Part shown: positions 1 through 64,000 of the stretch, in pieces
How positions within the stretch are numbered: the stretch's first letter is position 1
Layout: each line of letters opens with the position of its first letter
Assembly: GCF_012272815.1 (NCBI RefSeq)
Contig: NZ_JAAWWL010000001.1
Coordinates: 832,154-896,153, forward strand
DNA: 64,000 nucleotides
Origin: Croceivirga thetidis
GTDB lineage: Bacteria; Bacteroidota; Bacteroidia; Flavobacteriales; Flavobacteriaceae
Reading direction: 5' to 3'
Translations under genes and position numbers: made by a program
The notes under the pieces: model-generated
What the model saw: the letters and a program-made list of their open reading frames with translations, nothing else
Told to the model about the DNA's origin: nothing
Databases searched by the model: none

Positions 1-402
1 AGGGAGTCCCATTTTCGCATTATCACTGGCAACTCTAAAATGACAAGACATTGCCAATTCCAAACCACCGCCTAACGCAAAACCGTTTACTGCAGCAATG
101 ACCGGAGTGGATAGATTTTCAACAAAATCAAAAAGTAATTCTTGGCCTTTTGCTGCCAATTGACCTCCTTGTTCCACATCAAAATCAGAAAATTCAGATA
201 TATCGGCCCCTGCAACAAAAGCCTTTTCACCGCTACCCGTTAAAATAATGACCTTCGTTTCTTTGTCTTCGTCAAGTTCTTTAAAAGCTTCATGCAGTTC
301 GGCTATGGTCTGCTTGTTCAGTGCATTGAGTTTTTTAGGCCTATCAATGGTGATGGTGGCAATGGCATTTTCTTCTTCAATATAGATATTCTCGTAGGTC
401 AT
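1..402 (-). CDS. Enoyl-CoA hydratase/isomerase (crotonase family), 3' end off the window
   Basis: Crotonase-fold enzyme that would hydrate or isomerise acyl-CoA thioesters, probably in fatty-acid beta-oxidation. Translation from the ATG at 402 gives 134 residues with the family hallmarks: RPKKLNALN near the N-terminus, the oxyanion-hole stretch AGADISEFSD, and GFALGGGLELAMSCH for the second oxyanion loop. The family is about 260 residues long, so the C-terminal half lies beyond base 1. The substrate cannot be told from this half. It lies downstream of a histidine kinase on the same strand, separated by a short repeat-like spacer. Confidence 0.9.
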   Translation of the reverse strand, partial: MTYENIYIEEENAIATITIDRPKKLNALNKQTIAELHEAFKELDEDKETKVIILTGSGEKAFVAGADISEFSDFDVEQGGQLAAKGQELLFDFVENLSTPVIAAVNGFALGGGLELAMSCHFRVASDNAKMGLP

Positions 403-490
403 TGATGAAAGGTGTTAGTTGCGCGATGCGCGATGAATCATAAAATTAAACATTCAATCTTCAGCCTCCAACATCTAGCATCTGGCGAAA
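403..490. repeat. Short low-complexity intergenic spacer
   Basis: This 88-base gap between the crotonase and the histidine kinase contains a tandem GCGCGATG-GCGCGATG-like stretch (about 421-434). Next to it is a run that on the minus strand reads as degenerate CAGATG/TAGATG/GAAGAT units (about 458-487). It resembles, loosely, the CAGA-type repeats around the four-helix-bundle gene near 63 kb and may be a scar of similar DNA. No gene is visible. Confidence 0.35.
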
Positions 491-1936
491 CTATTCCCTT
501 GGAAATTTAACTGTGAAGACGGTACCTTTTCCTTGTTGGGAAGTAAAGTCGATTGAACCGTTGTAGTTTTCTACGATATTTTTCACCATTCCCAGTCCAA
601 GTCCCATGCCGCTCGATTTAGTGGTAAACTTAGGTTCAAAAATTTTGTGTTTGAGCTCATCTTCAATTCCAATACCATTGTCAGCTACTGAAATCTTTGC
701 AAAATTTTCCTTTGAAGCCACAGTAACCAAAATTCTCGGGTTTTCAACTTCTGGAACGGCCTGAATAGCATTTTTGACCAAATTCGTAACGACCCTTATA
801 AGCTGTGTTCGGTCCAATTTGGCGATTATCTCTTCTTCGTCCGCCAGAAAATGTATGTAGGGCTCATGAAAAATGTCCAGCGCCAACTTGGTTACCTGAA
901 CAACATTTAATGTTTCATTTTGCTGTGCAGGCATATCGGCAAAGTTTGAAAACGCCGATGCAATATTGGTCATGGTATCAATTTGTTGCACCAGGGTTTT
1001 TGAAAACTCTTTCACCTTTTTTTCTGCCTTTGGATCTTCAGGATTGAATTTCCGTTCGAAGCTTTGAACTGTTAGGCGCATAGGCGTTAAGGGATTTTTA
1101 ATCTCATGTGCAACTTGTTTTGCCATTTCACGCCAGGCTTGTTCACGTTCACTACGTGCCAATTTCGCCGCACTCTCTTCCAACTCATCAATCATATCAT
1201 TGTAAGAGTTGACCAACTTACCAATCTCATCCGTTGGGTTTTCCAATATGATTTTCTCATTACGCCTAGTCAGGTTTGTGAGGTGTAGTTTATTTGCAAC
1301 AGTCTCCAATGAACGCGTAATGTATTTTGAAATGAAATAGGATAAAATAATTGCCGAAATCAGCATGACCAGATATACACCTGCCAATCGAACAAGAAAC
1401 TCCCGAAGTTCCATATCGTTGAAGGTGTTATCTTCAAAATAGGGAAGGTTAACAATGCCTATTGGTTTGAAATTAGGACTATTTATATAAGAGTAGGAAG
1501 CCTGAAAATTTGCGCCTGCAGCTTTCTTTTCTTCAACGAATCGCTTGGTCCCACTTATTTCAAGATTGTTCAAAATTTCGGCATCGAGGCAGTTGGCAAC
1601 CGAATCTGCTTCAAAAGCAGGTTTGGAACTTTTTACAAGGCCTCCATCTAAATCATAGATATTGAAATTCAGATTTTGAACGTCTGCAATCTTGTAGATT
1701 TCATCCCTAAAAATATACTTTAAGTTTTCGGTCGTTGGCTCATAAGTTGTCTCACGAAGCACATAATCAATGCTTTGCAAGACCTGCTCTTCTTTGCGCT
1801 CTAAACGTTCTTGGTGATAATCCCTTGATTGTTCACGGTATTGGTATATGGTCACCCCAGCTATCAAAACCGAAGCAATGACCACCAAAAGAATCATGGT
1901 TACAAAAATTCTAGAACGAAGGGAGAGTTTTTTCAA
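491..1936 (-). CDS. NtrY-like membrane sensor histidine kinase
   Basis: Two-component sensor kinase in the inner membrane, 481 residues. Seen in order: TM1 (about 10-30), a periplasmic sensor segment (about 31-184), TM2 (about 185-206), a HAMP linker (about 207-258), a HisKA domain with the phosphoacceptor His277 in AHEIKNPL, and a HATPase domain with the N box NLVKNAIQAV and the G boxes DNGIGIE and GMGLGLGMV. The H-box context REMAKQVAHEIKNPLTPM is typical of the NtrY group. The start is TTG; no ATG or GTG is available in frame upstream. No response regulator is adjacent, so partner and signal are unknown. Confidence 0.9.
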   Translation of the reverse strand: MKKLSLRSRIFVTMILLVVIASVLIAGVTIYQYREQSRDYHQERLERKEEQVLQSIDYVLRETTYEPTTENLKYIFRDEIYKIADVQNLNFNIYDLDGGLVKSSKPAFEADSVANCLDAEILNNLEISGTKRFVEEKKAAGANFQASYSYINSPNFKPIGIVNLPYFEDNTFNDMELREFLVRLAGVYLVMLISAIILSYFISKYITRSLETVANKLHLTNLTRRNEKIILENPTDEIGKLVNSYNDMIDELEESAAKLARSEREQAWREMAKQVAHEIKNPLTPMRLTVQSFERKFNPEDPKAEKKVKEFSKTLVQQIDTMTNIASAFSNFADMPAQQNETLNVVQVTKLALDIFHEPYIHFLADEEEIIAKLDRTQLIRVVTNLVKNAIQAVPEVENPRILVTVASKENFAKISVADNGIGIEDELKHKIFEPKFTTKSSGMGLGLGMVKNIVENYNGSIDFTSQQGKGTVFTVKFPRE

Positions 1937-2037
1937 GTGAAATTTTTGAAAACTAAAGGTAACAAGAATCGCACCAAAAAGAATTCGAATCCAAGGTTCA
2001 AATTCAGATATAAAAGTGAGATGAGAGCGATTTCCGA

Positions 2038-2155
2038 ACGGTGATGTGTATGATTAGTTGCGGACTTTTCCAACGGAAAATGTCCGCCTCTACCGAAGAT
2101 TGTTAATTGCAAGGATTTCCATTTTGGGAAATCCTTGCAATTAATTATACACCGT
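2038..2155. repeat. Nested imperfect palindromes, possible recombination or regulatory structure
   Basis: An outer imperfect inverted repeat (ACGGTG...TATGATTAGTTGC at 2038-2061 against the complement of 2137-2155) encloses two further hairpins. One is GCGGACTTTTCC/GGAAAATGTCCGC at 2060-2087 with a 3-base loop and one bulge. The other is a perfect 18-bp stem at 2103-2144. In single-stranded form this could fold as a multi-armed junction. It lies directly 3' of the orphan gene at 2170-2655. The arms are seen directly; a role as a cassette recombination site is only an inference. Confidence 0.6.
2103..2144. repeat. Perfect 18-bp inverted repeat (hairpin)
   Basis: The arms TTAATTGCAAGGATTTCC (2103-2120) and GGAAATCCTTGCAATTAA (2127-2144) pair perfectly around the 6-base loop ATTTTG. 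There is no T-tract on either side, so it does not look like an ordinary intrinsic terminator. It forms the inner arm of the larger palindromic block 2038-2155. Confidence 0.8.
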
Positions 2156-2169
2156 ATTGGCACACGTAT

Positions 2170-2655
2170 TTATTTTTCCAGATTTATAATTTTTGTAACA
2201 GTAATACACCCTAAATCAAACCAGCTTTTTCCCTCTTTTTGCGGAAATACGATTTCTCCATCAATTCCATTTCCCTTGAAGCCAATGAGATAATCATCTT
2301 TAAATTTTTCTCCAAACTCCCTGACTATCACTTCGTCTAAATCCACACCAATCAAATTTTTCAGATTATAAATAGCTGTAATAATTAAACTTCGTGGATC
2401 TTCTTCTGGGTGAAAATATTTTAGCAATGCATTCTCTTGAAAAACAGAGCGGCTTTCTTCTATTCCATTTTTTTCATAAAAATCTTCGTATCGTGATGTG
2501 TCTTCTGGCATTTTTGGCAAGTCCAACAACGAACAAAGTTTGTCCATCGCCAGTTCAGCTTGGTCGCTAGGAGAGATTTTCGAATTCTCTATTTCTTTCA
2601 GAATATCTTTAACCTCTTTGTTAGAATCAATCCAATTTTGAATCGGGTTTTTCAT
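2170..2655 (-). CDS. Orphan hypothetical protein in a cassette-like setting
   Basis: A 161-residue soluble protein starting MKNPIQNWIDSNKEVKD. It is acidic and mixed alpha/beta, with no signal peptide, membrane helix or motif I recognise. The CDS is bracketed by the 9-mer TTGGCACAC (2157-2165) and its inverse GTGTGCCAA (2658-2666), the latter directly before the start codon. A large palindromic block follows the gene at 2038-2155. The lone position, the bracketing repeats and the unrelated neighbours suggest an acquired single-gene unit. Function unknown. Confidence 0.7.
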   Translation of the reverse strand: MKNPIQNWIDSNKEVKDILKEIENSKISPSDQAELAMDKLCSLLDLPKMPEDTSRYEDFYEKNGIEESRSVFQENALLKYFHPEEDPRSLIITAIYNLKNLIGVDLDEVIVREFGEKFKDDYLIGFKGNGIDGEIVFPQKEGKSWFDLGCITVTKIINLEK

Positions 2656-2787
2656 ATGTGTGCCAACAATTGAATATAGATGATATGATTTTTAAATCAA
2701 ACAAATTAGGAACCCAACTAAACTATGTCATCAAAACCACTTAATAGTAGGAAAATATAATTTAACTGAATTTATCCTTTAACTTAT

Positions 2788-3336
2788 TTAAGCTTCCGGA
2801 TTCTTTTCCCGCACCCTTTTATAGAATCGAATACCCAGCATTAATAGAATTGCAAGAGCAAAAATTCCAACGACACCGTAAATCCAATTTACCGCACTTT
2901 TAAGAATGACCAAGAATACCACTGCAAATAGAATCAAAGAGGTGGCTTCATTAAATATGCGCATAAAACGGGAAGAGTAGTTGACCTCATCACGCTGTAG
3001 TTGCTTAAATATTTGATGGCATTTAAAGTGATATGCAATTAATGCCACAACAAACCCAAGCTTGACTTGCATCCAAGGTTGATAGATGAGGCCTGAATTC
3101 AAATGCAGCAATACCAATGCAAAAAGGGTACATAAAATTGCGGAAGGCCAACCAATAATGAACCACAAACGCTTGGTCATCAACTTAAGCTGATTCGTCA
3201 GGATTTCGCGTTCAGGCGAAGGTTTGTCATTTGCCTCGATGTGATAGATAAAAAGTCTTGGGATATAAAATAGTGCAGCAAACCAGGTGACCACAAAAAT
3301 GAGGTGTAAGGCCTTTATATAGTTGTAATATTCCAA
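2788..3336 (-). CDS. hemJ: HemJ-type protoporphyrinogen IX oxidase (CopD-like membrane protein)
   Basis: A 182-residue integral membrane protein with about four or five hydrophobic segments. It opens with YIKALHLIFVVTWFAALFYI followed by PRLFIYH, which is the signature of the HemJ family, including the conserved His11 and the YIxRLFxYH motif. HemJ oxidises protoporphyrinogen IX to protoporphyrin IX, the step before ferrochelatase. The start codon is TTG: upstream in-frame codons run to a stop without ATG or GTG. No hemG or hemY gene is seen in this window, so this is the likely enzyme for that step beside the hemA-F and hemH genes at 31-46 kb. Assignment to the broader UPF0093/CopD group is the alternative. 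Confidence 0.82.
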   Translation of the reverse strand: MEYYNYIKALHLIFVVTWFAALFYIPRLFIYHIEANDKPSPEREILTNQLKLMTKRLWFIIGWPSAILCTLFALVLLHLNSGLIYQPWMQVKLGFVVALIAYHFKCHQIFKQLQRDEVNYSSRFMRIFNEATSLILFAVVFLVILKSAVNWIYGVVGIFALAILLMLGIRFYKRVREKNPEA

Positions 3337-3354
3337 AGGGTAAATTATAAATGA

Positions 3355-3401
3355 TACTGGTTGATGGTAAAATTACACATTGTAGCCACCATCAACCAGT
3401 A
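3355..3401 (-). terminator. Long hairpin after the propeller gene, terminator-like
   Basis: A perfect 14-bp inverted repeat (TACTGGTTGATGGT at 3355-3368, ACCATCAACCAGTA at 3388-3401) with a 19-base loop. On the minus strand it follows the stop of the propeller protein at 3410 and precedes the hemJ start at 3336. The sequence after the stem is AT-rich but is not a clean T-tract. It may therefore be a weak terminator, an mRNA-stabilising stem or a regulatory element of hemJ. Confidence 0.45.
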
Positions 3402-3409
3402 ATCATAAC

Positions 3410-6400
3410 CTAAATTCTAATTGCGCCCACACCAGCATCCCAAAGCTTCTTATTGAATTCTGGTATTGCGGTTTTTGTGAGCTTACTTGCTCTAGATTTT
3501 AATGTTGTCCACTGCGCATCAAGCTCTGCTTTCCTATCTTTTGATGGCTGGTTGACCCTTGGTATGGTACTATTCGTTGCATCAATTAAGAACAGGTATT
3601 CAGCAGTAAATTTATTCGGGAAATTTTCAACATCATCGTAGGCTTTTGATTTACGCTGTATCATGTCTTTATCCCATGCGTCCAATTCTTTTAATAGCTT
3701 TTTGCCTTCGGCTTTGACTGTTTCATCCGTAACGTCTTCAAGAACTGCTTTTAGCTGTTTCTGAACTTTAAATAACGAATTCACGGTATTGTGCATTTCG
3801 GTCAGACGCTTTTCCATATCGTTCATAAACGAATGGTACTCTGTATATTGCGCTGTAGTCGTCTTATACGTCGGCATTGCAACAATCTTTCCTTCAACGG
3901 TTTTTGACATATCACCCGCCTTCAATCGCACGGTATAGCTTCCTGGAGGAACCACATGTCCACTGAATCGAGATTCGATATACGCTCCGGGAATGCCTGG
4001 CAAAATCGGGGTCTTCATATCCCAAACAAAACGGTTTAAACCTTCTTTTTTAGGCAATCTAGGTGCCGGTCTGGGTCCGCCACCATTGTGTGGGACATAA
4101 TCCTTATCCTTTTCCGAAGAAAAGCTTCTAACGACATTGCCTGAAGCATCTAAAACATCCATGGTCAATGCAATAGAATCAGCCAGCTTCGGAAGCTCAT
4201 AGTAAAGCACCATTCCATTAGCTGGGTTTACCCCAGACAGCGTGCTCATGCCATCAAAATTATCGGTATTACCATTCATAGGACCGTACCAAGAACCGTT
4301 CATGGCATCATTGGGCTGGTATAATTTCATGCCCTTTTGTGCAGCATCGTATTGAGATAACATGGTCAAATCGTCCAAGATCCAAAAGGCCCTTCCTGAA
4401 GTCGCCACGATTAAATCCCCATCGTGAATCTTAATGTCAGTGATTGGAGTTTTAGGCAAATTCAATTGAAATTGTTTCCAACTTTTACCTCCATCCCAAG
4501 AAAGATATAGTCCTTTTTCAGTACCTGCATATAGCAAATCTTTGCGCACTGGATCTTCGCGTACTACACGAGTAAAAGCTCCAACAGGAATTCCGGAATT
4601 AATACTCGTCCATGTTTTTCCATAGTCCGTGCTTTTATAAATGGCTGGGGTATGGTCATTGAACTTGTACTTGGTGGTAGCAATGTAAACGGTTGCCTTG
4701 TCATGCGGAGAAACCTCAATTGCGTTGACTAAAGATTCCCCTAAGTTTTTAGGAGTTATGTTCTGCCAGCTTTCCCCATTGTCTTTGGTTATATGAACAA
4801 AACCATCGTCACTGCCGGTGTAGAAAACACCTGCTTCGTGCGGTGATTCCAATACATAGGCCAGGGTTCCATAGTTCTCAGCGCCTACGGCTTCATTAGT
4901 GTATGGCCCACCACCATTACCTTGTTTGGCATCGATATCACGTGTTAAATCGGGGGACATTTCCTCCCAGGTCACCCCCATATCACGGGTTCTCAATAAC
5001 AACTGGGCGCCATGGTAAAAAGTATTATCCTCATGTTGTGAACGTAAGGTTGGGGCATTCCAATTGTACAGATATTTCATATCACGGGCTTCCCTACCCA
5101 AATACTGAATCGGTGCCGCCATAACGGAAGTGGTTGCTTTAGATTCCATATCCAAAACATTGATGGTACCTAAATAACTTCCGCCCATTACATACCTAGG
5201 GTTGTCCGGATCAAAGGCCAAAAAGGCACTTTCTCCTCCAGCAGAAGGACTAAAGTCAGACATGGTTATACCACCCCTCCCAACAGACATATTGGCAACC
5301 ATGGCCGAGGAGTAATCTTGTTGACCTGCATAAATGTTGTAAGGAAATAGATTGTCGGTATTGATTCGGTAAAACTGCCCTGTAGGCATATTAACCTGAG
5401 AAGACCAGGTTTTGCCGAAGTCAAAACTTACTGCAGCTCCCCCATCATTGGCAATCACCATATTCCTGTTGTTATTGGGGTTTATCCATAAATCATGGTA
5501 ATCGCCATGGGTACCTGTTAATCGCTTCCAAGTTTTCCCGCCATCCATTGACCGTAGCGCAGGGGCGCTCAATACGTAAACAATATTTTCGTCGGTTGGG
5601 TCCGTAAAAACCTCAATATAGTACCAAGCACGTTGGGTTAACCGGTTATCACCGCTGACCAAACTCCAAGACTTACCAGCATTGTTTGAAACAAATAGTC
5701 CACCTTTGTCTTGGTTGCTGTCGCTTTCGATCAAAGCGTAAACCTTATTTGAATTTACTGGACTCACGGAAATTGCCATTTTTCCTTTTTCCTTTGGTAA
5801 CCCTGTGGTCATTTCTGTCCAAGTTTCTCCGGCATCGGTCGACTTATATAGTCCACTACCTTCTCCACCACTAACGACCATATTTGGTTTTCGCTGATGT
5901 TCCCACATGGCGGCATACATAATTTCAGGATAGTTGGCATCCATTGAAAGTTCAGCGCAGCCGGTTAAATTGTTGACGAAAAGGGTGTTCTTCCAAGTTT
6001 TTCCGCCATCGGTGGACTTGTAGATTCCGCGTTCTTTATTGGGTCCGTACAATTGGCCTTGAGCAGCTACATATACAATATCTGGATTGGTGGGATGGAT
6101 AATAATCCGTGAAATATGATGCGTGGCTTCAAGCCCCAAATGTTTCCATGTCTTACCTGCATCTGTGGATTTATATACACCATCACCGTAAGAAGTCATT
6201 ACGCCACGTGGTGCGTGTTCTCCCATACCCACATATACAATATTTGGGTTATGGGTTGAAACGGCTACTGCTCCCACAGAGCCCATTTCAAAAAAGCCGT
6301 CTGAAATATTCTTCCACCGTTGACCGGCATCCTCGGTTTTCCATAGACCCCCTCCGGTGGTACCCATATAATACGTCATAGGGTCACCGATTACACCTGA

Positions 6401-6532
6401 CGCTGAAACCGAACGTCCTCCTCGAAACGGTCCAATATTTCTAAATTTCAAGGGTTTAAAATATTCCTCGGCCGTTTGTGCGACGGCCAGTGCCCCAAAA
6501 AAGAGGGCTGCGATAAAAAGTACTTTTTTCAT
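3410..6532 (-). CDS. Secreted Asp-box beta-propeller protein (VPS10/sortilin-like), copy 2
   Basis: A 1040-residue exported protein. Signal peptide [19 protein letters not shown]. Residues about 25-760 carry at least ten Asp-box motifs of the S/TxDxGxTW type ([40 protein letters not shown] and others), the hallmark of BNR/sortilin-type propellers and probably two propellers. The last 280 residues are a beta-rich domain followed by a helical segment. Such proteins are often annotated as glycosyl hydrolases, but no catalytic residues can be assigned here. It starts only 9 bases after the stop of the paralogue at 6542, so the two are probably one transcript. Probably periplasmic or outer-membrane exposed. 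Confidence 0.85.
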
Positions 6533-6541
6533 TACAAATTA

Positions 6542-9500
6542 TTAGTCTTCTATGGATAAATAGTCCAATCCTAGTTGGTTGAATTCGGTGTTAAATGCTT
6601 TCATTTCTTCAGCCACCAACTTATCAAAAGTGTCAAGCTGTGCATTAATTTTTGTGGTCATCTCATTTTTTACCGCAATATCTTGGGCTGTTGGTGGAAA
6701 ATCGTCTATCCCAACGAGTCTGTTTAGATGGGCTAGTTTGTTGGTCAAACGAATCGGAAAGTTCAATGGATCTTGATTACTTCTGTTCTTAGTTTGGTAT
6801 AATGCCTTTTCAATTTCACCAAAACTCTCTTTCATCTTTTTGGCCTTTTCCACGAGGCCTTTTGTCGACTCGTTATCCTTATGCTGTTTGGTAAAAGCAT
6901 CTAATTTTTCGTTAATGGCCCGAATTTTTTTAATGGATTCATGAGCCTTATTTACAGTCTCATTTATGCTGGTGATAAAATCAAATTGCTTTTGCATATC
7001 TGCAACTGAAACCTCAGCTCTTGGATCGGCAATGATTTTAAACGTCTGGCTTTGGCTAACTCCGTTTTTGTTCAAATGAACCTTATAACTGCCAGGTACT
7101 GCCTTTGCACCATCAAAACCTGCAGCCCAAAAAATCATACCTGGAAGTTTTTCAGCACCTGTTCCACGCGTATTCCAAACGTGAGTGTTCCCTCCTTTTT
7201 CTACTTTCAGTTTGTTTTTCTTTTCTTTCGTAAACGTACTGAAGTTGGCCAAGGTATCACCTGCCATTGAAGTGTAGGTCAAACTGATGCTGTCTTTCTC
7301 GGACATATCTTTTAAATAAAAATGTGTTACCACCCCATTCGGGTGATTTTGTCCAGCGGTCAAACTTGGTTTGCTAGCCGCCCTACCTTTAGTTCGGTAA
7401 CTATCTTTAGGGGCGAACAACTTCATGCCCACATTTGCATCAGCTGGCTTTGTTTGGTGCAGAACAGTTAGGTCATCGATTAACCAAAGACTGCGCCCTT
7501 GGGTAGCAACAATTAAATTATTGTCTTTAATGGCCAAATCGGTCACTGGGACGATAGGAAGATTCAATTGAAACTTCTCCCATTTTGCACCATCATTGAA
7601 CGAAATATACATGCCTGTTTCGGTACCCGCATACAAGAGTCCTTTTTGTTTTGGATCTTCGCGTACTACCCTGGTAAAGTGCTCGCTTTCTATACCGTTG
7701 GTAATTTTGGTCCATGTCTTGCCATAATCCGTAGTCTTATAGAGATATGGCGTGAAATCACCGAGTTTATAGCGAGTTCCAGCAACATAGCAAGTGCCTT
7801 CATCAAAAGCAGAAGGTTCAACGCTATTGATCATCATCCATTCAGGCATACCGGCGGGCGTAACATTGCTCCAATTTGCACCTCCATCTTGGGTAATATG
7901 AATCAATCCGTCGTCACTACCAACCCACATCAAGCCTTCCTTTAATGGACTTTCATTGGCGGCAAAGATGGTACAATAGTACTCTACACCCGTATTATCT
8001 TGAGTAATTGGACCACCACTACTCACCAATTTATCAGGGTCGTTACGGGTAAGGTCATCGCTTAACAATTCCCAACTCTGCCCTTCGTTCGTACTTAAAT
8101 GCACATGTTGTGAGAAGGTGTATAATTTTTTAGGATCATGTTTACTAAAAATGATGGGGAAATTCCATTGAAAACGATATTTCATTCCCTCAGCGCCATA
8201 TCCCATGGGATTATCAGGCCATACATTAATACCACGAACCGTGCCTGCATCGTGGTTTACACGAGTTAAAAATCCACCATAACTTCCGCCATAAACGATA
8301 TCATTGTTCGTTGGGTCAATGGCCAAATGGGCAGACTCACCACCTGCGGTCGGTTCCCAATCATCTTCGGTAATGTATCTGCCATCTGAACGATGATTAA
8401 CCCGAAGGGTAGAATTATCTTGCTGCGCAACATAAATACGATACGGAAAAGCATTATCCGTAGTAACGCGATAATACTGTGCGGTAGGTTGGTTATAGTA
8501 TGTGCTCCAGGTCTCACCACCATCATAGGAAACTTGTGCTCCGCCATCATCACCAATGATCATGCGTTGTGAATTTTCAGGTGCAATCCATAAATCATGG
8601 TGGTCGCCATGGGGAGCATTGAACGTATTGAAAGTTTTACCTCCATCAGTAGACTTGTGGTATCGAACGTTCAAAACATAAACTACATCTTCATCTTCGG
8701 TATCCGCATATACGCGAGTGTAATACCAAGCTCGTTGACGCAGTTTACGTTCGCTATTGATTTGTGTCCACGTTTTCCCACCGTTGTCCGAACGGTAAAG
8801 CCCTCCTTTTTCCTTGTTCTCAACGATAGCAAATACACGTTCAGAATTAACTGGAGATACTGAAACACCAATGATACCCAAGGTATCCTTTGGAAAGCCC
8901 TCATTTTTCGAAATCTCGGTCCAGGTTTCACCACTATCGGTACTCTTCCATAGTGCAGAACCCTCACCTCCACTACTTAAGGAATATGGTGTCCGTTGGG
9001 CCCTCCATGAAGAAGCATACAATATTCTAGGATTGTTGGGGTCAAAGGTCAAATCAACAAAACCAGATTGGTCATTGACAAACAGCTTTTTCTGCCATGT
9101 TTTACCGCCATCGGTCGATTTATATATACCGCGTTCTTGGGTGGGTTTATAGATATTACCTAATACGGCCGCATAAATCGTATTATGGTCAGTAGGATGA
9201 ATGCGTATACGTGGAACATGCCGGCTGTTCTTTAAACCTGCAAAAGCCCATGTTTTTCCAGCGTCTTCTGTTTTCCAAATTCCATACCCGCTGGATACAT
9301 TTCCGCGAAGGGTTTTTTCACCACCACCAACATAAATCACATTGGGATCACTTTTCGCCACTTCAACCGCTCCGATACTTCCTCCAAAATAACCATCGGA
9401 GATATTGGCCCAGGTACGGCCCCCATCCAAAGTTTTCCAGACCCCACCGCCAGTGGCTCCAAAATAAAACAAGTTAGGTTCACCTGGCACTCCAGTTACA

Positions 9501-9676
9501 GCAGCCGAACGCCCACCTCGGTGTGGACCTATAGATCGATACTCTAGGCTCGAATACAATTCACTCGGAATATCTGGTGAAGACTGTCTAGAATTTCTGC
9601 GTTGTGCATCAGAAAAAAATGGGAATAACAAAAGCGAAAACATGAATATGCTCGCCCTTAACGTAAAGGATTTCAT
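6542..9676 (-). CDS. Secreted Asp-box beta-propeller protein (VPS10/sortilin-like), copy 1
   Basis: A 1044-residue paralogue of the protein encoded just downstream, with the same architecture. There is a signal peptide ending near SDAQ, and at least ten Asp boxes ([60 protein letters not shown]). An Ig-like/beta domain and a helical C-terminal tail of about 130 residues follow. Shared stretches such as YRSIGPHRGGRS against [12 protein letters not shown] and FTRVVREDP in both show duplication and divergence. It is divergent from the DUF1080 lipoprotein at 9781. The substrate or ligand is unknown; the older label of glycosyl hydrolase is not supported by visible catalytic residues. Confidence 0.85.
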   Translation of the reverse strand: MKSFTLRASIFMFSLLLFPFFSDAQRRNSRQSSPDIPSELYSSLEYRSIGPHRGGRSAAVTGVPGEPNLFYFGATGGGVWKTLDGGRTWANISDGYFGGSIGAVEVAKSDPNVIYVGGGEKTLRGNVSSGYGIWKTEDAGKTWAFAGLKNSRHVPRIRIHPTDHNTIYAAVLGNIYKPTQERGIYKSTDGGKTWQKKLFVNDQSGFVDLTFDPNNPRILYASSWRAQRTPYSLSSGGEGSALWKSTDSGETWTEISKNEGFPKDTLGIIGVSVSPVNSERVFAIVENKEKGGLYRSDNGGKTWTQINSERKLRQRAWYYTRVYADTEDEDVVYVLNVRYHKSTDGGKTFNTFNAPHGDHHDLWIAPENSQRMIIGDDGGAQVSYDGGETWSTYYNQPTAQYYRVTTDNAFPYRIYVAQQDNSTLRVNHRSDGRYITEDDWEPTAGGESAHLAIDPTNNDIVYGGSYGGFLTRVNHDAGTVRGINVWPDNPMGYGAEGMKYRFQWNFPIIFSKHDPKKLYTFSQHVHLSTNEGQSWELLSDDLTRNDPDKLVSSGGPITQDNTGVEYYCTIFAANESPLKEGLMWVGSDDGLIHITQDGGANWSNVTPAGMPEWMMINSVEPSAFDEGTCYVAGTRYKLGDFTPYLYKTTDYGKTWTKITNGIESEHFTRVVREDPKQKGLLYAGTETGMYISFNDGAKWEKFQLNLPIVPVTDLAIKDNNLIVATQGRSLWLIDDLTVLHQTKPADANVGMKLFAPKDSYRTKGRAASKPSLTAGQNHPNGVVTHFYLKDMSEKDSISLTYTSMAGDTLANFSTFTKEKKNKLKVEKGGNTHVWNTRGTGAEKLPGMIFWAAGFDGAKAVPGSYKVHLNKNGVSQSQTFKIIADPRAEVSVADMQKQFDFITSINETVNKAHESIKKIRAINEKLDAFTKQHKDNESTKGLVEKAKKMKESFGEIEKALYQTKNRSNQDPLNFPIRLTNKLAHLNRLVGIDDFPPTAQDIAVKNEMTTKINAQLDTFDKLVAEEMKAFNTEFNQLGLDYLSIED

Positions 9677-9780
9677 AGGTGGTGTTCTTTTGAATTAGTC
9701 GAACACTAAATGTAGTGAAAAAGGAAGAAATTCTTTTCCTCAATATTTCGTACTTTAATCAATTCTATTCAACCTTTACC

Positions 9781-10572
9781 ATGAAAAAATCAGCACTTTT
9801 TGCCTTAATACTTCTTGCAGGCCTTGCATGCAAAAACAATCCAAAAGAATCCACTGAACCATCTGCCGAACCCGTGGCCCTTGAATCGGAATCGGACTGG
9901 GTTTATTTGTTTGACGGAACTTCAACAAAAGGTTGGCGCGGTTATGGAATGGATTCGTTGCCCCCCGGTTGGACCATAAAAGATTCAACCCTAACTTTTG
10001 ATACCGAATTAGGCTTGGAACAAGACTATGAAGGAGGTAAGGATATTATCTATGGGGCTGAGGAATTTGACAATTTTGAATTGTATCTCGAATGGAAAAT
10101 TCCCGAGGGCGGTAATAGTGGTGTCTTTTACCATGTTAAAGAAGGCTATGCTGGGCCACCGGTCGTGGCCCCTGAATATCAATTGATTGATGATGAAAAT
10201 TATGCCAATATCCATGATTTGGTGGGCTACAATTCTCAATTTGGAGCAGAAAATCCTGAATTACTACAAGACTGGCAAATGACAGGTGCAGATTATGCCA
10301 TGCATGTTGCCGATGAATCTCAAAAAGAACTAAATCCGGTCGGGGAATGGAACTCGTCAAAAATTGTTTTTACCCCAGAAAAAGTAGAGCATTGGTTAAA
10401 TGGTAAAAAACTGTTGGAATTTGTTCCTTGGTCAGAAGACTGGCAAGCCAAAAAGAACTCAGGAAAATGGGATAATGCTCCCGACTATGCAAAGTACAAG
10501 ACAGGATACATCGCATTGCAAGATCATGCCAGTCCAATCTGGTTTAAAAACATCAAGATTAAAAGACTATAA
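9781..10572 (+). CDS. DUF1080 (3-keto-disaccharide hydrolase-type) lipoprotein
   Basis: A 263-residue lipoprotein. I chose the ATG at 9781 rather than an upstream one because it gives a clean signal peptide with the lipobox LAGLAC. The DUF1080 jelly-roll domain runs from about residue 40 to the end: WVYLFDGTSTKGWRGYG, then EFDNFELYLEWKIPEGGNSG, EYQLIDDE, and the closing PIWFKNIKIKRL. This family includes periplasmic 3-keto-glycoside hydrolases and is often next to Gfo/Idh/MocA oxidoreductases, as here with a gene 9 bases downstream. A role in periplasmic sugar breakdown is inferred. Confidence 0.88.
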   Translation: MKKSALFALILLAGLACKNNPKESTEPSAEPVALESESDWVYLFDGTSTKGWRGYGMDSLPPGWTIKDSTLTFDTELGLEQDYEGGKDIIYGAEEFDNFELYLEWKIPEGGNSGVFYHVKEGYAGPPVVAPEYQLIDDENYANIHDLVGYNSQFGAENPELLQDWQMTGADYAMHVADESQKELNPVGEWNSSKIVFTPEKVEHWLNGKKLLEFVPWSEDWQAKKNSGKWDNAPDYAKYKTGYIALQDHASPIWFKNIKIKRL

Positions 10573-10581
10573 CCAACCAAA

Positions 10582-12012
10582 ATGAACAAACGAGATTTTT
10601 TAAAGAAAAGTGGAATAGGCGCCTTTGGTATGTTGGCAGCACCTTCCATATTAAATGCACAAACGGTTTCAAAATCACCTGAAGGAAAATTACGTACCGC
10701 ACATATTGGTGTTGGAAATATGGGTGGTGAAGATTTAAGGGATATTGCATCGCACCCTGAAGTTGAAGTTGTCGCCCTATGCGATGTCGATGCCATAAAC
10801 CTTTCTTCAGCAAGAAAAAAACACCCTGGTGCTAGGGTATTTTTTGATTATCGTGTCATGTTAGATGAGATGGCAGATGAAATCGATGCAGTAATCGTTT
10901 CGACACCAGATCACACACATGCACCAGCCTCATTATTCGCAATGAATAAAGGAAAGCATGTGTATTGCCAAAAGCCATTAACACACTATGTTTCTGAATC
11001 TCGTGAAATGGACAAGGTTGCTCGAGATAAGGGCTTGGTTACTCAAATGGGTATTCAAGTTCATTCATTTTATGACTACATGCTGGCCACCCTGTTAATT
11101 CAAGATGGGATTATAGGCAAAGTGCATACCGTGCATGCTTGGAGCCCTAAATCATGGGGTTACAATGGAGCAGTACCAGAAGGGGAAGATGAAGTGCCCG
11201 CTCAGTTGGACTGGAATCTTTGGTTGGGCACATCCAACAAACGACCCTATAAAGAAGGCTATTACCATCCCGGAAATTGGCGAAAACTGATGGATTACGG
11301 TTGTGGCACTTTGGGTGATATGGGTGTGCATATAATGGATACCCCTTACAATGCACTTCAACTTGATGTACCGATGACTATTAAAAATGAATGTCGTGAA
11401 CCCAATGGATTTGGTTATCCAGAAAACAATGTGGTAACCTATGAATTTCCAGGTACGGAATACACCGGAAAAACCCTTAAATGGATTTGGTACGATGGCC
11501 CTGGAATGCCAAATGCCCATAAAGATTTAATGCTACCTGGTCAAAAGACTATGGCCGATAAAAATGGGAAAAACACCAAAACCGATATATCTCTTGATGC
11601 CAAAGTAGCAGCAGAAGGTCAGCTGCCAGAACAAGGGGCAATGTTTGTTGGAACCAAAGGAAGATTGCTCCTACCGCATTTCATGCAATTACCACGCAAA
11701 ATCAAAAAAGGCAAATACGTTGATATTTCGAAGGATATTGAAAAATTGACCAAGCAGTTCAATCTCAGTGAACCTTCGCGAAATTATGCTGCAGATGCTC
11801 CTAAGCACTATCACCAATTTGTTGATGCGTGTTTGGGCAAGGGGAAATGTTCAGCACCATTTTCATATGCTGCCCGATTGACAGAGACAATCTTACTTGG
11901 AGTAATTGCGGGTCGTTTTCCGAATCAAACCTTGCATTGGGACGCTTCCAATGCCAAATTTTCCGAAGAGGAAGCGAACAAGTATTTATCTGGAATGTAC
12001 AGGGATTTCTAA
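10582..12012 (+). CDS. Exported Gfo/Idh/MocA-family oxidoreductase
   Basis: A 476-residue NAD(P)-dependent sugar oxidoreductase with an N-terminal export signal (MNKRDFLKKSGIGAFG...). It has a KR rather than RR pair, so a Tat-like signal is likely but not canonical. The Rossmann domain follows: IGVGNMGGEDL, then VALCDVDA, VIVSTPDHTHAPAS and the catalytic-site motif YCQKPLTH. The C-terminal GFO_IDH_MocA domain holds GTLGDMGVHIMDTPY. It is translated 9 bases after the DUF1080 gene and probably forms a two-gene unit that oxidises a sugar so that its keto form can be cleaved. Confidence 0.9.
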   Translation: MNKRDFLKKSGIGAFGMLAAPSILNAQTVSKSPEGKLRTAHIGVGNMGGEDLRDIASHPEVEVVALCDVDAINLSSARKKHPGARVFFDYRVMLDEMADEIDAVIVSTPDHTHAPASLFAMNKGKHVYCQKPLTHYVSESREMDKVARDKGLVTQMGIQVHSFYDYMLATLLIQDGIIGKVHTVHAWSPKSWGYNGAVPEGEDEVPAQLDWNLWLGTSNKRPYKEGYYHPGNWRKLMDYGCGTLGDMGVHIMDTPYNALQLDVPMTIKNECREPNGFGYPENNVVTYEFPGTEYTGKTLKWIWYDGPGMPNAHKDLMLPGQKTMADKNGKNTKTDISLDAKVAAEGQLPEQGAMFVGTKGRLLLPHFMQLPRKIKKGKYVDISKDIEKLTKQFNLSEPSRNYAADAPKHYHQFVDACLGKGKCSAPFSYAARLTETILLGVIAGRFPNQTLHWDASNAKFSEEEANKYLSGMYRDF

Positions 12013-12035
12013 AGAAGTTAAAACCAAACCCTGGT

Positions 12036-12320
12036 TTGAAGTTCATCCCAACATTACTATCAATTCTAATTGGAACTATTATAGGATTCTTTGCAAAGTT
12101 CTTTAGTGGTCTCAATCCATTTATTGGAATCGTGATACTGCTATTCTTTTTAGGCATGGTTATTTTTAACTTGATTTTGATAATTAAAGAGAAGAACAAA
12201 AAAATTAAGCTTTTACAATTTTTAGTTTTGATTTTCTCGGTGGTTGTTGGTCTTTCTATTTTGAAAATGGGAGTAGAAGAGAGAAATGAAGGTATTCCTA
12301 GAAGATATTATCAAGAATAA
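12036..12320 (+). CDS. Small membrane protein, start uncertain
   Basis: After the oxidoreductase stop a reading frame continues to 12320. It encodes three hydrophobic stretches (about LSILIGTIIGFFAKFFSG, GIVILLFFLGMVIFNLILII and LLQFLVLIFSVVVGLSIL) and ends in a charged tail. No ATG starts the first helix. TTG at 12036 is a possible start, and the first ATG (12156) would leave out the first helix. The frame stays open backwards into the oxidoreductase gene. It may be a small genuine membrane protein or the 3' remnant of a larger gene. Confidence 0.4.
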   Translation: MKFIPTLLSILIGTIIGFFAKFFSGLNPFIGIVILLFFLGMVIFNLILIIKEKNKKIKLLQFLVLIFSVVVGLSILKMGVEERNEGIPRRYYQE

Positions 12321-12326
12321 GGAATT

Positions 12327-12363
12327 AAAAAAAGCCCTTGACGTTCAAATCAAGGGCTTTTTT
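12327..12363. terminator. Bidirectional intrinsic terminator
   Basis: The stem AAAGCCCTTGA/TCAAGGGCTTT with an 8-base loop is flanked by an A-run on the left and a T-run on the right. It therefore works in both directions, between the small membrane protein (+) and the secreted hypothetical protein (-). Confidence 0.9.
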
Positions 12364-12377
12364 AAATGCACGGACTT

Positions 12378-12986
12378 TTACTTCAATCCCAATTCCTTTT
12401 TACGCTCTTGAAGTAATTTATAAACGTCGATTTTATCTCCATTTTTAATGGTTTCGTCAACCGTAAATAACACATATCGCTTTCCTTTATTTCTGAAAAT
12501 CAATTCCTGACCGATTCCCAAATCAACACCGCTGTTGGAATTTGGAGATAAATTCGGATTCATCACATTTGGAATAATCAAAGGAATAGACTCAGAACTG
12601 CTATTGACCAAGGTAAAGCTGATTAGCCCTTGTTGGCCTTTTTCAACCATTTTGGCATCCATCTCCCGAAACGAAATGGAAAGATTCGCCATTTTGTTAG
12701 AGGTATTGGTAAAGATGATTTTTGATGACCCTTCTACCATTACTTCTACTTTACCGACAGGACCAAGACCGAAGCCTCGAACAAATTCCCCACTTTGTTT
12801 ATCAACGACTTTTATTTCGAGGCCTTTGCTCATCTTGTTCTTAAGTTGTAATTCATACATTTCATAATCTGCATAATCCAACTCTAAAGATGACTTGGGT
12901 GGAATTTGAAGGTCTGATTTTTGAGCATAGCCCAATCCAACGATTAATACTAAAAGTGCTACGAAAACTACTGTTGTTTTTCTCAT
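12378..12986 (-). CDS. Secreted hypothetical protein, beta-rich
   Basis: A 202-residue exported protein. The start at 12986 (MRKTTVVFVALL) gives a canonical signal peptide cleaved after GYAQ; an upstream ATG at 13010 would add eight residues. The mature part is beta-rich with repeated short strands and the phrase FVRGFGLGPVGKVEVMVEG, and a helical tail rich in Lys and Glu. No family recognised. It ends at a shared terminator. Confidence 0.65.
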   Translation of the reverse strand: MRKTTVVFVALLVLIVGLGYAQKSDLQIPPKSSLELDYADYEMYELQLKNKMSKGLEIKVVDKQSGEFVRGFGLGPVGKVEVMVEGSSKIIFTNTSNKMANLSISFREMDAKMVEKGQQGLISFTLVNSSSESIPLIIPNVMNPNLSPNSNSGVDLGIGQELIFRNKGKRYVLFTVDETIKNGDKIDVYKLLQERKKELGLK

Positions 12987-13086
12987 GATTTTAAGTTTTA
13001 AATGATTCATGCAGCAAATGTGGAACTTTTGAAACCGGCTGACGACTCATTCTATAATTAGGCGTCTCAAATTATTTAAGACCTTG

Positions 13087-14262
13087 CTATGAAAGGGATT
13101 CCAGGTATTGAGTTGGTGTAAGTTGCACTACTTTTTTGAAGACACGATTAAACGTAGCCTTGCTGTTAAATCCACAATCAAAGGCGATACCTACCAATGA
13201 CATTTGTTGGTGATCTCCTTTTTTTAAACGTTCTTTAAATTGTTCAATACGATAATGATTTACAAAATCGTTGAAGTTTTTCCCGAAGCCATTGTTTATC
13301 AATTCGGATACTTCAATTCTATTCAAAGACATTCGTTTGGATAGTTGGGCCAGATTCAATTCTGGATCGAGGTATAACTGTTCTTTTTGAAATAAAGCAC
13401 TTATTTCTGCCTTTTTATCATCGAATCCGCCTTTAAGCTCTTTAAGATTTGACTTTTCATTTTGATTTTCAGTTGGATGAAAATCCTTAAGAAAACTAAA
13501 ATCAGTGAAGTACCCTTTCACTCCAAAATATAAGAGAACCAAGGCAGAAAAAAACTGAATCCACCATTTTTGGGTCCAACTCATTTCAAAAACGAACGAA
13601 TCAATAAATACCTGTACAATTCCATAAAGAAATATAAAAGAGTACAAGAGTAAAAAAGTCAATACCCAATTCAATTCCTTTTTAGTGGTATTGGAAAAAA
13701 ACTGCTTGATTTCCTTTTTGTATTGAAAATACAATTGAAATGAAAAAGCGAGGTACAACAACATTTGGGCCGATGAAAAAATGGATACAATGGTGTTTAG
13801 GTAGGGCCATTGAAAATTGACAACTAGATAGCCATTTTGATTTTCATCAAAGCCGGGTTGTTGTGAGTCGTAAATTAAAATGAACAGTTTGGTTAAAAAG
13901 AATAGTATCCAAGGCATTGCATGCCAAATGTGTTTGCGAAGCAACTTAAATTTTGGGTTTAAAATACTTTTGACATAGAAGAAAAGTAAAGGTGCCATCA
14001 ACAAATCCATAGCTACCAAATAGTAATTTATTTTGGTGTTTCTGAAGGTGTCATACCAACCCATAAAACCTATAGTATAGGTAGTACGGTGATAGCACAT
14101 AATCAACAATATGGCCGCCAAAAAAATATCAGGTAACAATCGTTTGTTCAAAAACCTTCGGTACAAAAGAATAGCAAGCAATAATCCTTGAAGCCCCAAA
14201 ATCAATAATGGGGTACTGTAGCTATTAAACTCTGGAAAACCTTGAAAAAGGAAAAAGGTCAT
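13087..14262 (-). CDS. Membrane-bound AraC-family transcriptional regulator
   Basis: A 391-residue one-component regulator. Residues about 1-250 contain seven hydrophobic segments, the 7TM sensor architecture common in Bacteroidota. Residues about 290-391 form the two helix-turn-helix motifs of AraC/XylS: LNLAQLSKRMSLNRIEVSELIN and MSLVGIAFDCGFNSKATFNR, ending VVQLTPTQYLESL. It presumably senses a membrane or extracytoplasmic cue. Its target is unknown; the divergent neighbour at 14412 is a candidate. Confidence 0.85.
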   Translation of the reverse strand: MTFFLFQGFPEFNSYSTPLLILGLQGLLLAILLYRRFLNKRLLPDIFLAAILLIMCYHRTTYTIGFMGWYDTFRNTKINYYLVAMDLLMAPLLFFYVKSILNPKFKLLRKHIWHAMPWILFFLTKLFILIYDSQQPGFDENQNGYLVVNFQWPYLNTIVSIFSSAQMLLYLAFSFQLYFQYKKEIKQFFSNTTKKELNWVLTFLLLYSFIFLYGIVQVFIDSFVFEMSWTQKWWIQFFSALVLLYFGVKGYFTDFSFLKDFHPTENQNEKSNLKELKGGFDDKKAEISALFQKEQLYLDPELNLAQLSKRMSLNRIEVSELINNGFGKNFNDFVNHYRIEQFKERLKKGDHQQMSLVGIAFDCGFNSKATFNRVFKKVVQLTPTQYLESLS

Positions 14263-14411
14263 GAATCAGGTTGTTACATTAAAGATAAACCATTGTACTT
14301 TTCAAAAAAAGATGCGAATGTCAATTGATAAAAGAAAATATATTTATTGGATTCTATTTGTAACCCTGAAATCATCGTAAAAGCTATATCCTAAAATTAA
14401 AAGAAAACGCA

Positions 14412-14873
14412 ATGAAAAAATTAATTCTAGCCGGTATCTTACTGTCCTTTGTTGGATGCATTTCTTACTCGGAAACCTCCTCAAGAACTACCAAAACTAA
14501 AATTACAAAGACCTTTATTGATCCTGGCCCCGGTTATTCCCAAGCAGTAGCTGTAGAAGTCAATGGAGTCAAAACCATTCATATTTCAGGTCAAGTTGGA
14601 ACCGGTCAGAATTTTGAATCCCAATTTAGAGATGCCTTGAACAACCTCTTTAAAACACTTGAAGTCTCTGGAGCTTCCTTTAAAAACGTAGTCAAGTACA
14701 ATACCTATATCGTTGATTACCAGCCGGCCCACTTAGATACATTTCGAATGATTCGAAAACAACTTTTGGGTGACGAAGACATGCCTGCCAGTACCTTGGT
14801 TGGGGTAGAAGCACTTGGCTTACCTGAATGGGGCGTAGAAATCGAAGCAATTGCCGTGGTTCCTTCCAAATAG
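14412..14873 (+). CDS. RidA/YjgF-like lipoprotein lacking the usual catalytic Arg
   Basis: A 153-residue protein with a lipoprotein signal (MKKLILAGILLSFVGC). A Rid domain follows: SQAVAVEVNGVKTIHISGQV, ALNNLFKTLEVSGASFKNVVK and GLPEWGVEIEAIAVV. RidA enzymes deaminate reactive enamines or imines in the cytosol through an Arg in a PAR(S/T) motif. Here that position reads PAS (Ser127), and the protein is exported. A non-RidA Rid subgroup with another or no catalytic role is likely. Confidence 0.8.
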   Translation: MKKLILAGILLSFVGCISYSETSSRTTKTKITKTFIDPGPGYSQAVAVEVNGVKTIHISGQVGTGQNFESQFRDALNNLFKTLEVSGASFKNVVKYNTYIVDYQPAHLDTFRMIRKQLLGDEDMPASTLVGVEALGLPEWGVEIEAIAVVPSK

Positions 14874-14897
14874 TTTTTGTTCGGTGTATTTTTGCAA

Positions 14898-15206
14898 ATG
14901 AAATTTTCTAAAGGATACATCGAGACTTATGCCGGTTTGCCGGAACTTCTTGAAGAAAAGTATCCTGAATTAAATTTTAAGAACCATTGCTATTTACGAA
15001 TGGCATTGGACCATATGTTCAATACCAAATGGGATTTACGTATCGCACGACCTGCCCATAAACACTTAAACATTCAACAAAAAGAGGAAGTAGTTTGTAT
15101 TCTAAGAAGCTACTACAAGAATAAAGGGTTGATTTTAGATCAAAACGAACACTCCATAATAGTCAGGAAAATATGCCGGAAAAAGCAGCTCAAGTTATCA
15201 TTATAG
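14898..15206 (+). CDS. Small conserved hypothetical protein
   Basis: A 102-residue basic, soluble protein. The ATG at 14898 (MKFSKGYIETYAGLPELLEE) is preferred over one 21 bases upstream. It is mainly helical and contains CYLRMALDHMF and a Lys-rich end. Its last 34 bases overlap the start of the FAD oxidoreductase, so the two are probably translationally coupled. No function recognised. Confidence 0.65.
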   Translation: MKFSKGYIETYAGLPELLEEKYPELNFKNHCYLRMALDHMFNTKWDLRIARPAHKHLNIQQKEEVVCILRSYYKNKGLILDQNEHSIIVRKICRKKQLKLSL

Positions 15207-16390
15207 GTGCAGGAATAAGCGGACTTATCGCCGCAAAAACCTTAGAAGAAAAAGGATATTCCCCTGTAGTGTTGGAAGCTTCGGAAACAGTTGGCGGAAG
15301 GGTCAAAACCAGTAGCATAAATGGTTTTAAACTGGACCACGGTTTTCAGGTATTATTGACGGCTTATCCAATGGCACGGAAACACCTGGATTATGATGCG
15401 CTCAACTTAAGGTATTTTAGGCCTGGAGCTTTATTGTTCAGTCACAAATTAAGGTCATTTATAGGTGACCCACTACGTGATATCACTTCATTTATCCCAA
15501 CGATTACAAGTGTTGCAGCGAGTTTTTCCGATAAATGGAAAATCTTTAAACTCACCTCAAGGTTAAAACGAAAATCGCTAAAATCAATCTTTGCGGAACC
15601 TGAATCCACAACTGCCGAATACATCGAGAATTATGGTTTTTCAGATGTGGTAACCCGTAATTTTTTACGCCCTTTTTTCGCTGGAATATTTTTAGAACAT
15701 CAATTAAAGACCTCATCACGTATGTTTGAGTTCGTCTTTAAAATGTTTGCCCAAGGTTCAGCAGCTATACCAAATACAGGTATTGGGGCCATTTCAAATC
15801 AATTGAAGGACCAATTGAACAATACCTCATTTAAATTTCAGCATGAGGTAGTTCAGGTGCAGAATGGTTTTGTTTTATTGAAAAGTGGTGAACGGTTAAA
15901 AGCCGAGGCAATTATTTCCACGGTGCCATTAACTGAAGATGGTAAACTCGATGAAAGCCTGTCATGGAAATCATGTGAGAATTTTTATTTTGAGTTTAAT
16001 GGCGGTAAACTTCCAGTAAATTTAATCGGCTTGTTGACCGAGAAAGATGATTTGGCAAATAACATCAACATTCATCAGATTGAAGGTCAAGACGACTTGA
16101 TTTCAATTACGGTGGTTAAAAAACATGAGCTAACTGAATTGGAGCTTGAGCAACGTTTGCGCTATGAATTGGAAACACAATGTGGTATTGACCTAGGTAA
16201 ATTAATCCACAAGTTCAATATTAAAAAAGCGTTACCGAACAAAAGCGACATCTCCCAAGTTCCAAAAAAAATACGTCAGGGAGATACTATTTTTTTAGCC
16301 GGTGATTACTTGGCAAATGGTTCTTTAAATGCTGCAATGGCTTCAGGGGAAATGGCAGCAGGTGAGGTTATCAAGTTTCTCTCAAATTGA
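15173..16390 (+). CDS. FAD-dependent amine oxidase/phytoene desaturase-like oxidoreductase
   Basis: A 405-residue flavoprotein. The N-terminal dinucleotide-binding motif VIIIGAGISGLIAAKTLEEKG is followed by VVLEASETVGGRVKTSS, the GGR motif of the NAD(P)-binding_8/amine oxidase group. Near the C-terminus, IFLAGDYLANGSLNAAMASG is the FAD-contacting GD motif. The substrate is unknown; relatives act on carotenoids, amines or protoporphyrinogen. It overlaps the upstream small gene by 34 bases. Confidence 0.85.
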   Translation: MPEKAAQVIIIGAGISGLIAAKTLEEKGYSPVVLEASETVGGRVKTSSINGFKLDHGFQVLLTAYPMARKHLDYDALNLRYFRPGALLFSHKLRSFIGDPLRDITSFIPTITSVAASFSDKWKIFKLTSRLKRKSLKSIFAEPESTTAEYIENYGFSDVVTRNFLRPFFAGIFLEHQLKTSSRMFEFVFKMFAQGSAAIPNTGIGAISNQLKDQLNNTSFKFQHEVVQVQNGFVLLKSGERLKAEAIISTVPLTEDGKLDESLSWKSCENFYFEFNGGKLPVNLIGLLTEKDDLANNINIHQIEGQDDLISITVVKKHELTELELEQRLRYELETQCGIDLGKLIHKFNIKKALPNKSDISQVPKKIRQGDTIFLAGDYLANGSLNAAMASGEMAAGEVIKFLSN

Positions 16391-16969
16391 TTATTCACGA
16401 GTTAACTTATCGAGCAAATCCCGTACTTTTTTGCTATTCCAATTGGCTGCACCAGTTTCTTTGATAAGAATATTGCCATCTCCGTCTATGAGATAATTGG
16501 TGGGCAAGACAGAAGATTGCAAGATTTCTGGAGCTTCATTTAAGGTAAAATAGACAGGCATATCGAAGGAATTTTGCGCCATAAATTTGTTTACAACTTC
16601 GGGTTCTTCACTGGTAACCAATAGAAAAATGGCTCGATTTCCATAGTCAGAATGTAACTTCTGAATACTCGGTAATTCAGCTACACAAGGCGGGCACCAT
16701 GTTGCCCAATAACTCAAGAACACTGGTTGGCCTTGACTTATCTTAATCCTCGTTCGTTCACCATTCAATTGTTTTAGGTCATAATTGAAAGGTTTCACCA
16801 TATCGATTTTAGATTCGTGTTTAATCGTTGGATTCCAAACCAAGATTTTGGCTCTATTTAGACCAACTTGAATTGGTTTTCTGGTTTGAGGAATGAGCAA
16901 TAGCACCACGAAAATTCCAAAAAGAACATCGCTCCAACTTATTTTCTTACTAAAAGGAAATTGCATCAT
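16391..16969 (-). CDS. TlpA-family thiol-disulfide oxidoreductase
   Basis: A 192-residue periplasmic thioredoxin-fold protein with an N-terminal membrane anchor (about 12-28). The redox motif WATWCPPC lies within YWATWCPPCVAELPSI, with a conserved cis-Pro region at VLPTNYLID. The family reduces or isomerises disulfides, often in cytochrome c maturation or under oxidative stress. It is convergent with the FAD oxidoreductase; the stops are adjacent. Confidence 0.9.
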   Translation of the reverse strand: MMQFPFSKKISWSDVLFGIFVVLLLIPQTRKPIQVGLNRAKILVWNPTIKHESKIDMVKPFNYDLKQLNGERTRIKISQGQPVFLSYWATWCPPCVAELPSIQKLHSDYGNRAIFLLVTSEEPEVVNKFMAQNSFDMPVYFTLNEAPEILQSSVLPTNYLIDGDGNILIKETGAANWNSKKVRDLLDKLTRE

Positions 16970-17008
16970 CTTAGGTGTAGTCGACTTTGCTTATTTTCAT
17001 TACAAGGT

Positions 17009-17395
17009 TTATAAGGGAACATATTTGTGTTCTAGAAGCATCTCAAAAGTCACATAATTCAGGGCTTTCTCATGGGTAGCTTCCAAAATGACAAAAGGGG
17101 CCAGACCGGCCTCATAGGCTTCCTTCCAACGAGAAACACACAAACACCATTTGTCCCCTGGTTTTAAACCAGGAAATTGATAGTACGGAATTGGAGTACT
17201 AAGGTCATTGCCCCTAGAATTTGAAAATCGTAAGAATTCTTCGGTCATGATGGAGCAAACCACATGGGTCCCCACATCATCAATGCCTGTTTTACAAAAC
17301 CCGTCACGATAAAAGCCGGTTTTAGGTTCAAAACAACAGGCCTCCAATTCAGTTCCTAGTACATTCTTCTCCAAAATCACTTGTCTTTCACACAA
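17009..17395 (-). CDS. DUF2237 family protein
   Basis: A 128-residue soluble protein that matches the DUF2237 pattern along its length: NVLGTELEACC, GFYRDGFCKTG, DDVGTHVVCSIMTEEFL, LKPGDKWCLCVSRWKEA and a VILEATHEKAL end. Family function is unknown. The start codon is TTG, because no ATG lies in frame before the conserved region. Confidence 0.88.
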   Translation of the reverse strand: MCERQVILEKNVLGTELEACCFEPKTGFYRDGFCKTGIDDVGTHVVCSIMTEEFLRFSNSRGNDLSTPIPYYQFPGLKPGDKWCLCVSRWKEAYEAGLAPFVILEATHEKALNYVTFEMLLEHKYVPL

Positions 17396-17592
17396 AATTA
17401 GTGGGAATCAACCTTATCTTTAAAATGAACTCAATTAGACTTTTTGAATTTAGGCGATAATCAGTCATTTTTTATTCGGTCGAAGTTTTTTTTGAGTTGC
17501 ATAGCAGCGCTATTGAAAGAAAAAAAGGCAAAGAGCGGGTGAAAAAGGGCGATTTTTTAGCCAATTGGAAAAATCTAAATGAGTTCAACACT

Positions 17593-18147
17593 ATGAAAAA
17601 AAGAATACCGGACTGGTTATTACAATCCAGAAACAAATGGCAGTTCAACGGTAAAAAAAGACCTGATTTTTCAGTACCACCAAAAGAAGGAGAAATTTCG
17701 GTATGGGATTACCCAAGGCCACCGGCATTGGTAACTGAAACACGACTATTGGAGGTAAAATCAGATGGACAAACCTTAGCACGAACTGAAAACGCCTTAG
17801 CCGTGCAAGAGACTGCAAGTCCACCTACCTATTATGTACCTCCCTCAGCTGTAAATTTTGATGTTTTAGTTGAATTGGATGGAAAAACTTCGCTATGTGA
17901 ATGGAAGGGTTCGTCTCGTTATTGGGCATTGAAGAAGGCACCAAATAGAGCCATCGCCTGGTCGTATCCAAATCCGTTTACTCCATTTGAACCCCTTGCA
18001 AACTATATGGCATTCTATCCTCAATATTTGGATTGTTATCTAGGAGGAGAAAAAGTTATTCCCCAGCCTGGCGGGTTTTACGCCGGTTGGATTACCAAAG
18101 AATTGGTAGGCCCGTTTAAGGGAGAACCAGGCACCGGACATTGGTAA
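17593..18147 (+). CDS. DUF427 domain protein
   Basis: A 184-residue soluble protein. The ATG at 17593 (MKKRIPDWLLQSRNKW) is favoured; an upstream ATG would add 32 Lys-rich residues that look non-conserved. The DUF427 fold is seen in RLLEVKSDGQTLARTENALAVQE, YYVPPSAV, SLCEWKGSSRYW and the closing GGFYAGWIT. Biochemical role unknown; DUF427 is compact and beta-rich. Confidence 0.88.
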   Translation: MKKRIPDWLLQSRNKWQFNGKKRPDFSVPPKEGEISVWDYPRPPALVTETRLLEVKSDGQTLARTENALAVQETASPPTYYVPPSAVNFDVLVELDGKTSLCEWKGSSRYWALKKAPNRAIAWSYPNPFTPFEPLANYMAFYPQYLDCYLGGEKVIPQPGGFYAGWITKELVGPFKGEPGTGHW

Positions 18148-18183
18148 AAATGGTCAATACCAATTTCTGCTATCTTTAGCCCA

Positions 18184-19320
18184 ATGACATTCTTAGAAAA
18201 CCCCGTTTATGTTTTGTCCATGCTTGCCCTAATGGTGCTCCTCGGAATTTTTGCCGAAAAGACAAAGTGGGGAAAGCAATTGGGTGCGGCATTATTGGCC
18301 ATTGTTTTTACAGCAGTAATTGCCAATTTAGGTCTGTTACCTTCAGCATCCAATAGTATTCCCTTATACGATGGAATCTTTACGTATGTTGCCCCCATTT
18401 CTATTTTTTATTTGATGTTGGGGGTCAACCTCAATGCCATAAAAAAAGCCGGATTGCCAATGATCGGTCTTTTTGTATTGGGTTCGTTAGCTACTGTGGC
18501 TGGAATACTATTAGCTTGGGTTGTAATTACACCTGAAACTACCCTTGGAGAAAATGCTAAGATTTTGGCCGGCATGCTCACAGGAACGTATACAGGCGGT
18601 AGCGTAAATTTTAATGCCATTGCCTTAGAGTATAATTTTCAAGAACAAGGTGTGTTGTACGCCGGAACAATTGCTGTTGACAACGTGGTAACGACTGTTT
18701 GGATAATTGTGACCTTGGCCTTACCAAGAGTACTTCGACCGCTCTGGAGCGAAAACCGAAAAAGGAATTCTACCTCAGCAGCTGCACAAGAAGTTAAAAC
18801 TGAAGGAATCGATTTAGCTTCTTTAGCTTGGTTACTAGTTCTGGGCTTGGTGTCCTATTTTGTGGCAGAAACCATTTCTGAATTCCTGCCCTCCATACCT
18901 AGTATTCTAACCTTAACTACCCTAGGGATACTATTGGCGCAAACTGGATTCGTATCCCAATTAAAAGGAGCCCATACGTTAGGTCTGTACATGGTATTTC
19001 TTTTTTTAGCAGTAATTGGTGCTTATTGCGAAATCAATGCTGTAATCGAACTAAAAGAAATTGGTTTGACCTTGTTTTTATTCACCGCTTTAGCCGTTTT
19101 GGTACATGGGGCGGTCATTATAATTCTTGGAGGATTGATTTACAGGGATTGGAGCATGATAGCCATTGCAAGTCAAGCCAATGTGGGAGGTGGCGCAACT
19201 GCTCTGGCGTTAGCCGAAACTTTTGAAAGAAAAGAACTGATGCTCCCTGCCATTCTCGTGGGCACACTGGGTAATGCCTTGGGAACCTATCTCGGTTTTT
19301 TAGTAATTCAACTTTTGTAA
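18184..19320 (+). CDS. DUF819 family integral membrane protein (YjcL-like)
   Basis: A 378-residue protein with about ten hydrophobic helices. DUF819 features include MLTGTYTGGSVNFNAIA and, near the end, IASQANVGGGATALALAE, two Gly-rich loops in inverted-topology halves reminiscent of ion-coupled transporters. The next gene, a P1 peptidase, starts 2 bases downstream, so uptake of a peptide-like compound followed by hydrolysis is a plausible but untested link. Confidence 0.85.
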   Translation: MTFLENPVYVLSMLALMVLLGIFAEKTKWGKQLGAALLAIVFTAVIANLGLLPSASNSIPLYDGIFTYVAPISIFYLMLGVNLNAIKKAGLPMIGLFVLGSLATVAGILLAWVVITPETTLGENAKILAGMLTGTYTGGSVNFNAIALEYNFQEQGVLYAGTIAVDNVVTTVWIIVTLALPRVLRPLWSENRKRNSTSAAAQEVKTEGIDLASLAWLLVLGLVSYFVAETISEFLPSIPSILTLTTLGILLAQTGFVSQLKGAHTLGLYMVFLFLAVIGAYCEINAVIELKEIGLTLFLFTALAVLVHGAVIIILGGLIYRDWSMIAIASQANVGGGATALALAETFERKELMLPAILVGTLGNALGTYLGFLVIQLL

Positions 19321-19322
19321 AC

Positions 19323-20435
19323 ATGAAGAACATACTGATTGGCCTATTTTTATTCGTATCGATTTCAAACGCTCAAAACCGTCTACGTGATTATGGCATG
19401 GAAATCGGGGTTTTAAAAACTGGTCCTTTGAATGCCTTAACCGATGTTCTAGGAACCAAGGTAGGCCATACCACCATAATTCAGGGAGATTCTGTACGGA
19501 CTGGTGTCACGGCCATTCTGCCCCATTCAGGAAATATTTTTCAAGAAAAAGTACCAGCCGCCATTTACATCGGTAATGGTTTCGGAAAGTTGGCTGGTTA
19601 TACCCAAGTAAAGGAATTGGGAAACCTTGAAACACCTATTATTTTGACGAATACTCTAAGCGTAGCCACAGCAGTCAACGCTATTGTAGGGTATACTTTA
19701 AATCAAAATGGTAATGAGAATGTTCGTTCGGTTAATGCTGTGGTTGGCGAAACGAATGATGGTTATTTAAACGATATCCGTGGCCGGCATATTACAGGAA
19801 CCCATGTTTTACAAGCCATAGAAAATGCCCAAACAGGCGAAGTAGAAGAAGGGAATGTCGGAGCCGGAACTGGAACGATTTGTTTTGGTTTCAAGGGTGG
19901 CATCGGGACATCTTCTAGGGTGCTTCCTTCAAAATCGGGAGGGTATACCGTTGGTGTTTTGGTTCAAAGTAATTTCGGTGGTATCCTGAAAATTGCGGGT
20001 GTTGATGTGGGCAAACAACTGGGACACTATTCCGATAGTTTTAAATATTCGCCTGATGGTTCGTGCATGATGGTCGTGATGACCAATGCCCCGTTAGATT
20101 CCCGAAATTTAGAACGTTTGGCCAAACGGGCGATGCTTGGTTTGGCAAGAACCGGAGGTATTGCAAGCAATGGGAGCGGTGATTATGTGATTGCCCTATC
20201 TACCGCAAAGGAGTGTCGTATTCCATATCAAAGTGACAACCCTATTCAATCGGTTCCAACTTTACGAAATGAAGCAATGACACCTTTGTTTTTAGCGACG
20301 ATTGAGGCCACAGAAGAGGCTATTTTGAACTCTCTTTTTGCTGCAGAAAAAATAACAGGGCATAAAGGGAGAACCATTGACGCATTGCCCAAAAAAGAGG
20401 TTCTTGAACTCTTGAAAAAGGCAGGGAAAATTTAA
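19323..20435 (+). CDS. Exported P1 family peptidase (DmpA-type aminopeptidase)
   Basis: A 370-residue N-terminal-nucleophile hydrolase with a signal peptide ending SNAQ. Family motifs are TDVLGTKVGHTTI, TPIILTNTLSVATAVNA, VNAVVGETNDGYLNDI and NVGAGTGTICFGFKGGIGT. The DGSCMMVVMTNAPL segment aligns with the autoprocessing site of DmpA, predicting cleavage between Gly246 and Ser247. DmpA enzymes remove D- or L-amino acids or beta-amino acids from peptides. Very tight coupling (2 bases) to the DUF819 gene. Confidence 0.9.
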   Translation: MKNILIGLFLFVSISNAQNRLRDYGMEIGVLKTGPLNALTDVLGTKVGHTTIIQGDSVRTGVTAILPHSGNIFQEKVPAAIYIGNGFGKLAGYTQVKELGNLETPIILTNTLSVATAVNAIVGYTLNQNGNENVRSVNAVVGETNDGYLNDIRGRHITGTHVLQAIENAQTGEVEEGNVGAGTGTICFGFKGGIGTSSRVLPSKSGGYTVGVLVQSNFGGILKIAGVDVGKQLGHYSDSFKYSPDGSCMMVVMTNAPLDSRNLERLAKRAMLGLARTGGIASNGSGDYVIALSTAKECRIPYQSDNPIQSVPTLRNEAMTPLFLATIEATEEAILNSLFAAEKITGHKGRTIDALPKKEVLELLKKAGKI

Positions 20436-21560
20436 TTATTGTTGTTGTAAAGCATAAATCGCAAAGGAACCCAACCAATGACCCCCTTCATAGCTATCTC
20501 CCATCAAATTTGGAAAGGAATAGGCCACATGTTCTTGGGCCAAAGAAACTAAGTGCCCAAATTCATCCGGATATTGATTGGCCAATCCAAATAATACCCA
20601 TGCCCGACTAAAGTTCAATCCATCTAAATGTACTAATTGACCATCTTCACGGTCACCAACCAAAGCAACATCCAATTTAAAATCAGCACTTTCTAGCTGT
20701 GGAAGAAACTGGTCCATCCAGGTTAAAAATTCCTCTTTGGACAAAATTCGGCGCATCAAATCCAACTCCTCAAAACAGGGTGATAGAAAGTCCGCTCCAC
20801 TAGGTTCCCAAGTGAGTGGACAATTGACATCATCCTTATAGAAATGTAGCGCCCTATTTTTTATGGCTTCAAGTAATGCTTTGTCGTCTAAGGTCTCTGC
20901 ATAATCCCAAGCAAACGCCAAACCAAAAGCGGTATTCGTATGGGTTCCAACCCGAACCGGATATTGCAATTTAGGAAGGTATTCCACAAACTTTTGGGCA
21001 ATCAAATCAGCCAAGGGTTTTAGGTTTGCGGCAAGCTCTTTTGCCAAGGGGTCGTCCCATGTATGCAATTCTTCCATCAGTTTTAGTAGCCAGCCCCAGC
21101 CGTATGTTCGTTCAAAATTTCTGTTGTGCTTCCCTTCAAAAAAGGCGATTTCAGTGGCAATATTTTCAGCAGATAAATGACGTTTTAAAATAGCCCTTGC
21201 TTCTTCAGCGCGGTTTAAATTCGGAAACTGTTTGAGCAAGCGTACCATCGACCAGTGGCCGTGAACGGCCGAATGCCAATCAAAACAGCCGTAAAAAGCA
21301 GGTCTTAAAGTCTTAGGTTCGGCCAAATCATCACCACTACCTAAAGTCTGACCCAATTTATTGGGGTATTCCTGTTCAACACATTCTAAGGGTAAAGCGA
21401 TGAGAATATCTGCCTGCTCTAAGGTCAAATCAATGTTCTCAATAGCAGAATTCTTTTCTTCTTCCTGCTCAATCTTCTCTTTTTCTTTATCAACAGAAAT
21501 AACACACCCAACTGCTAAAAGGGAAAAAAGAGATATAAGATAAAATCGATAGCTTTTCAT
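20436..21560 (-). CDS. DUF2891 lipoprotein
   Basis: A 374-residue lipoprotein. The ATG at 21560 gives MKSYRFYLISLFSLLAVGC with a clean lipobox. The mature protein is an all-helical alpha/alpha-barrel-like DUF2891 domain: FYGCFDWHSAVHGHWSMVRL, ERTYGWGWLLKL, VRVGTHTNTAFGLAFAWDYA and LDGLNFSRAWVLFGLA. The His and Trp-rich motifs resemble those of toroid glycan-active enzymes, but no activity is assigned. Convergent with the peptidase. Confidence 0.87.
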   Translation of the reverse strand: MKSYRFYLISLFSLLAVGCVISVDKEKEKIEQEEEKNSAIENIDLTLEQADILIALPLECVEQEYPNKLGQTLGSGDDLAEPKTLRPAFYGCFDWHSAVHGHWSMVRLLKQFPNLNRAEEARAILKRHLSAENIATEIAFFEGKHNRNFERTYGWGWLLKLMEELHTWDDPLAKELAANLKPLADLIAQKFVEYLPKLQYPVRVGTHTNTAFGLAFAWDYAETLDDKALLEAIKNRALHFYKDDVNCPLTWEPSGADFLSPCFEELDLMRRILSKEEFLTWMDQFLPQLESADFKLDVALVGDREDGQLVHLDGLNFSRAWVLFGLANQYPDEFGHLVSLAQEHVAYSFPNLMGDSYEGGHWLGSFAIYALQQQ

Positions 21561-21680
21561 TTTGAAAAAAAATATGATGGAGAAGCAATGTAACAAAACG
21601 ACTTGATTTTGCACTAATCAATTACGGGCTAACCGCTTTTTTGTTAGCTTTAGATTTCTAACTAAGAAAACACTGAACAC

Positions 21681-22817
21681 ATGGATATTTTTGGAAAAAT
21701 AAAGGAAAAACTCAGTCATGAGTTTATTGATATAGTCGAATGGCTCGACTACACTGATGACACGATTGCCCATCGCTTTGAACGCTATCAAAACGAAATT
21801 AAAAACGGAGCGAAGTTGATTGTTCGCGAGGGGCAAACCGCTGTTTTTGTGAATGAAGGCCAACTTGCTGATGTCTTCACACCAGGAACATACGATTTAA
21901 CCACTCAAAACCTTCCCATCTTAGCTACATTAAAAGGATGGAAATACGGTTTTAACTCCCCATTCAAAGCGGAAGTTTACTTTGTAAATACGCACCTGTT
22001 CACTGATGAAAAATGGGGAACCAAAAATCCAATTACACTCAGCGACGAACGTTTCGGATTGGTTGAAATTCGCGCTTTTGGCACCTACGCGTTTCGTATA
22101 TCCGATGCTGGAAAATTCATTATTGATATCGTTGGTACGGATAATAACTTCACCAACTTTGAAATCAACGAGCACTTGAAAAGTTTAATCGCGACGCGAT
22201 TTACGGATACAGTTGGCGAAGCCAACTTGCCCATTGAATTATACGCGGCCAATACCTCCGAATTATCAGAAACCTGTAAAGAGGTGATGGCTCCTGAATT
22301 CGAATCCGTTGGTATTGGATTGGAAAAATTTTATATCGAAAATGTCTCGATGCCTGAAGATTTAAAAAAGGAAATCTTCGAATACAGCCGATTGGACAAG
22401 CTTGATATGCAAAAACTCGCCCAGTTTAAAGCCGCAAAAGCCATGGAAGCAGCGGCCAAAAACGAAGGTGGTACTGCTGGTGCCGGAATGGGCATGGGTA
22501 TGGGTTTTGTTTTGGCCCAACAAATGGGTGGAATGATGGGAGGCAATATGGGACAAGCACAGAGCTTTCCACAGGCGGGAGGAACCGCGGTTCCACCACC
22601 AATGCCAACAGCAGTTCAATATTTCTATGCGGTAAACGGCGCACAACAAGGTCCTGTTTCCTTCGAACAGCTACAAGCGTTATTTGCCAATCGAACCATC
22701 AATCGTGACAGTTTGGTTTGGAAACAGGGCATGGCAAATTGGGCTGCTTTGCAGGAAGTTGAAGAATTAAAGTCCTTTTTAGGAGGTAATACACCGCCAC
22801 CTTTGCCGGGAGCGTAA
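21681..22817 (+). CDS. SPFH-domain protein with C-terminal GYF_2 domain
   Basis: A 378-residue protein. Residues about 30-265 form an SPFH/YdjI-like (virion-core-like) domain: LIVREGQTAVFVNEGQLADVF, VEIRAFGTYAFRI and FYIENVSMPEDLKKEI. Residues about 265-310 are a Gly/Met/Gln-rich linker (GAGMGMGMGF...). Residues about 312-368 are a GYF_2/DUF4339 domain (YFYAVNGAQQGPVSFEQLQA). There is no membrane helix. A hairpin (CTGTTCAA/TTGAACAG, 22845-22872) separates it from the zinc-ribbon gene downstream, which probably works with it. Confidence 0.88.
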   Translation: MDIFGKIKEKLSHEFIDIVEWLDYTDDTIAHRFERYQNEIKNGAKLIVREGQTAVFVNEGQLADVFTPGTYDLTTQNLPILATLKGWKYGFNSPFKAEVYFVNTHLFTDEKWGTKNPITLSDERFGLVEIRAFGTYAFRISDAGKFIIDIVGTDNNFTNFEINEHLKSLIATRFTDTVGEANLPIELYAANTSELSETCKEVMAPEFESVGIGLEKFYIENVSMPEDLKKEIFEYSRLDKLDMQKLAQFKAAKAMEAAAKNEGGTAGAGMGMGMGFVLAQQMGGMMGGNMGQAQSFPQAGGTAVPPPMPTAVQYFYAVNGAQQGPVSFEQLQALFANRTINRDSLVWKQGMANWAALQEVEELKSFLGGNTPPPLPGA

Positions 22818-22896
22818 TCAACAGGAATATATTTACGAAGTCAACTGTTCAACTCTGGTAAAGATTGAACAGATTGCTTCACCGTGTTCGCAATTA

Positions 22897-23985
22897 ATGA
22901 ATCAAAAGACCCAACAGACCGAGCTTAAAAAACCTTGCATCAATTGTGGTGCTGAGATGAAGTACCTACCAGGTACCAAAAACATCTCTTGTGAATATTG
23001 CGGACATCAAGAAACCATTTCAATCGATGAAAATGGTTTTGAAGAGTTGGAGCTTTATCCATATCTCAAAGAAATGGGTGCTCAACGGCATAGCGAAGAA
23101 ATTGCAATGTTAAATTGCAAAAACTGTGGGGCAACACAACATATTGAAGAAAATTACAAATCGCTGCATTGTGTCTATTGTAGCATGCCATTGGTTCTCG
23201 AAGATCAGTATAAGGAGGAATGGATTCTACCCGGGGCCGTGCTCCCATTTCAGCTAGACCAGAAGAAATCATTTCAAATATTTCAGCAGTGGGTCAAAAG
23301 CCTATGGTTTGCGCCAAACAATCTAAAAAAAGCAGCTTTGGACCCCCAGTTTACCAAAGGGCTTTATTTACCTTATTGGACCTTTGATGCTCAATTGAGC
23401 GCTGCGTATTCAGGTCAACGTGGTGAATACTATTATGAAAACAAGAGGGTTCGAAATTCCAATGGCAAAATGGTCAATCAAAGGGTCCGTAAAACGAGAT
23501 GGTACCCTGCATCTGGCAATGTATCCGGATTTGTTGATGATACTTTGGTCAAGGCTTCCAAGCAGCGAAAAGGCAAAGTCCCATCAAAAATCGCCCGTTG
23601 GAACTTAAAATTACTGCAGCCGTTCAACTCAAGTTTTTTGAGGGGATTTGTTACTGAAAAATATACCATTCCTTTAAAACAAGGTCATTTGGCTGCCAAA
23701 GGGGAAGCGGAACAAATTGCGCGTCGCTGGTGCCGTCAAGATATCGGCGGTGATACACAACGAGTGACCAGCATGAAGATGAACCTGTCCGAAGAAACGT
23801 TCAAGCACATCTTATTACCAGTCTACATAAGTTCTTATCGCTATAATGGTAAGGAATACAACTTCTTTGTAAATGGTGAGAATGGAACCATTTCGGGTAC
23901 TAGACCCTATAGTTTTTGGAAAATCTTCTTTACAGTTCTTTTGGTTCTAGCAGTAATCGGATTACTCGTAGTTTTTAATAAGTAA
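22897..23985 (+). CDS. Zinc-ribbon membrane-anchored protein paired with SPFH protein
   Basis: A 362-residue protein with two Cys4 zinc ribbons near the N-terminus: CINCGAEM...CEYCGH (about 14-37) and CKNCGA...CVYCSMP (about 73-98). A WFAPNNLK...LYLPYWTFD region and a long beta-rich body follow. A single C-terminal membrane helix (about 338-358) anchors it with the bulk in the cytoplasm. Such proteins often sit next to YdjI-type SPFH proteins in bacteria. A membrane-stress or remodelling role is inferred only. Confidence 0.8.
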   Translation: MNQKTQQTELKKPCINCGAEMKYLPGTKNISCEYCGHQETISIDENGFEELELYPYLKEMGAQRHSEEIAMLNCKNCGATQHIEENYKSLHCVYCSMPLVLEDQYKEEWILPGAVLPFQLDQKKSFQIFQQWVKSLWFAPNNLKKAALDPQFTKGLYLPYWTFDAQLSAAYSGQRGEYYYENKRVRNSNGKMVNQRVRKTRWYPASGNVSGFVDDTLVKASKQRKGKVPSKIARWNLKLLQPFNSSFLRGFVTEKYTIPLKQGHLAAKGEAEQIARRWCRQDIGGDTQRVTSMKMNLSEETFKHILLPVYISSYRYNGKEYNFFVNGENGTISGTRPYSFWKIFFTVLLVLAVIGLLVVFNK

Positions 23986-24037
23986 GAACTGAAGCTTCAC
24001 TTTTAGTATTTTTAGGGATATTCCATTTTGATAAACC

Positions 24038-24478
24038 ATGAAAAGACTTTTACTCTTATTTCTAATCATTCCAGTTTCAATAATTGCCCAAGAACCCCAG
24101 ATAGAACAAGATAAAGCTGCAATAAAAGCGCTATTGATTGCCCAAAAAGACGCTTGGAACAATTACGATATCGAAACCTTTATGGAAGGCTACTGGAAAT
24201 CCGAAGATTTGGCCTTTTACGGCAGCGGAGGTGTCATCAAGGGTTGGCAGGCCACATTAGAACGCTATAAAAAAAGCTACCCTTCAGAAGCCCATTTTGG
24301 CACTTTGGATTTTGTATTTAACGCAATTACACCGATTACCGAAGTCTCGTATTATGTAATGGGAGAATTTCACCTCACCCGAACCGTAGGCAATGCCAAT
24401 GGAATTTTTATGTTGGTACTGAAAAAGATTGATGGCGAATGGAAAATTATTGCAGATACCTCAGCTAGTACTGATTAA
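24038..24478 (+). CDS. Exported DUF4440/SnoaL-like (NTF2-fold) protein
   Basis: A 146-residue protein with a signal peptide (MKRLLLLFLIIPVSIIAQ) and an NTF2-like domain: AIKALLIAQKDAWNNYDIET, FMEGYWKSEDLAFYGSGG and the closing DGEWKIIADTSAS. NTF2-fold secreted proteins bind small ligands or act as minor enzymes; the specificity is unknown. A small membrane protein follows 14 bases later. Confidence 0.88.
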   Translation: MKRLLLLFLIIPVSIIAQEPQIEQDKAAIKALLIAQKDAWNNYDIETFMEGYWKSEDLAFYGSGGVIKGWQATLERYKKSYPSEAHFGTLDFVFNAITPITEVSYYVMGEFHLTRTVGNANGIFMLVLKKIDGEWKIIADTSASTD

Positions 24479-24492
24479 ACAAGCAGCTTCCT

Positions 24493-24879
24493 ATGGACTA
24501 CAGAACATTAATGTTCATTCACCTTTACACCATTGTGCCCTGTATCTTTTTGGGAGCCTATGGTTTATTGGCCAAAAAGGGAACTCCGTTGCACAGGTCT
24601 CTCGGTAAAATTTATATGGTTTTAATGCTGTTTACAGCAGTAGTTACCCTATTTATGCCAGCCTATGTGGGCAGCCGATTATTCAATCATTTCGGATGGA
24701 TTCATCTGTTTAGTCTATTGACCTTATGGTCGATACCTCGTGCCTATTTCGCCATCAAAAAAGGAAACGTTCGCGGGCATCAAATCAGCTTAATTTGCCT
24801 CTATTTAGGCGCTATAGGTATCGCTGGTGCGTTTACTTTGGCCCCTGGTCGTTATTTGCATGGCTTGTTTTTTGGTTAA
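24493..24879 (+). CDS. DUF2306-like small membrane protein
   Basis: A 128-residue protein with four predicted membrane helices and conserved His and Arg in loops (HRSLGKIYMVLM, RGHQISLICLYLGAIGIAGA). This pattern fits the DUF2306 group, predicted haem-binding-like four-helix membrane proteins. Convergent with the lactonase, overlapping it by 4 bases. Confidence 0.8.
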   Translation: MDYRTLMFIHLYTIVPCIFLGAYGLLAKKGTPLHRSLGKIYMVLMLFTAVVTLFMPAYVGSRLFNHFGWIHLFSLLTLWSIPRAYFAIKKGNVRGHQISLICLYLGAIGIAGAFTLAPGRYLHGLFFG

Positions 24880-25970
24880 TTAAATACCAAACAAACAGGA
24901 GCTCCAATTGCAAATTGATTGGAAAATTCTAACGTTCCCAATTCCTGATTTCTTTTAAATACCGAAATATTATTACTTTTTTGATTCGCAACAAGAACAA
25001 AATTTCCATCTGGAGAAATTGTAAAATTCCGTGGCCAATCGCCTTGAACGGATTCCCGACCTACCAAACTTAGTTGTCCAGAAGTTTTATCCACCGTGAA
25101 AATGACTATGGTATTTTCCCCACGGTTGGAACCGTACAAGTATTTACCATCCGCTGATAAGTGAATATCAGCACAAAAACTTTCCCCTTCAAAGTTGGCA
25201 TCCAAAGTACTTTCTGTTTGAACGGGGTTGTAACTTCCTTCATCATCTCTTTGAAAAACTGTTATGGTTGAATTCAACTCATTGATCAGATATAAAAATG
25301 ACTGATCAGTAGTAAAGGTGAAATGTCGTGGTCCAGCACCTTCTTTTAAATCCAACGAAGCTTGATGCGCTGGAATCCATCCATAAGGCTGCTTTCCATA
25401 TCTTTTGACAGCATCCAATCCCAAATCGGCTACAAAAAGGCCATCTTCGGTGAACACAGCCTTGTGGGCATGGGCAATTCCTGTTGAATCCTTTGGGTTG
25501 TGATTCAATAACTGTCGGTCTCCTAAACTACCATCATCATTCAAATCAAAAACCGCTACATTGCCTCCGGTATAATTTGATACGGCCAGCTGTGAATTCT
25601 CAGAAAGGGAAACGTGACAAGGATGTGCTCCACCTGAGCCTTTACTGTTCAATTCAGTTAAAATTCCATCTTTAATTGAAAAGGCCGTAACACCACCCCC
25701 CAGCGAATCAAAATCTGCTGTTTCTTGTACCGCATAGAGGTAGTCCTTTTCCGTTGATAACGCCAAAAATGAAGGGTTTGGCAATTTGGCTTTAAGCTCT
25801 AAAGAATCCAATTCACCAGTCTCGGGATTTAATTTTAAAGTATAGATTCCCTCACTTGACCCATCAGTGTAGGTTCCGACATAAAGTTTCATCCAAGGTT
25901 CTTTTTTTTGAGTACAACTGGTTATACAAAATAGTAGGGCTATTATCAGAAGGTTTCGTGAGTTCTTCAT
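24876..25970 (-). CDS. Lactonase-family beta-propeller lipoprotein
   Basis: A 364-residue lipoprotein with signal MKNSRNLLIIALLFCITSC. It belongs to the seven-bladed 6-phosphogluconolactonase-like (YbhE/Pgl) family: LYVGTYTDGSSEGIYTLKLN, NPSFLALSTEKDYLYAV, GGAHPCHVSLSENSQLAVSNY, GAGPRHFTFTTD and SVQGDWPRNFTISPDGNFVL. Because it is exported it probably does not serve the cytosolic pentose pathway. A periplasmic sugar lactone made by a dehydrogenase such as the one at 27806 is a plausible substrate. Confidence 0.9.
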   Translation of the reverse strand: MKNSRNLLIIALLFCITSCTQKKEPWMKLYVGTYTDGSSEGIYTLKLNPETGELDSLELKAKLPNPSFLALSTEKDYLYAVQETADFDSLGGGVTAFSIKDGILTELNSKGSGGAHPCHVSLSENSQLAVSNYTGGNVAVFDLNDDGSLGDRQLLNHNPKDSTGIAHAHKAVFTEDGLFVADLGLDAVKRYGKQPYGWIPAHQASLDLKEGAGPRHFTFTTDQSFLYLINELNSTITVFQRDDEGSYNPVQTESTLDANFEGESFCADIHLSADGKYLYGSNRGENTIVIFTVDKTSGQLSLVGRESVQGDWPRNFTISPDGNFVLVANQKSNNISVFKRNQELGTLEFSNQFAIGAPVCLVFN

Positions 25971-26031
25971 TGGTTTGGTTTTTTCAAAAATAAAAGATGT
26001 GACGCAAGCCGACTATTTTTATCTTTAATTT

Positions 26032-27039
26032 ATGGATTCTTCTTCCGTAATTCTAGTGCTAAGTTGTTTGGGAATTGCCCAGGCACTTTTTCTTTGCTTC
26101 TATCTTTTCACCCTTAAGAAAGGTAATCGAGCAGCACATCTTTTTTTGGGACTTATCATATTAGGATTGACAATTAGAATCGGCAAGTCCATCTTAAACG
26201 AATACCTATTTCTTGTTGCCTGGCAACGAAATCTGGGCATCGCTGGCATTCTTCTTGTTGGTCCAAGTCTATGGTTCTATGGTAAATCCTTATTTAAAAA
26301 AAAGACCAAATTCAGCTCTCAACAACTACTACATTTTGTTCCTTACCTCTTTTTTAGTCTATTTTGCTGGCTTATTCCTAATACGAACAACACCATTTCT
26401 TTAGTCATCTATTATGGGGTCTTTGTTCATCTGTTGGTGTATTGCCTTCTTGCTATAATCCTCATGATAAATCAAAGGAACCATCCACAAAAAGGTGTTT
26501 TAATTTGGTTTCGAAATCTGGTTATTGGTGTAAGCCTTATCGGTTTGTTTTACATAGGAAACGTTTCTGGGCTCATCCCTTTTTACATTGGAGGTGCCAT
26601 CTGTTATACTTTTCTAATTTATATTTTCAGTTTCCTACTGCTCAAAAAACATAGCTTTCAATTGGAAAAATACCAAGGGCAGTCACTTGATGTGAATACT
26701 ACATCGAAATTAATGCAATCCATTACCGAACTCTTTGAAAAAGAATCGGTTTACCTTAACCCAAAAATTTCATTGGGTGATGTGGCTACTTCAGTCGGAA
26801 CGACAACGAAAGTGCTTTCTAGGGTCATCAATGAATCTACTGGAAAGAACTTTTCAGAGTACGTCAATTCTTATCGAATTGAAAAAGCCAAAAAGCTCTT
26901 AGTCGCATCTGAAACCAAGGCTGAAAAAATCGTCAGTATAGCCTACGACTCTGGTTTCAACAACGTGACCACTTTCAATTTGGCTTTTAAAGCGAATACC
27001 CAACTGACCCCCTCTCAATACCGCGAACAAATGGGATGA
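26032..27039 (+). CDS. Membrane-bound AraC-family transcriptional regulator
   Basis: A 335-residue regulator with seven hydrophobic segments in residues about 5-205 and an AraC/XylS DNA-binding domain in about 230-335 (ISLGDVATSVGTTTKVLSRV, KIVSIAYDSGFNNVTTFNLA, TQLTPSQYREQMG). Same architecture as the regulator at 13087 but clearly diverged. It is divergent from the lactonase gene and upstream of the Nudix-like and sugar dehydrogenase genes, any of which could be its targets. Confidence 0.85.
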   Translation: MDSSSVILVLSCLGIAQALFLCFYLFTLKKGNRAAHLFLGLIILGLTIRIGKSILNEYLFLVAWQRNLGIAGILLVGPSLWFYGKSLFKKKTKFSSQQLLHFVPYLFFSLFCWLIPNTNNTISLVIYYGVFVHLLVYCLLAIILMINQRNHPQKGVLIWFRNLVIGVSLIGLFYIGNVSGLIPFYIGGAICYTFLIYIFSFLLLKKHSFQLEKYQGQSLDVNTTSKLMQSITELFEKESVYLNPKISLGDVATSVGTTTKVLSRVINESTGKNFSEYVNSYRIEKAKKLLVASETKAEKIVSIAYDSGFNNVTTFNLAFKANTQLTPSQYREQMG

Positions 27040-27198
27040 TTTTTAAAAATTCGTCTTTAAAATCATGATTCTTAAAGTCTTTCAAATAGAATAATTGATT
27101 CTTTGTCCATACTAAAAAAACGAGTCCAAGTGTAAAACAAGGGCAAGCAGGTTTCATCTGTTTGGTAAGCCAAATAGAAACTTTTTAATTCAAAAATT

Positions 27199-27801
27199 AT
27201 GAGGCAAATCGCATTTAAAATCGTTGTTTTTTGCTCGTTGCTGTCCATTATTTCTTGCAGCCAGCAAACAAAAAAGGAAGAGATTCCACACTACTTGAGA
27301 AAAGACAACTTCACGGTTTTGAGGGTTATCATTAAGAATGATGATAACCAAATTTTAATGGTTGGAGGAAATGATTCTTGGGGAATGCCCTATGTAAATC
27401 TGTCTAAAAGACAATTCTTAAAAGAGGCCATTGATAGTATGGCACTGGAGCATGGAATTCGTTTAGCGGATATAGAACTTAGAGGTCAATTTGCTTTTAA
27501 ATACGATTACAAACCCAACATGACATTCAGAAACTACTACGTGGCCCAATTCAAAAGCGGAAAAATTAAGGTTCCTAAAAACAACTTGGAAGATGAATTT
27601 GAGAAGATAGAATGGGTTGACATTCCAGAAGCTATTGAAAGAAATAACAATACAGGTATACAAGAAATAACCAGACAGATTTTGAATAATCCCGATGTGG
27701 TGTGGGGCGGTTCATTTATGGTAAGCCATACGGTTGATGACCATCCAACAAAAATTGTAGAGCCGTTTTATCCACTTTACAAAAAGGAAATTAACCAGTA
27801 A
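27199..27801 (+). CDS. Lipoprotein with a degenerate Nudix-like domain
   Basis: A 200-residue protein with a lipoprotein signal (MRQIAFKIVVFCSLLSIISC). Residues about 38-165 look like a Nudix fold: FTVLRVIIKNDDNQILMVGG, SWGMPYVNL, then EIRLA-like strands and FRNYYVAQFKSG, ending EFEKIEWVDIPEAIE. The catalytic Nudix box (GX5EX7REUXEEXGU) is not intact: the segment KRQFLKEAIDSMALEHGI lacks the REUXEE core. A catalytically dead, ligand-binding role is likely. It starts an apparent operon with the PQQ dehydrogenase 4 bases downstream. Confidence 0.65.
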   Translation: MRQIAFKIVVFCSLLSIISCSQQTKKEEIPHYLRKDNFTVLRVIIKNDDNQILMVGGNDSWGMPYVNLSKRQFLKEAIDSMALEHGIRLADIELRGQFAFKYDYKPNMTFRNYYVAQFKSGKIKVPKNNLEDEFEKIEWVDIPEAIERNNNTGIQEITRQILNNPDVVWGGSFMVSHTVDDHPTKIVEPFYPLYKKEINQ

Positions 27802-27805
27802 TCAA

Positions 27806-28987
27806 ATGGCACGTGTTATGCGGTATTCAGTTCTTTTTGGGCTTACCCTTTGTTTGGCATGCAATCAAAATAAACCTTCCATTGAAGTCAACAAAGTCAT
27901 TTTCCCAGAGAAAGAAGTAATTTTTGAAGGGCTCAATAGGCCTTGGAGCATTGCCTTTTTGTCTGAAGACGAAGCCTTGGTCACGGAAAAAAATGGGGAT
28001 TTAGTCCGAATAGACCTATTGAAACAAACCAAAAACCGAATCAAAGGTTTTCCAAATGATTTAACAGACAGCATAGGAACTATTCATGTAGGCGACAATT
28101 CTGGAATCTATGAAGTTTTGCTTCATCCTGATTTTGGGCAAAACCAAACTATCTATTTTTCATATGCCGCTAAAAAGCCAGGAAAAGGCAAAACCACCAA
28201 GTTCGTTTCGGCTAAATTCAAAAATGATTCTTTATCAGATATCACACCTATTTTAATTGCGGAACCATTTACCGAAATCAACTATCATTATGGCGGCGGA
28301 ATGGCAATTGGAGAAGACGGAAAATTATACCTAACGGTCGGCGAACGTTTGTTTTGGGAACATGATGAACCAGAAATCCCAATTGCACAAGACGTCACCG
28401 ACCCTCGAGGAAAAATACATCGTTTTAATCTGGATGGAAGTATTCCAGAGGATAATCCAAAGTTGGGTCCCAATTCCATTCCCAGCATTTACGCCATAGG
28501 AATTCGAAATACCCAGGGGATTGCCCTACAACCAAATACCAATCGTATTTGGTTTACAGAACATGGTACCATTCAAGGTGATGAGCTGAACATATTGAAA
28601 GCCGGCGGCAATTATGGTTGGCCTAACGTAACAACGGGGAAATTACGAAGTAAAGACTATAAACCTCCGAAACTTGATAGGGCTGAGTTAACGAATCCTA
28701 CTTGGTTTTGGCACCATACCGTGGCCCCAACCGGGCTCTGCTTTTATACTGGGAGTGAATTCCCCTATTGGAAAAATAATCTTTTTATTCCAGGTCTGTC
28801 AAGAGGAAGCTTATGGCGATTTCAACTGGAAGGAGACACCATCAAGAGTGTCGAAGAACTATTCTTGGATTCAAGGGTCCGTTCAAGAAAAGTAGCCCAA
28901 AGTCCAGAAGGAAAATTATATCTATTGACTGATTTGGAAAACGGTCAACTCGTACGAATTATACCAAAATCAATTTCTAATAACTAA
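27806..28987 (+). CDS. PQQ-dependent sugar dehydrogenase-type lipoprotein (sGDH family)
   Basis: A 393-residue six-bladed propeller protein. An alternative start at 27818 gives MRYSVLFGLTLCLAC with a lipobox. Family motifs are GLNRPWSIAFLSEDEALVTE, GVLLHPDF-like EVLLHPDFGQNQTIYFSY, GGGMAIGEDGKLYLTVGER, DVTDPRGKIHRFN, YAIGIRNTQGIALQP, WFTEHGTIQGDELN and GGNYGWPNV. The family oxidises aldoses to lactones in the periplasm with PQQ or a related cofactor. It sits with a lactonase and an aldose-type gene set, suggesting periplasmic sugar oxidation. Confidence 0.9.
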   Translation: MARVMRYSVLFGLTLCLACNQNKPSIEVNKVIFPEKEVIFEGLNRPWSIAFLSEDEALVTEKNGDLVRIDLLKQTKNRIKGFPNDLTDSIGTIHVGDNSGIYEVLLHPDFGQNQTIYFSYAAKKPGKGKTTKFVSAKFKNDSLSDITPILIAEPFTEINYHYGGGMAIGEDGKLYLTVGERLFWEHDEPEIPIAQDVTDPRGKIHRFNLDGSIPEDNPKLGPNSIPSIYAIGIRNTQGIALQPNTNRIWFTEHGTIQGDELNILKAGGNYGWPNVTTGKLRSKDYKPPKLDRAELTNPTWFWHHTVAPTGLCFYTGSEFPYWKNNLFIPGLSRGSLWRFQLEGDTIKSVEELFLDSRVRSRKVAQSPEGKLYLLTDLENGQLVRIIPKSISNN

Positions 28988-28992
28988 ACTTC

Positions 28993-29415
28993 ATGAAAAA
29001 ACTAGCAACCATAATATTAGTATCGTTCACAATTGTGGCCTCAGCACAATCTGAACTGGAAGAAATACAAAAAACACTGATGAACTATATAAATGGCTCT
29101 TCGTACAACGACGCAGACCTGATTCAATCCGCGTTTTATTCAGAAGCAGACCTCTATCTTTCCAAAAAAGATCAAGAAATTTGGGTACTTAATCCGAAGG
29201 AGTATGCCGACTTATTCCAGAATAGAACTAAAGGAGAATTTAATGGCAGAGAAGGAAAAGTACTAACAATTGATTATGCAGAAAATATCGCATCGGCCAA
29301 AGCAGAAATCAGAATACCCTCAAGAGACCTACTCTATGTTGACATTTTTTTATTGAAAAAAATAGCTGGGGAATGGAAAATAATCAGCAAGGCTGCAGCT
29401 CAAATTAAGAGCTAA
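28993..29415 (+). CDS. Exported NTF2-like (Lumazine_bd_2-type) protein
   Basis: A 140-residue protein with a signal peptide (MKKLATIILVSFTIVASAQ). The NTF2-like domain is of the putative lumazine-binding type: EIQKTLMNYINGSSYNDADL, IQSAFYSEADLYLSK and the closing LLKKIAGEWKIISKA. It follows the sugar dehydrogenase by 5 bases and is convergent with the MATE transporter (4-base overlap). Ligand unknown. Confidence 0.85.
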   Translation: MKKLATIILVSFTIVASAQSELEEIQKTLMNYINGSSYNDADLIQSAFYSEADLYLSKKDQEIWVLNPKEYADLFQNRTKGEFNGREGKVLTIDYAENIASAKAEIRIPSRDLLYVDIFLLKKIAGEWKIISKAAAQIKS

Positions 29416-30794
29416 TTTCCAATTAAATTTTTCTGAATTTCCCTTCTTAAATAAAGACCTGTTACAACTGTTGATAGGACATCTGCAATGGGAAAGGATA
29501 TCCAAACACCAAGCTCCCCCATAAAGTTTGGCAAAATTAAAATGAGCGGTATAAAAAAGAAGCCTTGCCTTGTCAGGGTCAACAACAGTGCCGGAATTGC
29601 TTTTCCAACAGCTTGAAAGTAGGCGGCTCCAATCAATTGGATTGCGATAATGGGTACCGCAGCAAAAACCAATCGCATGGCTAAAGGAATGTGTTCTGCA
29701 ACATAGGCATTGGCCAGCTTGTCCTCTATGGACAAATCAGCGCTGTCACTCAGAAATAGCCCAGCGATATCTGTTGGAAAGACCATTAAAATGGCAAAAA
29801 CCAAAAAAGCGACCAATGCCGCATATTTGATAGCGGTGTAAATGGATTCCCTTACACGATCATACTTAAATGCTCCATAATTAAAGCCAGCAATGGGCAT
29901 GAATCCCTGTGTAACACCAAAAACCGGGAATAAAGCAAACATCAGCATACGCCCAATAATTGCATAAACAGCCACTAAAGGTTCGCCTCCTAAATTGAAT
30001 AAAATATTATTCATTAGTAGGTATATAACACTCGTAACCGCCTGTCTTGCCAAGGTAACACCACCCAGAGAACCTATTTCCCTTATGATTATACCATTGA
30101 GTTTAAAATGCCTAAGCCCAATTTTAAGTTCGGAGTTTTTAGAAAGAAAAAAGTATGTAACGTACGAAAGGCAAAGTACATAACCCGCGGTTGTGGCCCA
30201 TGCAGCTCCATGCATACCCCAATCAAAAACATAAATGAAAATATAATCCAAAAGAAGATTGGCAACTGATGGCACAATCATGGCATACATGGCAAACTTT
30301 GGTTTGCCCTCAGCTCGGATTACCGAGTTGCCCATCATACATAGTGCCAAGCATGGAACACCATAAAGAATGATGGTATAATAGATTTTGGCAGGTTCAA
30401 ATATGGATCCCTTTCCCCCAAAAGCAGGTATTAGGCTATCAGTATAATACAACCCCAATATGACCATTGCGGTAGTCACCAAGAGGGTCAACGCAATCTG
30501 ATTGCCAAAAGTGAGCAACGCTTTTTCCTTATTACTTGAGCCTAGAGCCCTAGATATAATGCTGGAACCTCCAATACCAATTGCCATACCCAAGGCAGCA
30601 ATGAAGAAGGAAACCGGCAGTACTACATTAATGGCCGCTATGGCAATAGACCCAATCCAATTTCCTACAAAAATGGAGTCAACAAAAATGTTTAAGGACA
30701 TTACCAATATGCCAATGGAGGCGGGTACAGACTGCTTGATCAAAAGGCTACCTATGGGTTCGGTGCCTAGTTCACTTGAAGTGGTTTTAGACAT
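29412..30794 (-). CDS. MATE-family efflux transporter
   Basis: A 460-residue inner-membrane antiporter with twelve hydrophobic helices in two homologous halves. It opens with GSLLIKQSVPASIGILVMSL and has IGIGGSSIISRALGSSNKEK, the conserved loop after helix two. The family exports cationic drugs or metabolites with H+ or Na+. Its start overlaps the end of the DUF3050 gene by 8 bases, so it is the last gene of a hemH-DUF3050-MATE operon, raising the possibility that it exports a tetrapyrrole-related compound. Confidence 0.92.
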   Translation of the reverse strand: MSKTTSSELGTEPIGSLLIKQSVPASIGILVMSLNIFVDSIFVGNWIGSIAIAAINVVLPVSFFIAALGMAIGIGGSSIISRALGSSNKEKALLTFGNQIALTLLVTTAMVILGLYYTDSLIPAFGGKGSIFEPAKIYYTIILYGVPCLALCMMGNSVIRAEGKPKFAMYAMIVPSVANLLLDYIFIYVFDWGMHGAAWATTAGYVLCLSYVTYFFLSKNSELKIGLRHFKLNGIIIREIGSLGGVTLARQAVTSVIYLLMNNILFNLGGEPLVAVYAIIGRMLMFALFPVFGVTQGFMPIAGFNYGAFKYDRVRESIYTAIKYAALVAFLVFAILMVFPTDIAGLFLSDSADLSIEDKLANAYVAEHIPLAMRLVFAAVPIIAIQLIGAAYFQAVGKAIPALLLTLTRQGFFFIPLILILPNFMGELGVWISFPIADVLSTVVTGLYLRREIQKNLIGN

Positions 30795-31581
30795 TTACAG
30801 CCTGGTTCTGGGTGCATTTATGTAACCGTAATTTTTCATGTATTCCATCCCATAAAAGAATACGTTGGTCTATTGCTTCTTTTCCAATAGCAATTACCTC
30901 GTCCCATTTCTGCTCATCGGAACCACATAATTCGTTAATCATTTCTAACGCCAAAGGACCATGTTCATCTCCATCCAATTCTATATGCCGCTTGAGATAG
31001 AATGTTAATTTTGGAAAATGTTCGGTAGCTGAAGATTGCTGCAGCAAATTCATAAACATTTCGGGTATGATGTCTTCCCTGCCAAAAGTAAAGGCAGCCG
31101 CCACCTTATGTGGTGCATTACACTGAATTATGGAAAAAGTAAATTTTAAAAATGACTTTTCCGCCCCACTCAAATAAGGTATCCCTTCTATGTAACTAAA
31201 CATTAAATCAATATCAGTTGGGCACTCCTTAAGAAAAGATTTTATCCTGCTTGTGTTGCCCCCGACTTCTTGCATGGCATCCAAGTACATTTCAAAATGA
31301 CTTTTTGGATTTCCAGTAACATCCACATCCGTCTCTTCTTCCAACACAATTTCGTTAACAAATCTTGCCGTTTTTGATTGTTGAACAGGAATCCAAGGCA
31401 CGCTAACACAGGTCGACGAACACTGCAAGGCCTTTAACAAAGACATAAAATCCCAAACTGCGAAGACATGGCTTTCCATAAAAATTTTAATGTCTTCCAC
31501 TTTTTTCAATTCAGCATAAACCGAATGATTGTTCAATGTCGCTAAAGAATCTTTTAGATGTTCTAATACAATTTTTATCAT
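30787..31581 (-). CDS. DUF3050 (haem-oxygenase-like fold) protein
   Basis: A 264-residue helical, soluble protein. DUF3050 pattern: FMESHVFAVWDFMSLLKALQ, EIVLEEETD, FGREDIIPEMF and YLKRHIELDGDEHG. From family knowledge, DUF3050 is placed in the haem-oxygenase-like superfamily. The His-x3-Asp-x3-His in the last motif, together with the acidic and His residues in the others, resembles the metal-ligand sets of haem-oxygenase-like diiron oxidases. It lies 9 bases after hemH. The reaction is unknown. Confidence 0.85.
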   Translation of the reverse strand: MIKIVLEHLKDSLATLNNHSVYAELKKVEDIKIFMESHVFAVWDFMSLLKALQCSSTCVSVPWIPVQQSKTARFVNEIVLEEETDVDVTGNPKSHFEMYLDAMQEVGGNTSRIKSFLKECPTDIDLMFSYIEGIPYLSGAEKSFLKFTFSIIQCNAPHKVAAAFTFGREDIIPEMFMNLLQQSSATEHFPKLTFYLKRHIELDGDEHGPLALEMINELCGSDEQKWDEVIAIGKEAIDQRILLWDGIHEKLRLHKCTQNQAVNV

Positions 31582-31590
31582 AACCTTTTT

Positions 31591-32625
31591 CTACACGGGT
31601 AAAACTTCCGTTGCTTCCCAGTTCTTTATCCATTTTACCATAAGATTGGCCCAATCATCACGATCATTGAGACAAGGAATGTGTTTAAAAGATTCACCAC
31701 CAGCTTCCTTAAATTCTTCTTCGCCTTCCATGGCAATTTCTTCCAGGGTCTCCAAGCAATCTGAAACAAAAGCTGGCGTGATAACTGCCAATTTGGTCTT
31801 GCCCTCTTTGGCCAGTCGCTCAAATTCAAAATCAGTGTAAGGTTTTAACCAAGGATCACCCGCTAGCCGAGACTGAAATGAGGTACTTACCTTATCATCA
31901 TCCAAGGCCAGTTCTCGTTTGACCAATTCGGTAGTATCATAACATTGGTGTCGATAACAGGTATGGTGGGCAACCGAATTCACCTTACAGCAATTTCCGT
32001 CAATTTGGCAATGATATTTGGTTGGGTCTGATTTTCGAATATGTCGTTCAGGTATGCCATGATAAGAGAAAAGAATATGGTCATAATCGAATCCTTTTAA
32101 TTCTTCAGCTATACTTTTAGAAAGGACTTTAATGTAATCCTGATTTTTATAAAATGCCGGCATTGTTGTTATGTGCATTTCAGGAAAGTAAATCTTCTTT
32201 TGCTCGAATGCTTTTGCAACTACTGTTTCATAACTACTCATGGCATAATGGGGATATAAAGGAACTAAAAGTACCTCATCAACCCCTTTTTCTTTGAGCT
32301 CTTGTAAGCCTTCCTTAATACTGCCACTACCGTAGCGCATACCTAAAGCCACAGGTAAATCCAATTGTTGGGCTACTTTCTTCTTAAACCGTTCCGAGAT
32401 AACAATTAACGGCGAACCTTCTTCCCACCAAATTTTAGAGTAGGCCTTGGCAGATTTTTTTGGCCTCGTGTTAAGAATGATCCCCCGTACCAGCAAGTTC
32501 CGTAAAGCATAAGGAACATCAATGACACGTTCGTCCATTAAAAATTCGTCAAGATAAGGTTTGACGTCTTTTTTCGTCGGGCTATCAGGAGAGCCTAAAT
32601 TCACCAACAATATACCTTTAGACAT
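31591..32625 (-). CDS. hemH: Ferrochelatase
   Basis: Inserts Fe2+ into protoporphyrin IX to form protohaem. 344 residues, full length: GILLVNLGSPDSPTKKDVKP at the N-terminus, VPLYPHYAMSSYETV, the catalytic motif SYHGIPERHI with His189, and VSDCLETLEEIAMEGEEEF with the conserved Glu. An internal Cys cluster (Cys206, 212, 213, 223, 228) follows the active-site His and could ligate an Fe-S cluster as in some bacterial ferrochelatases. It is first in an apparent operon with the DUF3050 and MATE genes, and divergent from the DUF1460 gene. Confidence 0.97.
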   Translation of the reverse strand: MSKGILLVNLGSPDSPTKKDVKPYLDEFLMDERVIDVPYALRNLLVRGIILNTRPKKSAKAYSKIWWEEGSPLIVISERFKKKVAQQLDLPVALGMRYGSGSIKEGLQELKEKGVDEVLLVPLYPHYAMSSYETVVAKAFEQKKIYFPEMHITTMPAFYKNQDYIKVLSKSIAEELKGFDYDHILFSYHGIPERHIRKSDPTKYHCQIDGNCCKVNSVAHHTCYRHQCYDTTELVKRELALDDDKVSTSFQSRLAGDPWLKPYTDFEFERLAKEGKTKLAVITPAFVSDCLETLEEIAMEGEEEFKEAGGESFKHIPCLNDRDDWANLMVKWIKNWEATEVLPV

Positions 32626-32643
32626 GGCTTATTTTTTGAATTG

Positions 32644-32651
32644 CAAAAGTA
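32644..32651 (-). promoter_or_regulatory. Candidate -7 box for hemH
   Basis: On the minus strand TACTTTTG fits the Bacteroidota -7 consensus TAnnTTTG and would start transcription about 14 bases before the hemH ATG. No clear TTG lies 17-23 bases further upstream, so the -33 element is weak. Confidence 0.4.
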
Positions 32652-32709
32652 CCATTTCGTTGAGCATTGACATGACATCTGTTAAACAACTTTATTATTC
32701 CGAAATAAA

Positions 32710-32717
32710 TAACTTTG
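32710..32717 (+). promoter_or_regulatory. Candidate -7 box for the DUF1460 gene
   Basis: TAACTTTG matches TAnnTTTG. With the usual spacing the transcript would begin at about 32722, one base before the chosen ATG (32723), giving a nearly leaderless mRNA. This supports 32723 over the ATG at 32561. Confidence 0.4.
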
Positions 32718-32722
32718 ATACC

Positions 32723-33559
32723 ATGTTTAGAAATCTATTTCTCCTCTGTTTTTTTATGGTTTGGGGTAAGCTGCTATCACAAATTACCTGCACACCAAAA
32801 GACAGTCTTTTAGTTGCCGCTAAGATTTCTGAATTACAGCAACTGAAACTGGATTCAACTGAAAATAAGGTCGTAGAAATCGGGAAATCATTTCTGGGCA
32901 CACCATATGTAGAAAAAACCCTCGAAATAGGTGAAAGGGAATCATTAGTGGTAAACCTTCGTGGATTCGATTGTACCACCTTTGTTGAAAATGTGCTGGC
33001 TTTTTACCTTTTACAGAATGCGGGTAACTCAAATTTTGAAAACTTCGTTGACAATTTAAAAACCATTCGGTATAGATATGGTGCTTTAGAAGGCTATTCT
33101 TCACGTTTACATTACTTTACCGATTGGATTCGAAACAATAGCACGAAGGGGTTGGTAAAGGAAATCAGTTCCGATTTAGGAGGAATTGAGTTGGAAAAAC
33201 CTATTGATTTTATGGGAACCCATCGAGAACTTTACCCCTTTTTAACAGATGATGTAAATTATCAAAATATACTTGAAGTTGAACAAGAACTCGCAAAAGA
33301 AAGGCTTTGTATAATACCGCAGGATGCCATTGCCTCCGTTGAGAACCAATTAAATGACGGTGATATCATAGCTTTAGCAACCTCAATAAAGGGGTTGGAT
33401 GTAACCCATACCGGATATGCCATTCGAATGCCAAACGGCCGTATTCATTTATTACATGCTTCCATTTCAGGAGAAGTCACCATAACGCAAGAACCTTTGG
33501 TTGACTACTTGAAAAAAATCAAAAACAACATCGGGATTATTGTTGCCAGACCCCTTTGA
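32723..33559 (+). CDS. DUF1460 exported amidase-like protein
   Basis: A 278-residue exported protein. The start at 32723 (MFRNLFLLCFFMVWGKLLSQ) gives a signal peptide, whereas the longer frame begins inside hemH. The DUF1460 NlpC/P60-like domain has SFLGTPYVEKTLE, RGFDCTTFVENVLAFYLL with the catalytic Cys, and DGDIIALATSIKGLDVTHTG with the catalytic His. The family contains N-acetylmuramoyl-L-alanine amidases that trim peptidoglycan fragments. It is convergent with the glycosidase, overlapping by 23 bases. Confidence 0.9.
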   Translation: MFRNLFLLCFFMVWGKLLSQITCTPKDSLLVAAKISELQQLKLDSTENKVVEIGKSFLGTPYVEKTLEIGERESLVVNLRGFDCTTFVENVLAFYLLQNAGNSNFENFVDNLKTIRYRYGALEGYSSRLHYFTDWIRNNSTKGLVKEISSDLGGIELEKPIDFMGTHRELYPFLTDDVNYQNILEVEQELAKERLCIIPQDAIASVENQLNDGDIIALATSIKGLDVTHTGYAIRMPNGRIHLLHASISGEVTITQEPLVDYLKKIKNNIGIIVARPL

Positions 33560-34925
33560 TATATTCGTGATACATAGCAATTGGAACCAATCCTGTCCAA
33601 CCACAAAAATCAAGCTTTGCTGGCATTCCATAGGAAATAAGATCAGGTGCATAATTTTCCCAGAAGGTATCGGTTGCCTCAAAAACTTCCGCTACAGAAG
33701 CATATGTCTTTTCGGCTAAATCTTGGGCCAACTCATGCTTGCCTATTTTACTTAATCCTTTGATTACCATATAAGATGTCGGTGCCCAGACACCACCAAG
33801 CCAGTAATCACCCCAACCCTTATAACCTTCTTCATCTGCAGACAGGGCGGGCAAAGGTGTTCTACGGTAAAATTCTTCTGGGTTGGTCAAATGTGATAAA
33901 AAATCGTCCATTCGTTCTTCAGGAACCAACTCTCCGAGCAATGTCCAATACATACCAATATGCTTTCTAGGTACCTGCTCGCCATATCCCAAATCGTAAT
34001 AGAATGCGTCCTCTTCATTCCAGCATAGACTGTTCAATGCGGCTTTTACTTCTGCATGAAAAGAATCATAAATAGCCACATCTTCAAGCATCTCAATTTC
34101 CTGGGCGATGTATTTGAGTTGTAAGGCAACCATGGCCATTTGAGCTGTGAAATCGACCAAACGGCCTTCATCGTTCCATATACCTTGAAGGGTTTCAACG
34201 TAATCAGAAATAAAAAGATTTAGCCGTTCTTCAGCAGTTGAACCACCCATTTTCCCCAACTTTTCGCCTAACTCATGATGGGTCATTCCGTTACCCTCAT
34301 CGGTGGTCCATCCATGGGGTGAACGCGGAATATTATCCATACCCATACCAAGGGTGTCACCCCAAAATAGCATATCGTCACCTTGATAAGTCCGGACTAA
34401 AAACTCAAAATTCTTCTTTAGTATCGGATAAGCATATTTTAATCTTTCCTTGTCTTTTTTCACCCCATAAATTTCAAGTTCGGCCCAAGCCAATAATGGT
34501 GGATTTATCGAAACCGGATGATTCTTTGACCATAATGGTTCTCCATTTTTGCGATATTCACGACAGATATAGCCATCTACCTCCATACGTTCATAAAAGT
34601 TATCCAAGGCTTGATAAACCGGTAATTCATCTAGATGATATTTTGCAAAGCAGACGATGAAACAAGAATCCCATAGAAAAATGTTGTCTGAAAAAGCTGC
34701 ATCAACAAAAGGCTTTTTAAAAAAGGGTTCGGTTTCACCTCCCCTAACCTTGCTCTTGGTAATTTGCAGCGCTTTATCGTACATGCGTTTACTGAGTTCA
34801 GGGGTTATCTGAAAACCATAAACTTCATTTTGGCTTAGTTGGGCAGTATCTTCTTTACATGCAGAAACAATAGCAGCTCCCGCTGTACCCAATCCAATGG
34901 TCTGATAAAATTTTCGTCTTAGCAT
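33537..34925 (-). CDS. Tat-type lipoprotein, MGH1-like (alpha/alpha)6 glycoside hydrolase
   Basis: A 462-residue protein. The N-terminus has twin arginines and a lipobox (MLRRKFYQTIGLG... then IVSAC), suggesting Tat export and lipidation. The body is an (alpha/alpha)6-barrel like GH63/GH37/MGH1: FSDNIFLWDSCFIVCFAKYH, NPPLLAWAELEIYG, LDFTAQMAMVAL-like stretches and the C-terminal GYKGWGDYWLGGVWAPTSYM. Relatives cleave alpha-linked disaccharides such as trehalose, mannosylglycerate or glucosylglycerate. The substrate here is unknown. Confidence 0.85.
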   Translation of the reverse strand: MLRRKFYQTIGLGTAGAAIVSACKEDTAQLSQNEVYGFQITPELSKRMYDKALQITKSKVRGGETEPFFKKPFVDAAFSDNIFLWDSCFIVCFAKYHLDELPVYQALDNFYERMEVDGYICREYRKNGEPLWSKNHPVSINPPLLAWAELEIYGVKKDKERLKYAYPILKKNFEFLVRTYQGDDMLFWGDTLGMGMDNIPRSPHGWTTDEGNGMTHHELGEKLGKMGGSTAEERLNLFISDYVETLQGIWNDEGRLVDFTAQMAMVALQLKYIAQEIEMLEDVAIYDSFHAEVKAALNSLCWNEEDAFYYDLGYGEQVPRKHIGMYWTLLGELVPEERMDDFLSHLTNPEEFYRRTPLPALSADEEGYKGWGDYWLGGVWAPTSYMVIKGLSKIGKHELAQDLAEKTYASVAEVFEATDTFWENYAPDLISYGMPAKLDFCGWTGLVPIAMYHEYIKGVWQQ

Positions 34926-34974
34926 AGGATATAGCTTAATTTTTTTCCAACTTTTTATTCTACAATTTTACGTT

Positions 34975-35859
34975 TTAAACCGATGAAAGGTATTTTTTTG
35001 GTGTTGTGCCAAATTGTTTTTTAAATGAGGTGATAAAATGGCTTGCAGTGCTATAGCCAACGCGCAGACCAACCTCATTGACATTATATTTTCCACTCTC
35101 TAAAAGCTTCCGAGCATAGTCCATTTTGTGTTCGAGAAGAAACCCATAGACCGAATCCCCATAGATCTGCTTAAAACCCTCTTTTAGCTTTCGTAACGAA
35201 AGTCCTATTTCATCTGAAAGTTCTTGAAGCGTTGGTGGTTCAACCATTCGTTCGATTATTATTTCTTTGGCCAACTTAATTTTGCGAACGTTTTCTTCAT
35301 CAGCTAAAAATGGGCATTGTTCCAAATCTGCATCGTTTCCTTTATTGAAGTAAAGCGATATCAACTCGTAAACTTTTGCTTTAACATATAGTGATTCCAT
35401 TGATGGATGAAGGCTGTTACCCATAAGTTGACTAATAACAACTGCCATAGCAGGGGTCAAAACCTCTTGGGCATAATATTTCTTTTCTCCAAAAGATGCG
35501 TCCAAAAAAGGAATGTGTCCAGCATCCGTTGAAAACAAAGAATGGAATTTTCGAATTGATATTATGATTGAGAACATCCAAGAATATGGTTGCATCACTA
35601 AATCAATAGGTAAGTCTTTTTGGGTGTTGTACAAGAGCAAAGAGTTCTCTTCATTAACCTCTAGCGAATAATTGCCCTGGTTATAACTCAAACTGGATTT
35701 TCCCTTTAACGAAAAGTGCATTTGGATGAAGGATTTGTCAACCTCATGTTTGCAAGTCAAGGGTCGCTCATCTTCATTTTTTAATTTCAGGATATAAAAT
35801 CCTTTTTCGAGCACTAATTTCTCAAAAGCACCTTCAGCGATATTTTTTAAATTCTCCAT
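34975..35859 (-). CDS. Soluble AraC-family transcriptional regulator next to the haem operon
   Basis: A 294-residue cytosolic regulator. The ATG at 35859 (MENLKNIAEGAFEKL) is chosen; the frame is open to a TTG six codons upstream. The N-terminal two thirds form a sensor domain (cupin-like strands such as KSSLSYNQGNYSLEVN). The last 100 residues are the AraC domain: PPTLQELSDEIGLSLRKLKE and YNVNEVGLRVGYSTASHFIT, ending FGTTPKKYLSS. It is divergent from hemA with a dyad repeat between them, so control of haem synthesis and itself is likely. Confidence 0.88.
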   Translation of the reverse strand: MENLKNIAEGAFEKLVLEKGFYILKLKNEDERPLTCKHEVDKSFIQMHFSLKGKSSLSYNQGNYSLEVNEENSLLLYNTQKDLPIDLVMQPYSWMFSIIISIRKFHSLFSTDAGHIPFLDASFGEKKYYAQEVLTPAMAVVISQLMGNSLHPSMESLYVKAKVYELISLYFNKGNDADLEQCPFLADEENVRKIKLAKEIIIERMVEPPTLQELSDEIGLSLRKLKEGFKQIYGDSVYGFLLEHKMDYARKLLESGKYNVNEVGLRVGYSTASHFITSFKKQFGTTPKKYLSSV

Positions 35860-35885
35860 AAATAAACCAGACTTCAATATTATCT

Positions 35886-35909
35886 GGAATCATTATAAAT
35901 AATCATTCC
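35886..35909. promoter_or_regulatory. Dyad repeat between araC-type gene and hemA (candidate operator)
   Basis: GGAATCATTAT (35886-35896) and ATAATCATTCC (35899-35909) are inverted copies with a 2-base spacer and one mismatch pair. The dyad lies 27 bases upstream of the regulator's ATG, where an autoregulatory operator would be expected, and about 145 bases upstream of hemA. Confidence 0.5.
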
Positions 35910-36030
35910 GTGATAACAATAAATTCTTGCATTTCGTTAACTAGCAAGATTTTATCGAATAATGCATCTAATTTAATCAATGCGGATATTATTTGAACCG
36001 CTAGCGTTATTTTTTTGTTTTACTCCCCGT

Positions 36031-36038
36031 TATTTTTG
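36031..36038 (+). promoter_or_regulatory. Candidate -7 box of the hemA operon
   Basis: TATTTTTG fits TAnnTTTG. Its predicted start site near 36043 would leave a 13-base leader before the ATG at 36056. It rules out the in-frame GTG at 36038 as the start, since that GTG overlaps the box itself. Confidence 0.45.
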
Positions 36039-36055
36039 TGGGGTCAAAGAATCGA

Positions 36056-37312
36056 ATGAAAGGTTATCCTATTTCTAAACACCATTCCTTCTACGCTGTT
36101 GGACTAAGTTACAAAAAGGCAGATGCCGTGCTTCGCGGAAAATTTAGTCTAGATGTGCCGAAAATCGATGCTATTTCAGAAGCAGCTAAAAAAGAAGGTG
36201 TTGAAGGATTACTGGTTATTTCTACATGTAACCGAACAGAATTGTATGGTTTTGCCCAACATCCCTTCCAATTGATAAAGCTGGTTTGCGAGCATACCGA
36301 AGGTACGGTGGAAGAATTTCAAGAAGTCGCCTACATATTTAAAAACCAGGAAGCAATTAGCCACATTTTTCGGGTAGGAACAGGATTGGACAGTCAGATT
36401 CTAGGTGACTTTGAAATTATAAGCCAAATCAAACAGAGCTTTTATCGAGCCAAGAAGCATGATCTGACCAACCCATTTGTAGAAAGACTTTGCAATTCTG
36501 TTATTCAGGCCAGCAAGCGAATAAAAAATGAAACTGAACTTTCATCCGGTGCTACTTCAGTGGCGTTTGCTGCGGTAAAGTACATCTTAGCTAATGTGCC
36601 GGAAATATCGAATAAGAACATTCTTCTGTTCGGAACTGGAAAAATTGGTCGTAATACATGTGAAAATCTGGTTAAGCACACTGATAATTCACACATTACA
36701 ATCATAAACCGGACTAAAGAAAAAGCAGAACGGGTAGCAGGTAAATTTCAAGTAAATGTCAAAGCTTTCGGCGAACTTCAATCAGAGATAAGAAAATGTG
36801 ATATACTAGTGGTGGCAACGGGCTCACAACTTCCCACGATATCAAAGTCGATTCTACACACAAAAAAACCGCTATTGATTTTGGACCTCTCAGTACCAAA
36901 GAACGTAAACGATGATATAATGGAATTGGCCAATATCAACCTTATCCATTTAGATCAACTTTCGCAAATGGCCGACGAAACACTTGAGAGAAGAAGACAA
37001 TTCGTACCTCAAGCACAAGAAATTATTGAACAAGTCAAAGCAGATTTTACTAAGTGGCTTGAGACCAGAAAATTTGCGCCAGTTATTAGTGCCCTAAAGG
37101 ACAAATTGAAAGAGATGAAAGCGGAGGAGTTGGACTTTCATTCCAAAAAACTGAATGACTTTAACGAAGAGCAGGCCGAAATGATTTCGGATAGGATCAT
37201 TCAAAAAATAACGAAACAGTTTGCCAACCATTTGCGAAATCCCGCTGTTGATACCGATGATAGCCTGCAGCTCATCCAACGCATTTTTCAGCTTGAAATT
37301 GATTCGAAATGA
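36056..37312 (+). CDS. hemA: Glutamyl-tRNA reductase
   Basis: First enzyme of the C5 pathway: reduces glutamyl-tRNA(Glu) to glutamate-1-semialdehyde with NADPH. 418 residues from the ATG at 36056. Catalytic Cys58 lies in STCNRTELYGF. The motif GDFEIISQIKQSFYRAKK and the NADPH-binding LLFGTGKIGRNTCENL follow, and a long C-terminal dimerisation helix ends the protein. hemC overlaps its stop by 4 bases. Head of the operon hemA-hemC-hemD-hemE-GNAT-DUF6973-hemF. Confidence 0.97.
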   Translation: MKGYPISKHHSFYAVGLSYKKADAVLRGKFSLDVPKIDAISEAAKKEGVEGLLVISTCNRTELYGFAQHPFQLIKLVCEHTEGTVEEFQEVAYIFKNQEAISHIFRVGTGLDSQILGDFEIISQIKQSFYRAKKHDLTNPFVERLCNSVIQASKRIKNETELSSGATSVAFAAVKYILANVPEISNKNILLFGTGKIGRNTCENLVKHTDNSHITIINRTKEKAERVAGKFQVNVKAFGELQSEIRKCDILVVATGSQLPTISKSILHTKKPLLILDLSVPKNVNDDIMELANINLIHLDQLSQMADETLERRRQFVPQAQEIIEQVKADFTKWLETRKFAPVISALKDKLKEMKAEELDFHSKKLNDFNEEQAEMISDRIIQKITKQFANHLRNPAVDTDDSLQLIQRIFQLEIDSK

Positions 37313-38229
37313 GCAAGGTCATACGTATAGGTACACGCGACAGTGAATTGGCGCTTTGGCAGGCAACAACAGTTCAAAATAAGCTGGAGGCCCTAGGTCA
37401 TGCCACAACATTGGTGCCCGTTAAGTCCGATGGCGATTTAATGCTAGACAAACCACTTTATGAACTTGGCATTACAGGAATATTTACTAAGACTTTAGAC
37501 GTAGCACTTCTGAAGGGCCAAATTGATATTGCAGTACATTCCATGAAAGACGTACCAACGGCCCTTCCTAAAGGAATTGTGCAAACAGCAGTTCTTGAGC
37601 GAGCCGAAGCAACAGATGTTTTGGTACATCTTGGTACAGATTTTCTTGAGGGTGAAGGAACCGTAGCTACCGGAAGCCTGAGAAGGAGGGCCCAATGGTT
37701 ACATAAATACCCGAACCATGACGTCGTAGATTTAAGAGGTAACGTAAATACACGTCTTATCAAACTAATTGAAAATGGCTGGAATGGAGGAATTTTCGCG
37801 AAGGCTGGACTACAACGTATAAAATTGCTGCCAAAAGATGCAATAGAATTGGATTGGATGATACCCGCACCAGCCCAAGGAGCAATGGTGCTTGTCGCTT
37901 TGGAATCAAATCAAGAGGTCATATTCGCTTCTTCAGCCTTAAACGACGACAACACGGCAATCGCTACCTCGGTTGAACGAGAATTCTTGAGGAAACTTGA
38001 AGGAGGCTGCACAGCTCCAATAGGCGCCATTGCTAAAATAAGTGATGGACACCTGCATTTTGAAGGTGCGTTATTCTCGTTGGACGGCCAGAAGAAAATC
38101 GAAACTAAAAAAGAAGTGCCCGTTTCAGAATTTCAGGGTATTGGCGAACAATGTGCCAATGATGTTCTTAATAATGGTGGCGTTGAACTGATGGAAAAAA
38201 TAAAAAATGAAATCAGTTCTGTCAACTAA
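37309..38229 (+). CDS. hemC: Hydroxymethylbilane synthase (porphobilinogen deaminase)
   Basis: Polymerises four porphobilinogen units into hydroxymethylbilane. 306 residues: IRIGTRDSELALWQA, VPVKSDGDLMLDKPL, DIAVHSMKDVPTALP, GSLRRRAQWL, DLRGNVNTRL and the cofactor-attachment Cys234 in LEGGCTAPIG. ATGA-type overlap of 4 bases with hemA and a 23-base overlap with hemD indicate tight coupling. Confidence 0.97.
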   Translation: MSKVIRIGTRDSELALWQATTVQNKLEALGHATTLVPVKSDGDLMLDKPLYELGITGIFTKTLDVALLKGQIDIAVHSMKDVPTALPKGIVQTAVLERAEATDVLVHLGTDFLEGEGTVATGSLRRRAQWLHKYPNHDVVDLRGNVNTRLIKLIENGWNGGIFAKAGLQRIKLLPKDAIELDWMIPAPAQGAMVLVALESNQEVIFASSALNDDNTAIATSVEREFLRKLEGGCTAPIGAIAKISDGHLHFEGALFSLDGQKKIETKKEVPVSEFQGIGEQCANDVLNNGGVELMEKIKNEISSVN

Positions 38230-38863
38230 GGTATTAACCCATTCCCAACAAGAATTGTTATTGAATGCTGGATTAGGGTTTACCCATTACAATGCCATAA
38301 AAATTGCATTTCTTGATTTTGAAATGCCTGAAGAAGACTTTGATTTTTACATTTTCACCAGTCAAAATGCAGTTAATTCCCATATCAAGGCGCAACCTGA
38401 TTTTAAACAAAAAGAGGTCTTTTGCGTTGGTGAAAAGACAAAATCCCTTTTAGAGGAAAACGGCCTAAAAGTTCGAGAAATAGCTGAAAATTCTTTAAAA
38501 CTGGCTCAAATTATACTAAAAAGGTATCAAAATAACAGTTTTCTTCATATTGCTGGCAATTTGAAAACAAAAGATTTACCAACGATATTGACTAAATATA
38601 ACATTCGGTATATTGAAATAGAAGGTTATCAAACCTTCCTAAATTCAAAAGTATTTAACCAACAATTTGACGGCACCTTATTTTTTAGTCCGAGTGGTGT
38701 CATAAGCTTTACCAAATCGAATAAACTAACTGGAAACGCTTTTTGTATTGGAGCCACAACCGCAAACGAAGCCCGAAAATTTACTGATAAGATTATAATT
38801 GCCAAGAAGCCAACAATTGAAAATGTAATTGTTCAGGCCGTAAAGAACTTAAAACATGATTAA
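38207..38863 (+). CDS. hemD: Uroporphyrinogen-III synthase
   Basis: Cyclises hydroxymethylbilane to uroporphyrinogen III. At 218 residues it is short and weakly conserved, as is usual for Hem[36 protein letters not shown] and [15 protein letters not shown] are typical sites of the two-lobed fold. The call is strengthened by its place between hemC (23-base overlap) and hemE (8-base overlap). The gene looks more AT-rich than its neighbours. Confidence 0.9.
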
Positions 38864-39881
38864 AAACGACTTATTTCTAAGAGCCCTTAAGGGGGAATCA
38901 GTTGACCGACCGCCAGTTTGGATGATGCGCCAGGCAGGACGCTATCTACCAGAGTTTATGGAGCTGAAGAAGAAGTATGATTTCTTCACGCGTTGTCAAA
39001 CCCCCGAACTGGCTTCAGAAATTACCGTTCAACCTATTCGTCGTTATGGAATGGACGCAGCTATTCTATTCAGCGATATATTGGTAATTCCGCAGGCGAT
39101 GAATATTGAGGTTCAAATGAAGCCAGATTTTGGTCCTTATTTGCCGAATCCGATAAGAAATGCCAAAGACTTGGATTCAGTTGTTGTGCCAGATATTCAT
39201 GAATCTCTGGGCTATGTGCTTGATGCCATAAAAATGACCAAAGAAAAGCTGGAGGATGAAATTCCACTTATCGGCTTTGCAGGCTCTCCATGGACCATTT
39301 TATGTTATTGTGTTCAGGGGCAAGGAAGTAAAAGTTTTGATCTAGCCAAGGGGCTTTGTTTTTCAGACCCTGTTACCGCACACAACTTATTACAAAAGAT
39401 AACAGATACCACAATCGCCTATTTAAAAGAAAAGGTAAAAGCCGGCTGTAATGCCATTCAAGTTTTTGATTCATGGGGCGGTATGCTGTCCCCTACAGAT
39501 TATCAAGAATTCTCAATGCAATACATGCAACAAATTGTTGATGCATTGAAAAAGATGGCTCCAGTTATCCTTTTTGGTAAAGGGTGTTGGTTTGCCTTAA
39601 AGGATATGGCAAACTCAGGTGCTTCAGCCTTAGGCGTTGATTGGACCTGCTCACCTAGAAATGCCCGGTACTTATCTGGCGGTAAAATTACATTACAAGG
39701 AAATTTTGATCCTTCCCGCTTGTTATCACCACCAGCAAAAATTAAAAAAATGGTCAAGCAGATGATTGATGAGTTTGGCAAAGACAATTATGTTGTCAAT
39801 CTTGGGCATGGAATACTGCCGAATATTCCTTTGGAAAATGCTGGAGCATTTATTGAGGCCGTAAAAGAATACAAATCCTGA
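38856..39881 (+). CDS. hemE: Uroporphyrinogen decarboxylase
   Basis: Decarboxylates the four acetate side chains of uroporphyrinogen III to give coproporphyrinogen III. 341 residues, full length: [17 protein letters not shown] at the N-terminus, [59 protein letters not shown] and [14 protein letters not shown]. All are diagnostic of HemE. Confidence 0.97.
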
Positions 39882-39883
39882 TC

Positions 39884-40432
39884 ATGGAAATTACATTCGA
39901 CAATTACAGTATAAGTCCAATTAAAACTAAAGATGCTTGGCGCGTCTGTAACTTTGTCGTGGCCAACGAAAAAAGATTGGCCGATTTTTTTCCTCAGACC
40001 CTAAAAGAAAATCTTACGCCAACTTTGGCTGAACTATTTGTTCAGAAAAAAGAAAAACAATTTAACAACAAAGAGGAATTTCTATTTAGCATAAAGGAGA
40101 ATACCAACCGCTCTATTATCGGATTGGTTTATCTCAAAGAACTTCACAAAAAAGAAGGACAAGCTGAAATTGCGTATTGTATCAGTTATCAATATGAAAA
40201 CAAGGGATTAATGGCCAAAATAGTTGGTGAAATCGCGAAATGGGCATTTACAAATGTGGAAATCACCGTTCTTCAAGCTATAATTCACGATACAAATTTG
40301 GCTAGTAGGAAAGTGGCTGAAAAAAATAGCTTCAAGTTTATCACCGTACTTCAAAAAGAACATCAAATGGCAGATGGATCAATAGCCGATATGCAGTTGT
40401 ACGAACTTCGAAAAAGCGAATTTCAAGATTAG
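39884..40432 (+). CDS. GNAT-family N-acetyltransferase (RimJ/RimL-like)
   Basis: A 182-residue acetyltransferase. The pattern fits ribosomal-protein-type GNATs: FDNYSISPIKTKDAWRVCNF, SIIGLVYLKELHKKEGQAEI, AYCISYQYENKGLMAKIVGE (the acetyl-CoA pyrophosphate-binding region) and TNLASRKVAEKNSFKFI. It is embedded in the haem operon, 2 bases after hemE and 2 bases before the DUF6973 gene. Its substrate is unknown. Confidence 0.87.
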   Translation: MEITFDNYSISPIKTKDAWRVCNFVVANEKRLADFFPQTLKENLTPTLAELFVQKKEKQFNNKEEFLFSIKENTNRSIIGLVYLKELHKKEGQAEIAYCISYQYENKGLMAKIVGEIAKWAFTNVEITVLQAIIHDTNLASRKVAEKNSFKFITVLQKEHQMADGSIADMQLYELRKSEFQD

Positions 40433-40434
40433 CC

Positions 40435-40929
40435 ATGAATATTGTAAAAACCATAGCACGTCTAGATTTTTCGAATTTGTGGTTATTGCTAAAATTATCA
40501 ATTGCCCATCTAGGCTATTTATGGCCGACTTTTGAAGCTACCAAGGAGTGTATGCAAGTTTCTTCAGAACATTTTGGCAGAAAACATTATCAAAATGGGC
40601 AGGCAAATGCCTTTCGTCATGCACTTTGGAATGTGCTCATTGCCAAATCTTGTGCCAGAAAAAAGGAAAAATTGAAGAACGCATTGGATTGGACCAAGAA
40701 AATAACTGATTGGCACGAAAAGGCCTTTTTTAGCAAATCGCTGCCAATGACAATGGACTATCATAACAACGCTGTGGGTAGGTGGCTCTTTGAAACCAAT
40801 TCAAGATACAGCAAAGAGGAATTTATAACCAACTTGTTGGTCCTAACAGCAAAAGCCACACAGATTACCAAAGAAAGTAATCTTGAGCTATATAAAAACC
40901 AATTGGTATATATAACAAATGACCATTAA
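40435..40929 (+). CDS. DUF6973-like protein within the haem operon
   Basis: A 164-residue helical protein with conserved polar motifs: GQANAFRHALWNVLIAKSC, TDWHEKAFF and MDYHNNAVGRWLF. The pattern (N-A-x-R-H-A-x-W-N, H-E and H-N-N-x-x-G) matches what I recall of DUF6973 and suggests a His/Asn metal or hydrolytic centre. It overlaps hemF by 11 bases. Function unknown. Confidence 0.7.
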   Translation: MNIVKTIARLDFSNLWLLLKLSIAHLGYLWPTFEATKECMQVSSEHFGRKHYQNGQANAFRHALWNVLIAKSCARKKEKLKNALDWTKKITDWHEKAFFSKSLPMTMDYHNNAVGRWLFETNSRYSKEEFITNLLVLTAKATQITKESNLELYKNQLVYITNDH

Positions 40930-41827
40930 GGATAAGTTTTACAATTATATCGAGACCCTTCAAGATACCATTACCACAAAACTTGAGGAACTTGATGGTG
41001 TGGCCAAATTTCGCCAAGACTTATGGGAACGCCCTGAAGGCGGTGGCGGGAGAACCCGTGTTATTGAAAATGGGGCAGTATTTGAAAAAGGAGGCGTAAA
41101 TATATCTGCCGTTCACGGTGCGTTACCTGAAAGCATGCAAAACTATTTCGGTGTAACAGATGCGGATTTTTTTGCCTGTGGACTCAGTCTTGTAATCCAC
41201 CCTAAAAATCCTTTTGTACCTACGGTACATGCGAACTGGCGCTATTTTGAAATGTATGATAAGAATGGCAACATAGTTGATCAATGGTTTGGGGGTGGTC
41301 AAGACTTAACCCCGTATTACCTTTTTGAAGAAGACGCCCAACATTTTCACGCCACTTGTAAAAATGCCTGTGATGCGCACCATGCCGAGTTTTATAGTAG
41401 ATATAAGAAACGTTGTGACGAATACTTTTGGAACGCACACCGAAATGAAGCCCGAGGTCTTGGTGGTCTTTTCTTCGACTATTGCAAAGCAACGGATGAG
41501 ATGACTATGGAAGACTGGTACAACTTTGTCACCGAAGTCGGTGACAGTTTTTTACAGGCCTATGTACCTATTGTTGTCAAACGTAAGGAGCTGGAATACT
41601 CCTTGGAGCAACGCAATTGGCAAGAAATTAGAAGAGGACGTTACGTCGAGTTCAATTTGGTTCATGATAAGGGTACGCTTTTTGGTTTGCGGACCAATGG
41701 GCGCATTGAAAGTATTTTAATGAGCCTTCCTCCTCATGTGCAATGGCAATACGACCATCATCCCGAAAAAGGGAGCGAGGAAGAAAGATTACTTGAAGTC
41801 TTAAAACACCCAAAAGATTGGGCATAA
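40919..41827 (+). CDS. hemF: Oxygen-dependent coproporphyrinogen III oxidase
   Basis: Converts coproporphyrinogen III to protoporphyrinogen IX using O2. 302 residues, full length: FRQDLWERPEGGGGRTRVIE, GVNISAVHG, VPTVHANWRYFEM, QWFGGGQDLTPYYLFEEDA and GRYVEFNLVHDKGTLFGL. The oxygen-dependent enzyme fits an aerobic life style; no hemN is seen in the window. Confidence 0.97.
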   Translation: MTIKDKFYNYIETLQDTITTKLEELDGVAKFRQDLWERPEGGGGRTRVIENGAVFEKGGVNISAVHGALPESMQNYFGVTDADFFACGLSLVIHPKNPFVPTVHANWRYFEMYDKNGNIVDQWFGGGQDLTPYYLFEEDAQHFHATCKNACDAHHAEFYSRYKKRCDEYFWNAHRNEARGLGGLFFDYCKATDEMTMEDWYNFVTEVGDSFLQAYVPIVVKRKELEYSLEQRNWQEIRRGRYVEFNLVHDKGTLFGLRTNGRIESILMSLPPHVQWQYDHHPEKGSEEERLLEVLKHPKDWA

Positions 41828-41831
41828 AATT

Positions 41832-41839
41832 TAGTTTTG
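41832..41839 (+). promoter_or_regulatory. Candidate -7 box for phzF-like gene (leaderless start)
   Basis: TAGTTTTG matches TAnnTTTG and lies just after the hemF stop. The predicted start site coincides with the A of the ATG at 41844, so this transcript may be leaderless and independent of the haem operon. Confidence 0.35.
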
Positions 41840-41843
41840 CACC

Positions 41844-42632
41844 ATGAAATTAAAGCTTTACCAAATCGATGCTTTTGCGGACCAAGTCTTCACTGGCAAT
41901 CCAGCAGCAGTTTGTCCATTGACTTCTTGGTTGGATGCACCCATAATGCAGAAAATTGCAGAAGAAAACAATCTTGCAGAAACCGCATTTTTCGTAAAAA
42001 AGGGTGAGGTATTTGAATTGCGTTGGTTTACTCCAGAAACTGAAGTTGACCTCTGTGGCCACGCTACATTGGCCACGGCTCATGTAATTTTTGAACATTT
42101 AGGGTATCAAGAAAACCTTGTGAAGTTTTTTTCACCTCGAAGCGGCGAACTCACAGTAAAAAAAGAGTCGGATGGCTCGCTGACCCTAGATTTTCCGGTT
42201 GATGAAACTGTGGCAATTCAAGGTGTAGCTGCAATTAACGAAGCCATTGGAAAAGAACCCCTGAAGACTATAAAAGGCAAGACAGACTACCTCCTTATTT
42301 ACAATTCCCAAAAAGAAGTTGAAGCGATTACCCCAAATTTTCACTTGTTGGACCAGTTGGATTGTCGCGGCGTAATTGTGTCTGCTCCTGGTGATGAAGT
42401 GGATTTTGTGTCAAGGTTCTTTGCTCCGCAATGTGGCATTCCTGAAGACCCTGTAACCGGTTCTGCCCATACCACCATGATTCCTTATTGGTCAAAAGCG
42501 TTAGGCAAAAGAAAATTGAGTGCAAGGCAACTATCAAGTCGGGGTGGTAATTTAATCTGTGAAGATTTAGGTGAACGGGTTGAAATTTCAGGTAAAGCAA
42601 TCACCTATTTGATTGGGGAAATCGAAATTTGA
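41844..42632 (+). CDS. PhzF-family isomerase
   Basis: A 262-residue enzyme of the phenazine biosynthesis PhzF/diaminopimelate epimerase fold: YQIDAFADQVFTGNPAAVCP, NNLAETAFFVKK with the catalytic Glu46, RWFTPETEVDLCGHATLATA, FFAPQCGIPEDPVTGSAH and LSSRGGNL. Most such genes in non-phenazine producers have unknown substrates. Only 8 bases separate its stop from that of the convergent helicase. Confidence 0.92.
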   Translation: MKLKLYQIDAFADQVFTGNPAAVCPLTSWLDAPIMQKIAEENNLAETAFFVKKGEVFELRWFTPETEVDLCGHATLATAHVIFEHLGYQENLVKFFSPRSGELTVKKESDGSLTLDFPVDETVAIQGVAAINEAIGKEPLKTIKGKTDYLLIYNSQKEVEAITPNFHLLDQLDCRGVIVSAPGDEVDFVSRFFAPQCGIPEDPVTGSAHTTMIPYWSKALGKRKLSARQLSSRGGNLICEDLGERVEISGKAITYLIGEIEI

Positions 42633-42640
42633 TAGATTAG

Positions 42641-45277
42641 TTATTTCCAAACGGTTACCCTTTCAGGTGGCTCCACAAACTGATATAAGATATGTGAAAG
42701 TTTTGCAGCTACCAAGAGCTTTCTTCCCTCTTTAGTTCGTACATATTGCAACTCTCCGCCACCAACATACCTATTCCAATATTTGATAAATTCTTGGGCG
42801 TCTTGCTTTCGCTTTCCAAATTCAGAAGGCACTGCATAGAATTGCCTGTATCCCAGCAATCGTTTAAACCTGTTTTGAATGATCAAGTATCTCGGGTTTT
42901 CAATAGGTAAAATCAGTTCTTCCATAAAACCTATTAAAAGGGACGAATCTTGTAATGACAATCCAACAAAATTTATCGAATACCAACCGTCCTTATGCTG
43001 TTCGGAAATAACTTTTATTTCCTCCTCTCCCTGCACCACCTTCCCGGTAGACAAGGTCAATTTTATCAACATTTCAGCAATTTTTATTGCACGTTTGTAT
43101 TGATCCCCGTACAAGAAAAATATTCGTATCGCCTTAAATAATTTTGGCAATACTCGAATACCCAAGAAAAAACATAGGATGAAGAATAATGCAACGTACC
43201 CTTTATTAAGTAATAGTTTAAAATTTTTGATTAGAAATTCTGGAAGGAAATATAGACTTACTAGAATAACTTCATAAACTAAATACTTCAGAACGTTCAA
43301 ACCATAAAACTGCTTTTTTTGTGTATAATTTTCGCCTTTTTGAAAAGGCACATGAAGCGCATTAATTAGCACTTTACCTTTTACTATTGCGTTGTTCCAT
43401 CGGTTACTAATATTCTCTGGATTATTAGCTTCAGAAAACATTTTCAGGTTGGTTTCATTGATTTTTTGAGAATCGTTTAGCACACTGTCAATCCTCATCC
43501 TATCCATTCCATTTTCGATGTACAGCTCTCCATCCAATGAAACCCCACTAAATGCCTTGAAACGTTTGGCTAACATTCGAACATCATCACCACCATTTTC
43601 TACTGTGGGGTCTAAACATGCCAAATGCCAAATTCTACCAACCTTTTCATCGAATCCGGGATCTATTCGAATTGCTCGACCCCTCATCTGATTCGATGAA
43701 ACAAAAGAGCCCACGTATGAAGCCAATATGAGTGTATTAATTGAAGGTGCATCCCAACCTTCACCCAATAACGATTTTGTACCAATCAGTATTTTAATAT
43801 GTCCGTTAGCAAATAAGCTGCCCAATACTGAAACCACCCGTTGATTATCCCCTTTTATTTTGACCGAAACATGACCATCACAATTTTTCAATTCATTTAT
43901 GGCCAGTTCATCTTCGGGTACGATTTCAAATAAATTTTCAAGAATCCTCTCGGAAACCAAAACAATGCTCCCTGTCAGTACGGCTATTTCATCACTCAAT
44001 TCAGTCTTTTGACGCAAATAGTGAAATAGAGGAACAGCTCCCATTTTATTAAGTCTAGAAATTTGACCTGAGGGAATATCAAGAAATTCTTTACAGATAT
44101 AATCCAGTAAAACCACGGCCCTCAGACGTTGCCCAAGATTTTCTATGGCATTTTCAAGAATTTCCTTTACACTATTGAACTTACTTATACTAGTGGCCAA
44201 ATCTTTATAAAGCACGTTTTCACCTACAAAGTTCAACCTGCCCCTAAAAATCACCCCAATCTGTTTTAACCGGTTCTCAATTGTATTGATCAACCCTTCA
44301 TTTTCAACAAAACGATCTCTATGAGTCACTAAGATATTTTCGAGCAAAATTTGGCACCACTTGTAGTCCAAGGCCGGTATTCTGATTTCATCGTCTGAAA
44401 TACCTAGTAATTCCAAATGATTTTTTCTTATTTCAATTCCACAGGCATTTAAAAAAATCAGAATGGACGAAAAAAAAGAAGGCATCTCATAAATATCTTC
44501 CAAATGGTCATCAGGATTCTGATAAAATTCCGATGCCAATAAGAAACCGATAAACTCAGTATCCTTTTGTAAATCAGTAAAAAACGAATTGATTTTTGTT
44601 CGGTACGAGACAATTTTTCTTAAAATGGTTTCCTCGGGCAAGGAAAAGTGTATAAAATCTTGGTGTGGGCATAGATCCCCATTTTTAATAAGGTCAGGTA
44701 CTGCGATCTCATCATCAATTGGTCCGCATAACTTGAAATATTTCTGAAGCTCTAAAAACGAACTATCATAGGGTGGTGTTGCCGTTAGCGCAACAACAGT
44801 AATGCCTTCGATTTTCTTGAGTTCCCACAAGGCCTTCCACCATTCATTTTTTAAATGGTGGGCTTCATCAAGGACAATGGTCTTGATATTTGCTTGGGTA
44901 AAATGTTCAATTAAACTCTCAGCAGATTCAGATTTTGTCTTTTTATGTAAAGCATACAAAGACTGATAAGTGCAAAAATTAATGGCTTGTAACTTGTTGA
45001 TATCCTTAGAATAGTTCTTGAAATCAGCATTTTTAGTAAAAAAAGTTTGAAGCCTAGATAACCACTGATTTCTTATCGTCAAAGTCGGAGAAAGAACCAG
45101 CGTATTTTCCTTTAGGCGAATGGCCACTTCCAAACCTAAAATCGTCTTTCCGGAACCCGGGGGTGCAACAACATGCAAGTGGTTGTCAACAATATGGTCC
45201 TGAAAATTATCTAAGAATTTCGCCTGATAATCCCGCCAAACATATTTAAATCGAAGATTGGTTAATGCGCTTTTCAA
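42641..45277 (-). CDS. SF2 helicase with two internal membrane helices (defence-type candidate)
   Basis: An 878-residue protein. Residues 1-200 are a RecA-like helicase lobe of the type III restriction/DEAD-DEAH group: Q-like YVWRDYQAKF, Walker A APPGSGKT (38-45), LSPTLTIRNQW, DEAH at 137-140 and ALTATPP (163-169). A helical insertion (about 200-480) precedes lobe two, with LIGTKSLLGEGWDAPS (about 497-512) and the arginine-finger motif QMRGRAIRID (about 529-538). Unusually, two hydrophobic helices follow (about 663-683 and 693-711), then a basic C-terminal domain of about 165 residues with no recognised match. The start is TTG; a stop lies just upstream. It is antisense to the haem genes and separates hemF-phzF from hemB. 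Confidence 0.85.
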   Translation of the reverse strand: MKSALTNLRFKYVWRDYQAKFLDNFQDHIVDNHLHVVAPPGSGKTILGLEVAIRLKENTLVLSPTLTIRNQWLSRLQTFFTKNADFKNYSKDINKLQAINFCTYQSLYALHKKTKSESAESLIEHFTQANIKTIVLDEAHHLKNEWWKALWELKKIEGITVVALTATPPYDSSFLELQKYFKLCGPIDDEIAVPDLIKNGDLCPHQDFIHFSLPEETILRKIVSYRTKINSFFTDLQKDTEFIGFLLASEFYQNPDDHLEDIYEMPSFFSSILIFLNACGIEIRKNHLELLGISDDEIRIPALDYKWCQILLENILVTHRDRFVENEGLINTIENRLKQIGVIFRGRLNFVGENVLYKDLATSISKFNSVKEILENAIENLGQRLRAVVLLDYICKEFLDIPSGQISRLNKMGAVPLFHYLRQKTELSDEIAVLTGSIVLVSERILENLFEIVPEDELAINELKNCDGHVSVKIKGDNQRVVSVLGSLFANGHIKILIGTKSLLGEGWDAPSINTLILASYVGSFVSSNQMRGRAIRIDPGFDEKVGRIWHLACLDPTVENGGDDVRMLAKRFKAFSGVSLDGELYIENGMDRMRIDSVLNDSQKINETNLKMFSEANNPENISNRWNNAIVKGKVLINALHVPFQKGENYTQKKQFYGLNVLKYLVYEVILVSLYFLPEFLIKNFKLLLNKGYVALFFILCFFLGIRVLPKLFKAIRIFFLYGDQYKRAIKIAEMLIKLTLSTGKVVQGEEEIKVISEQHKDGWYSINFVGLSLQDSSLLIGFMEELILPIENPRYLIIQNRFKRLLGYRQFYAVPSEFGKRKQDAQEFIKYWNRYVGGGELQYVRTKEGRKLLVAAKLSHILYQFVEPPERVTVWK

Positions 45278-45350
45278 ATAATTGGCAGGTTAGTTGAATA
45301 TTTAAACAAAGATGTCATTTTATATGAAACTAAAGCTTGCCAGCACTCCT

Positions 45351-45358
45351 TATCTTTG
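45351..45358 (+). promoter_or_regulatory. Candidate -7 box for hemB
   Basis: TATCTTTG fits TAnnTTTG exactly. The predicted start near 45363 gives a 12-base leader before the ATG at 45375. This supports that start over the ATG at 45312. A convincing -33 TTG at 17-23 bases is not seen. Confidence 0.45.
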
Positions 45359-45374
45359 TCTTAAAACAAAGTAC

Positions 45375-46367
45375 ATGTACCCACTGATCCGAAACAGAAG
45401 ACTTAGAGCCTCAGAATCCATAAGAAGGTTGGTTCGTGAAACAGTACTTACACCAGACGATTTTTTGGTGCCCTTGTTTGTTGTTGAAGGAAAAGGCGTC
45501 AAAGAAGAGATTGCCTCAATGCCCAATTACTATCGCTTAAGCCTTGATAATCTAGAAAAGGAGGTGAAAGAATTGTGGAATATGGGCCTCTGTGCCGTAC
45601 TACTTTTTGTCAAGGTACCGGATAACTTAAAAGACAATGCAGGTACCGAAGCCTTAAACCCTGATGGATTGATGCAACGGGCCATCAAGACCGTAAAAAA
45701 TGCATGCGCAGATATGTTGGTCATGACCGATGTCGCCCTTGACCCCTACTCTTCCTTTGGGCATGATGGCATTGTCGCCGATGGAACGATTTTGAATGAT
45801 GAAACCGCCCTTACTCTAGCCAAAATGAGTAGTTCCCATGCACAGGCGGGAGCCGATTTTGTGGCACCCAGTGATATGATGGACGGTCGGATTTTAACCA
45901 TCCGTGAGGCTTTAGAAAAAGAAGGGTTCACCGATACCGGAATCATGAGCTATGCGGCAAAATATGCAAGTGCTTTTTATGGACCATTTCGAGATGCCTT
46001 AGATTCTGCGCCTGTGGATATAAAAGACGTACCCAAAGACAAAAAGACCTATCAAATGGACCCAGCGAATCGCTTGGCGGCCCTGAAAGAAACTGAAATG
46101 GACGTTGCTGAAGGTGCCGATATCGTTATGGTAAAACCAGGACTTTCGTACTTGGATATTGTTCGCGAAGTAAAAGATGCCGTTGAAGTGCCCGTAGCGG
46201 CGTATCAAGTTTCCGGTGAATACGCCATGCTCAAAGCGGCAGCCGAAAAGGGTTGGTTAGACCATGATGCTGTGATGCTTGAACAACTTATGGCCTTTAA
46301 AAGGGCGGGTGCAAGTATTATTGCAACCTATTTCGCCAAAGAAGCTACCAAATTGCTTAATTGGTAA
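45375..46367 (+). CDS. hemB: Delta-aminolevulinic acid dehydratase (porphobilinogen synthase)
   Basis: Condenses two 5-aminolevulinate molecules to porphobilinogen. 330 residues from the ATG at 45375 (MYPLIRNRRLRASESIRRLV): DFLVPLFVVEGKGVKEEI, MTDVALDPYSSFGHDGIV, DFVAPSDMMDGR, YAAKYASAFYGPFRDA and the Schiff-base region MVKPGLSYLDIV. The metal site lacks the Cys triad of zinc-type enzymes (ALDPYSSFGHDG), so it is the Mg2+-dependent type. It is cut off from the rest of the haem operon by the inverted helicase gene. Confidence 0.97.
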   Translation: MYPLIRNRRLRASESIRRLVRETVLTPDDFLVPLFVVEGKGVKEEIASMPNYYRLSLDNLEKEVKELWNMGLCAVLLFVKVPDNLKDNAGTEALNPDGLMQRAIKTVKNACADMLVMTDVALDPYSSFGHDGIVADGTILNDETALTLAKMSSSHAQAGADFVAPSDMMDGRILTIREALEKEGFTDTGIMSYAAKYASAFYGPFRDALDSAPVDIKDVPKDKKTYQMDPANRLAALKETEMDVAEGADIVMVKPGLSYLDIVREVKDAVEVPVAAYQVSGEYAMLKAAAEKGWLDHDAVMLEQLMAFKRAGASIIATYFAKEATKLLNW

Positions 46368-46574
46368 CCAAGAGCATTCCTGAGATAAGGATGTGACTTA
46401 AATAGTATTGCATCTGTTCTCTTGCCTGTTATGATTCGAACCAAGCTCCTTTTTCAAGGGCAAATAGGGCGAAAAAGCCGGCAAAGACGTTTTTCTCGAT
46501 AAGCGCTCAGCCAGTCTAGAAGCTCTAGGAGTATTTTGCCATATCCAATTTCTCATGTTGTAGCTTTTTGATGA
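46368..46574. other. Intergenic stretch without a confident gene, possible remnant
   Basis: 207 bases between hemB and the small gene at 46575. On the minus strand one frame (about 46400-46540) reads through Arg/Leu/Ser-rich residues such as ASRLAERLSRKTSLPAFSP. This could be the decayed 3' end of a nuclease-like gene, but no start or full domain is present. A GGTTCGAATC string on the minus strand resembles a tRNA T-loop, but no tRNA fold surrounds it. Nothing firm can be called. Confidence 0.3.
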
Positions 46575-46805
46575 TTAATGGAGTTCCTCACATAAGAATC
46601 CTTGCTTTTGCAACAAGGATGCAATAGCAATCACATCGGGACTTTCCGTTTCAACCCGGAGGATGTTGTCACAATCCTCCAAGTCAAAATTCCACCGTCC
46701 GTTTGTGTTGATCAATCGATTAAGGAAAGGCGCAAGGCCCTGCACCTTTCCATTGTTCGAAACCGAAGTTTTAAAAACCAGAACCGTTTTCATCTTATCG
46801 TTCAT
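46575..46805 (-). CDS. Small HMA-like-fold hypothetical protein
   Basis: A 76-residue protein (MNDKMKTVLVFKTSVSNNGK...) whose strand-helix-strand-strand-helix-strand pattern resembles the heavy-metal-associated ferredoxin-like fold: VLVFKTSV, GLAPFLNRLI, WNFDLEDCDNILRVE and VIAIASLLQKQGFLCEE. It lacks the metal-binding CxxC. It overlaps the end of the DinB gene upstream by 11 bases, so the two are co-translated. Function unknown. Confidence 0.7.
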   Translation of the reverse strand: MNDKMKTVLVFKTSVSNNGKVQGLAPFLNRLINTNGRWNFDLEDCDNILRVETESPDVIAIASLLQKQGFLCEELH

Positions 46806-47283
46806 AAAATAATGGTGGTTCTATGCCCAAGGCCCGTAGGTATACATAACCCTGCCCCCGATGGTGAATTTCATTATCGATAAAGTAAAAGATGTGCCAT
46901 AACACGGGAAATTCATACTGCCCAAATAAGACTACGGTTTCCGAAAACTTTTCATCGGTCAACTTTTCCCAAAGGGTATCGATAGCTTCGGTTGAAGCAT
47001 CCCATTGGGTCAATAAGTCGGCCTTTTTATTCCCGTAGTCCCGATGTTCGTCAAATTCCTGCTTTTCGCCCTCGACCAGTTCTCGAAGACCAGGTTCAGC
47101 TATCGCCAAAAGTTCCTTGACCATATCGGCAAAAGGCCGCATGCCCCCAATTCGGAACTCAAAAAATTCTTTTTCAGGAAAGGCTTCAATTACCCTTCTT
47201 GTCAATCTGCGGTGCCCTTGCCACCCCTCTAAAAGTTCGGCTCTACTTAGTATTCCCTTTGCTTGTTCAATCGTTTTTTCCAT
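46795..47283 (-). CDS. DinB-family protein
   Basis: A 162-residue four-helix-bundle protein of the DinB/YfiT-like group: FEFRIGGMRPFADMVKELLA, LLTQWDAS and the C-terminal FYFIDNEIHHRGQGYVYLR, with the conserved metal-type His. Relatives are thiol S-transferases or of unknown role. It is divergent from a WYL-domain regulator with paired dyads between them, a recurrent pairing of these families. Confidence 0.88.
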   Translation of the reverse strand: MEKTIEQAKGILSRAELLEGWQGHRRLTRRVIEAFPEKEFFEFRIGGMRPFADMVKELLAIAEPGLRELVEGEKQEFDEHRDYGNKKADLLTQWDASTEAIDTLWEKLTDEKFSETVVLFGQYEFPVLWHIFYFIDNEIHHRGQGYVYLRALGIEPPLFYER

Positions 47284-47333
47284 GATTTGTTGCTTTATAT
47301 TTTGTTTCTGTTGGTAAAATTAAATGGGGGTAG

Positions 47334-47349
47334 TGACAGCCCTATGTCA
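47334..47349. promoter_or_regulatory. Palindromic operator O1 (TGACA-N6-TGTCA)
   Basis: TGACAGCCCTATGTCA is itself a 5-bp dyad with a 6-base spacer, and is repeated in inverse form at 47383-47398 with 15 of 16 identical positions. It lies 51 bases upstream of the DinB ATG and would overlap that promoter. Likely binding site of the WYL regulator encoded divergently. Confidence 0.65.
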
Positions 47350-47382
47350 GTAGTAAATTTCAAACCCAAAAAAATTTTCAGT

Positions 47383-47398
47383 TGACATAGGGTTGTCA
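47383..47398. promoter_or_regulatory. Palindromic operator O2 (TGACA-N6-TGTCA)
   Basis: TGACATAGGGTTGTCA is the inverse of O1 with one mismatch and has the same internal dyad. Centre-to-centre distance to O1 is 49 bases. It lies about 57 bases upstream of the -33 element of the WYL regulator promoter, placing it between the two divergent transcripts. Confidence 0.65.
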
Positions 47399-47454
47399 GT
47401 CTTCCTAAAGAACTTTGAAGTCTAATAGAACCAATAGATGAATTTTAAGAGACG

Positions 47455-47484
47455 TTTTGACCTTAGCTTGAAATCCTATCTTTG
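47455..47484 (+). promoter_or_regulatory. Promoter of the WYL regulator gene
   Basis: TTTTG at 47455-47459 and TATCTTTG at 47477-47484 with a 17-base spacer match the Bacteroidota -33/-7 consensus (TTTG, TAnnTTTG). The predicted start near 47489 excludes the ATG at 47438 and supports 47504 or 47510. Confidence 0.65.
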
Positions 47485-47509
47485 GAATATAAGCCGATTG
47501 CTTATGGGA

Positions 47510-48463
47510 ATGGATACCGTAAAACGATTTGACCGCATTGTAGCCATATTAATTCAGCTACAGTCGAAGCGCATTGTGAAAGCGCAAGAATTGTCAGACC
47601 GATTTGAAGTCAGTCTACGAACCATCTATCGCGATATTCGAACCTTGGAAGCAGCTGGAGTGCCCATTGCCAGCGAGGCGGGTATCGGCTATTCCATTAT
47701 GGAAGGCTACCGATTACCTCCGGTAATGTTTACCAAAGAAGAAGCGGGCAGTTTTGTGGCGGCTGAAAAATTGATGCAAAGCTTTACCGATAAATCATTG
47801 GGTGGGCATTATGAATCGGCCATGATAAAACTAAAATCCGTATTACGGGGTTCAGAAAAAGATTGGGTAGAAACCTTAGAGAATCAAGTCCGAATTTTTC
47901 CTTCACAGGAAATCTTTAATGATAAAGTGCCAAATGCCTTGGAGGTCTTGTTTGAGAGTATGGCCGAAAAGACCCAAGTGGTCTTATTGTATGAAGCTAT
48001 AGAAGCAGACAAACCTTCAAACCGGACAATTGAACCGGTGGGCATTTTCAATGAAAACAACTTTTGGTATGTGATGGGTTATTGCCACCTCCGAAAAGCG
48101 TACCGACAGTTTCGAGCGGATAGAATCCAGAAAATCTCAAGAACCTCAGCGCCTTTTGAACAAAAGCACCCATCTATTGAAGAACTGCGAAAAAAGGAAC
48201 CGAGAGAAAAAACCAAGGTCAAGATTTTGGTGGATAAAAAGATTTCCAAATTTTTAAAGGGCAGTAGAAAAGGCTATGGTTTTATAGAAGAAAAAATTTT
48301 CGAAGATGAGGTTGAAATGACCTTTCTTATCGAAGATATTCAAAACCATTTCGCACGTTGGTACATTATGTTCGGCGATTATGCCAGAATCATCGAACCC
48401 CAAGAACTAAAAAATAGAGTACTACAACTATTGGAAGAACAAAAACAACAACTAACAACCTAG
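47510..48463 (+). CDS. WYL-domain (YafY/DeoR-type) transcriptional regulator
   Basis: A 317-residue regulator from the ATG at 47510 (MDTVKRFDRIVAILIQLQSK); another ATG lies 6 bases upstream. The N-terminal HTH_11 winged helix reads VKAQELSDRFEVSLRTIYRD and EAAGVPIASEAGIGYSI. The central WYL domain reads VLLYEAIEADKPSNRTIEPV, WYVMGYCHLRKAYRQFRADR, and a WCX-like C-terminal part follows. WYL proteins sense nucleic acid or small ligands. It probably controls itself and the divergent dinB-type gene through the two dyads. The serine hydrolase gene starts at the very next base. Confidence 0.92.
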   Translation: MDTVKRFDRIVAILIQLQSKRIVKAQELSDRFEVSLRTIYRDIRTLEAAGVPIASEAGIGYSIMEGYRLPPVMFTKEEAGSFVAAEKLMQSFTDKSLGGHYESAMIKLKSVLRGSEKDWVETLENQVRIFPSQEIFNDKVPNALEVLFESMAEKTQVVLLYEAIEADKPSNRTIEPVGIFNENNFWYVMGYCHLRKAYRQFRADRIQKISRTSAPFEQKHPSIEELRKKEPREKTKVKILVDKKISKFLKGSRKGYGFIEEKIFEDEVEMTFLIEDIQNHFARWYIMFGDYARIIEPQELKNRVLQLLEEQKQQLTT

Positions 48464-49741
48464 ATGAATCGATTCGTACTTCAAATCTGTATTGCACTTT
48501 TAGTTGGGCAGTTTTCGAATGCCCAAATGGCTGAGAAGTCGCTTCATCAAAAGGTTGATTCGATTATAACGAACGGTATAACTAATGAAGCCTTCCCAGG
48601 CACGCAGGTATTGGTGGCTTTTAGAGACAGTGTGGTTTTTCATGAAACCTATGGCTTTCACACCTATGACAGTTTGGTTAAAGTTGCCAAGGATGATATC
48701 TATGATTTGGCCTCAGTGACTAAAATATCCGCGCCGCTTCCAGCTTTGATGAAATTAGTGGAAGAAGGAAAACTGGACTTGGATGCTCCTTTTTCAAATT
48801 ATTGGAAGCCTTGGAAAAAGAAAAAGGATAAAAAAGCCCTCACCCTTCGTGAAATTTTGGCCCATCAGGCTGGACTCACGCCTTACATTGTTTTTTTAAA
48901 CAAGGTCACCAAAAAGAATGGCGAACTCAAAAGGCGATTTGTGCGCTCAACATCCAATCTGAGGTTCCAAAAACGTGCTTATGAAAATTTGTTTGTCAAG
49001 AGCAACTTCAATCGTAAAATGTACCGCATCATCAATAGGTCAAAGGTCTCACAAGAAAAAACCTATCGGTATTCTGGTTTGACCTTTCTGATTTTCCCAA
49101 AACTGATTGAACAATTGACGGGTCAAGCTTATGAACAATATCTTGAGAATACCTTTTATCAACCGATTGGGGCGAACACCCTTGGTTTTTTACCCAGCGA
49201 AAAGGGTTTTCCGAACAAGATTGTACCCACTGAAAATGACACCCTTTTTAGAAATACGCTGACCAAAGGGTGGGTGCACGATGAAAATGCCGCCCTGCTT
49301 GGTGGAATATCAGGCAATGCCGGACTCTTCGGCACAGCTAATGACCTGTTCAAATTACTCTCGCTATATCAAAACTTTGGTACCCACCAAGGCAAGCAAC
49401 TTCTATCAAAGGAGGTCGTTTCAGAATTTAGCACCATTCAATACCCCGAAAACGAAAACCGTCGTGGACTTGGTTTTGATAAGCCACTTATCGGTAATGA
49501 TACCTTGGCCATCAATCAAGCTTATCCAGCGCCAGCTGCAAGTGCCAGTAGCTTTGGTCATGCCGGTTTTACGGGAACTTTTGTCTGGGCGGACCCCCAA
49601 CATCAACTCACCTTTATTTTTCTGTCGAATCGGGTCTATCCAACCCGTGAAAATCGAAATCTGTACGAGTTGAACATCCGTCCAAAACTGCAGCAATTGT
49701 TCTATGAGGCCTATGTTCATAAAAATAGCACAACGAACTAG
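48464..49741 (+). CDS. Exported serine hydrolase (class C beta-lactamase family)
   Basis: A 425-residue protein with a signal peptide (ending FSNAQ). Penicillin-binding/beta-lactamase fold: catalytic SVTK in YDLASVTKISAPLPALMKL, the tyrosine motif YRYSGLTF (YxG/N variant), and HAGFTGTFVWADP as the HxG box. Relatives are esterases, D-peptidases or beta-lactamases. It begins immediately after the WYL stop, so it is probably co-transcribed with the regulator. Confidence 0.88.
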   Translation: MNRFVLQICIALLVGQFSNAQMAEKSLHQKVDSIITNGITNEAFPGTQVLVAFRDSVVFHETYGFHTYDSLVKVAKDDIYDLASVTKISAPLPALMKLVEEGKLDLDAPFSNYWKPWKKKKDKKALTLREILAHQAGLTPYIVFLNKVTKKNGELKRRFVRSTSNLRFQKRAYENLFVKSNFNRKMYRIINRSKVSQEKTYRYSGLTFLIFPKLIEQLTGQAYEQYLENTFYQPIGANTLGFLPSEKGFPNKIVPTENDTLFRNTLTKGWVHDENAALLGGISGNAGLFGTANDLFKLLSLYQNFGTHQGKQLLSKEVVSEFSTIQYPENENRRGLGFDKPLIGNDTLAINQAYPAPAASASSFGHAGFTGTFVWADPQHQLTFIFLSNRVYPTRENRNLYELNIRPKLQQLFYEAYVHKNSTTN

Positions 49742-49777
49742 GTAAATTTTGGCTATTTTTAGCCCAATCAATCCGAT

Positions 49778-50902
49778 ATGGGCCTACTCATTTTCTACGC
49801 CGTAATTTCAATTTTCTTTTCATTTCTCTGCTCCATTTTAGAGGCCGTGTTGCTGAGCATTACGCCCACCTTTGTCAATGTAAAGAAGAGCGAGGGCAAG
49901 GCGTATGCTGCTGAATTGGAAAACCTAAAAAAAGACGTCGACAAGCCGTTGATTGCCATACTTACCCTCAATACCATTGCCCACACCGTGGGTGCCATTT
50001 TGGTGGGGGTGCAGGCCAAGGTGGCCTATGCGGAACTCTATGGCACGCAGACGCGAACTGTTTTTGGCATTGAATTTACCGAAGACCTTATGGTGGGGGT
50101 GGTCTCAACCATTATGACCATTTTGATTTTGGTGGCTTCCGAAATTATTCCCAAAACCATTGGGGCCACCTATTGGAAACAACTGGCAAATTTTACTGCA
50201 AAGGCTTTGAAGGCCATGGTGTTTTTTATGAAATGGACCGGCCTACTCTGGATTTTACAATTGTTTACCAAACTCATTGGGGCCAAGGGCGAACATGGTA
50301 GCGTTTTAAGCCGTGAAGACTTTTCGGCCATGACCGAAATCGCAGAAGAAGAAGGTGTTTTTGAAGAATCGGAGTCTAAAGTCATTAAAAACCTATTGAC
50401 CTTTGATGAAATACAGGCAAAGGATATCATGACCCCACGTACGGTGATGAAAATTGCTTCAGAAGAAATGACCATTCAAGAATTTTTTGAGGCCAATAGA
50501 CCGTTACGCTTTTCGCGTATCCCAGTTTTTAAGGATCGGGCCGATAACATTACCGGTTTCTTTTTGAAGGACGAAATGCTGGAAGCCATCATCAATAAAG
50601 AAGGTAAAAATCCATTAGCAACCATACGGCGTGAGATTTTGGTCACCAATCGCACCAAACCCATACCGGAACTCTTTGAAAAGTTCGTAGAAAAACGGGA
50701 ACATGTTTCGCTGGTCGTTGATGAATACGGCTCGGTAAGTGGTTTGGTCACTATGGAAGATGTTATCGAAACCTTATTGGGACTTGAAATCATGGATGAG
50801 AGTGACAATGTCGAAGACCTGCAGGTATTGGCCCGTAAAAATTGGGAAACCCGTGCCAAGCGCTTGGGCATCATCTCAGAACAAATACCCGACGAAGAGT
50901 AA
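49778..50902 (+). CDS. CNNM/hemolysin-family membrane protein with CBS pair
   Basis: A 374-residue protein: a DUF21 (CNNM transmembrane) domain with three or four helices in residues about 1-180, with LEAVLLSITPTFV and NTIAHTVGAILVG. A CBS pair follows (about 205-340): DIMTPRTVMKIASEE, SRIPVFKDRADNITGF and HVSLVVDEYGSVSGLVTMED. The usual C-terminal CorC_HlyC domain is absent; the protein stops shortly after the second CBS. Family members are linked to Mg2+ and other cation homeostasis. The next gene shares one base with its stop. Confidence 0.9.
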   Translation: MGLLIFYAVISIFFSFLCSILEAVLLSITPTFVNVKKSEGKAYAAELENLKKDVDKPLIAILTLNTIAHTVGAILVGVQAKVAYAELYGTQTRTVFGIEFTEDLMVGVVSTIMTILILVASEIIPKTIGATYWKQLANFTAKALKAMVFFMKWTGLLWILQLFTKLIGAKGEHGSVLSREDFSAMTEIAEEEGVFEESESKVIKNLLTFDEIQAKDIMTPRTVMKIASEEMTIQEFFEANRPLRFSRIPVFKDRADNITGFFLKDEMLEAIINKEGKNPLATIRREILVTNRTKPIPELFEKFVEKREHVSLVVDEYGSVSGLVTMEDVIETLLGLEIMDESDNVEDLQVLARKNWETRAKRLGIISEQIPDEE

Positions 50903-51372
50903 TGGAAACTGCCGTGGTGAAAACACCTTTGGGCTTCGCTGAAATCTGTGGTGATGAAAACGGTATTGCCTCTATCACCGTTTTTGATGAAGAGCGGTCA
51001 GAAGATATCATACCCGAAGTTCTCGAAGACGCCGTTCATCAGCTCCAAGAATATTTTGAGGGAAAACGCCAAGAGTTCGATTTAAATCTAAACCCGCAAG
51101 GAACGGATTTTCAGAAACGCGTTTGGGATGCCTTATTGAACATCCCTTTTGGAAAAACAACCTCCTACCTCCAACTTTCAAAAGAATTAGGTGATGTAAA
51201 AGCAATTCGAGCAGTAGCTGCTGCAAATGGCAAAAACCCCTTATGGATTGTCGTACCCTGCCACCGGGTTATTGGTAGTAATGGCGATTTAACCGGCTAT
51301 GCCGGTGGCCTACATCGTAAAAAATGGCTATTGGAACATGAAAGTCCTGTAAAGCAACAGTCGCTGTTTTAG
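50902..51372 (+). CDS. Methylated-DNA-protein-cysteine methyltransferase
   Basis: A 156-residue single-domain alkyltransferase repairing O6-methylguanine by irreversible transfer to a Cys. The start ATG at 50902 overlaps the upstream stop by one base (TAATG). Motifs: GTDFQKRVWDALLNIPFGKT, AIRAVAAANGKNPLWIVVPC, the active-site PCHRV with RVIGSNGDLTGYAGG following. Ogt-like. Confidence 0.93.
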   Translation: METAVVKTPLGFAEICGDENGIASITVFDEERSEDIIPEVLEDAVHQLQEYFEGKRQEFDLNLNPQGTDFQKRVWDALLNIPFGKTTSYLQLSKELGDVKAIRAVAAANGKNPLWIVVPCHRVIGSNGDLTGYAGGLHRKKWLLEHESPVKQQSLF

Positions 51373-51378
51373 AAAAGA

Positions 51379-52653
51379 TTATCTCTCAAAATCTTCCCGA
51401 TTCCTCACCTCCCCATTACTAGCAGAGAGTTCGGCAAAATCAATACTACCAGTACCATCAAACACATAGGAGAGCGCCTTGATGTCTCCAAAATCTTCTT
51501 TAAACCGTTCGGTATATACTAGGCTATCGTTAATGCGTATTTCGGCGGTTTTATCTTCTACGGAGATGCCGATGTCTTGCCATTTGTAAAGGTCTTCCCC
51601 CAAATGGGTAAGGTCTTCGCTTTTGCCCCGTTTGACAATCTCACCAAGCTTATAGGCGGCAAAGGTTTCGCAGCCGTTCTGTACTAGTTTTACATAAAAG
51701 ATATGCTTCTCGGTAACCAGTTGTATGATCATCCAAGGGCAGTTGTTTTTGGTCATGGGGTTCAGCTTCATGCTCGTTTTAAATTCAAACGTATTTGAAG
51801 ACACCCCAAAATCACGACTTTGGATAACCCGGGTAACAAAGTCCCGTTCGGTGTCGACCTTTTTCTTTTCCAAGAGTTCCATGGGCAGCTGCAATTGGCC
51901 ATCGCCCACAAAGGTCTCCCCTTGAAAACCTATAAATCGACTATCGCTTTCGCTGTAATAGACATGAGGTTCCCATCCGTCGCTTAAAATATGAACTGGC
52001 TGCATGGCAATGATGCTATCGTTGGCAATAAGCTTGGCCCGATGATAGCCAGATTCGTAATACACACTTGAAAATACGGTCTGGTTGGGTTGTATGGCTT
52101 CCCTACGCCAGGTATTCCATGATTGTTGAATAAAAAAGCTGTCGGCCACCACATTGCTCAGGTCATATTCAAAAATAGCGGTGTTCGGTACGCCCTTCGC
52201 GACCGTTTTATCGACCGTAAACAACACTGGCCCTTTGATAAAGACCCCCCGGCCCTTGTCCTTAAAACTATTGAAGACCAGTAACGCCAATACCACGGGC
52301 ACCACAACCAGCAGCAATACCTTTAGGCGTCTACCCGCTTTGCCAGTGGGTTCCATTTTTATAGGTAGGCTAGCTGCCCCTTCTTTGTTAGACAGTTTAA
52401 AGTCTTGCCAATTTTCATAGTCCAAAACACTGGCCAGTGCATTCAAGGTCGCCAATTGTGGGCCTTGTTTAAAATCGTTTTTCCAAAGGCGTTTTAAGGT
52501 CGAAAGGCTGATGTAGACTCCCTTTTCTGCCTCGATATAGTTCGATAACAACTCCAAGTCCTTTTGGGTATGCCCATTGCCATTGCCAAAGGAGAACTTT
52601 TGCTCCAATTGCCTTTTGCAGATTTCTAAAAACGCTTTTTCTGAAGTTGACAT
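51379..52653 (-). CDS. Transmembrane one-component regulator with extracytoplasmic jelly-roll domain
   Basis: A 424-residue protein from the ATG at 52653 (MSTSEKAFLEICKRQLEQKF). The N-terminal cytoplasmic 90 residues look like a helix-turn-helix (GVYISLSTLKRLWKNDFKQG, then LNALASVLDYENWQDF). One membrane helix is at about 105-125 (VLLLVVVPVVLALLVF). The exterior part has a beta-sandwich with LamG-like strands (YKWQDIGISVEDKTAEIRIN and the closing GSIDFAELSASNGEV). It is divergent from a secreted protein with a similar jelly-roll, probably its target. No family name known to me. Confidence 0.72.
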   Translation of the reverse strand: MSTSEKAFLEICKRQLEQKFSFGNGNGHTQKDLELLSNYIEAEKGVYISLSTLKRLWKNDFKQGPQLATLNALASVLDYENWQDFKLSNKEGAASLPIKMEPTGKAGRRLKVLLLVVVPVVLALLVFNSFKDKGRGVFIKGPVLFTVDKTVAKGVPNTAIFEYDLSNVVADSFFIQQSWNTWRREAIQPNQTVFSSVYYESGYHRAKLIANDSIIAMQPVHILSDGWEPHVYYSESDSRFIGFQGETFVGDGQLQLPMELLEKKKVDTERDFVTRVIQSRDFGVSSNTFEFKTSMKLNPMTKNNCPWMIIQLVTEKHIFYVKLVQNGCETFAAYKLGEIVKRGKSEDLTHLGEDLYKWQDIGISVEDKTAEIRINDSLVYTERFKEDFGDIKALSYVFDGTGSIDFAELSASNGEVRNREDFER

Positions 52654-52788
52654 GCTTCCTCTAAGGTAGTTCAAAAGCCTAAAAAATCAGCACTGGCCAG
52701 AGAATGACCGAAGTTTGACCCTATTTCGAACCTTTTTAGATCGTATTTTACAGGAAGTCTCCCATAATTTTATACAAAATCAAAAAAC

Positions 52789-53427
52789 ATGAAAAAATTA
52801 CGATTACTGGCGGTTATCATTGCCATACAATTGAGCGGTACCGCACTAGCACAAACCACTGAACCTCTTGAAGCCGACCAAGACCATTGGACGATTCATA
52901 ACCGTGAAGGCACCTTTGAAAACAACAACATCCATTTAAACGCCCAAGAACAAGACGGCATGGCCTGGCTGAACGATTCTGAATTTACCAATGGTACCCT
53001 TGAATTTGATGTCAAGGGAAAAAATGCCCCAGGCCGAAGTTTTGTGGGGCTAGCCTTTCATGGGCAGGGCAATGAAACCTTTGATGCGGTCTACTTCCGA
53101 CCCTTTAACTTTAAAAATCCAGAAAAAAAAGCCAACGCGGTGCAGTACATTTCGATTCCCGGCGGCGAATGGTTTACGCTTCGGGAGAATTCCCCGGGCA
53201 CCTATGAAAGTGAATTCAAACCCACACCGGAATCGGTAGAAGATTGGTTTCATGTAAAAATTGAAATTGCGTACCCGCAGGTCAAGGTTTACGTGAATGA
53301 CAGCACTGAACCGACCTTGGTCGTAAATCAACTAAGCGAACAAAAAAGTGGCCAAGTGGGCTTTTGGGTCGGCAATAATTCTGAAGGCTGGTTTAAGAAC
53401 CTCAACATACAACACCATGAGGACTAA
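52789..53427 (+). CDS. Secreted jelly-roll (DUF1080/LamG-like) protein
   Basis: A 212-residue protein with a signal peptide ending ALAQ. The single concanavalin-like domain is seen in TNGTLEFDVKGKNAPGRSFV, GLAFHGQGNETFDAVYFRPF, DWFHVKIEIAYPQVKVYVND and the closing GQVGFWVGNNSEGWFKNLNI. A carbohydrate-binding or glycan-acting role is plausible but no catalytic site is evident. It is divergent from a transmembrane regulator with a similar outer domain. A decayed paralogue overlaps its last 11 bases. Confidence 0.8.
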   Translation: MKKLRLLAVIIAIQLSGTALAQTTEPLEADQDHWTIHNREGTFENNNIHLNAQEQDGMAWLNDSEFTNGTLEFDVKGKNAPGRSFVGLAFHGQGNETFDAVYFRPFNFKNPEKKANAVQYISIPGGEWFTLRENSPGTYESEFKPTPESVEDWFHVKIEIAYPQVKVYVNDSTEPTLVVNQLSEQKSGQVGFWVGNNSEGWFKNLNIQHHED

Positions 53428-53593
53428 GCTCTTTTGTTGCTCCTTTTTGTTGCTGTTCGTGGCCTTGGTATTGAACAGCCAAGAAGGTGAAAAAGCCAAT
53501 AGCTTGCCAGCGCTTTACAACTGATTATTTTCGACAGGCAAAATCGGCTTTTGGGTCGGTTATCGTTCTACTGGAAGGTTTGCGAATCTATAA
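53417..53593 (+). pseudogene. Decayed, internally deleted paralogue of the secreted jelly-roll protein
   Basis: An ATG at 53417 opens a signal peptide (MRTKLFCCSFLLLFVALVLN) that continues to a TGA at 53522. In the same frame, downstream of that stop, the peptide TGKIGFWVGYRSTGRFANL ends at TAA 53591-53593. It closely matches the C-terminus GQVGFWVGNNSEGWFKNL of the preceding gene. The N- and C-terminal ends of a paralogue thus remain while about 150 residues are gone. The first 35 codons may still be translated. Confidence 0.75.
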
Positions 53594-53594
53594 A

Positions 53595-54701
53595 TTAGAG
53601 AACAATATAATTCGGAAAAAAGGGCAACGAAATATTAGCTATTAGTTCGCCCGCGGTTGAAATTTGAAGAATTCCCCCGGTTGTATCATCGCCTAAACTG
53701 GCATAGCCCACAAGAAACACATCCGCTGCTGCATCATATATCTGGGAAGTAATTCCAATGGCGACCCCGAGTTCTGCTTCTACCCCCTGTGCGATAGCAG
53801 CCAAATCGAATATGGTATTCTCTCCCGTTGCCAGGTCAAAAATTGCGGGGCCTTCATCGTATAGGGCCGGTTGCACAAATGGATAGGCATAATACAATTT
53901 GTCATCCTTAAAAACGGCCCCATAAATTGGGCCTTGGTTGAATGCAGTTCCAAACTGCAATGATTTACTCTCAATAAAAACCAAAGAATCGGCATCAAAC
54001 AGCTCTAAAGTTGGGTTTGCTCCATTTTTTATTACCACAATTTCACCAAGTTCAGAAGTAAAAATGCTAATCGGGACTGGACCAAAATTCACAATGGAAC
54101 TCGCTGTTTTACTAACCGTATCATAATAGGTAAGCTTGTAATTACCCACCTCATCTCGATAGGTGAGATAAATCTTGTCTTCAAATAGTAGGGGTTGATA
54201 GGTAAAATCAATGTTCTCATCAATTATCAAATCGCCGTCCAAATCACCTGAAAACACCACATCTTGAATGCCTAAATTGCGCTCCCCATTTGGGCCAAAA
54301 AAGCCGAAAAAGACATTGGTTTCATCATTGATTCCCCAAGCGAACGAACGACCAGCACTGTTTGCAAAAAAATCGGCATATATGTCAGTCTCACCCGATT
54401 CAATGTTTTTTAACCACAATGAAAATGTACCTTCACCAAAAGTGTAAAAAGACAGAAGATTACCTGTTTGCCGTAAAGTCAAGTAATCAACCGGAACTCC
54501 TATCTCAAGGGTGAGGTTTGTCAATTCTCCGCTTTCAGCAGTAGCATCATAATCGTATTGAAAAACGCTTTCAGTGGTTAATCCAATAACACTAAAATTT
54601 GTAGGAGATAGTTCTTCTTGAATCAACCCGGGTTCATCATCTTGATTACAACCAACGAGAATCAGCCCGAACACTGCCGGGAGTACTCTTTTGAGAAACA
54701 T
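53595..54701 (-). CDS. Hypothetical propeller-like lipoprotein
   Basis: A 368-residue protein with a lipoprotein signal (MFLKRVLPAVFGLILVGC, then NQDDEPG). The mature part is entirely beta-rich with repeated four-strand units, such as LLSFYTFGEGTFSLWLKNI, KIYLTYRDEVGNYKLTYYD and KLYYAYPFVQPALYDEGPAI, which is the look of a beta-propeller. No motif assigns a function. Its stop abuts the pseudogene on the other strand. Confidence 0.65.
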   Translation of the reverse strand: MFLKRVLPAVFGLILVGCNQDDEPGLIQEELSPTNFSVIGLTTESVFQYDYDATAESGELTNLTLEIGVPVDYLTLRQTGNLLSFYTFGEGTFSLWLKNIESGETDIYADFFANSAGRSFAWGINDETNVFFGFFGPNGERNLGIQDVVFSGDLDGDLIIDENIDFTYQPLLFEDKIYLTYRDEVGNYKLTYYDTVSKTASSIVNFGPVPISIFTSELGEIVVIKNGANPTLELFDADSLVFIESKSLQFGTAFNQGPIYGAVFKDDKLYYAYPFVQPALYDEGPAIFDLATGENTIFDLAAIAQGVEAELGVAIGITSQIYDAAADVFLVGYASLGDDTTGGILQISTAGELIANISLPFFPNYIVL

Positions 54702-54753
54702 AGCTTTTTACCGCAAAAGTTACGATTTAAATTCATTTTACTAATTTCCTTAG

Positions 54754-55467
54754 ATGCTAACCAAGATTATTTTAGATAATATCCTGTTTCTTGATATTGA
54801 AACGGTACCTGAAAACCAAGACTACGGGGAATTAAGTACTGAAAAACAACTGCTTTGGGAACAAAAGACCGCTTACCAACGAAAGGAGGAATATTCACCC
54901 GAAGAATTTTATGACCGTGCTGGAATATGGGCCGAATTTGGGAAAATCGTCTGCATATCCGTCGGTTATTTTGTGCTTAAAGGGGATGTTCGAAATTTTA
55001 GGACCACCAGTTTTCATGGGGATGAAATAACGCTTCTGAAAGCCTTTAAAAATTTGCTGATTGAACATTTCAGTGCCCCGAAATATGTGCTATGTGCCCA
55101 TAATGGCAAGGAATTCGATTTTCCGTATATCGCGAGGCGTATGCTAATTCACGGAATCAAACTACCCTATAAACTAGATCTCTTTGGTAAAAAACCATGG
55201 GAGGTTCCGCATCTCGACACCATGGAACTTTGGAAATTTGGCGATTATAAGCACTATACCTCTTTAAAACTGATGGCGAATGTGCTGGGCATTCCTTCAC
55301 CCAAAGAAGATATGGACGGTAGTATGGTACGCGATGTTTTTTATGAAGAAAACGATTTGGATCGGATAGTCACCTACTGCGAGTTGGATGTTGTTACCAC
55401 AGCCCAAGTTTTTCTTCGTCTTAGAGGGGATGATTTGTTGGTTGATGAAGAAATCAAAAAAGTATAG
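54754..55467 (+). CDS. DnaQ-like 3'-5' exonuclease (PolB-exo2 type)
   Basis: A 237-residue exonuclease of the DEDD superfamily: ILFLDIETVPE with the first Asp and Glu, CAHNGKEFDFPYIARR with the second Asp, and CELDVVTTAQVFLRL with the last. The middle DTMELWKFGDYKHYTSLKLM fits the predicted PolB-like 3'-5' exonuclease family found as stand-alone proteins in Bacteroidota. Probably single-strand DNA or RNA trimming. A VOC-family gene follows directly. Confidence 0.88.
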   Translation: MLTKIILDNILFLDIETVPENQDYGELSTEKQLLWEQKTAYQRKEEYSPEEFYDRAGIWAEFGKIVCISVGYFVLKGDVRNFRTTSFHGDEITLLKAFKNLLIEHFSAPKYVLCAHNGKEFDFPYIARRMLIHGIKLPYKLDLFGKKPWEVPHLDTMELWKFGDYKHYTSLKLMANVLGIPSPKEDMDGSMVRDVFYEENDLDRIVTYCELDVVTTAQVFLRLRGDDLLVDEEIKKV

Positions 55468-55827
55468 ATGTCAAATCTTTTACAAATAGAACCCGTACTT
55501 CCTTCTTTGGATATTAAAAAAGATATCGTTTGGCACGAGAAATACACTGGTTTTGAATTTGCCTTTGGCGATGATATGTATGCGGGAATAAAACGAGACG
55601 ACCTATGCATTCACTTGCAGTGGCATGCCGATACAAAAGAGGATCCATTACTTGGAGGGTCGGTTATAAAACTATTTGTAAAAGAAATTGAACCGATTTA
55701 TAAAGAATTCATGGGTAGAGGCACCATCACCAAAGAAAGCCTTCGGCTAAATACCCCGTGGGGTACCCATGAATTCGCGTTTTATGACCCAAATAGAAAT
55801 GCCATTTACATTGTGCAAGACCTTTAA
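55468..55827 (+). CDS. VOC-superfamily (glyoxalase/bleomycin-resistance-like) protein
   Basis: A 119-residue protein with one beta-alpha-beta-beta-beta repeat pair typical of the BLMT-like group: IEPVLPSLDIKKDIVWHEKY, LCIHLQWHAD, VKEIEPIYKEFM, and EFAFYDPNRNAIYIVQ. It starts at the base after the exonuclease stop. Small ligand binding or resistance is possible; the substrate is unknown. Confidence 0.85.
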   Translation: MSNLLQIEPVLPSLDIKKDIVWHEKYTGFEFAFGDDMYAGIKRDDLCIHLQWHADTKEDPLLGGSVIKLFVKEIEPIYKEFMGRGTITKESLRLNTPWGTHEFAFYDPNRNAIYIVQDL

Positions 55828-58004
55828 TTTTTAAGAAATTTTGCACTTTGACTTCCTTCTCGGGTAGTTGTGGTCATTATATACAAACCGCTTGAAAGGT
55901 CACTAACATCAATTGCACCTGTGACCATTCCCTGTTTTTTGATTTTTCCTGTTAGGTCGGTTATTTTAAAGTTTGTTTCTTCATCCAATCTTTCTGAGAT
56001 ACTGATTTGATTAACTGTCGGATTTGGATAAAGCTGAAGCGGCAGCGAATGACTCAATGCCGAATTTTCGGATAAGTACGACTCTTCGCCTTCAAAAACG
56101 AATTGTTTTGTTTCACTAAAATCAGATTCCAGGCTTTGCGAACAAATTGAACGTACCTTAAATTGATATTGGTTTCCATGTTCAAGTCCAGAAATAAAAT
56201 AGCTGCTTTTCCAGGTAAAATCATTGGTCCAGTCTACATCATCTGCTTTTCTGTATTGTACTTCAAAAAGGGTTTCAGGTGTTTCTTCCCATACGAATGC
56301 GCATCCCAATTCGGTAGTTTTATTGAACTCTAATTCAGAAGGAGCATTTAGGCTACAACTGTTCAGCTTGATTCCAGAGACCAGCAATGAAAAGTCCTGA
56401 TTCCCAAATTTTAGGTTGCCTTTGTGCGAAATTGTAATTTTATATGTTCCATCGGCGTCATCAATGGCAATCAATTCGAAAGGGTCTACATTGTTATCTC
56501 CTTTTAACGCTGGCGTATTTGCGATTGATGGATCTAACTTAAAAGGAAAGAATAGCTTACCATCTTTTTCAATTCTGATATCAAGGTCATTGACCAAAGT
56601 CGCCACCCCGGAATTGGGAATACCAGATGGAGACAAATCACCTTCAGGATCTGTCCAAGAAAGGGAAACGCGGAGCGCCTCTGAACCATTAGATTCTATT
56701 TGGTAGGATTTAGTTTCCGATTGCTGAAGTGACTCCTCCAATAATAACGTGCTGAAATCCCTTTTTTCTAAGAAGTCAGCTGCCCTTTTTGTATTTAATA
56801 CGCCCCAACCTAATTTATAATCCGGTCCCGGTTCATAAACATCGTCTGCTGTATGTAATACCAGCCCTTTCAAAGAGGAGGATTTCATTAAACCATCAAA
56901 AAGGTTTTGATGCAGCTCTTGAAGCAAGACCAAAGAACCACTCACCCCTGGGGCAGCCATTGATGTGCCCATTGAACTGCTGTAGCTAGATTCAGTGTTT
57001 GCAGCTGTGGTGAAAATTAATTGTCCGTTCCCCGCGATGTCCGGTTTGACCCTGCCGTCGTCGGTAGGCCCAAAACTGCTATAGTTGGTAAGCCCCGCTT
57101 CACTAAGGATTCCTTGACTGTTATATTCAGTATTGGCGCCGGTAACCACCAATCCATTTTTTGATGTTGCAAAACCAACCAACAAATCAAATCCGTCTTC
57201 TGTTTTTCCGTAAGTTGGATTTTGGTTGTGTTCTAAATTTTGACCATTACCTGCTGCTGCAACCATTAGATAATACGGAGCATTGTACATAATTTCATCC
57301 CAATTGCGGGAAATTGGCAAATAGGCTCCGAAATACCAATCGGGAATATTCTCTGTTTTAATGCCATAAGAATGGTTGGAAACCAACATTCCATTTTCGA
57401 TTTCGGTAATGACTTCTATTCTATCTGAAATCCAATCGTTCGTGATTAACTCAGATTCAAAAGCAACACCTTTGGCCCGTTCATTTATTCCGGTTGAAGC
57501 TATGACGCCGGTAACCATTGTTGCATGGGTATCTATTTCTGAACTTAAATCTGTGTTGCGAATTCTTGAATCAAATTCTTGATGGGTCTCTAGGGCCATT
57601 CCGGCATCCCAAACACCCGATTTCATTCCAAAACCAGACAATCCCAAGTCAAGAGTTTGACTATAGAAAGTACTGTTTTTTGTAGCCCCCAATTCTTTGG
57701 GCAAAGCATAGGTTGTATAAAAAATAGCAGTGCCATCTTCCGCTATATTCCTCAAAGAAGAAGACTGACCATTGGCTTTTGAAATTGTGCCCGCATCCTT
57801 AAAAAAGGAAGCATGCAATTTCAATTGGTTGGAATTATTTTCTTTCTGAAATTTTTTCTTGAGCCTTTGAAGTCCTTGCTCGTTAAAAAAAGAAGTAGTT
57901 ATGGATTTTTCAGCCGTCTGCCCGTATGTAGGTATTGAGGCAAACAGGCTGAAAAATACAATCAATAAGAATCCTGATTTGGGAGGATTTTTACCGTTAT
58001 CCAT
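55824..58004 (-). CDS. Type IX-secreted S8 (subtilisin) peptidase
   Basis: A 726-residue extracellular protease. Signal peptide about 1-29. The peptidase domain has the triad Asp133 (KSGVWDAG), His160 (DTHATMVTG) and Ser348 (GTSMAAPG), with YSSFGPTDDGRVKPDIAG before the Ser. A P-domain-like beta region (ALRVSLSWTDPEGD...), a fibronectin III domain (about 555-640) and a C-terminal type IX sorting domain (LYPNPTVNQISI, ending FLKN) complete it. The sorting domain marks export across the outer membrane. Confidence 0.93.
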   Translation of the reverse strand: MDNGKNPPKSGFLLIVFFSLFASIPTYGQTAEKSITTSFFNEQGLQRLKKKFQKENNSNQLKLHASFFKDAGTISKANGQSSSLRNIAEDGTAIFYTTYALPKELGATKNSTFYSQTLDLGLSGFGMKSGVWDAGMALETHQEFDSRIRNTDLSSEIDTHATMVTGVIASTGINERAKGVAFESELITNDWISDRIEVITEIENGMLVSNHSYGIKTENIPDWYFGAYLPISRNWDEIMYNAPYYLMVAAAGNGQNLEHNQNPTYGKTEDGFDLLVGFATSKNGLVVTGANTEYNSQGILSEAGLTNYSSFGPTDDGRVKPDIAGNGQLIFTTAANTESSYSSSMGTSMAAPGVSGSLVLLQELHQNLFDGLMKSSSLKGLVLHTADDVYEPGPDYKLGWGVLNTKRAADFLEKRDFSTLLLEESLQQSETKSYQIESNGSEALRVSLSWTDPEGDLSPSGIPNSGVATLVNDLDIRIEKDGKLFFPFKLDPSIANTPALKGDNNVDPFELIAIDDADGTYKITISHKGNLKFGNQDFSLLVSGIKLNSCSLNAPSELEFNKTTELGCAFVWEETPETLFEVQYRKADDVDWTNDFTWKSSYFISGLEHGNQYQFKVRSICSQSLESDFSETKQFVFEGEESYLSENSALSHSLPLQLYPNPTVNQISISERLDEETNFKITDLTGKIKKQGMVTGAIDVSDLSSGLYIMTTTTREGSQSAKFLKN

Positions 58005-58144
58005 AACGTAGGTTAAGAAAGATTTGGGAAGACAAACTTATCCTACTTCAGAAAAACGTCGGCAAAATGTCAATTTCTTTCGATGAAATGCACAAAAAAA
58101 GTGATTGAACTGTTGTGAAGCTTCTTAAAGTCGTTGTGAAAATT

Positions 58145-59089
58145 TCAATCGTTCAATTCTAGAACAACGTAAACAGGAAAATGGTCACTATAACCGCCTA
58201 TGTACTTTTTACCTGCAAATGTCCGGAACGGGTTGCCCTTGTATTTGCCCTTCCACTCCCTCAAAAATTTTGGTGCAAAAATCGAAGCCTTTTCGAAAGT
58301 GTGTGTTCCAGGCTCATGATTTAAAAAACTATGTGAAATCAATATCTGATCAAACAAAGTCCATTCCCCTTTGTAATTGGCACTTCCCGAGAATGGGGAC
58401 AGTAATTTTTTCGATGGGTTGATGAACATACCCGAATCCATTAGGGTTTGAATACTTGTTGAATTGGGGTCATCATTAAAATCACCCATGATTATAAAAT
58501 TATCCGCTACCCCATAATTTTTTACTAGCGCTATTTTATCCAATATGGTTTGAGCAGCCGTAATACGTTTTTGCTCCGTTTCTTTAGCGCCATCCCTTCT
58601 AGAGGGCCAATGATTGACAAAAACGGTTATTTCTTCGCCATTGAGTTTGCCCCTGACCATTAAAATATCTCTGGTATAATCTCGATCGCCATCTTCGTCG
58701 ACAATTAATAAGGGTATGGTTTCGGTATGCAGGGGTTCAAAGAATTCGGTATTGTAGATAAGCGCAGTGTCTATGCCGCGTTCGTCCGGTGAATCAAAAT
58801 GTACAAAGTCATAGGGGAAATCCTCTAAATATTTGGTCTTTAATAGTTTTCTGAGCACTTTGCTATTCTCAACTTCTGCCACACCGATAAGAACTGGAGG
58901 CTGGTCAGCGTCTTCTTCCCCTATTTTTGAAATAGCCTTCGCTAGTTTGTTCAATTTGGAACGATACCTATTGTCTTTCCATTTTTTAAATCCCTTTGGT
59001 GTAAAATCATCATCCAAGGTATGGGGGTCGTCCGTGGTATCAAAAAGGTTTTCAAGGTTGTAAAAGGCAATACAGTATTCGTTCTTCAT
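58145..59089 (-). CDS. Endonuclease/exonuclease/phosphatase-family protein
   Basis: A 314-residue metal-dependent hydrolase: AFYNLENLFDTTDDP at the start, VLIGVAEVENSKVL, HFDSPDERGIDTALIYN, VFVNHWPSRRDGAKETEQ, IMGDFNDDPNST and the closing GYSDHFPVYVVLE. All are the EEP catalytic stretches. There is no signal peptide. The family acts on DNA, RNA, inositol phosphates or phospholipids; the substrate is unknown. It probably shares a transcript with the channel gene upstream. Confidence 0.9.
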   Translation of the reverse strand: MKNEYCIAFYNLENLFDTTDDPHTLDDDFTPKGFKKWKDNRYRSKLNKLAKAISKIGEEDADQPPVLIGVAEVENSKVLRKLLKTKYLEDFPYDFVHFDSPDERGIDTALIYNTEFFEPLHTETIPLLIVDEDGDRDYTRDILMVRGKLNGEEITVFVNHWPSRRDGAKETEQKRITAAQTILDKIALVKNYGVADNFIIMGDFNDDPNSTSIQTLMDSGMFINPSKKLLSPFSGSANYKGEWTLFDQILISHSFLNHEPGTHTFEKASIFAPKFLREWKGKYKGNPFRTFAGKKYIGGYSDHFPVYVVLELND

Positions 59090-59118
59090 CGTTTATCAAC
59101 TTATGACCTTGGTTTTAA

Positions 59119-59895
59119 TTACTCCGTAATTCCCCATAAGGCCTTTCTCTTTTTGGTTCTTAGCCGTTTATGCAAAGGCAGTAGAACCGCGGTTAAAAGA
59201 TATACCATTCCTGCATAAGGGGCAGCCCTACCATCAAAAACAACAACCACCAACATCGAGATGATTGTCACCCCCATCAAAATAAGGTATTGGTAGATAA
59301 AGGTCTTGGTAATAAATTCTTCCTTTTTGTCCAATTCCAATTGTTTTGCCTTTTTGAGGGCATTGATGTGCATTAACATGAGCATTAGGTATATAAAGAA
59401 TAATCCAAACCCAAACCTTATCATTAAATCTTCCCATTCCGCTATGCTCAATTGTTTTGATGAAAGAGATAATACAGTCTGTCTAAATGCCTCGGAATTA
59501 TCGCCCATTGCATCTTTAATACTGACATAGATTGCAGTTCCCAAATAAGAGAAAAGATATTTGAGTGGATAAACATAAAAAAGTAAAACAAACAAAAACA
59601 GGGAGTTGAGCGCTTTCGTAACCTTATCTTCCAAACCATAATGCAGGAAGAAATTGCTATGGTTGTTCCATAAACCAAGCAATAACATCGTACAAAAAAT
59701 AAACCCTAGAAATCCATACATGGATACTTGAAGCTCCAAATAACTGCTGGGTACTTCGGAGGAAATAACAAGTAAGGTTATCGCAAAACCAAAAACTGCG
59801 TCAGAGAGATTTTCCAAACGAGTGGTTTGAAGTCCCCTATAACGAAATCCATCATTGGAAACTTTCTTGGAGGTATCCAGTAATCTTTTCTTCAT
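59119..59895 (-). CDS. TMEM175-family potassium channel (DUF1211)
   Basis: A 258-residue membrane protein with six hydrophobic helices. The first contains LSDAVFGFAITLLVI, the pore-forming F-S-D signature of bacterial TMEM175 channels. These conduct K+ with low selectivity. The gene is divergent from hflX; a 29-base gap separates it from the hydrolase gene downstream. Confidence 0.9.
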   Translation of the reverse strand: MKKRLLDTSKKVSNDGFRYRGLQTTRLENLSDAVFGFAITLLVISSEVPSSYLELQVSMYGFLGFIFCTMLLLGLWNNHSNFFLHYGLEDKVTKALNSLFLFVLLFYVYPLKYLFSYLGTAIYVSIKDAMGDNSEAFRQTVLSLSSKQLSIAEWEDLMIRFGFGLFFIYLMLMLMHINALKKAKQLELDKKEEFITKTFIYQYLILMGVTIISMLVVVVFDGRAAPYAGMVYLLTAVLLPLHKRLRTKKRKALWGITE

Positions 59896-59958
59896 TGAAT
59901 TGAGCGGTTAGTGACTAGTTAGGAATGAAATTTACAAAATTCACCTGCAAACATTGCT

Positions 59959-59966
59959 TAGCTTTG
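59959..59966 (+). promoter_or_regulatory. Candidate -7 box for hflX
   Basis: TAGCTTTG fits TAnnTTTG and would start transcription near 59971. This leaves a 13-base leader to the ATG at 59984 and excludes the earlier ATG at 59954. The -33 element is weak. Confidence 0.42.
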
Positions 59967-59983
59967 CACTTTGCTCAATTTCA

Positions 59984-61198
59984 ATGCTTGAACAGAAATC
60001 AATAAACTACGAAAAAACGGTCCTCATAGGTGTCATCAATAAATCGCAAGATGCGGATAAGGTTGATGAATATCTAGATGAACTGGAATTTCTGACGTAC
60101 ACTGCCGGTGGTGAGGTCACAAAACGATATGTTCAAAAGGTTGATATTCCCAACCCAAAAACCTATATCGGAAGTGGGAAAATGGAAGAAGTACAGCGCT
60201 ATGTCAAAGAAAATGATATCGGCTCTGTAATTTTTGACGATGAATTAACACCTGCCCAACAGAATAACATTGAAAAATTATTGCGCTGTAAGATATTGGA
60301 TAGGACTGGTCTGATTTTGGACATCTTTGCCCAACGTGCGCAAACCAGCTATGCCAGAACACAGGTTGAGTTGGCCCAATACGAATATCTATTACCCCGT
60401 TTAACAGGATTGTGGACGCACTTGGAGCGTCAACGAGGAGGTATTGGAATGCGTGGGCCGGGTGAGACCGAAATCGAAACGGATAGGCGAATCGTTCGAG
60501 ACAGGATTGCTCTACTCAAAAAGAAGTTGACCAAAATTGACCGCCAGATGGAAACACAGCGCGGTAATAGAGGCGCTTTGGTACGTGTCGCCCTTGTGGG
60601 CTATACCAATGTGGGAAAGTCAACTTTAATGAACGTTATCAGTAAGAGTGAAGTCTTTGCTGAAAACAAGTTGTTTGCGACCCTTGATACTACGGTTCGC
60701 AAAGTGGTGATTGGCAACCTTCCCTTCCTTTTAAGTGATACCGTTGGATTCATTCGAAAGCTACCAACACAATTGGTTGAAAGTTTCAAAAGCACCTTAG
60801 ACGAGGTTCGTGAAGCAGATTTGTTGCTGCATGTAGTAGACATTTCGCATCCGAACTTTGAAGAACATATTGAATCCGTCAATAAAATTTTGGATGAGAT
60901 CAAAAGTGTTACTAAACCTACGGTGATGGTTTTTAATAAAATCGATCAGTACCGACCTGAAGAAATTGAAGAAGATGATTTGGTTACCGAAAGGACCACT
61001 GCTCATTTTACATTGGAAGAATGGAAAAAAACATGGTTTGGGAAAATCGGAGAAGATGCTTTGTTCATTTCTGCCCTAAACAAGGAAAACCTTGACGAGT
61101 TTAGAAATAAAGTATATAAGAAGGTTCGAGACATTCACGTAACTCGCTTTCCGTATAACAACTTCTTATATCCTGAAAATCTTGATGAATACAGTTAG
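59984..61198 (+). CDS. hflX: Ribosome-associated GTPase HflX
   Basis: A 404-residue GTPase that splits or rescues stalled ribosomes under stress. HflX N-terminal domain: ELEFLTYTAGGEVTKRYVQ, PKTYIGSGKMEEV, FDDELTPAQQNNIEK and TGLILDIFAQRAQT. Then RQRGGIGMRGPGETEIETDR, and the G domain with GYTNVGKSTL (G1), DTVGFIRKLP (G3) and NKID (G4). The start at 59984 (MLEQKSINYEKTVLIGV) fits the promoter. Confidence 0.95.
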   Translation: MLEQKSINYEKTVLIGVINKSQDADKVDEYLDELEFLTYTAGGEVTKRYVQKVDIPNPKTYIGSGKMEEVQRYVKENDIGSVIFDDELTPAQQNNIEKLLRCKILDRTGLILDIFAQRAQTSYARTQVELAQYEYLLPRLTGLWTHLERQRGGIGMRGPGETEIETDRRIVRDRIALLKKKLTKIDRQMETQRGNRGALVRVALVGYTNVGKSTLMNVISKSEVFAENKLFATLDTTVRKVVIGNLPFLLSDTVGFIRKLPTQLVESFKSTLDEVREADLLLHVVDISHPNFEEHIESVNKILDEIKSVTKPTVMVFNKIDQYRPEEIEEDDLVTERTTAHFTLEEWKKTWFGKIGEDALFISALNKENLDEFRNKVYKKVRDIHVTRFPYNNFLYPENLDEYS

Positions 61199-61377
61199 AA
61201 TTTAACTTTTCTGACAGAAAAATTCAAAATTTGTATAGACAACAAAAAAGGTTTTCTTCACATCAAAAAAAATGTGCAACCAATCATCTGAGGTATATTC
61301 GACCTGTGTTACGATGTACCCCCCGAATCACATTGTAAACTCAAAACCAAACAAACTATATCTTAACTGAACCAAAA

Positions 61378-61406
61378 AAAAGCCCTGACCAATGGTCAGG
61401 GCTTTT
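61378..61406. terminator. Bidirectional intrinsic terminator
   Basis: The stem AGCCCTGACC (61381-61390) and GGTCAGGGCT (61394-61403) has a 3-base loop and is flanked by an A-run before and TTT after. It ends both hflX (+) and the DUF3078 gene (-). The 180 bases between the hflX stop and the stem hold no recognisable gene. Confidence 0.9.
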
Positions 61407-61428
61407 AATTTTATGTGTTTTTTGGCTA

Positions 61429-62355
61429 TTAAAACGAATAGCTCAAACCAACTGTATAAAACGACTGTAATTTATTGTCTGCATCTTCCAATGCAACGCC
61501 TTGAAAATTGGCAGCTTCTTGCCTACTATTACGAAGACCGAAATCAAACCCTACGCCAATGCCTTTCCATAAGGTATAAGAAAAATTATTGGTCCATGTC
61601 CAGTTGCTCAAATCACTGGTTTCGTAGCTCATAAAGGCAGAAAGGTTTGTTTTAAATCCTACAGCACCGATCTTACGGGTATAGTCTGCCACAATCTTAG
61701 CACCTAGAGATGACTGAAATACTGCGTCGTTATCGGCAAACACAAAATTGTAGTTTAAAGGATGTATCACAACTACCATATCAGGAACAGGGGTCCAAGT
61801 ACCACCCAGACCTAAATCCAAATACCCAGGATTGTTGAAGTTATTCAATAGTGTGGTTCTGTACTCTCCAAGTGCAGATATCGCAAACTTGCTGCTTAAT
61901 TTTCTACCATACAAAGAGGTCACTTGAAATACATCGGTCAAAGCTTCGAAGTCTTCAGAATCTGTGTCGATATCCTTGTCATCAAGTTTTACCCAACCCA
62001 AATTTAAATTCAAAGAGTTATTCCAAAAAAACTTGTCCTCAACAAGGTTGGCAAAAGCGTTACCGGTAATACCAATATTACCTGAGCTGTTGTTGGGAGA
62101 TCCTTGTGCAAACCAGTTATTAAAATTTGAAAGACTTCCGCCTATGGTTCCGAAAGCTCCTGTTCGCCACCCAGGTAAAGCATCAATTTGAGCTTGTAAG
62201 GCGTCTGCCCTTGCTTGAATTGGGGCAGCCTGGGCATTTATAGCGGCAATTGAATCATTTTTCTCGGCCAATTGAGCCTTTAGTTCTTCTTCTGTTTGTG
62301 CGAATGAACTAAATGATACTATTCCTGCAAGTAATGCAAATACGATTTTTTTCAT
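61429..62355 (-). CDS. DUF3078 outer-membrane-type protein
   Basis: A 308-residue exported protein: signal peptide ending SSFAQ, then a short coiled-coil segment (EELKAQLAEKNDSIAAINAQ...). A DUF3078 beta-barrel-like region follows: GGSLSNFNNWFAQGSPNNSS, KFFWNNSLNLNLGWVKLDD, LGEYRTTLLNNF, ending in the strand SFYTVGLSYSF with a C-terminal Phe as in outer-membrane proteins. Function unknown; the family is widespread in Bacteroidota. Confidence 0.88.
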   Translation of the reverse strand: MKKIVFALLAGIVSFSSFAQTEEELKAQLAEKNDSIAAINAQAAPIQARADALQAQIDALPGWRTGAFGTIGGSLSNFNNWFAQGSPNNSSGNIGITGNAFANLVEDKFFWNNSLNLNLGWVKLDDKDIDTDSEDFEALTDVFQVTSLYGRKLSSKFAISALGEYRTTLLNNFNNPGYLDLGLGGTWTPVPDMVVVIHPLNYNFVFADNDAVFQSSLGAKIVADYTRKIGAVGFKTNLSAFMSYETSDLSNWTWTNNFSYTLWKGIGVGFDFGLRNSRQEAANFQGVALEDADNKLQSFYTVGLSYSF

Positions 62356-62383
62356 GGTCTAAAGTGTTTATCGTTTAGAACCG

Positions 62384-62391
62384 CAAATGTA
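62384..62391 (-). promoter_or_regulatory. Candidate -7 box of the DUF3078 gene
   Basis: On the minus strand TACATTTG matches TAnnTTTG, with a predicted start about 24 bases before the ATG at 62355. No convincing -33 TTG at the expected distance. Confidence 0.38.
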
Positions 62392-62418
62392 TGAATAGTC
62401 ACTTGTAAGGAAAAAGAA

Positions 62419-62922
62419 TCACTTTTTTTTATACAGTGGGACCGAAGAACAGGCTTCTCCGTACATAATACTCTTAGCGACGGGTTGAATTTTATCAATT
62501 GCCATTAGGTAGGCGTTTTGGGGCACTGGTTTGTGAGAACATCCTTTAATAATAACCGGTTTGTCTCGAAATTCGGCGACGTCTAAATCTTGTAGTATTG
62601 ATTGGTATATCGTTGTTTCAAGTTGCTCCAAACTACCAACAACCACGTTCTTAGCAAAAGGTTGGAGTTTTGTTTTAATGAGCATGTATGCCCATCCCGG
62701 GATTATGGCATCTGAGCTGCAATTCAATGCAAGATGCTTACCTCCATACTGGCTCCAGTCATGATTTGAAACATGGTCCCGAAATTCTTTTTCGCGAAGA
62801 ATCAAGCCTTCATAAAGCCAATCTTTAATATCAAAAAGCAAACGTTCGCCTGGAGGGTAAAATTCTTCCAAATCGAAAGTTACAAGTTTGCTTTGAGCAA
62901 CTCTATTTATTATTTCAGACAT
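62419..62922 (-). CDS. DUF2480 family protein
   Basis: A 167-residue soluble protein matching DUF2480: SKLVTFDLEEFYPPGERLLF, DIKDWLYEGLILREKEFRDH, WSQYGGKHLALNCSSDAIIP and PVIIKGCSHKPVPQNAYLMA. It contains conserved Cys residues (NCSSDAI and KGCSHK), which could bind a metal. It is common in Bacteroidota near suf genes, as here. Function unknown. Confidence 0.9.
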   Translation of the reverse strand: MSEIINRVAQSKLVTFDLEEFYPPGERLLFDIKDWLYEGLILREKEFRDHVSNHDWSQYGGKHLALNCSSDAIIPGWAYMLIKTKLQPFAKNVVVGSLEQLETTIYQSILQDLDVAEFRDKPVIIKGCSHKPVPQNAYLMAIDKIQPVAKSIMYGEACSSVPLYKKK

Positions 62923-62925
62923 AAG

Positions 62926-63332
62926 ATTTCAGAATTAAGAAATCAGATTTTAGCATTTAGATGTTTAATTAAACCAAATATAGTCCTTGAAATCTCATCA
63001 CATAAACTATAGGCTTTATCAAAATCCTTTTCGCTCAAATATTCGATATCAAGCGCAAGATAAAGTTGTGATTTTACCTCATAGCACGAAGCCTTAGCAA
63101 TATTCAAAAAATAGGTAAACTCTTTATCAGATTTTCGTCCGAATCCTTCAGCAATATTCGATGAAATTGAAATAGAAGCTCTCCTTATTTGGTCTCTTAA
63201 GCCGAAGTCTTTTGAAAACTCTGTCTGTCGCGTTATCTCATAAACCAGCTTGTTTAGCTCTCTGGCTTTCTGCCATGAAATAATCTGCTCAAAACCTTTA
63301 TCTGCTGACATCTGAAAACTGAATTCTGATAT
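62926..63332. mobile_element. Candidate mobile unit: four-helix-bundle gene with terminal inverted repeats
   Basis: The four-helix-bundle CDS is bracketed by 25-base inverted repeats at 62926-62950 and 63308-63332 (19 of 25 matching; shared TCAGAATT and TCAGAT cores). The repeats overlap its stop and start codons. The unit sits between two genes that are usually adjacent in suf loci. The repeats are seen directly; mobility is inferred. Confidence 0.5.
62943..63311 (-). CDS. Four-helix-bundle protein (S23/intervening-sequence type)
   Basis: A 122-residue helical protein starting MSADKGFEQIISWQKARELN. The family pattern of 23S-rRNA intervening-sequence or four helix bundle proteins is clear: WQKARELNKLVYEITRQTEF, GLRDQIRRASISISSNIAEG, GFGRKSDKEFTYFLNIAKAS and YEVKSQLYLALDIEYLSEKD. 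Related proteins include the Avd subunit of diversity-generating retroelements, but no reverse transcriptase is present. Its function alone is unknown. Confidence 0.9.
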   Translation of the reverse strand: MSADKGFEQIISWQKARELNKLVYEITRQTEFSKDFGLRDQIRRASISISSNIAEGFGRKSDKEFTYFLNIAKASCYEVKSQLYLALDIEYLSEKDFDKAYSLCDEISRTIFGLIKHLNAKI

Positions 63333-63335
63333 CCG

Positions 63336-63665
63336 CTAGAGCAGTCCTAACTCAAGTTTGGCTTCTTCGCTCATTAAGTCTTGGGTCCAAGTAGGGTCAA
63401 AAGTAATCTCAACCTCGGCGTCTTTTATCTCATTTATAGACTTTACTTTTTCCTCTACCTCAACCGGTAATGTTTCTGCCACAGGGCAATTAGGTGAGGT
63501 CAAGGTCATAAGGATTTTTACTTCGTAATCTTCATTGACCAAAACGTCATAAATCAGTCCTAATTCATATATGTCCACAGGAATTTCAGGGTCATAAATG
63601 GTTTTTAAAACCTTTACGATTTTCTCCCCTAATTCTGCAGTATCGATAGTTACTTCTTCATTCAT
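63336..63665 (-). CDS. DUF59/MIP18-type Fe-S assembly protein (SufT-like)
   Basis: A 109-residue protein of the MIP18 family: KIVKVLKTIYDPEIPVDIYE, GLIYDVLVNEDYEVKILMTL and TSPNCPVAETLPVEVEEKV with the conserved Cys, ending DPTWTQDLMSEEAKLELGLL. In Bacteroidota this follows sufE in the suf operon. It is thought to assist maturation of Fe-S proteins. One base separates it from the sufE gene. Confidence 0.92.
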   Translation of the reverse strand: MNEEVTIDTAELGEKIVKVLKTIYDPEIPVDIYELGLIYDVLVNEDYEVKILMTLTSPNCPVAETLPVEVEEKVKSINEIKDAEVEITFDPTWTQDLMSEEAKLELGLL

Positions 63666-63666
63666 A

Positions 63667-64000
63667 TTAATTCAATTGTGTTTGGTAAGCAACAGCATAC
63701 AGTTTTAATTGTTTGACCATGCTTACCAGTCCATTCGCCCTAGTTGGTGACAAATGTTCCTTGAGACCAATTTCATCTATAAAATCAGTATTGGCTTCAA
63801 TAATATCTTGAGGCTTTTGATTGCTAAAGGCACGAACCAATACCGAAATAATTCCTTTGGTGATTATCGCATCGCTATCTGCCGTAAAGACCAACTTATC
63901 ACCTTCCAATTCAGCATGAACCCAAACTTTACTTTGACACCCTTTTATGATATTATCATCCACCTTATATTGTTCTTCAATCAAAGGAAGTGACTTTCCC
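63667..64000 (-). CDS. sufE: SufE family protein, 5' end off the window
   Basis: Sulfur acceptor for the cysteine desulfurase SufS. The frame is open to the window edge (last visible residues GKSLPLIEEQYKVDD), so the N-terminus is missing; about 110 of some 140 residues are visible. Motifs: NIIKGCQSKVWVHAELEGDK with the sulfur-accepting Cys, ADSDAIITKGIISVLVRAFS, and HLSPTRANGLVSMVKQLKLY. The rest of the suf operon presumably lies beyond base 64000. Confidence 0.95.
   Translation of the reverse strand, partial: GKSLPLIEEQYKVDDNIIKGCQSKVWVHAELEGDKLVFTADSDAIITKGIISVLVRAFSNQKPQDIIEANTDFIDEIGLKEHLSPTRANGLVSMVKQLKLYAVAYQTQLN

Follow-up and report, generated by a model that had tools for sequence, protein, structure and literature searches.

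A patchily distributed SF2 helicase with a probable membrane hairpin at the hemF-hemB site of Flavobacteriaceae

Why does a helicase gene lie among the haem biosynthesis genes of Croceivirga thetidis, and what might its product do? We addressed these questions in a window of 64,000 nucleotides, the whole stretch of DNA analysed, to which the coordinates below refer unless another locus is named. The helicase gene (42641-45277, minus strand) is an intact ORF of 878 residues with a TTG start, and its protein gave a single match against its own genome. On one side lie hemF (40919-41827, plus strand; oxygen-dependent coproporphyrinogen oxidase) and a PhzF-family gene (41844-42632, plus strand), which is convergent with the helicase. 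On the other side lies the divergent hemB (porphobilinogen synthase). Among the flanking genes, hemA, hemC, hemE, hemF, the PhzF-family gene, and hemB scored above an NCBIfam cutoff, and a hemD-like gene scored under its cutoffs. When the hemB ORF was listed from 45312, 10 congeners aligned from query residues 5 to 22 (7 of the 10 from residue 13 or later); a protein begun at 45375 matched porphobilinogen synthase from its own residue 3. The true hemB start is most likely 45375 rather than 45312, judging from these alignments (gene at 45375-46367, plus strand), and the distance between helicase and hemB is therefore 97 bp. The antisense position between phzF and hemB and the TTG start, both described in a sequence-only reading of this DNA, were confirmed. 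Elsewhere in the window (3410-9676), two consecutive ORFs of 1,040 and 1,044 residues match Sortilin-Vps10/BNR repeat families.

The protein has the features of an SF2 helicase, with the core motifs (Q-like, I, II [DEAH], III, V, and VI) and two RecA-like domains. Domain borders are our own reading of the secondary structure in an AlphaFold2 model, for which the input was a 77-row family alignment (mean pLDDT of the whole model, 83.8; pTM, 0.79). RecA-like domain 1 (residues 1-203; 44669-45277, minus strand) contains WRDYQ, APPGSGKT, DEAH, and LTATPP, and RecA-like domain 2 (residues 386-600; 43478-44122, minus strand) contains GTKSLLGEGWD and SNQMRGRAIR. Between them is a mostly helical insert (residues 204-385; 44123-44668, minus strand), for which PDB matches to XPB, Hef, and MDA5/RIG-I were obtained. 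In the model, these parts are followed by linker helices, a hairpin, and an alpha/beta C-terminal domain. Pfam searches detected ResIII at residues 12-169 (E = 9.3e-23), Helicase_C at residues 487-538 (E = 7.9e-6), and weaker matches to motor-type families. Over the 77 rows, APPGSGKT, DEAH, and QMRGRAIR were invariant or at least 90% conserved, and LTATPP was invariant; the A preceding LTATPP occurred in 46 rows, and the ID following QMRGRAIR was variable. The complete SF2 motor proposed earlier was thus upheld by Pfam, by the motif cores retained in the family, and by the model. The PDB fold matches of the protein were XPB and Hef first, followed by MDA5/RIG-I, FANCM, Rad5, SNF2-type motors, and RadD, which are mostly duplex translocases.

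The hydrophobic part of the protein was also predicted consistently. Kyte-Doolittle analysis of the window copy delimited segments at residues 665-683 and 695-713, and the AlphaFold2 model places helices at residues 659-684 (43226-43303, minus strand) and 694-723 (43109-43198, minus strand), with a pLDDT of 57 to 78 in the hairpin. The two hydrophobic helices that had been noted at about residues 663-711 were accordingly recovered by both approaches. In the family, the mean hydropathy of the best 19-residue stretch was 1.82 for the first segment and 1.85 for the second. A 19-residue stretch of at least 1.3 was present in 65 of the 77 rows for the first segment and in 71 for the second; in each of two control regions, none of the 77 rows had one. 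As measured by the Kyte-Doolittle scale only, two hydrophobic segments of membrane-spanning length are therefore kept in relatives, and the hydropathy prediction holds. By this evidence the hydrophobic hairpin is a family trait, and the model and the hydropathy together suggest that the protein is probably membrane tethered.

The same data bear on a different explanation, in which the helices would not be anchors and would instead form a buried hydrophobic hairpin or an oligomerization element of a soluble helicase. At a threshold of 1.6, both segments were found in 46 of the 77 rows, one in 26, and none in 5. Two glutamates lie inside hydrophobic helix 1 and are widely kept (E669 in 56 rows and E680 in 55). 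The mean numbers of K+R and D+E were 4.7 and 2.5 in the 21 positions before helix 1, 1.8 and 0.4 in the 13-position loop, and 6.2 and 0.9 in the 21 positions after helix 2; as a topology signal, this charge distribution is indecisive. These rows that lose a segment at the higher threshold, the modest pLDDT, the glutamates, and the weak charge asymmetry speak for a soluble protein. The separation from the control regions at 1.3 argues against it, and we consider a soluble helicase rather unlikely.

The C-terminal domain (residues 726-878; 42644-43102, minus strand) has no assigned family. Residues Y797, P817, W834, G851, R852, and W877 are invariant over the 77 rows, and the domain modelled alone had a pLDDT of 85.3. 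Pfam gave no match at E = 0.5 for this part of the window copy and scattered weak matches only for those of relatives. With the domain alone, Foldseek returned nothing at E = 0.001; the domain profile, searched against PDB sequences, gave 0 matches. The best VIA Z score, 4.5, was to designed ferredoxin-like proteins and is uninformative. The domain is therefore as unrecognized as first described, with no Pfam family and no convincing fold match.

The TTG start (45275-45277, minus strand) had been taken as a sign of acquisition, a view that the family comparison overturned. No ATG or GTG is available in the window copy between the upstream stop and the conserved WRxYQ motif. Over the same interval in 113 distinct loci (window left out, decayed copies kept in), the codons on offer were TTG only in 76, ATG in 25, GTG only in 9, and GTG plus TTG in 3. 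TTG is thus a family trait. In 62 of the 113 loci, the nearest TTG (within 6 to 20 codons) preceded WRxYQ by exactly 13 codons, and the window TTG likewise lies 13 codons before WRDYQ. At a further 16 loci, this position is occupied by ATG (7 loci) or GTG (9 loci). As a control, 842 other ORFs of at least 250 codons from the same loci were scanned over a longer stretch, so that an ATG was more likely to turn up in them: 820 had an ATG in the first 60 codons, 6 had TTG only, 3 had GTG only, and 13 had both or none. In the window, the helicase is the only one of 56 longer ORFs without an ATG in the first 53 codons, and its next ATG is 264 codons on. Relatives that are 37 to 48% identical to the window protein in the alignment keep a weak initiator at one position, which points to selection for low initiation. 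Bacteroidota are said mostly to lack Shine-Dalgarno signals. The conserved weak start allows selection on initiation strength to be tested directly, and we infer that it may limit the toxicity of the helicase.

A weak start would also suit a toxic protein of another kind: a nucleic acid sensor with the hairpin as effector, in which a ligand would drive ATPase activity and the hairpin would permeabilize the membrane in an abortive infection. The RIG-I/MDA5-like fold matches and the glutamates retained in helix 1 are compatible with such a protein. However, few parts of the helicase are less conserved than the hairpin (mean column conservation of 0.44, compared with 0.67 for RecA-like domain 1), and we regard this role as improbable.

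The insertion at the haem genes had been interpreted as a one-gene acquisition, and we rejected this idea as far as a recent event is concerned. The empty site is real. The helicase was absent from all 10 congeneric genomes, with no remnant at E = 1, and in 9 of these the distance from phzF or hemF to hemB is -49 to 427 bp, in agreement with the expectation that the two sides would otherwise be contiguous. In the tenth congener (G006; L185 5006-7546), the hemF-hemB gap contains 2.5 kb of sequence other than the helicase. The same site is nonetheless occupied by 75 of 112 nonidentical copies, window included. Among the other 47 family loci, counting the remnant, a divergent hemB lay within 1.5 kb in 33 and hemF lay within 8 kb on the opposite side in 35; 12 had neither. 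In 80 loci from a genome contig collection, which share genomes with the family set and are in part on short contigs, hemB was divergent within 1.5 kb in 50 and hemF was within 8 kb in 56. Over all 132 loci, including outgroups, hemB flanked the helicase in 83 and hemF in 91. On a FastTree tree of the 112 copies, 7 changes of site state suffice, and 200 shuffles needed at least 26, consistent with a single main entry and a few departures.

Helicase distances also followed those of the flanking haem genes. Over 67 loci, helicase and hemB+hemF distances were correlated (Pearson, 0.62), and the best of 999 permutations reached 0.15. The window copy was not more similar to its relatives than its host genes predict: its mean residual of -3.6 (the standard deviation of all pairs was 6.1) makes it slightly more divergent. 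The shared site, the agreement of distances, and the divergence of the window copy together indicate that the acquisition was old. Agreement between trees was incomplete: 20 of 64 splits were common to both, and 10 of 39 strong helicase splits conflicted with one of 23 strong hemB+hemF splits, so some exchange of the helicase is possible. From these comparisons, the helicase is best read as an old resident of the site, and its patchiness as repeated loss with some exchange. Four copies are decaying and appear as losses in progress: a remnant with stops (L054, genome G084), two frame-broken copies (L155 and L168), and one with a single internal stop (L112). The gene also diverges rapidly, with a median identity of 48.9% where hemB+hemF are 80 to 85% identical. 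One apparent transfer among Winogradskyella species (91.8% protein identity at 84.0% host identity; L102/L105) was dropped, as hemB was the odd piece in DNA profiles. Between L102 and both L097 and L105 (about 6900-8000), hemB DNA is 72 to 79% identical and the adjoining helicase 83 to 94%, near background; this suggests that hemB was replaced in L102 and that the breakpoint lies where hemB meets the helicase. Related genomes with and without the helicase at the hemF-hemB site can serve as natural comparisons.

The divergent intergenic region common to helicase and hemB (45278-45374) contains TATCTTTG (45351-45358, plus strand), a match to TAnnTTTG, which we take to be the Bacteroidetes -7 element, oriented toward hemB. 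In 65 loci with a median helicase-hemB gap of 75 bp, TAnnTTTG occurred on the hemB strand in 58 gaps, compared with 5 expected from base shuffling, and on the helicase strand in 11. It occurred within 250 bp of hemB in only 1 of the 10 congeners without the gene, the one with the 2.5-kb gap sequence. The helicase and a separate putative hemB promoter element thus seem to occur together, in a comparison whose gene-less group is one genus; the element may have arrived with the helicase or may have disappeared with it.

Relatives are scarce even within the family. At E = 1e-20, they were found in 48 of 397 sampled Flavobacteriaceae genomes (window included; one was a remnant), which is far from the constant presence expected of a housekeeping gene. 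In a sample of the phylum, 10 of 296 genomes had a relative at E = 1e-60, and 7 of those 10, window included, were Flavobacteriaceae. The genome contig collection yielded no relative when searched with the single protein; with the family alignment, it yielded at least 589 at E = 1e-3, some perhaps related at the motor level only, and the best 80 of these, which match most or all of the query, were kept. No relative was found in a viral contig collection. The gene thus occurs sparsely in Bacteroidota and has relatives in Paenibacillus and Rhodobacterales. Distant near-full-length relatives came from Paenibacillus (31.8% identity) and from two gut scaffolds (L087 and L088) deposited as "Bacteriophage sp."; these scaffolds are unannotated and may be bacterial. 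A Tritonibacter relative matches in two pieces over 83%. A relative on a Rhodovulum plasmid (L086 7974-10309) is annotated as two genes, with an IS3 transposase about 7.6 kb off, and is likely decayed.

Gene neighbourhoods gave little indication of a defence context. The 93 ORFs in hemF-helicase gaps formed 31 clusters, which include membrane, lipoprotein-like, PhzF, TPR, and thioesterase proteins. The largest cluster (24 ORFs) is YchJ-like, and this protein of about 128 residues (e.g., L042 6526-6909) is the commonest gene of the gap. Pfam analysis of 7 gap proteins identified one C-5 cytosine DNA methylase (L070 4965-6290), which with other gap ORFs is possibly a restriction-modification system. 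The idea that the gap is a defence hotspot was rejected: as far as its contents were looked at, they are mostly ordinary, the L070 methylase excepted. Integron-like cassette arrays around copies elsewhere were likewise rejected; repeats were weak and inconsistent in the five loci searched. Copies outside the haem site occupied 34 loci. Two of these lacked any neighbouring ORF, and another two (L146 and L164) were set aside because they repeat the ORF layouts of L137 and L156. At the remaining 30 loci, at most two neighbours were taken on each side, 107 in total. At E = 1e-5 these matched 24 PADLOC models, including Cas2, mad2, mad3, mad8, and AbiEii, and 23 of the models were matched by a single protein. 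A rescan of 10 chosen neighbours gave two PDC-S33 matches only, and the Cas2 and MADS matches were not located. Since 55 ordinary window genes hit 10 PADLOC models, mostly generic ones such as WYL and subtilase, any defence enrichment around these copies is weak, and a link to defence islands is at most weak.

What, then, might the helicase do? Its patchiness, decay, and quick divergence indicate that it is dispensable and under changing selection. Combined with a duplex-translocase motor that is probably at the membrane, this favours defence. Our leading reading, adopted tentatively, is that the protein is a duplex translocase, scarce and tethered to the membrane, that acts on foreign DNA entering the cell. 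With an even number of helices, the motor and the C-terminal domain would both face the cytosol. There the motor would grip duplex nucleic acid at the inner membrane face, the entry point of phage or plasmid DNA, and would translocate on, strip, or stall the bound duplex; the hairpin and C-terminal domain would position the motor or pass on a signal. The weak TTG start would keep a potentially harmful enzyme scarce, and the most likely role would be single-gene defence against incoming DNA. The motor with its hairpin, the folds of duplex translocases and sensors, the patchiness, decay, and fast evolution, the conserved weak start, and the L070 methylase speak for defence. Against it stand the lack of a matching PADLOC model or viral-contig relative, the weak enrichment among mostly ordinary neighbours, the conserved glutamates of helix 1, and the indecisive charge pattern around the hairpin. 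The long stay at one housekeeping site is also unlike roaming defence genes.

That stay at a fixed site, inherited with its flanks, would suit an accessory membrane DNA-handling enzyme, either a DNA uptake helper or a repair enzyme of membrane-near DNA, comparable to ComFA or RadD. The motor also matches RadD and XPB, no defence model was matched, and the neighbours are mostly ordinary. However, 349 of the 397 family genomes (E = 1e-20) and all 10 congeners gave no match, and the helicase diverges fast, so we think this role possible but doubtful. As for defence, a more specific proposal is that the gene represents a new single-gene immune family: an inner-membrane, RIG-I/Hef-like duplex translocase kept at low dose by its conserved non-AUG start and forming a unit with the outward hemB promoter. 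This is speculative, and we would not expect it to hold in full; if true, the outward promoter would let the helicase enter the haem operon without silencing the downstream gene. Soluble SF2 motors are common, and a helicase with an apparent hairpin of its own and an unassigned domain is a candidate for action where DNA enters the cell.

The protein was compared with several known systems. None of the libraries used (Pfam, NCBIfam, and PADLOC) names it beyond ResIII/Helicase_C. In PADLOC-DB 2.0.0, which excludes newer anti-phage systems, no model matched over most of its length, and the best match (E = 2.4e-5) was to part of a restriction enzyme model, in the motor region. In titles and abstract openings of the open-access literature, we noticed no report of this helicase family or of a bacterial membrane-anchored SF2 helicase. 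The dnd_restrict_1 (TIGR04095) and EcoAI-type type I restriction motors share a ResIII-type motor with it, but it scored 29 bits against 600 and 28.4 against 550, respectively, and it adjoins a PhzF-family gene and hemB, not modification genes. XPB/Rad25 provided the best NCBIfam match (NF045503; E = 4.7e-16, residues 11-157), and archaeal XPB (PDB 5tnu and 6p4f) the best PDB fold match (E = 4e-14). The NF045503 score, however, was 58.4 bits against a cutoff of 610, and the profile matches the first RecA domain only. With Hef/FANCM and RIG-I/MDA5 (PDB 1wp9, 9el5, and 5jcf; fold E = 1e-12 to 1e-13), the helicase shares the helical insert between RecA domains, and in this respect (model helices at 216-384) it resembles RIG-I-like receptors. 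It differs from Hef in its PRK13766 score (22.9 bits against a cutoff of 610) and from all four in its C-terminal part, which in the window copy is a hydrophobic hairpin and a domain without a Pfam match; the terminal signalling or RNA-end-binding domain of RIG-I-like receptors was sought in the C-terminal domain alone, with the uninformative fold results given above. A protein from a Paenibacillus plasmid (WP_152404286.1, "DEAD/DEAH box helicase family protein") has an ATG start on offer and neighbours that are not haem genes, but it aligns over 99% of the length at the identity given above, with the hydrophobic region aligned.
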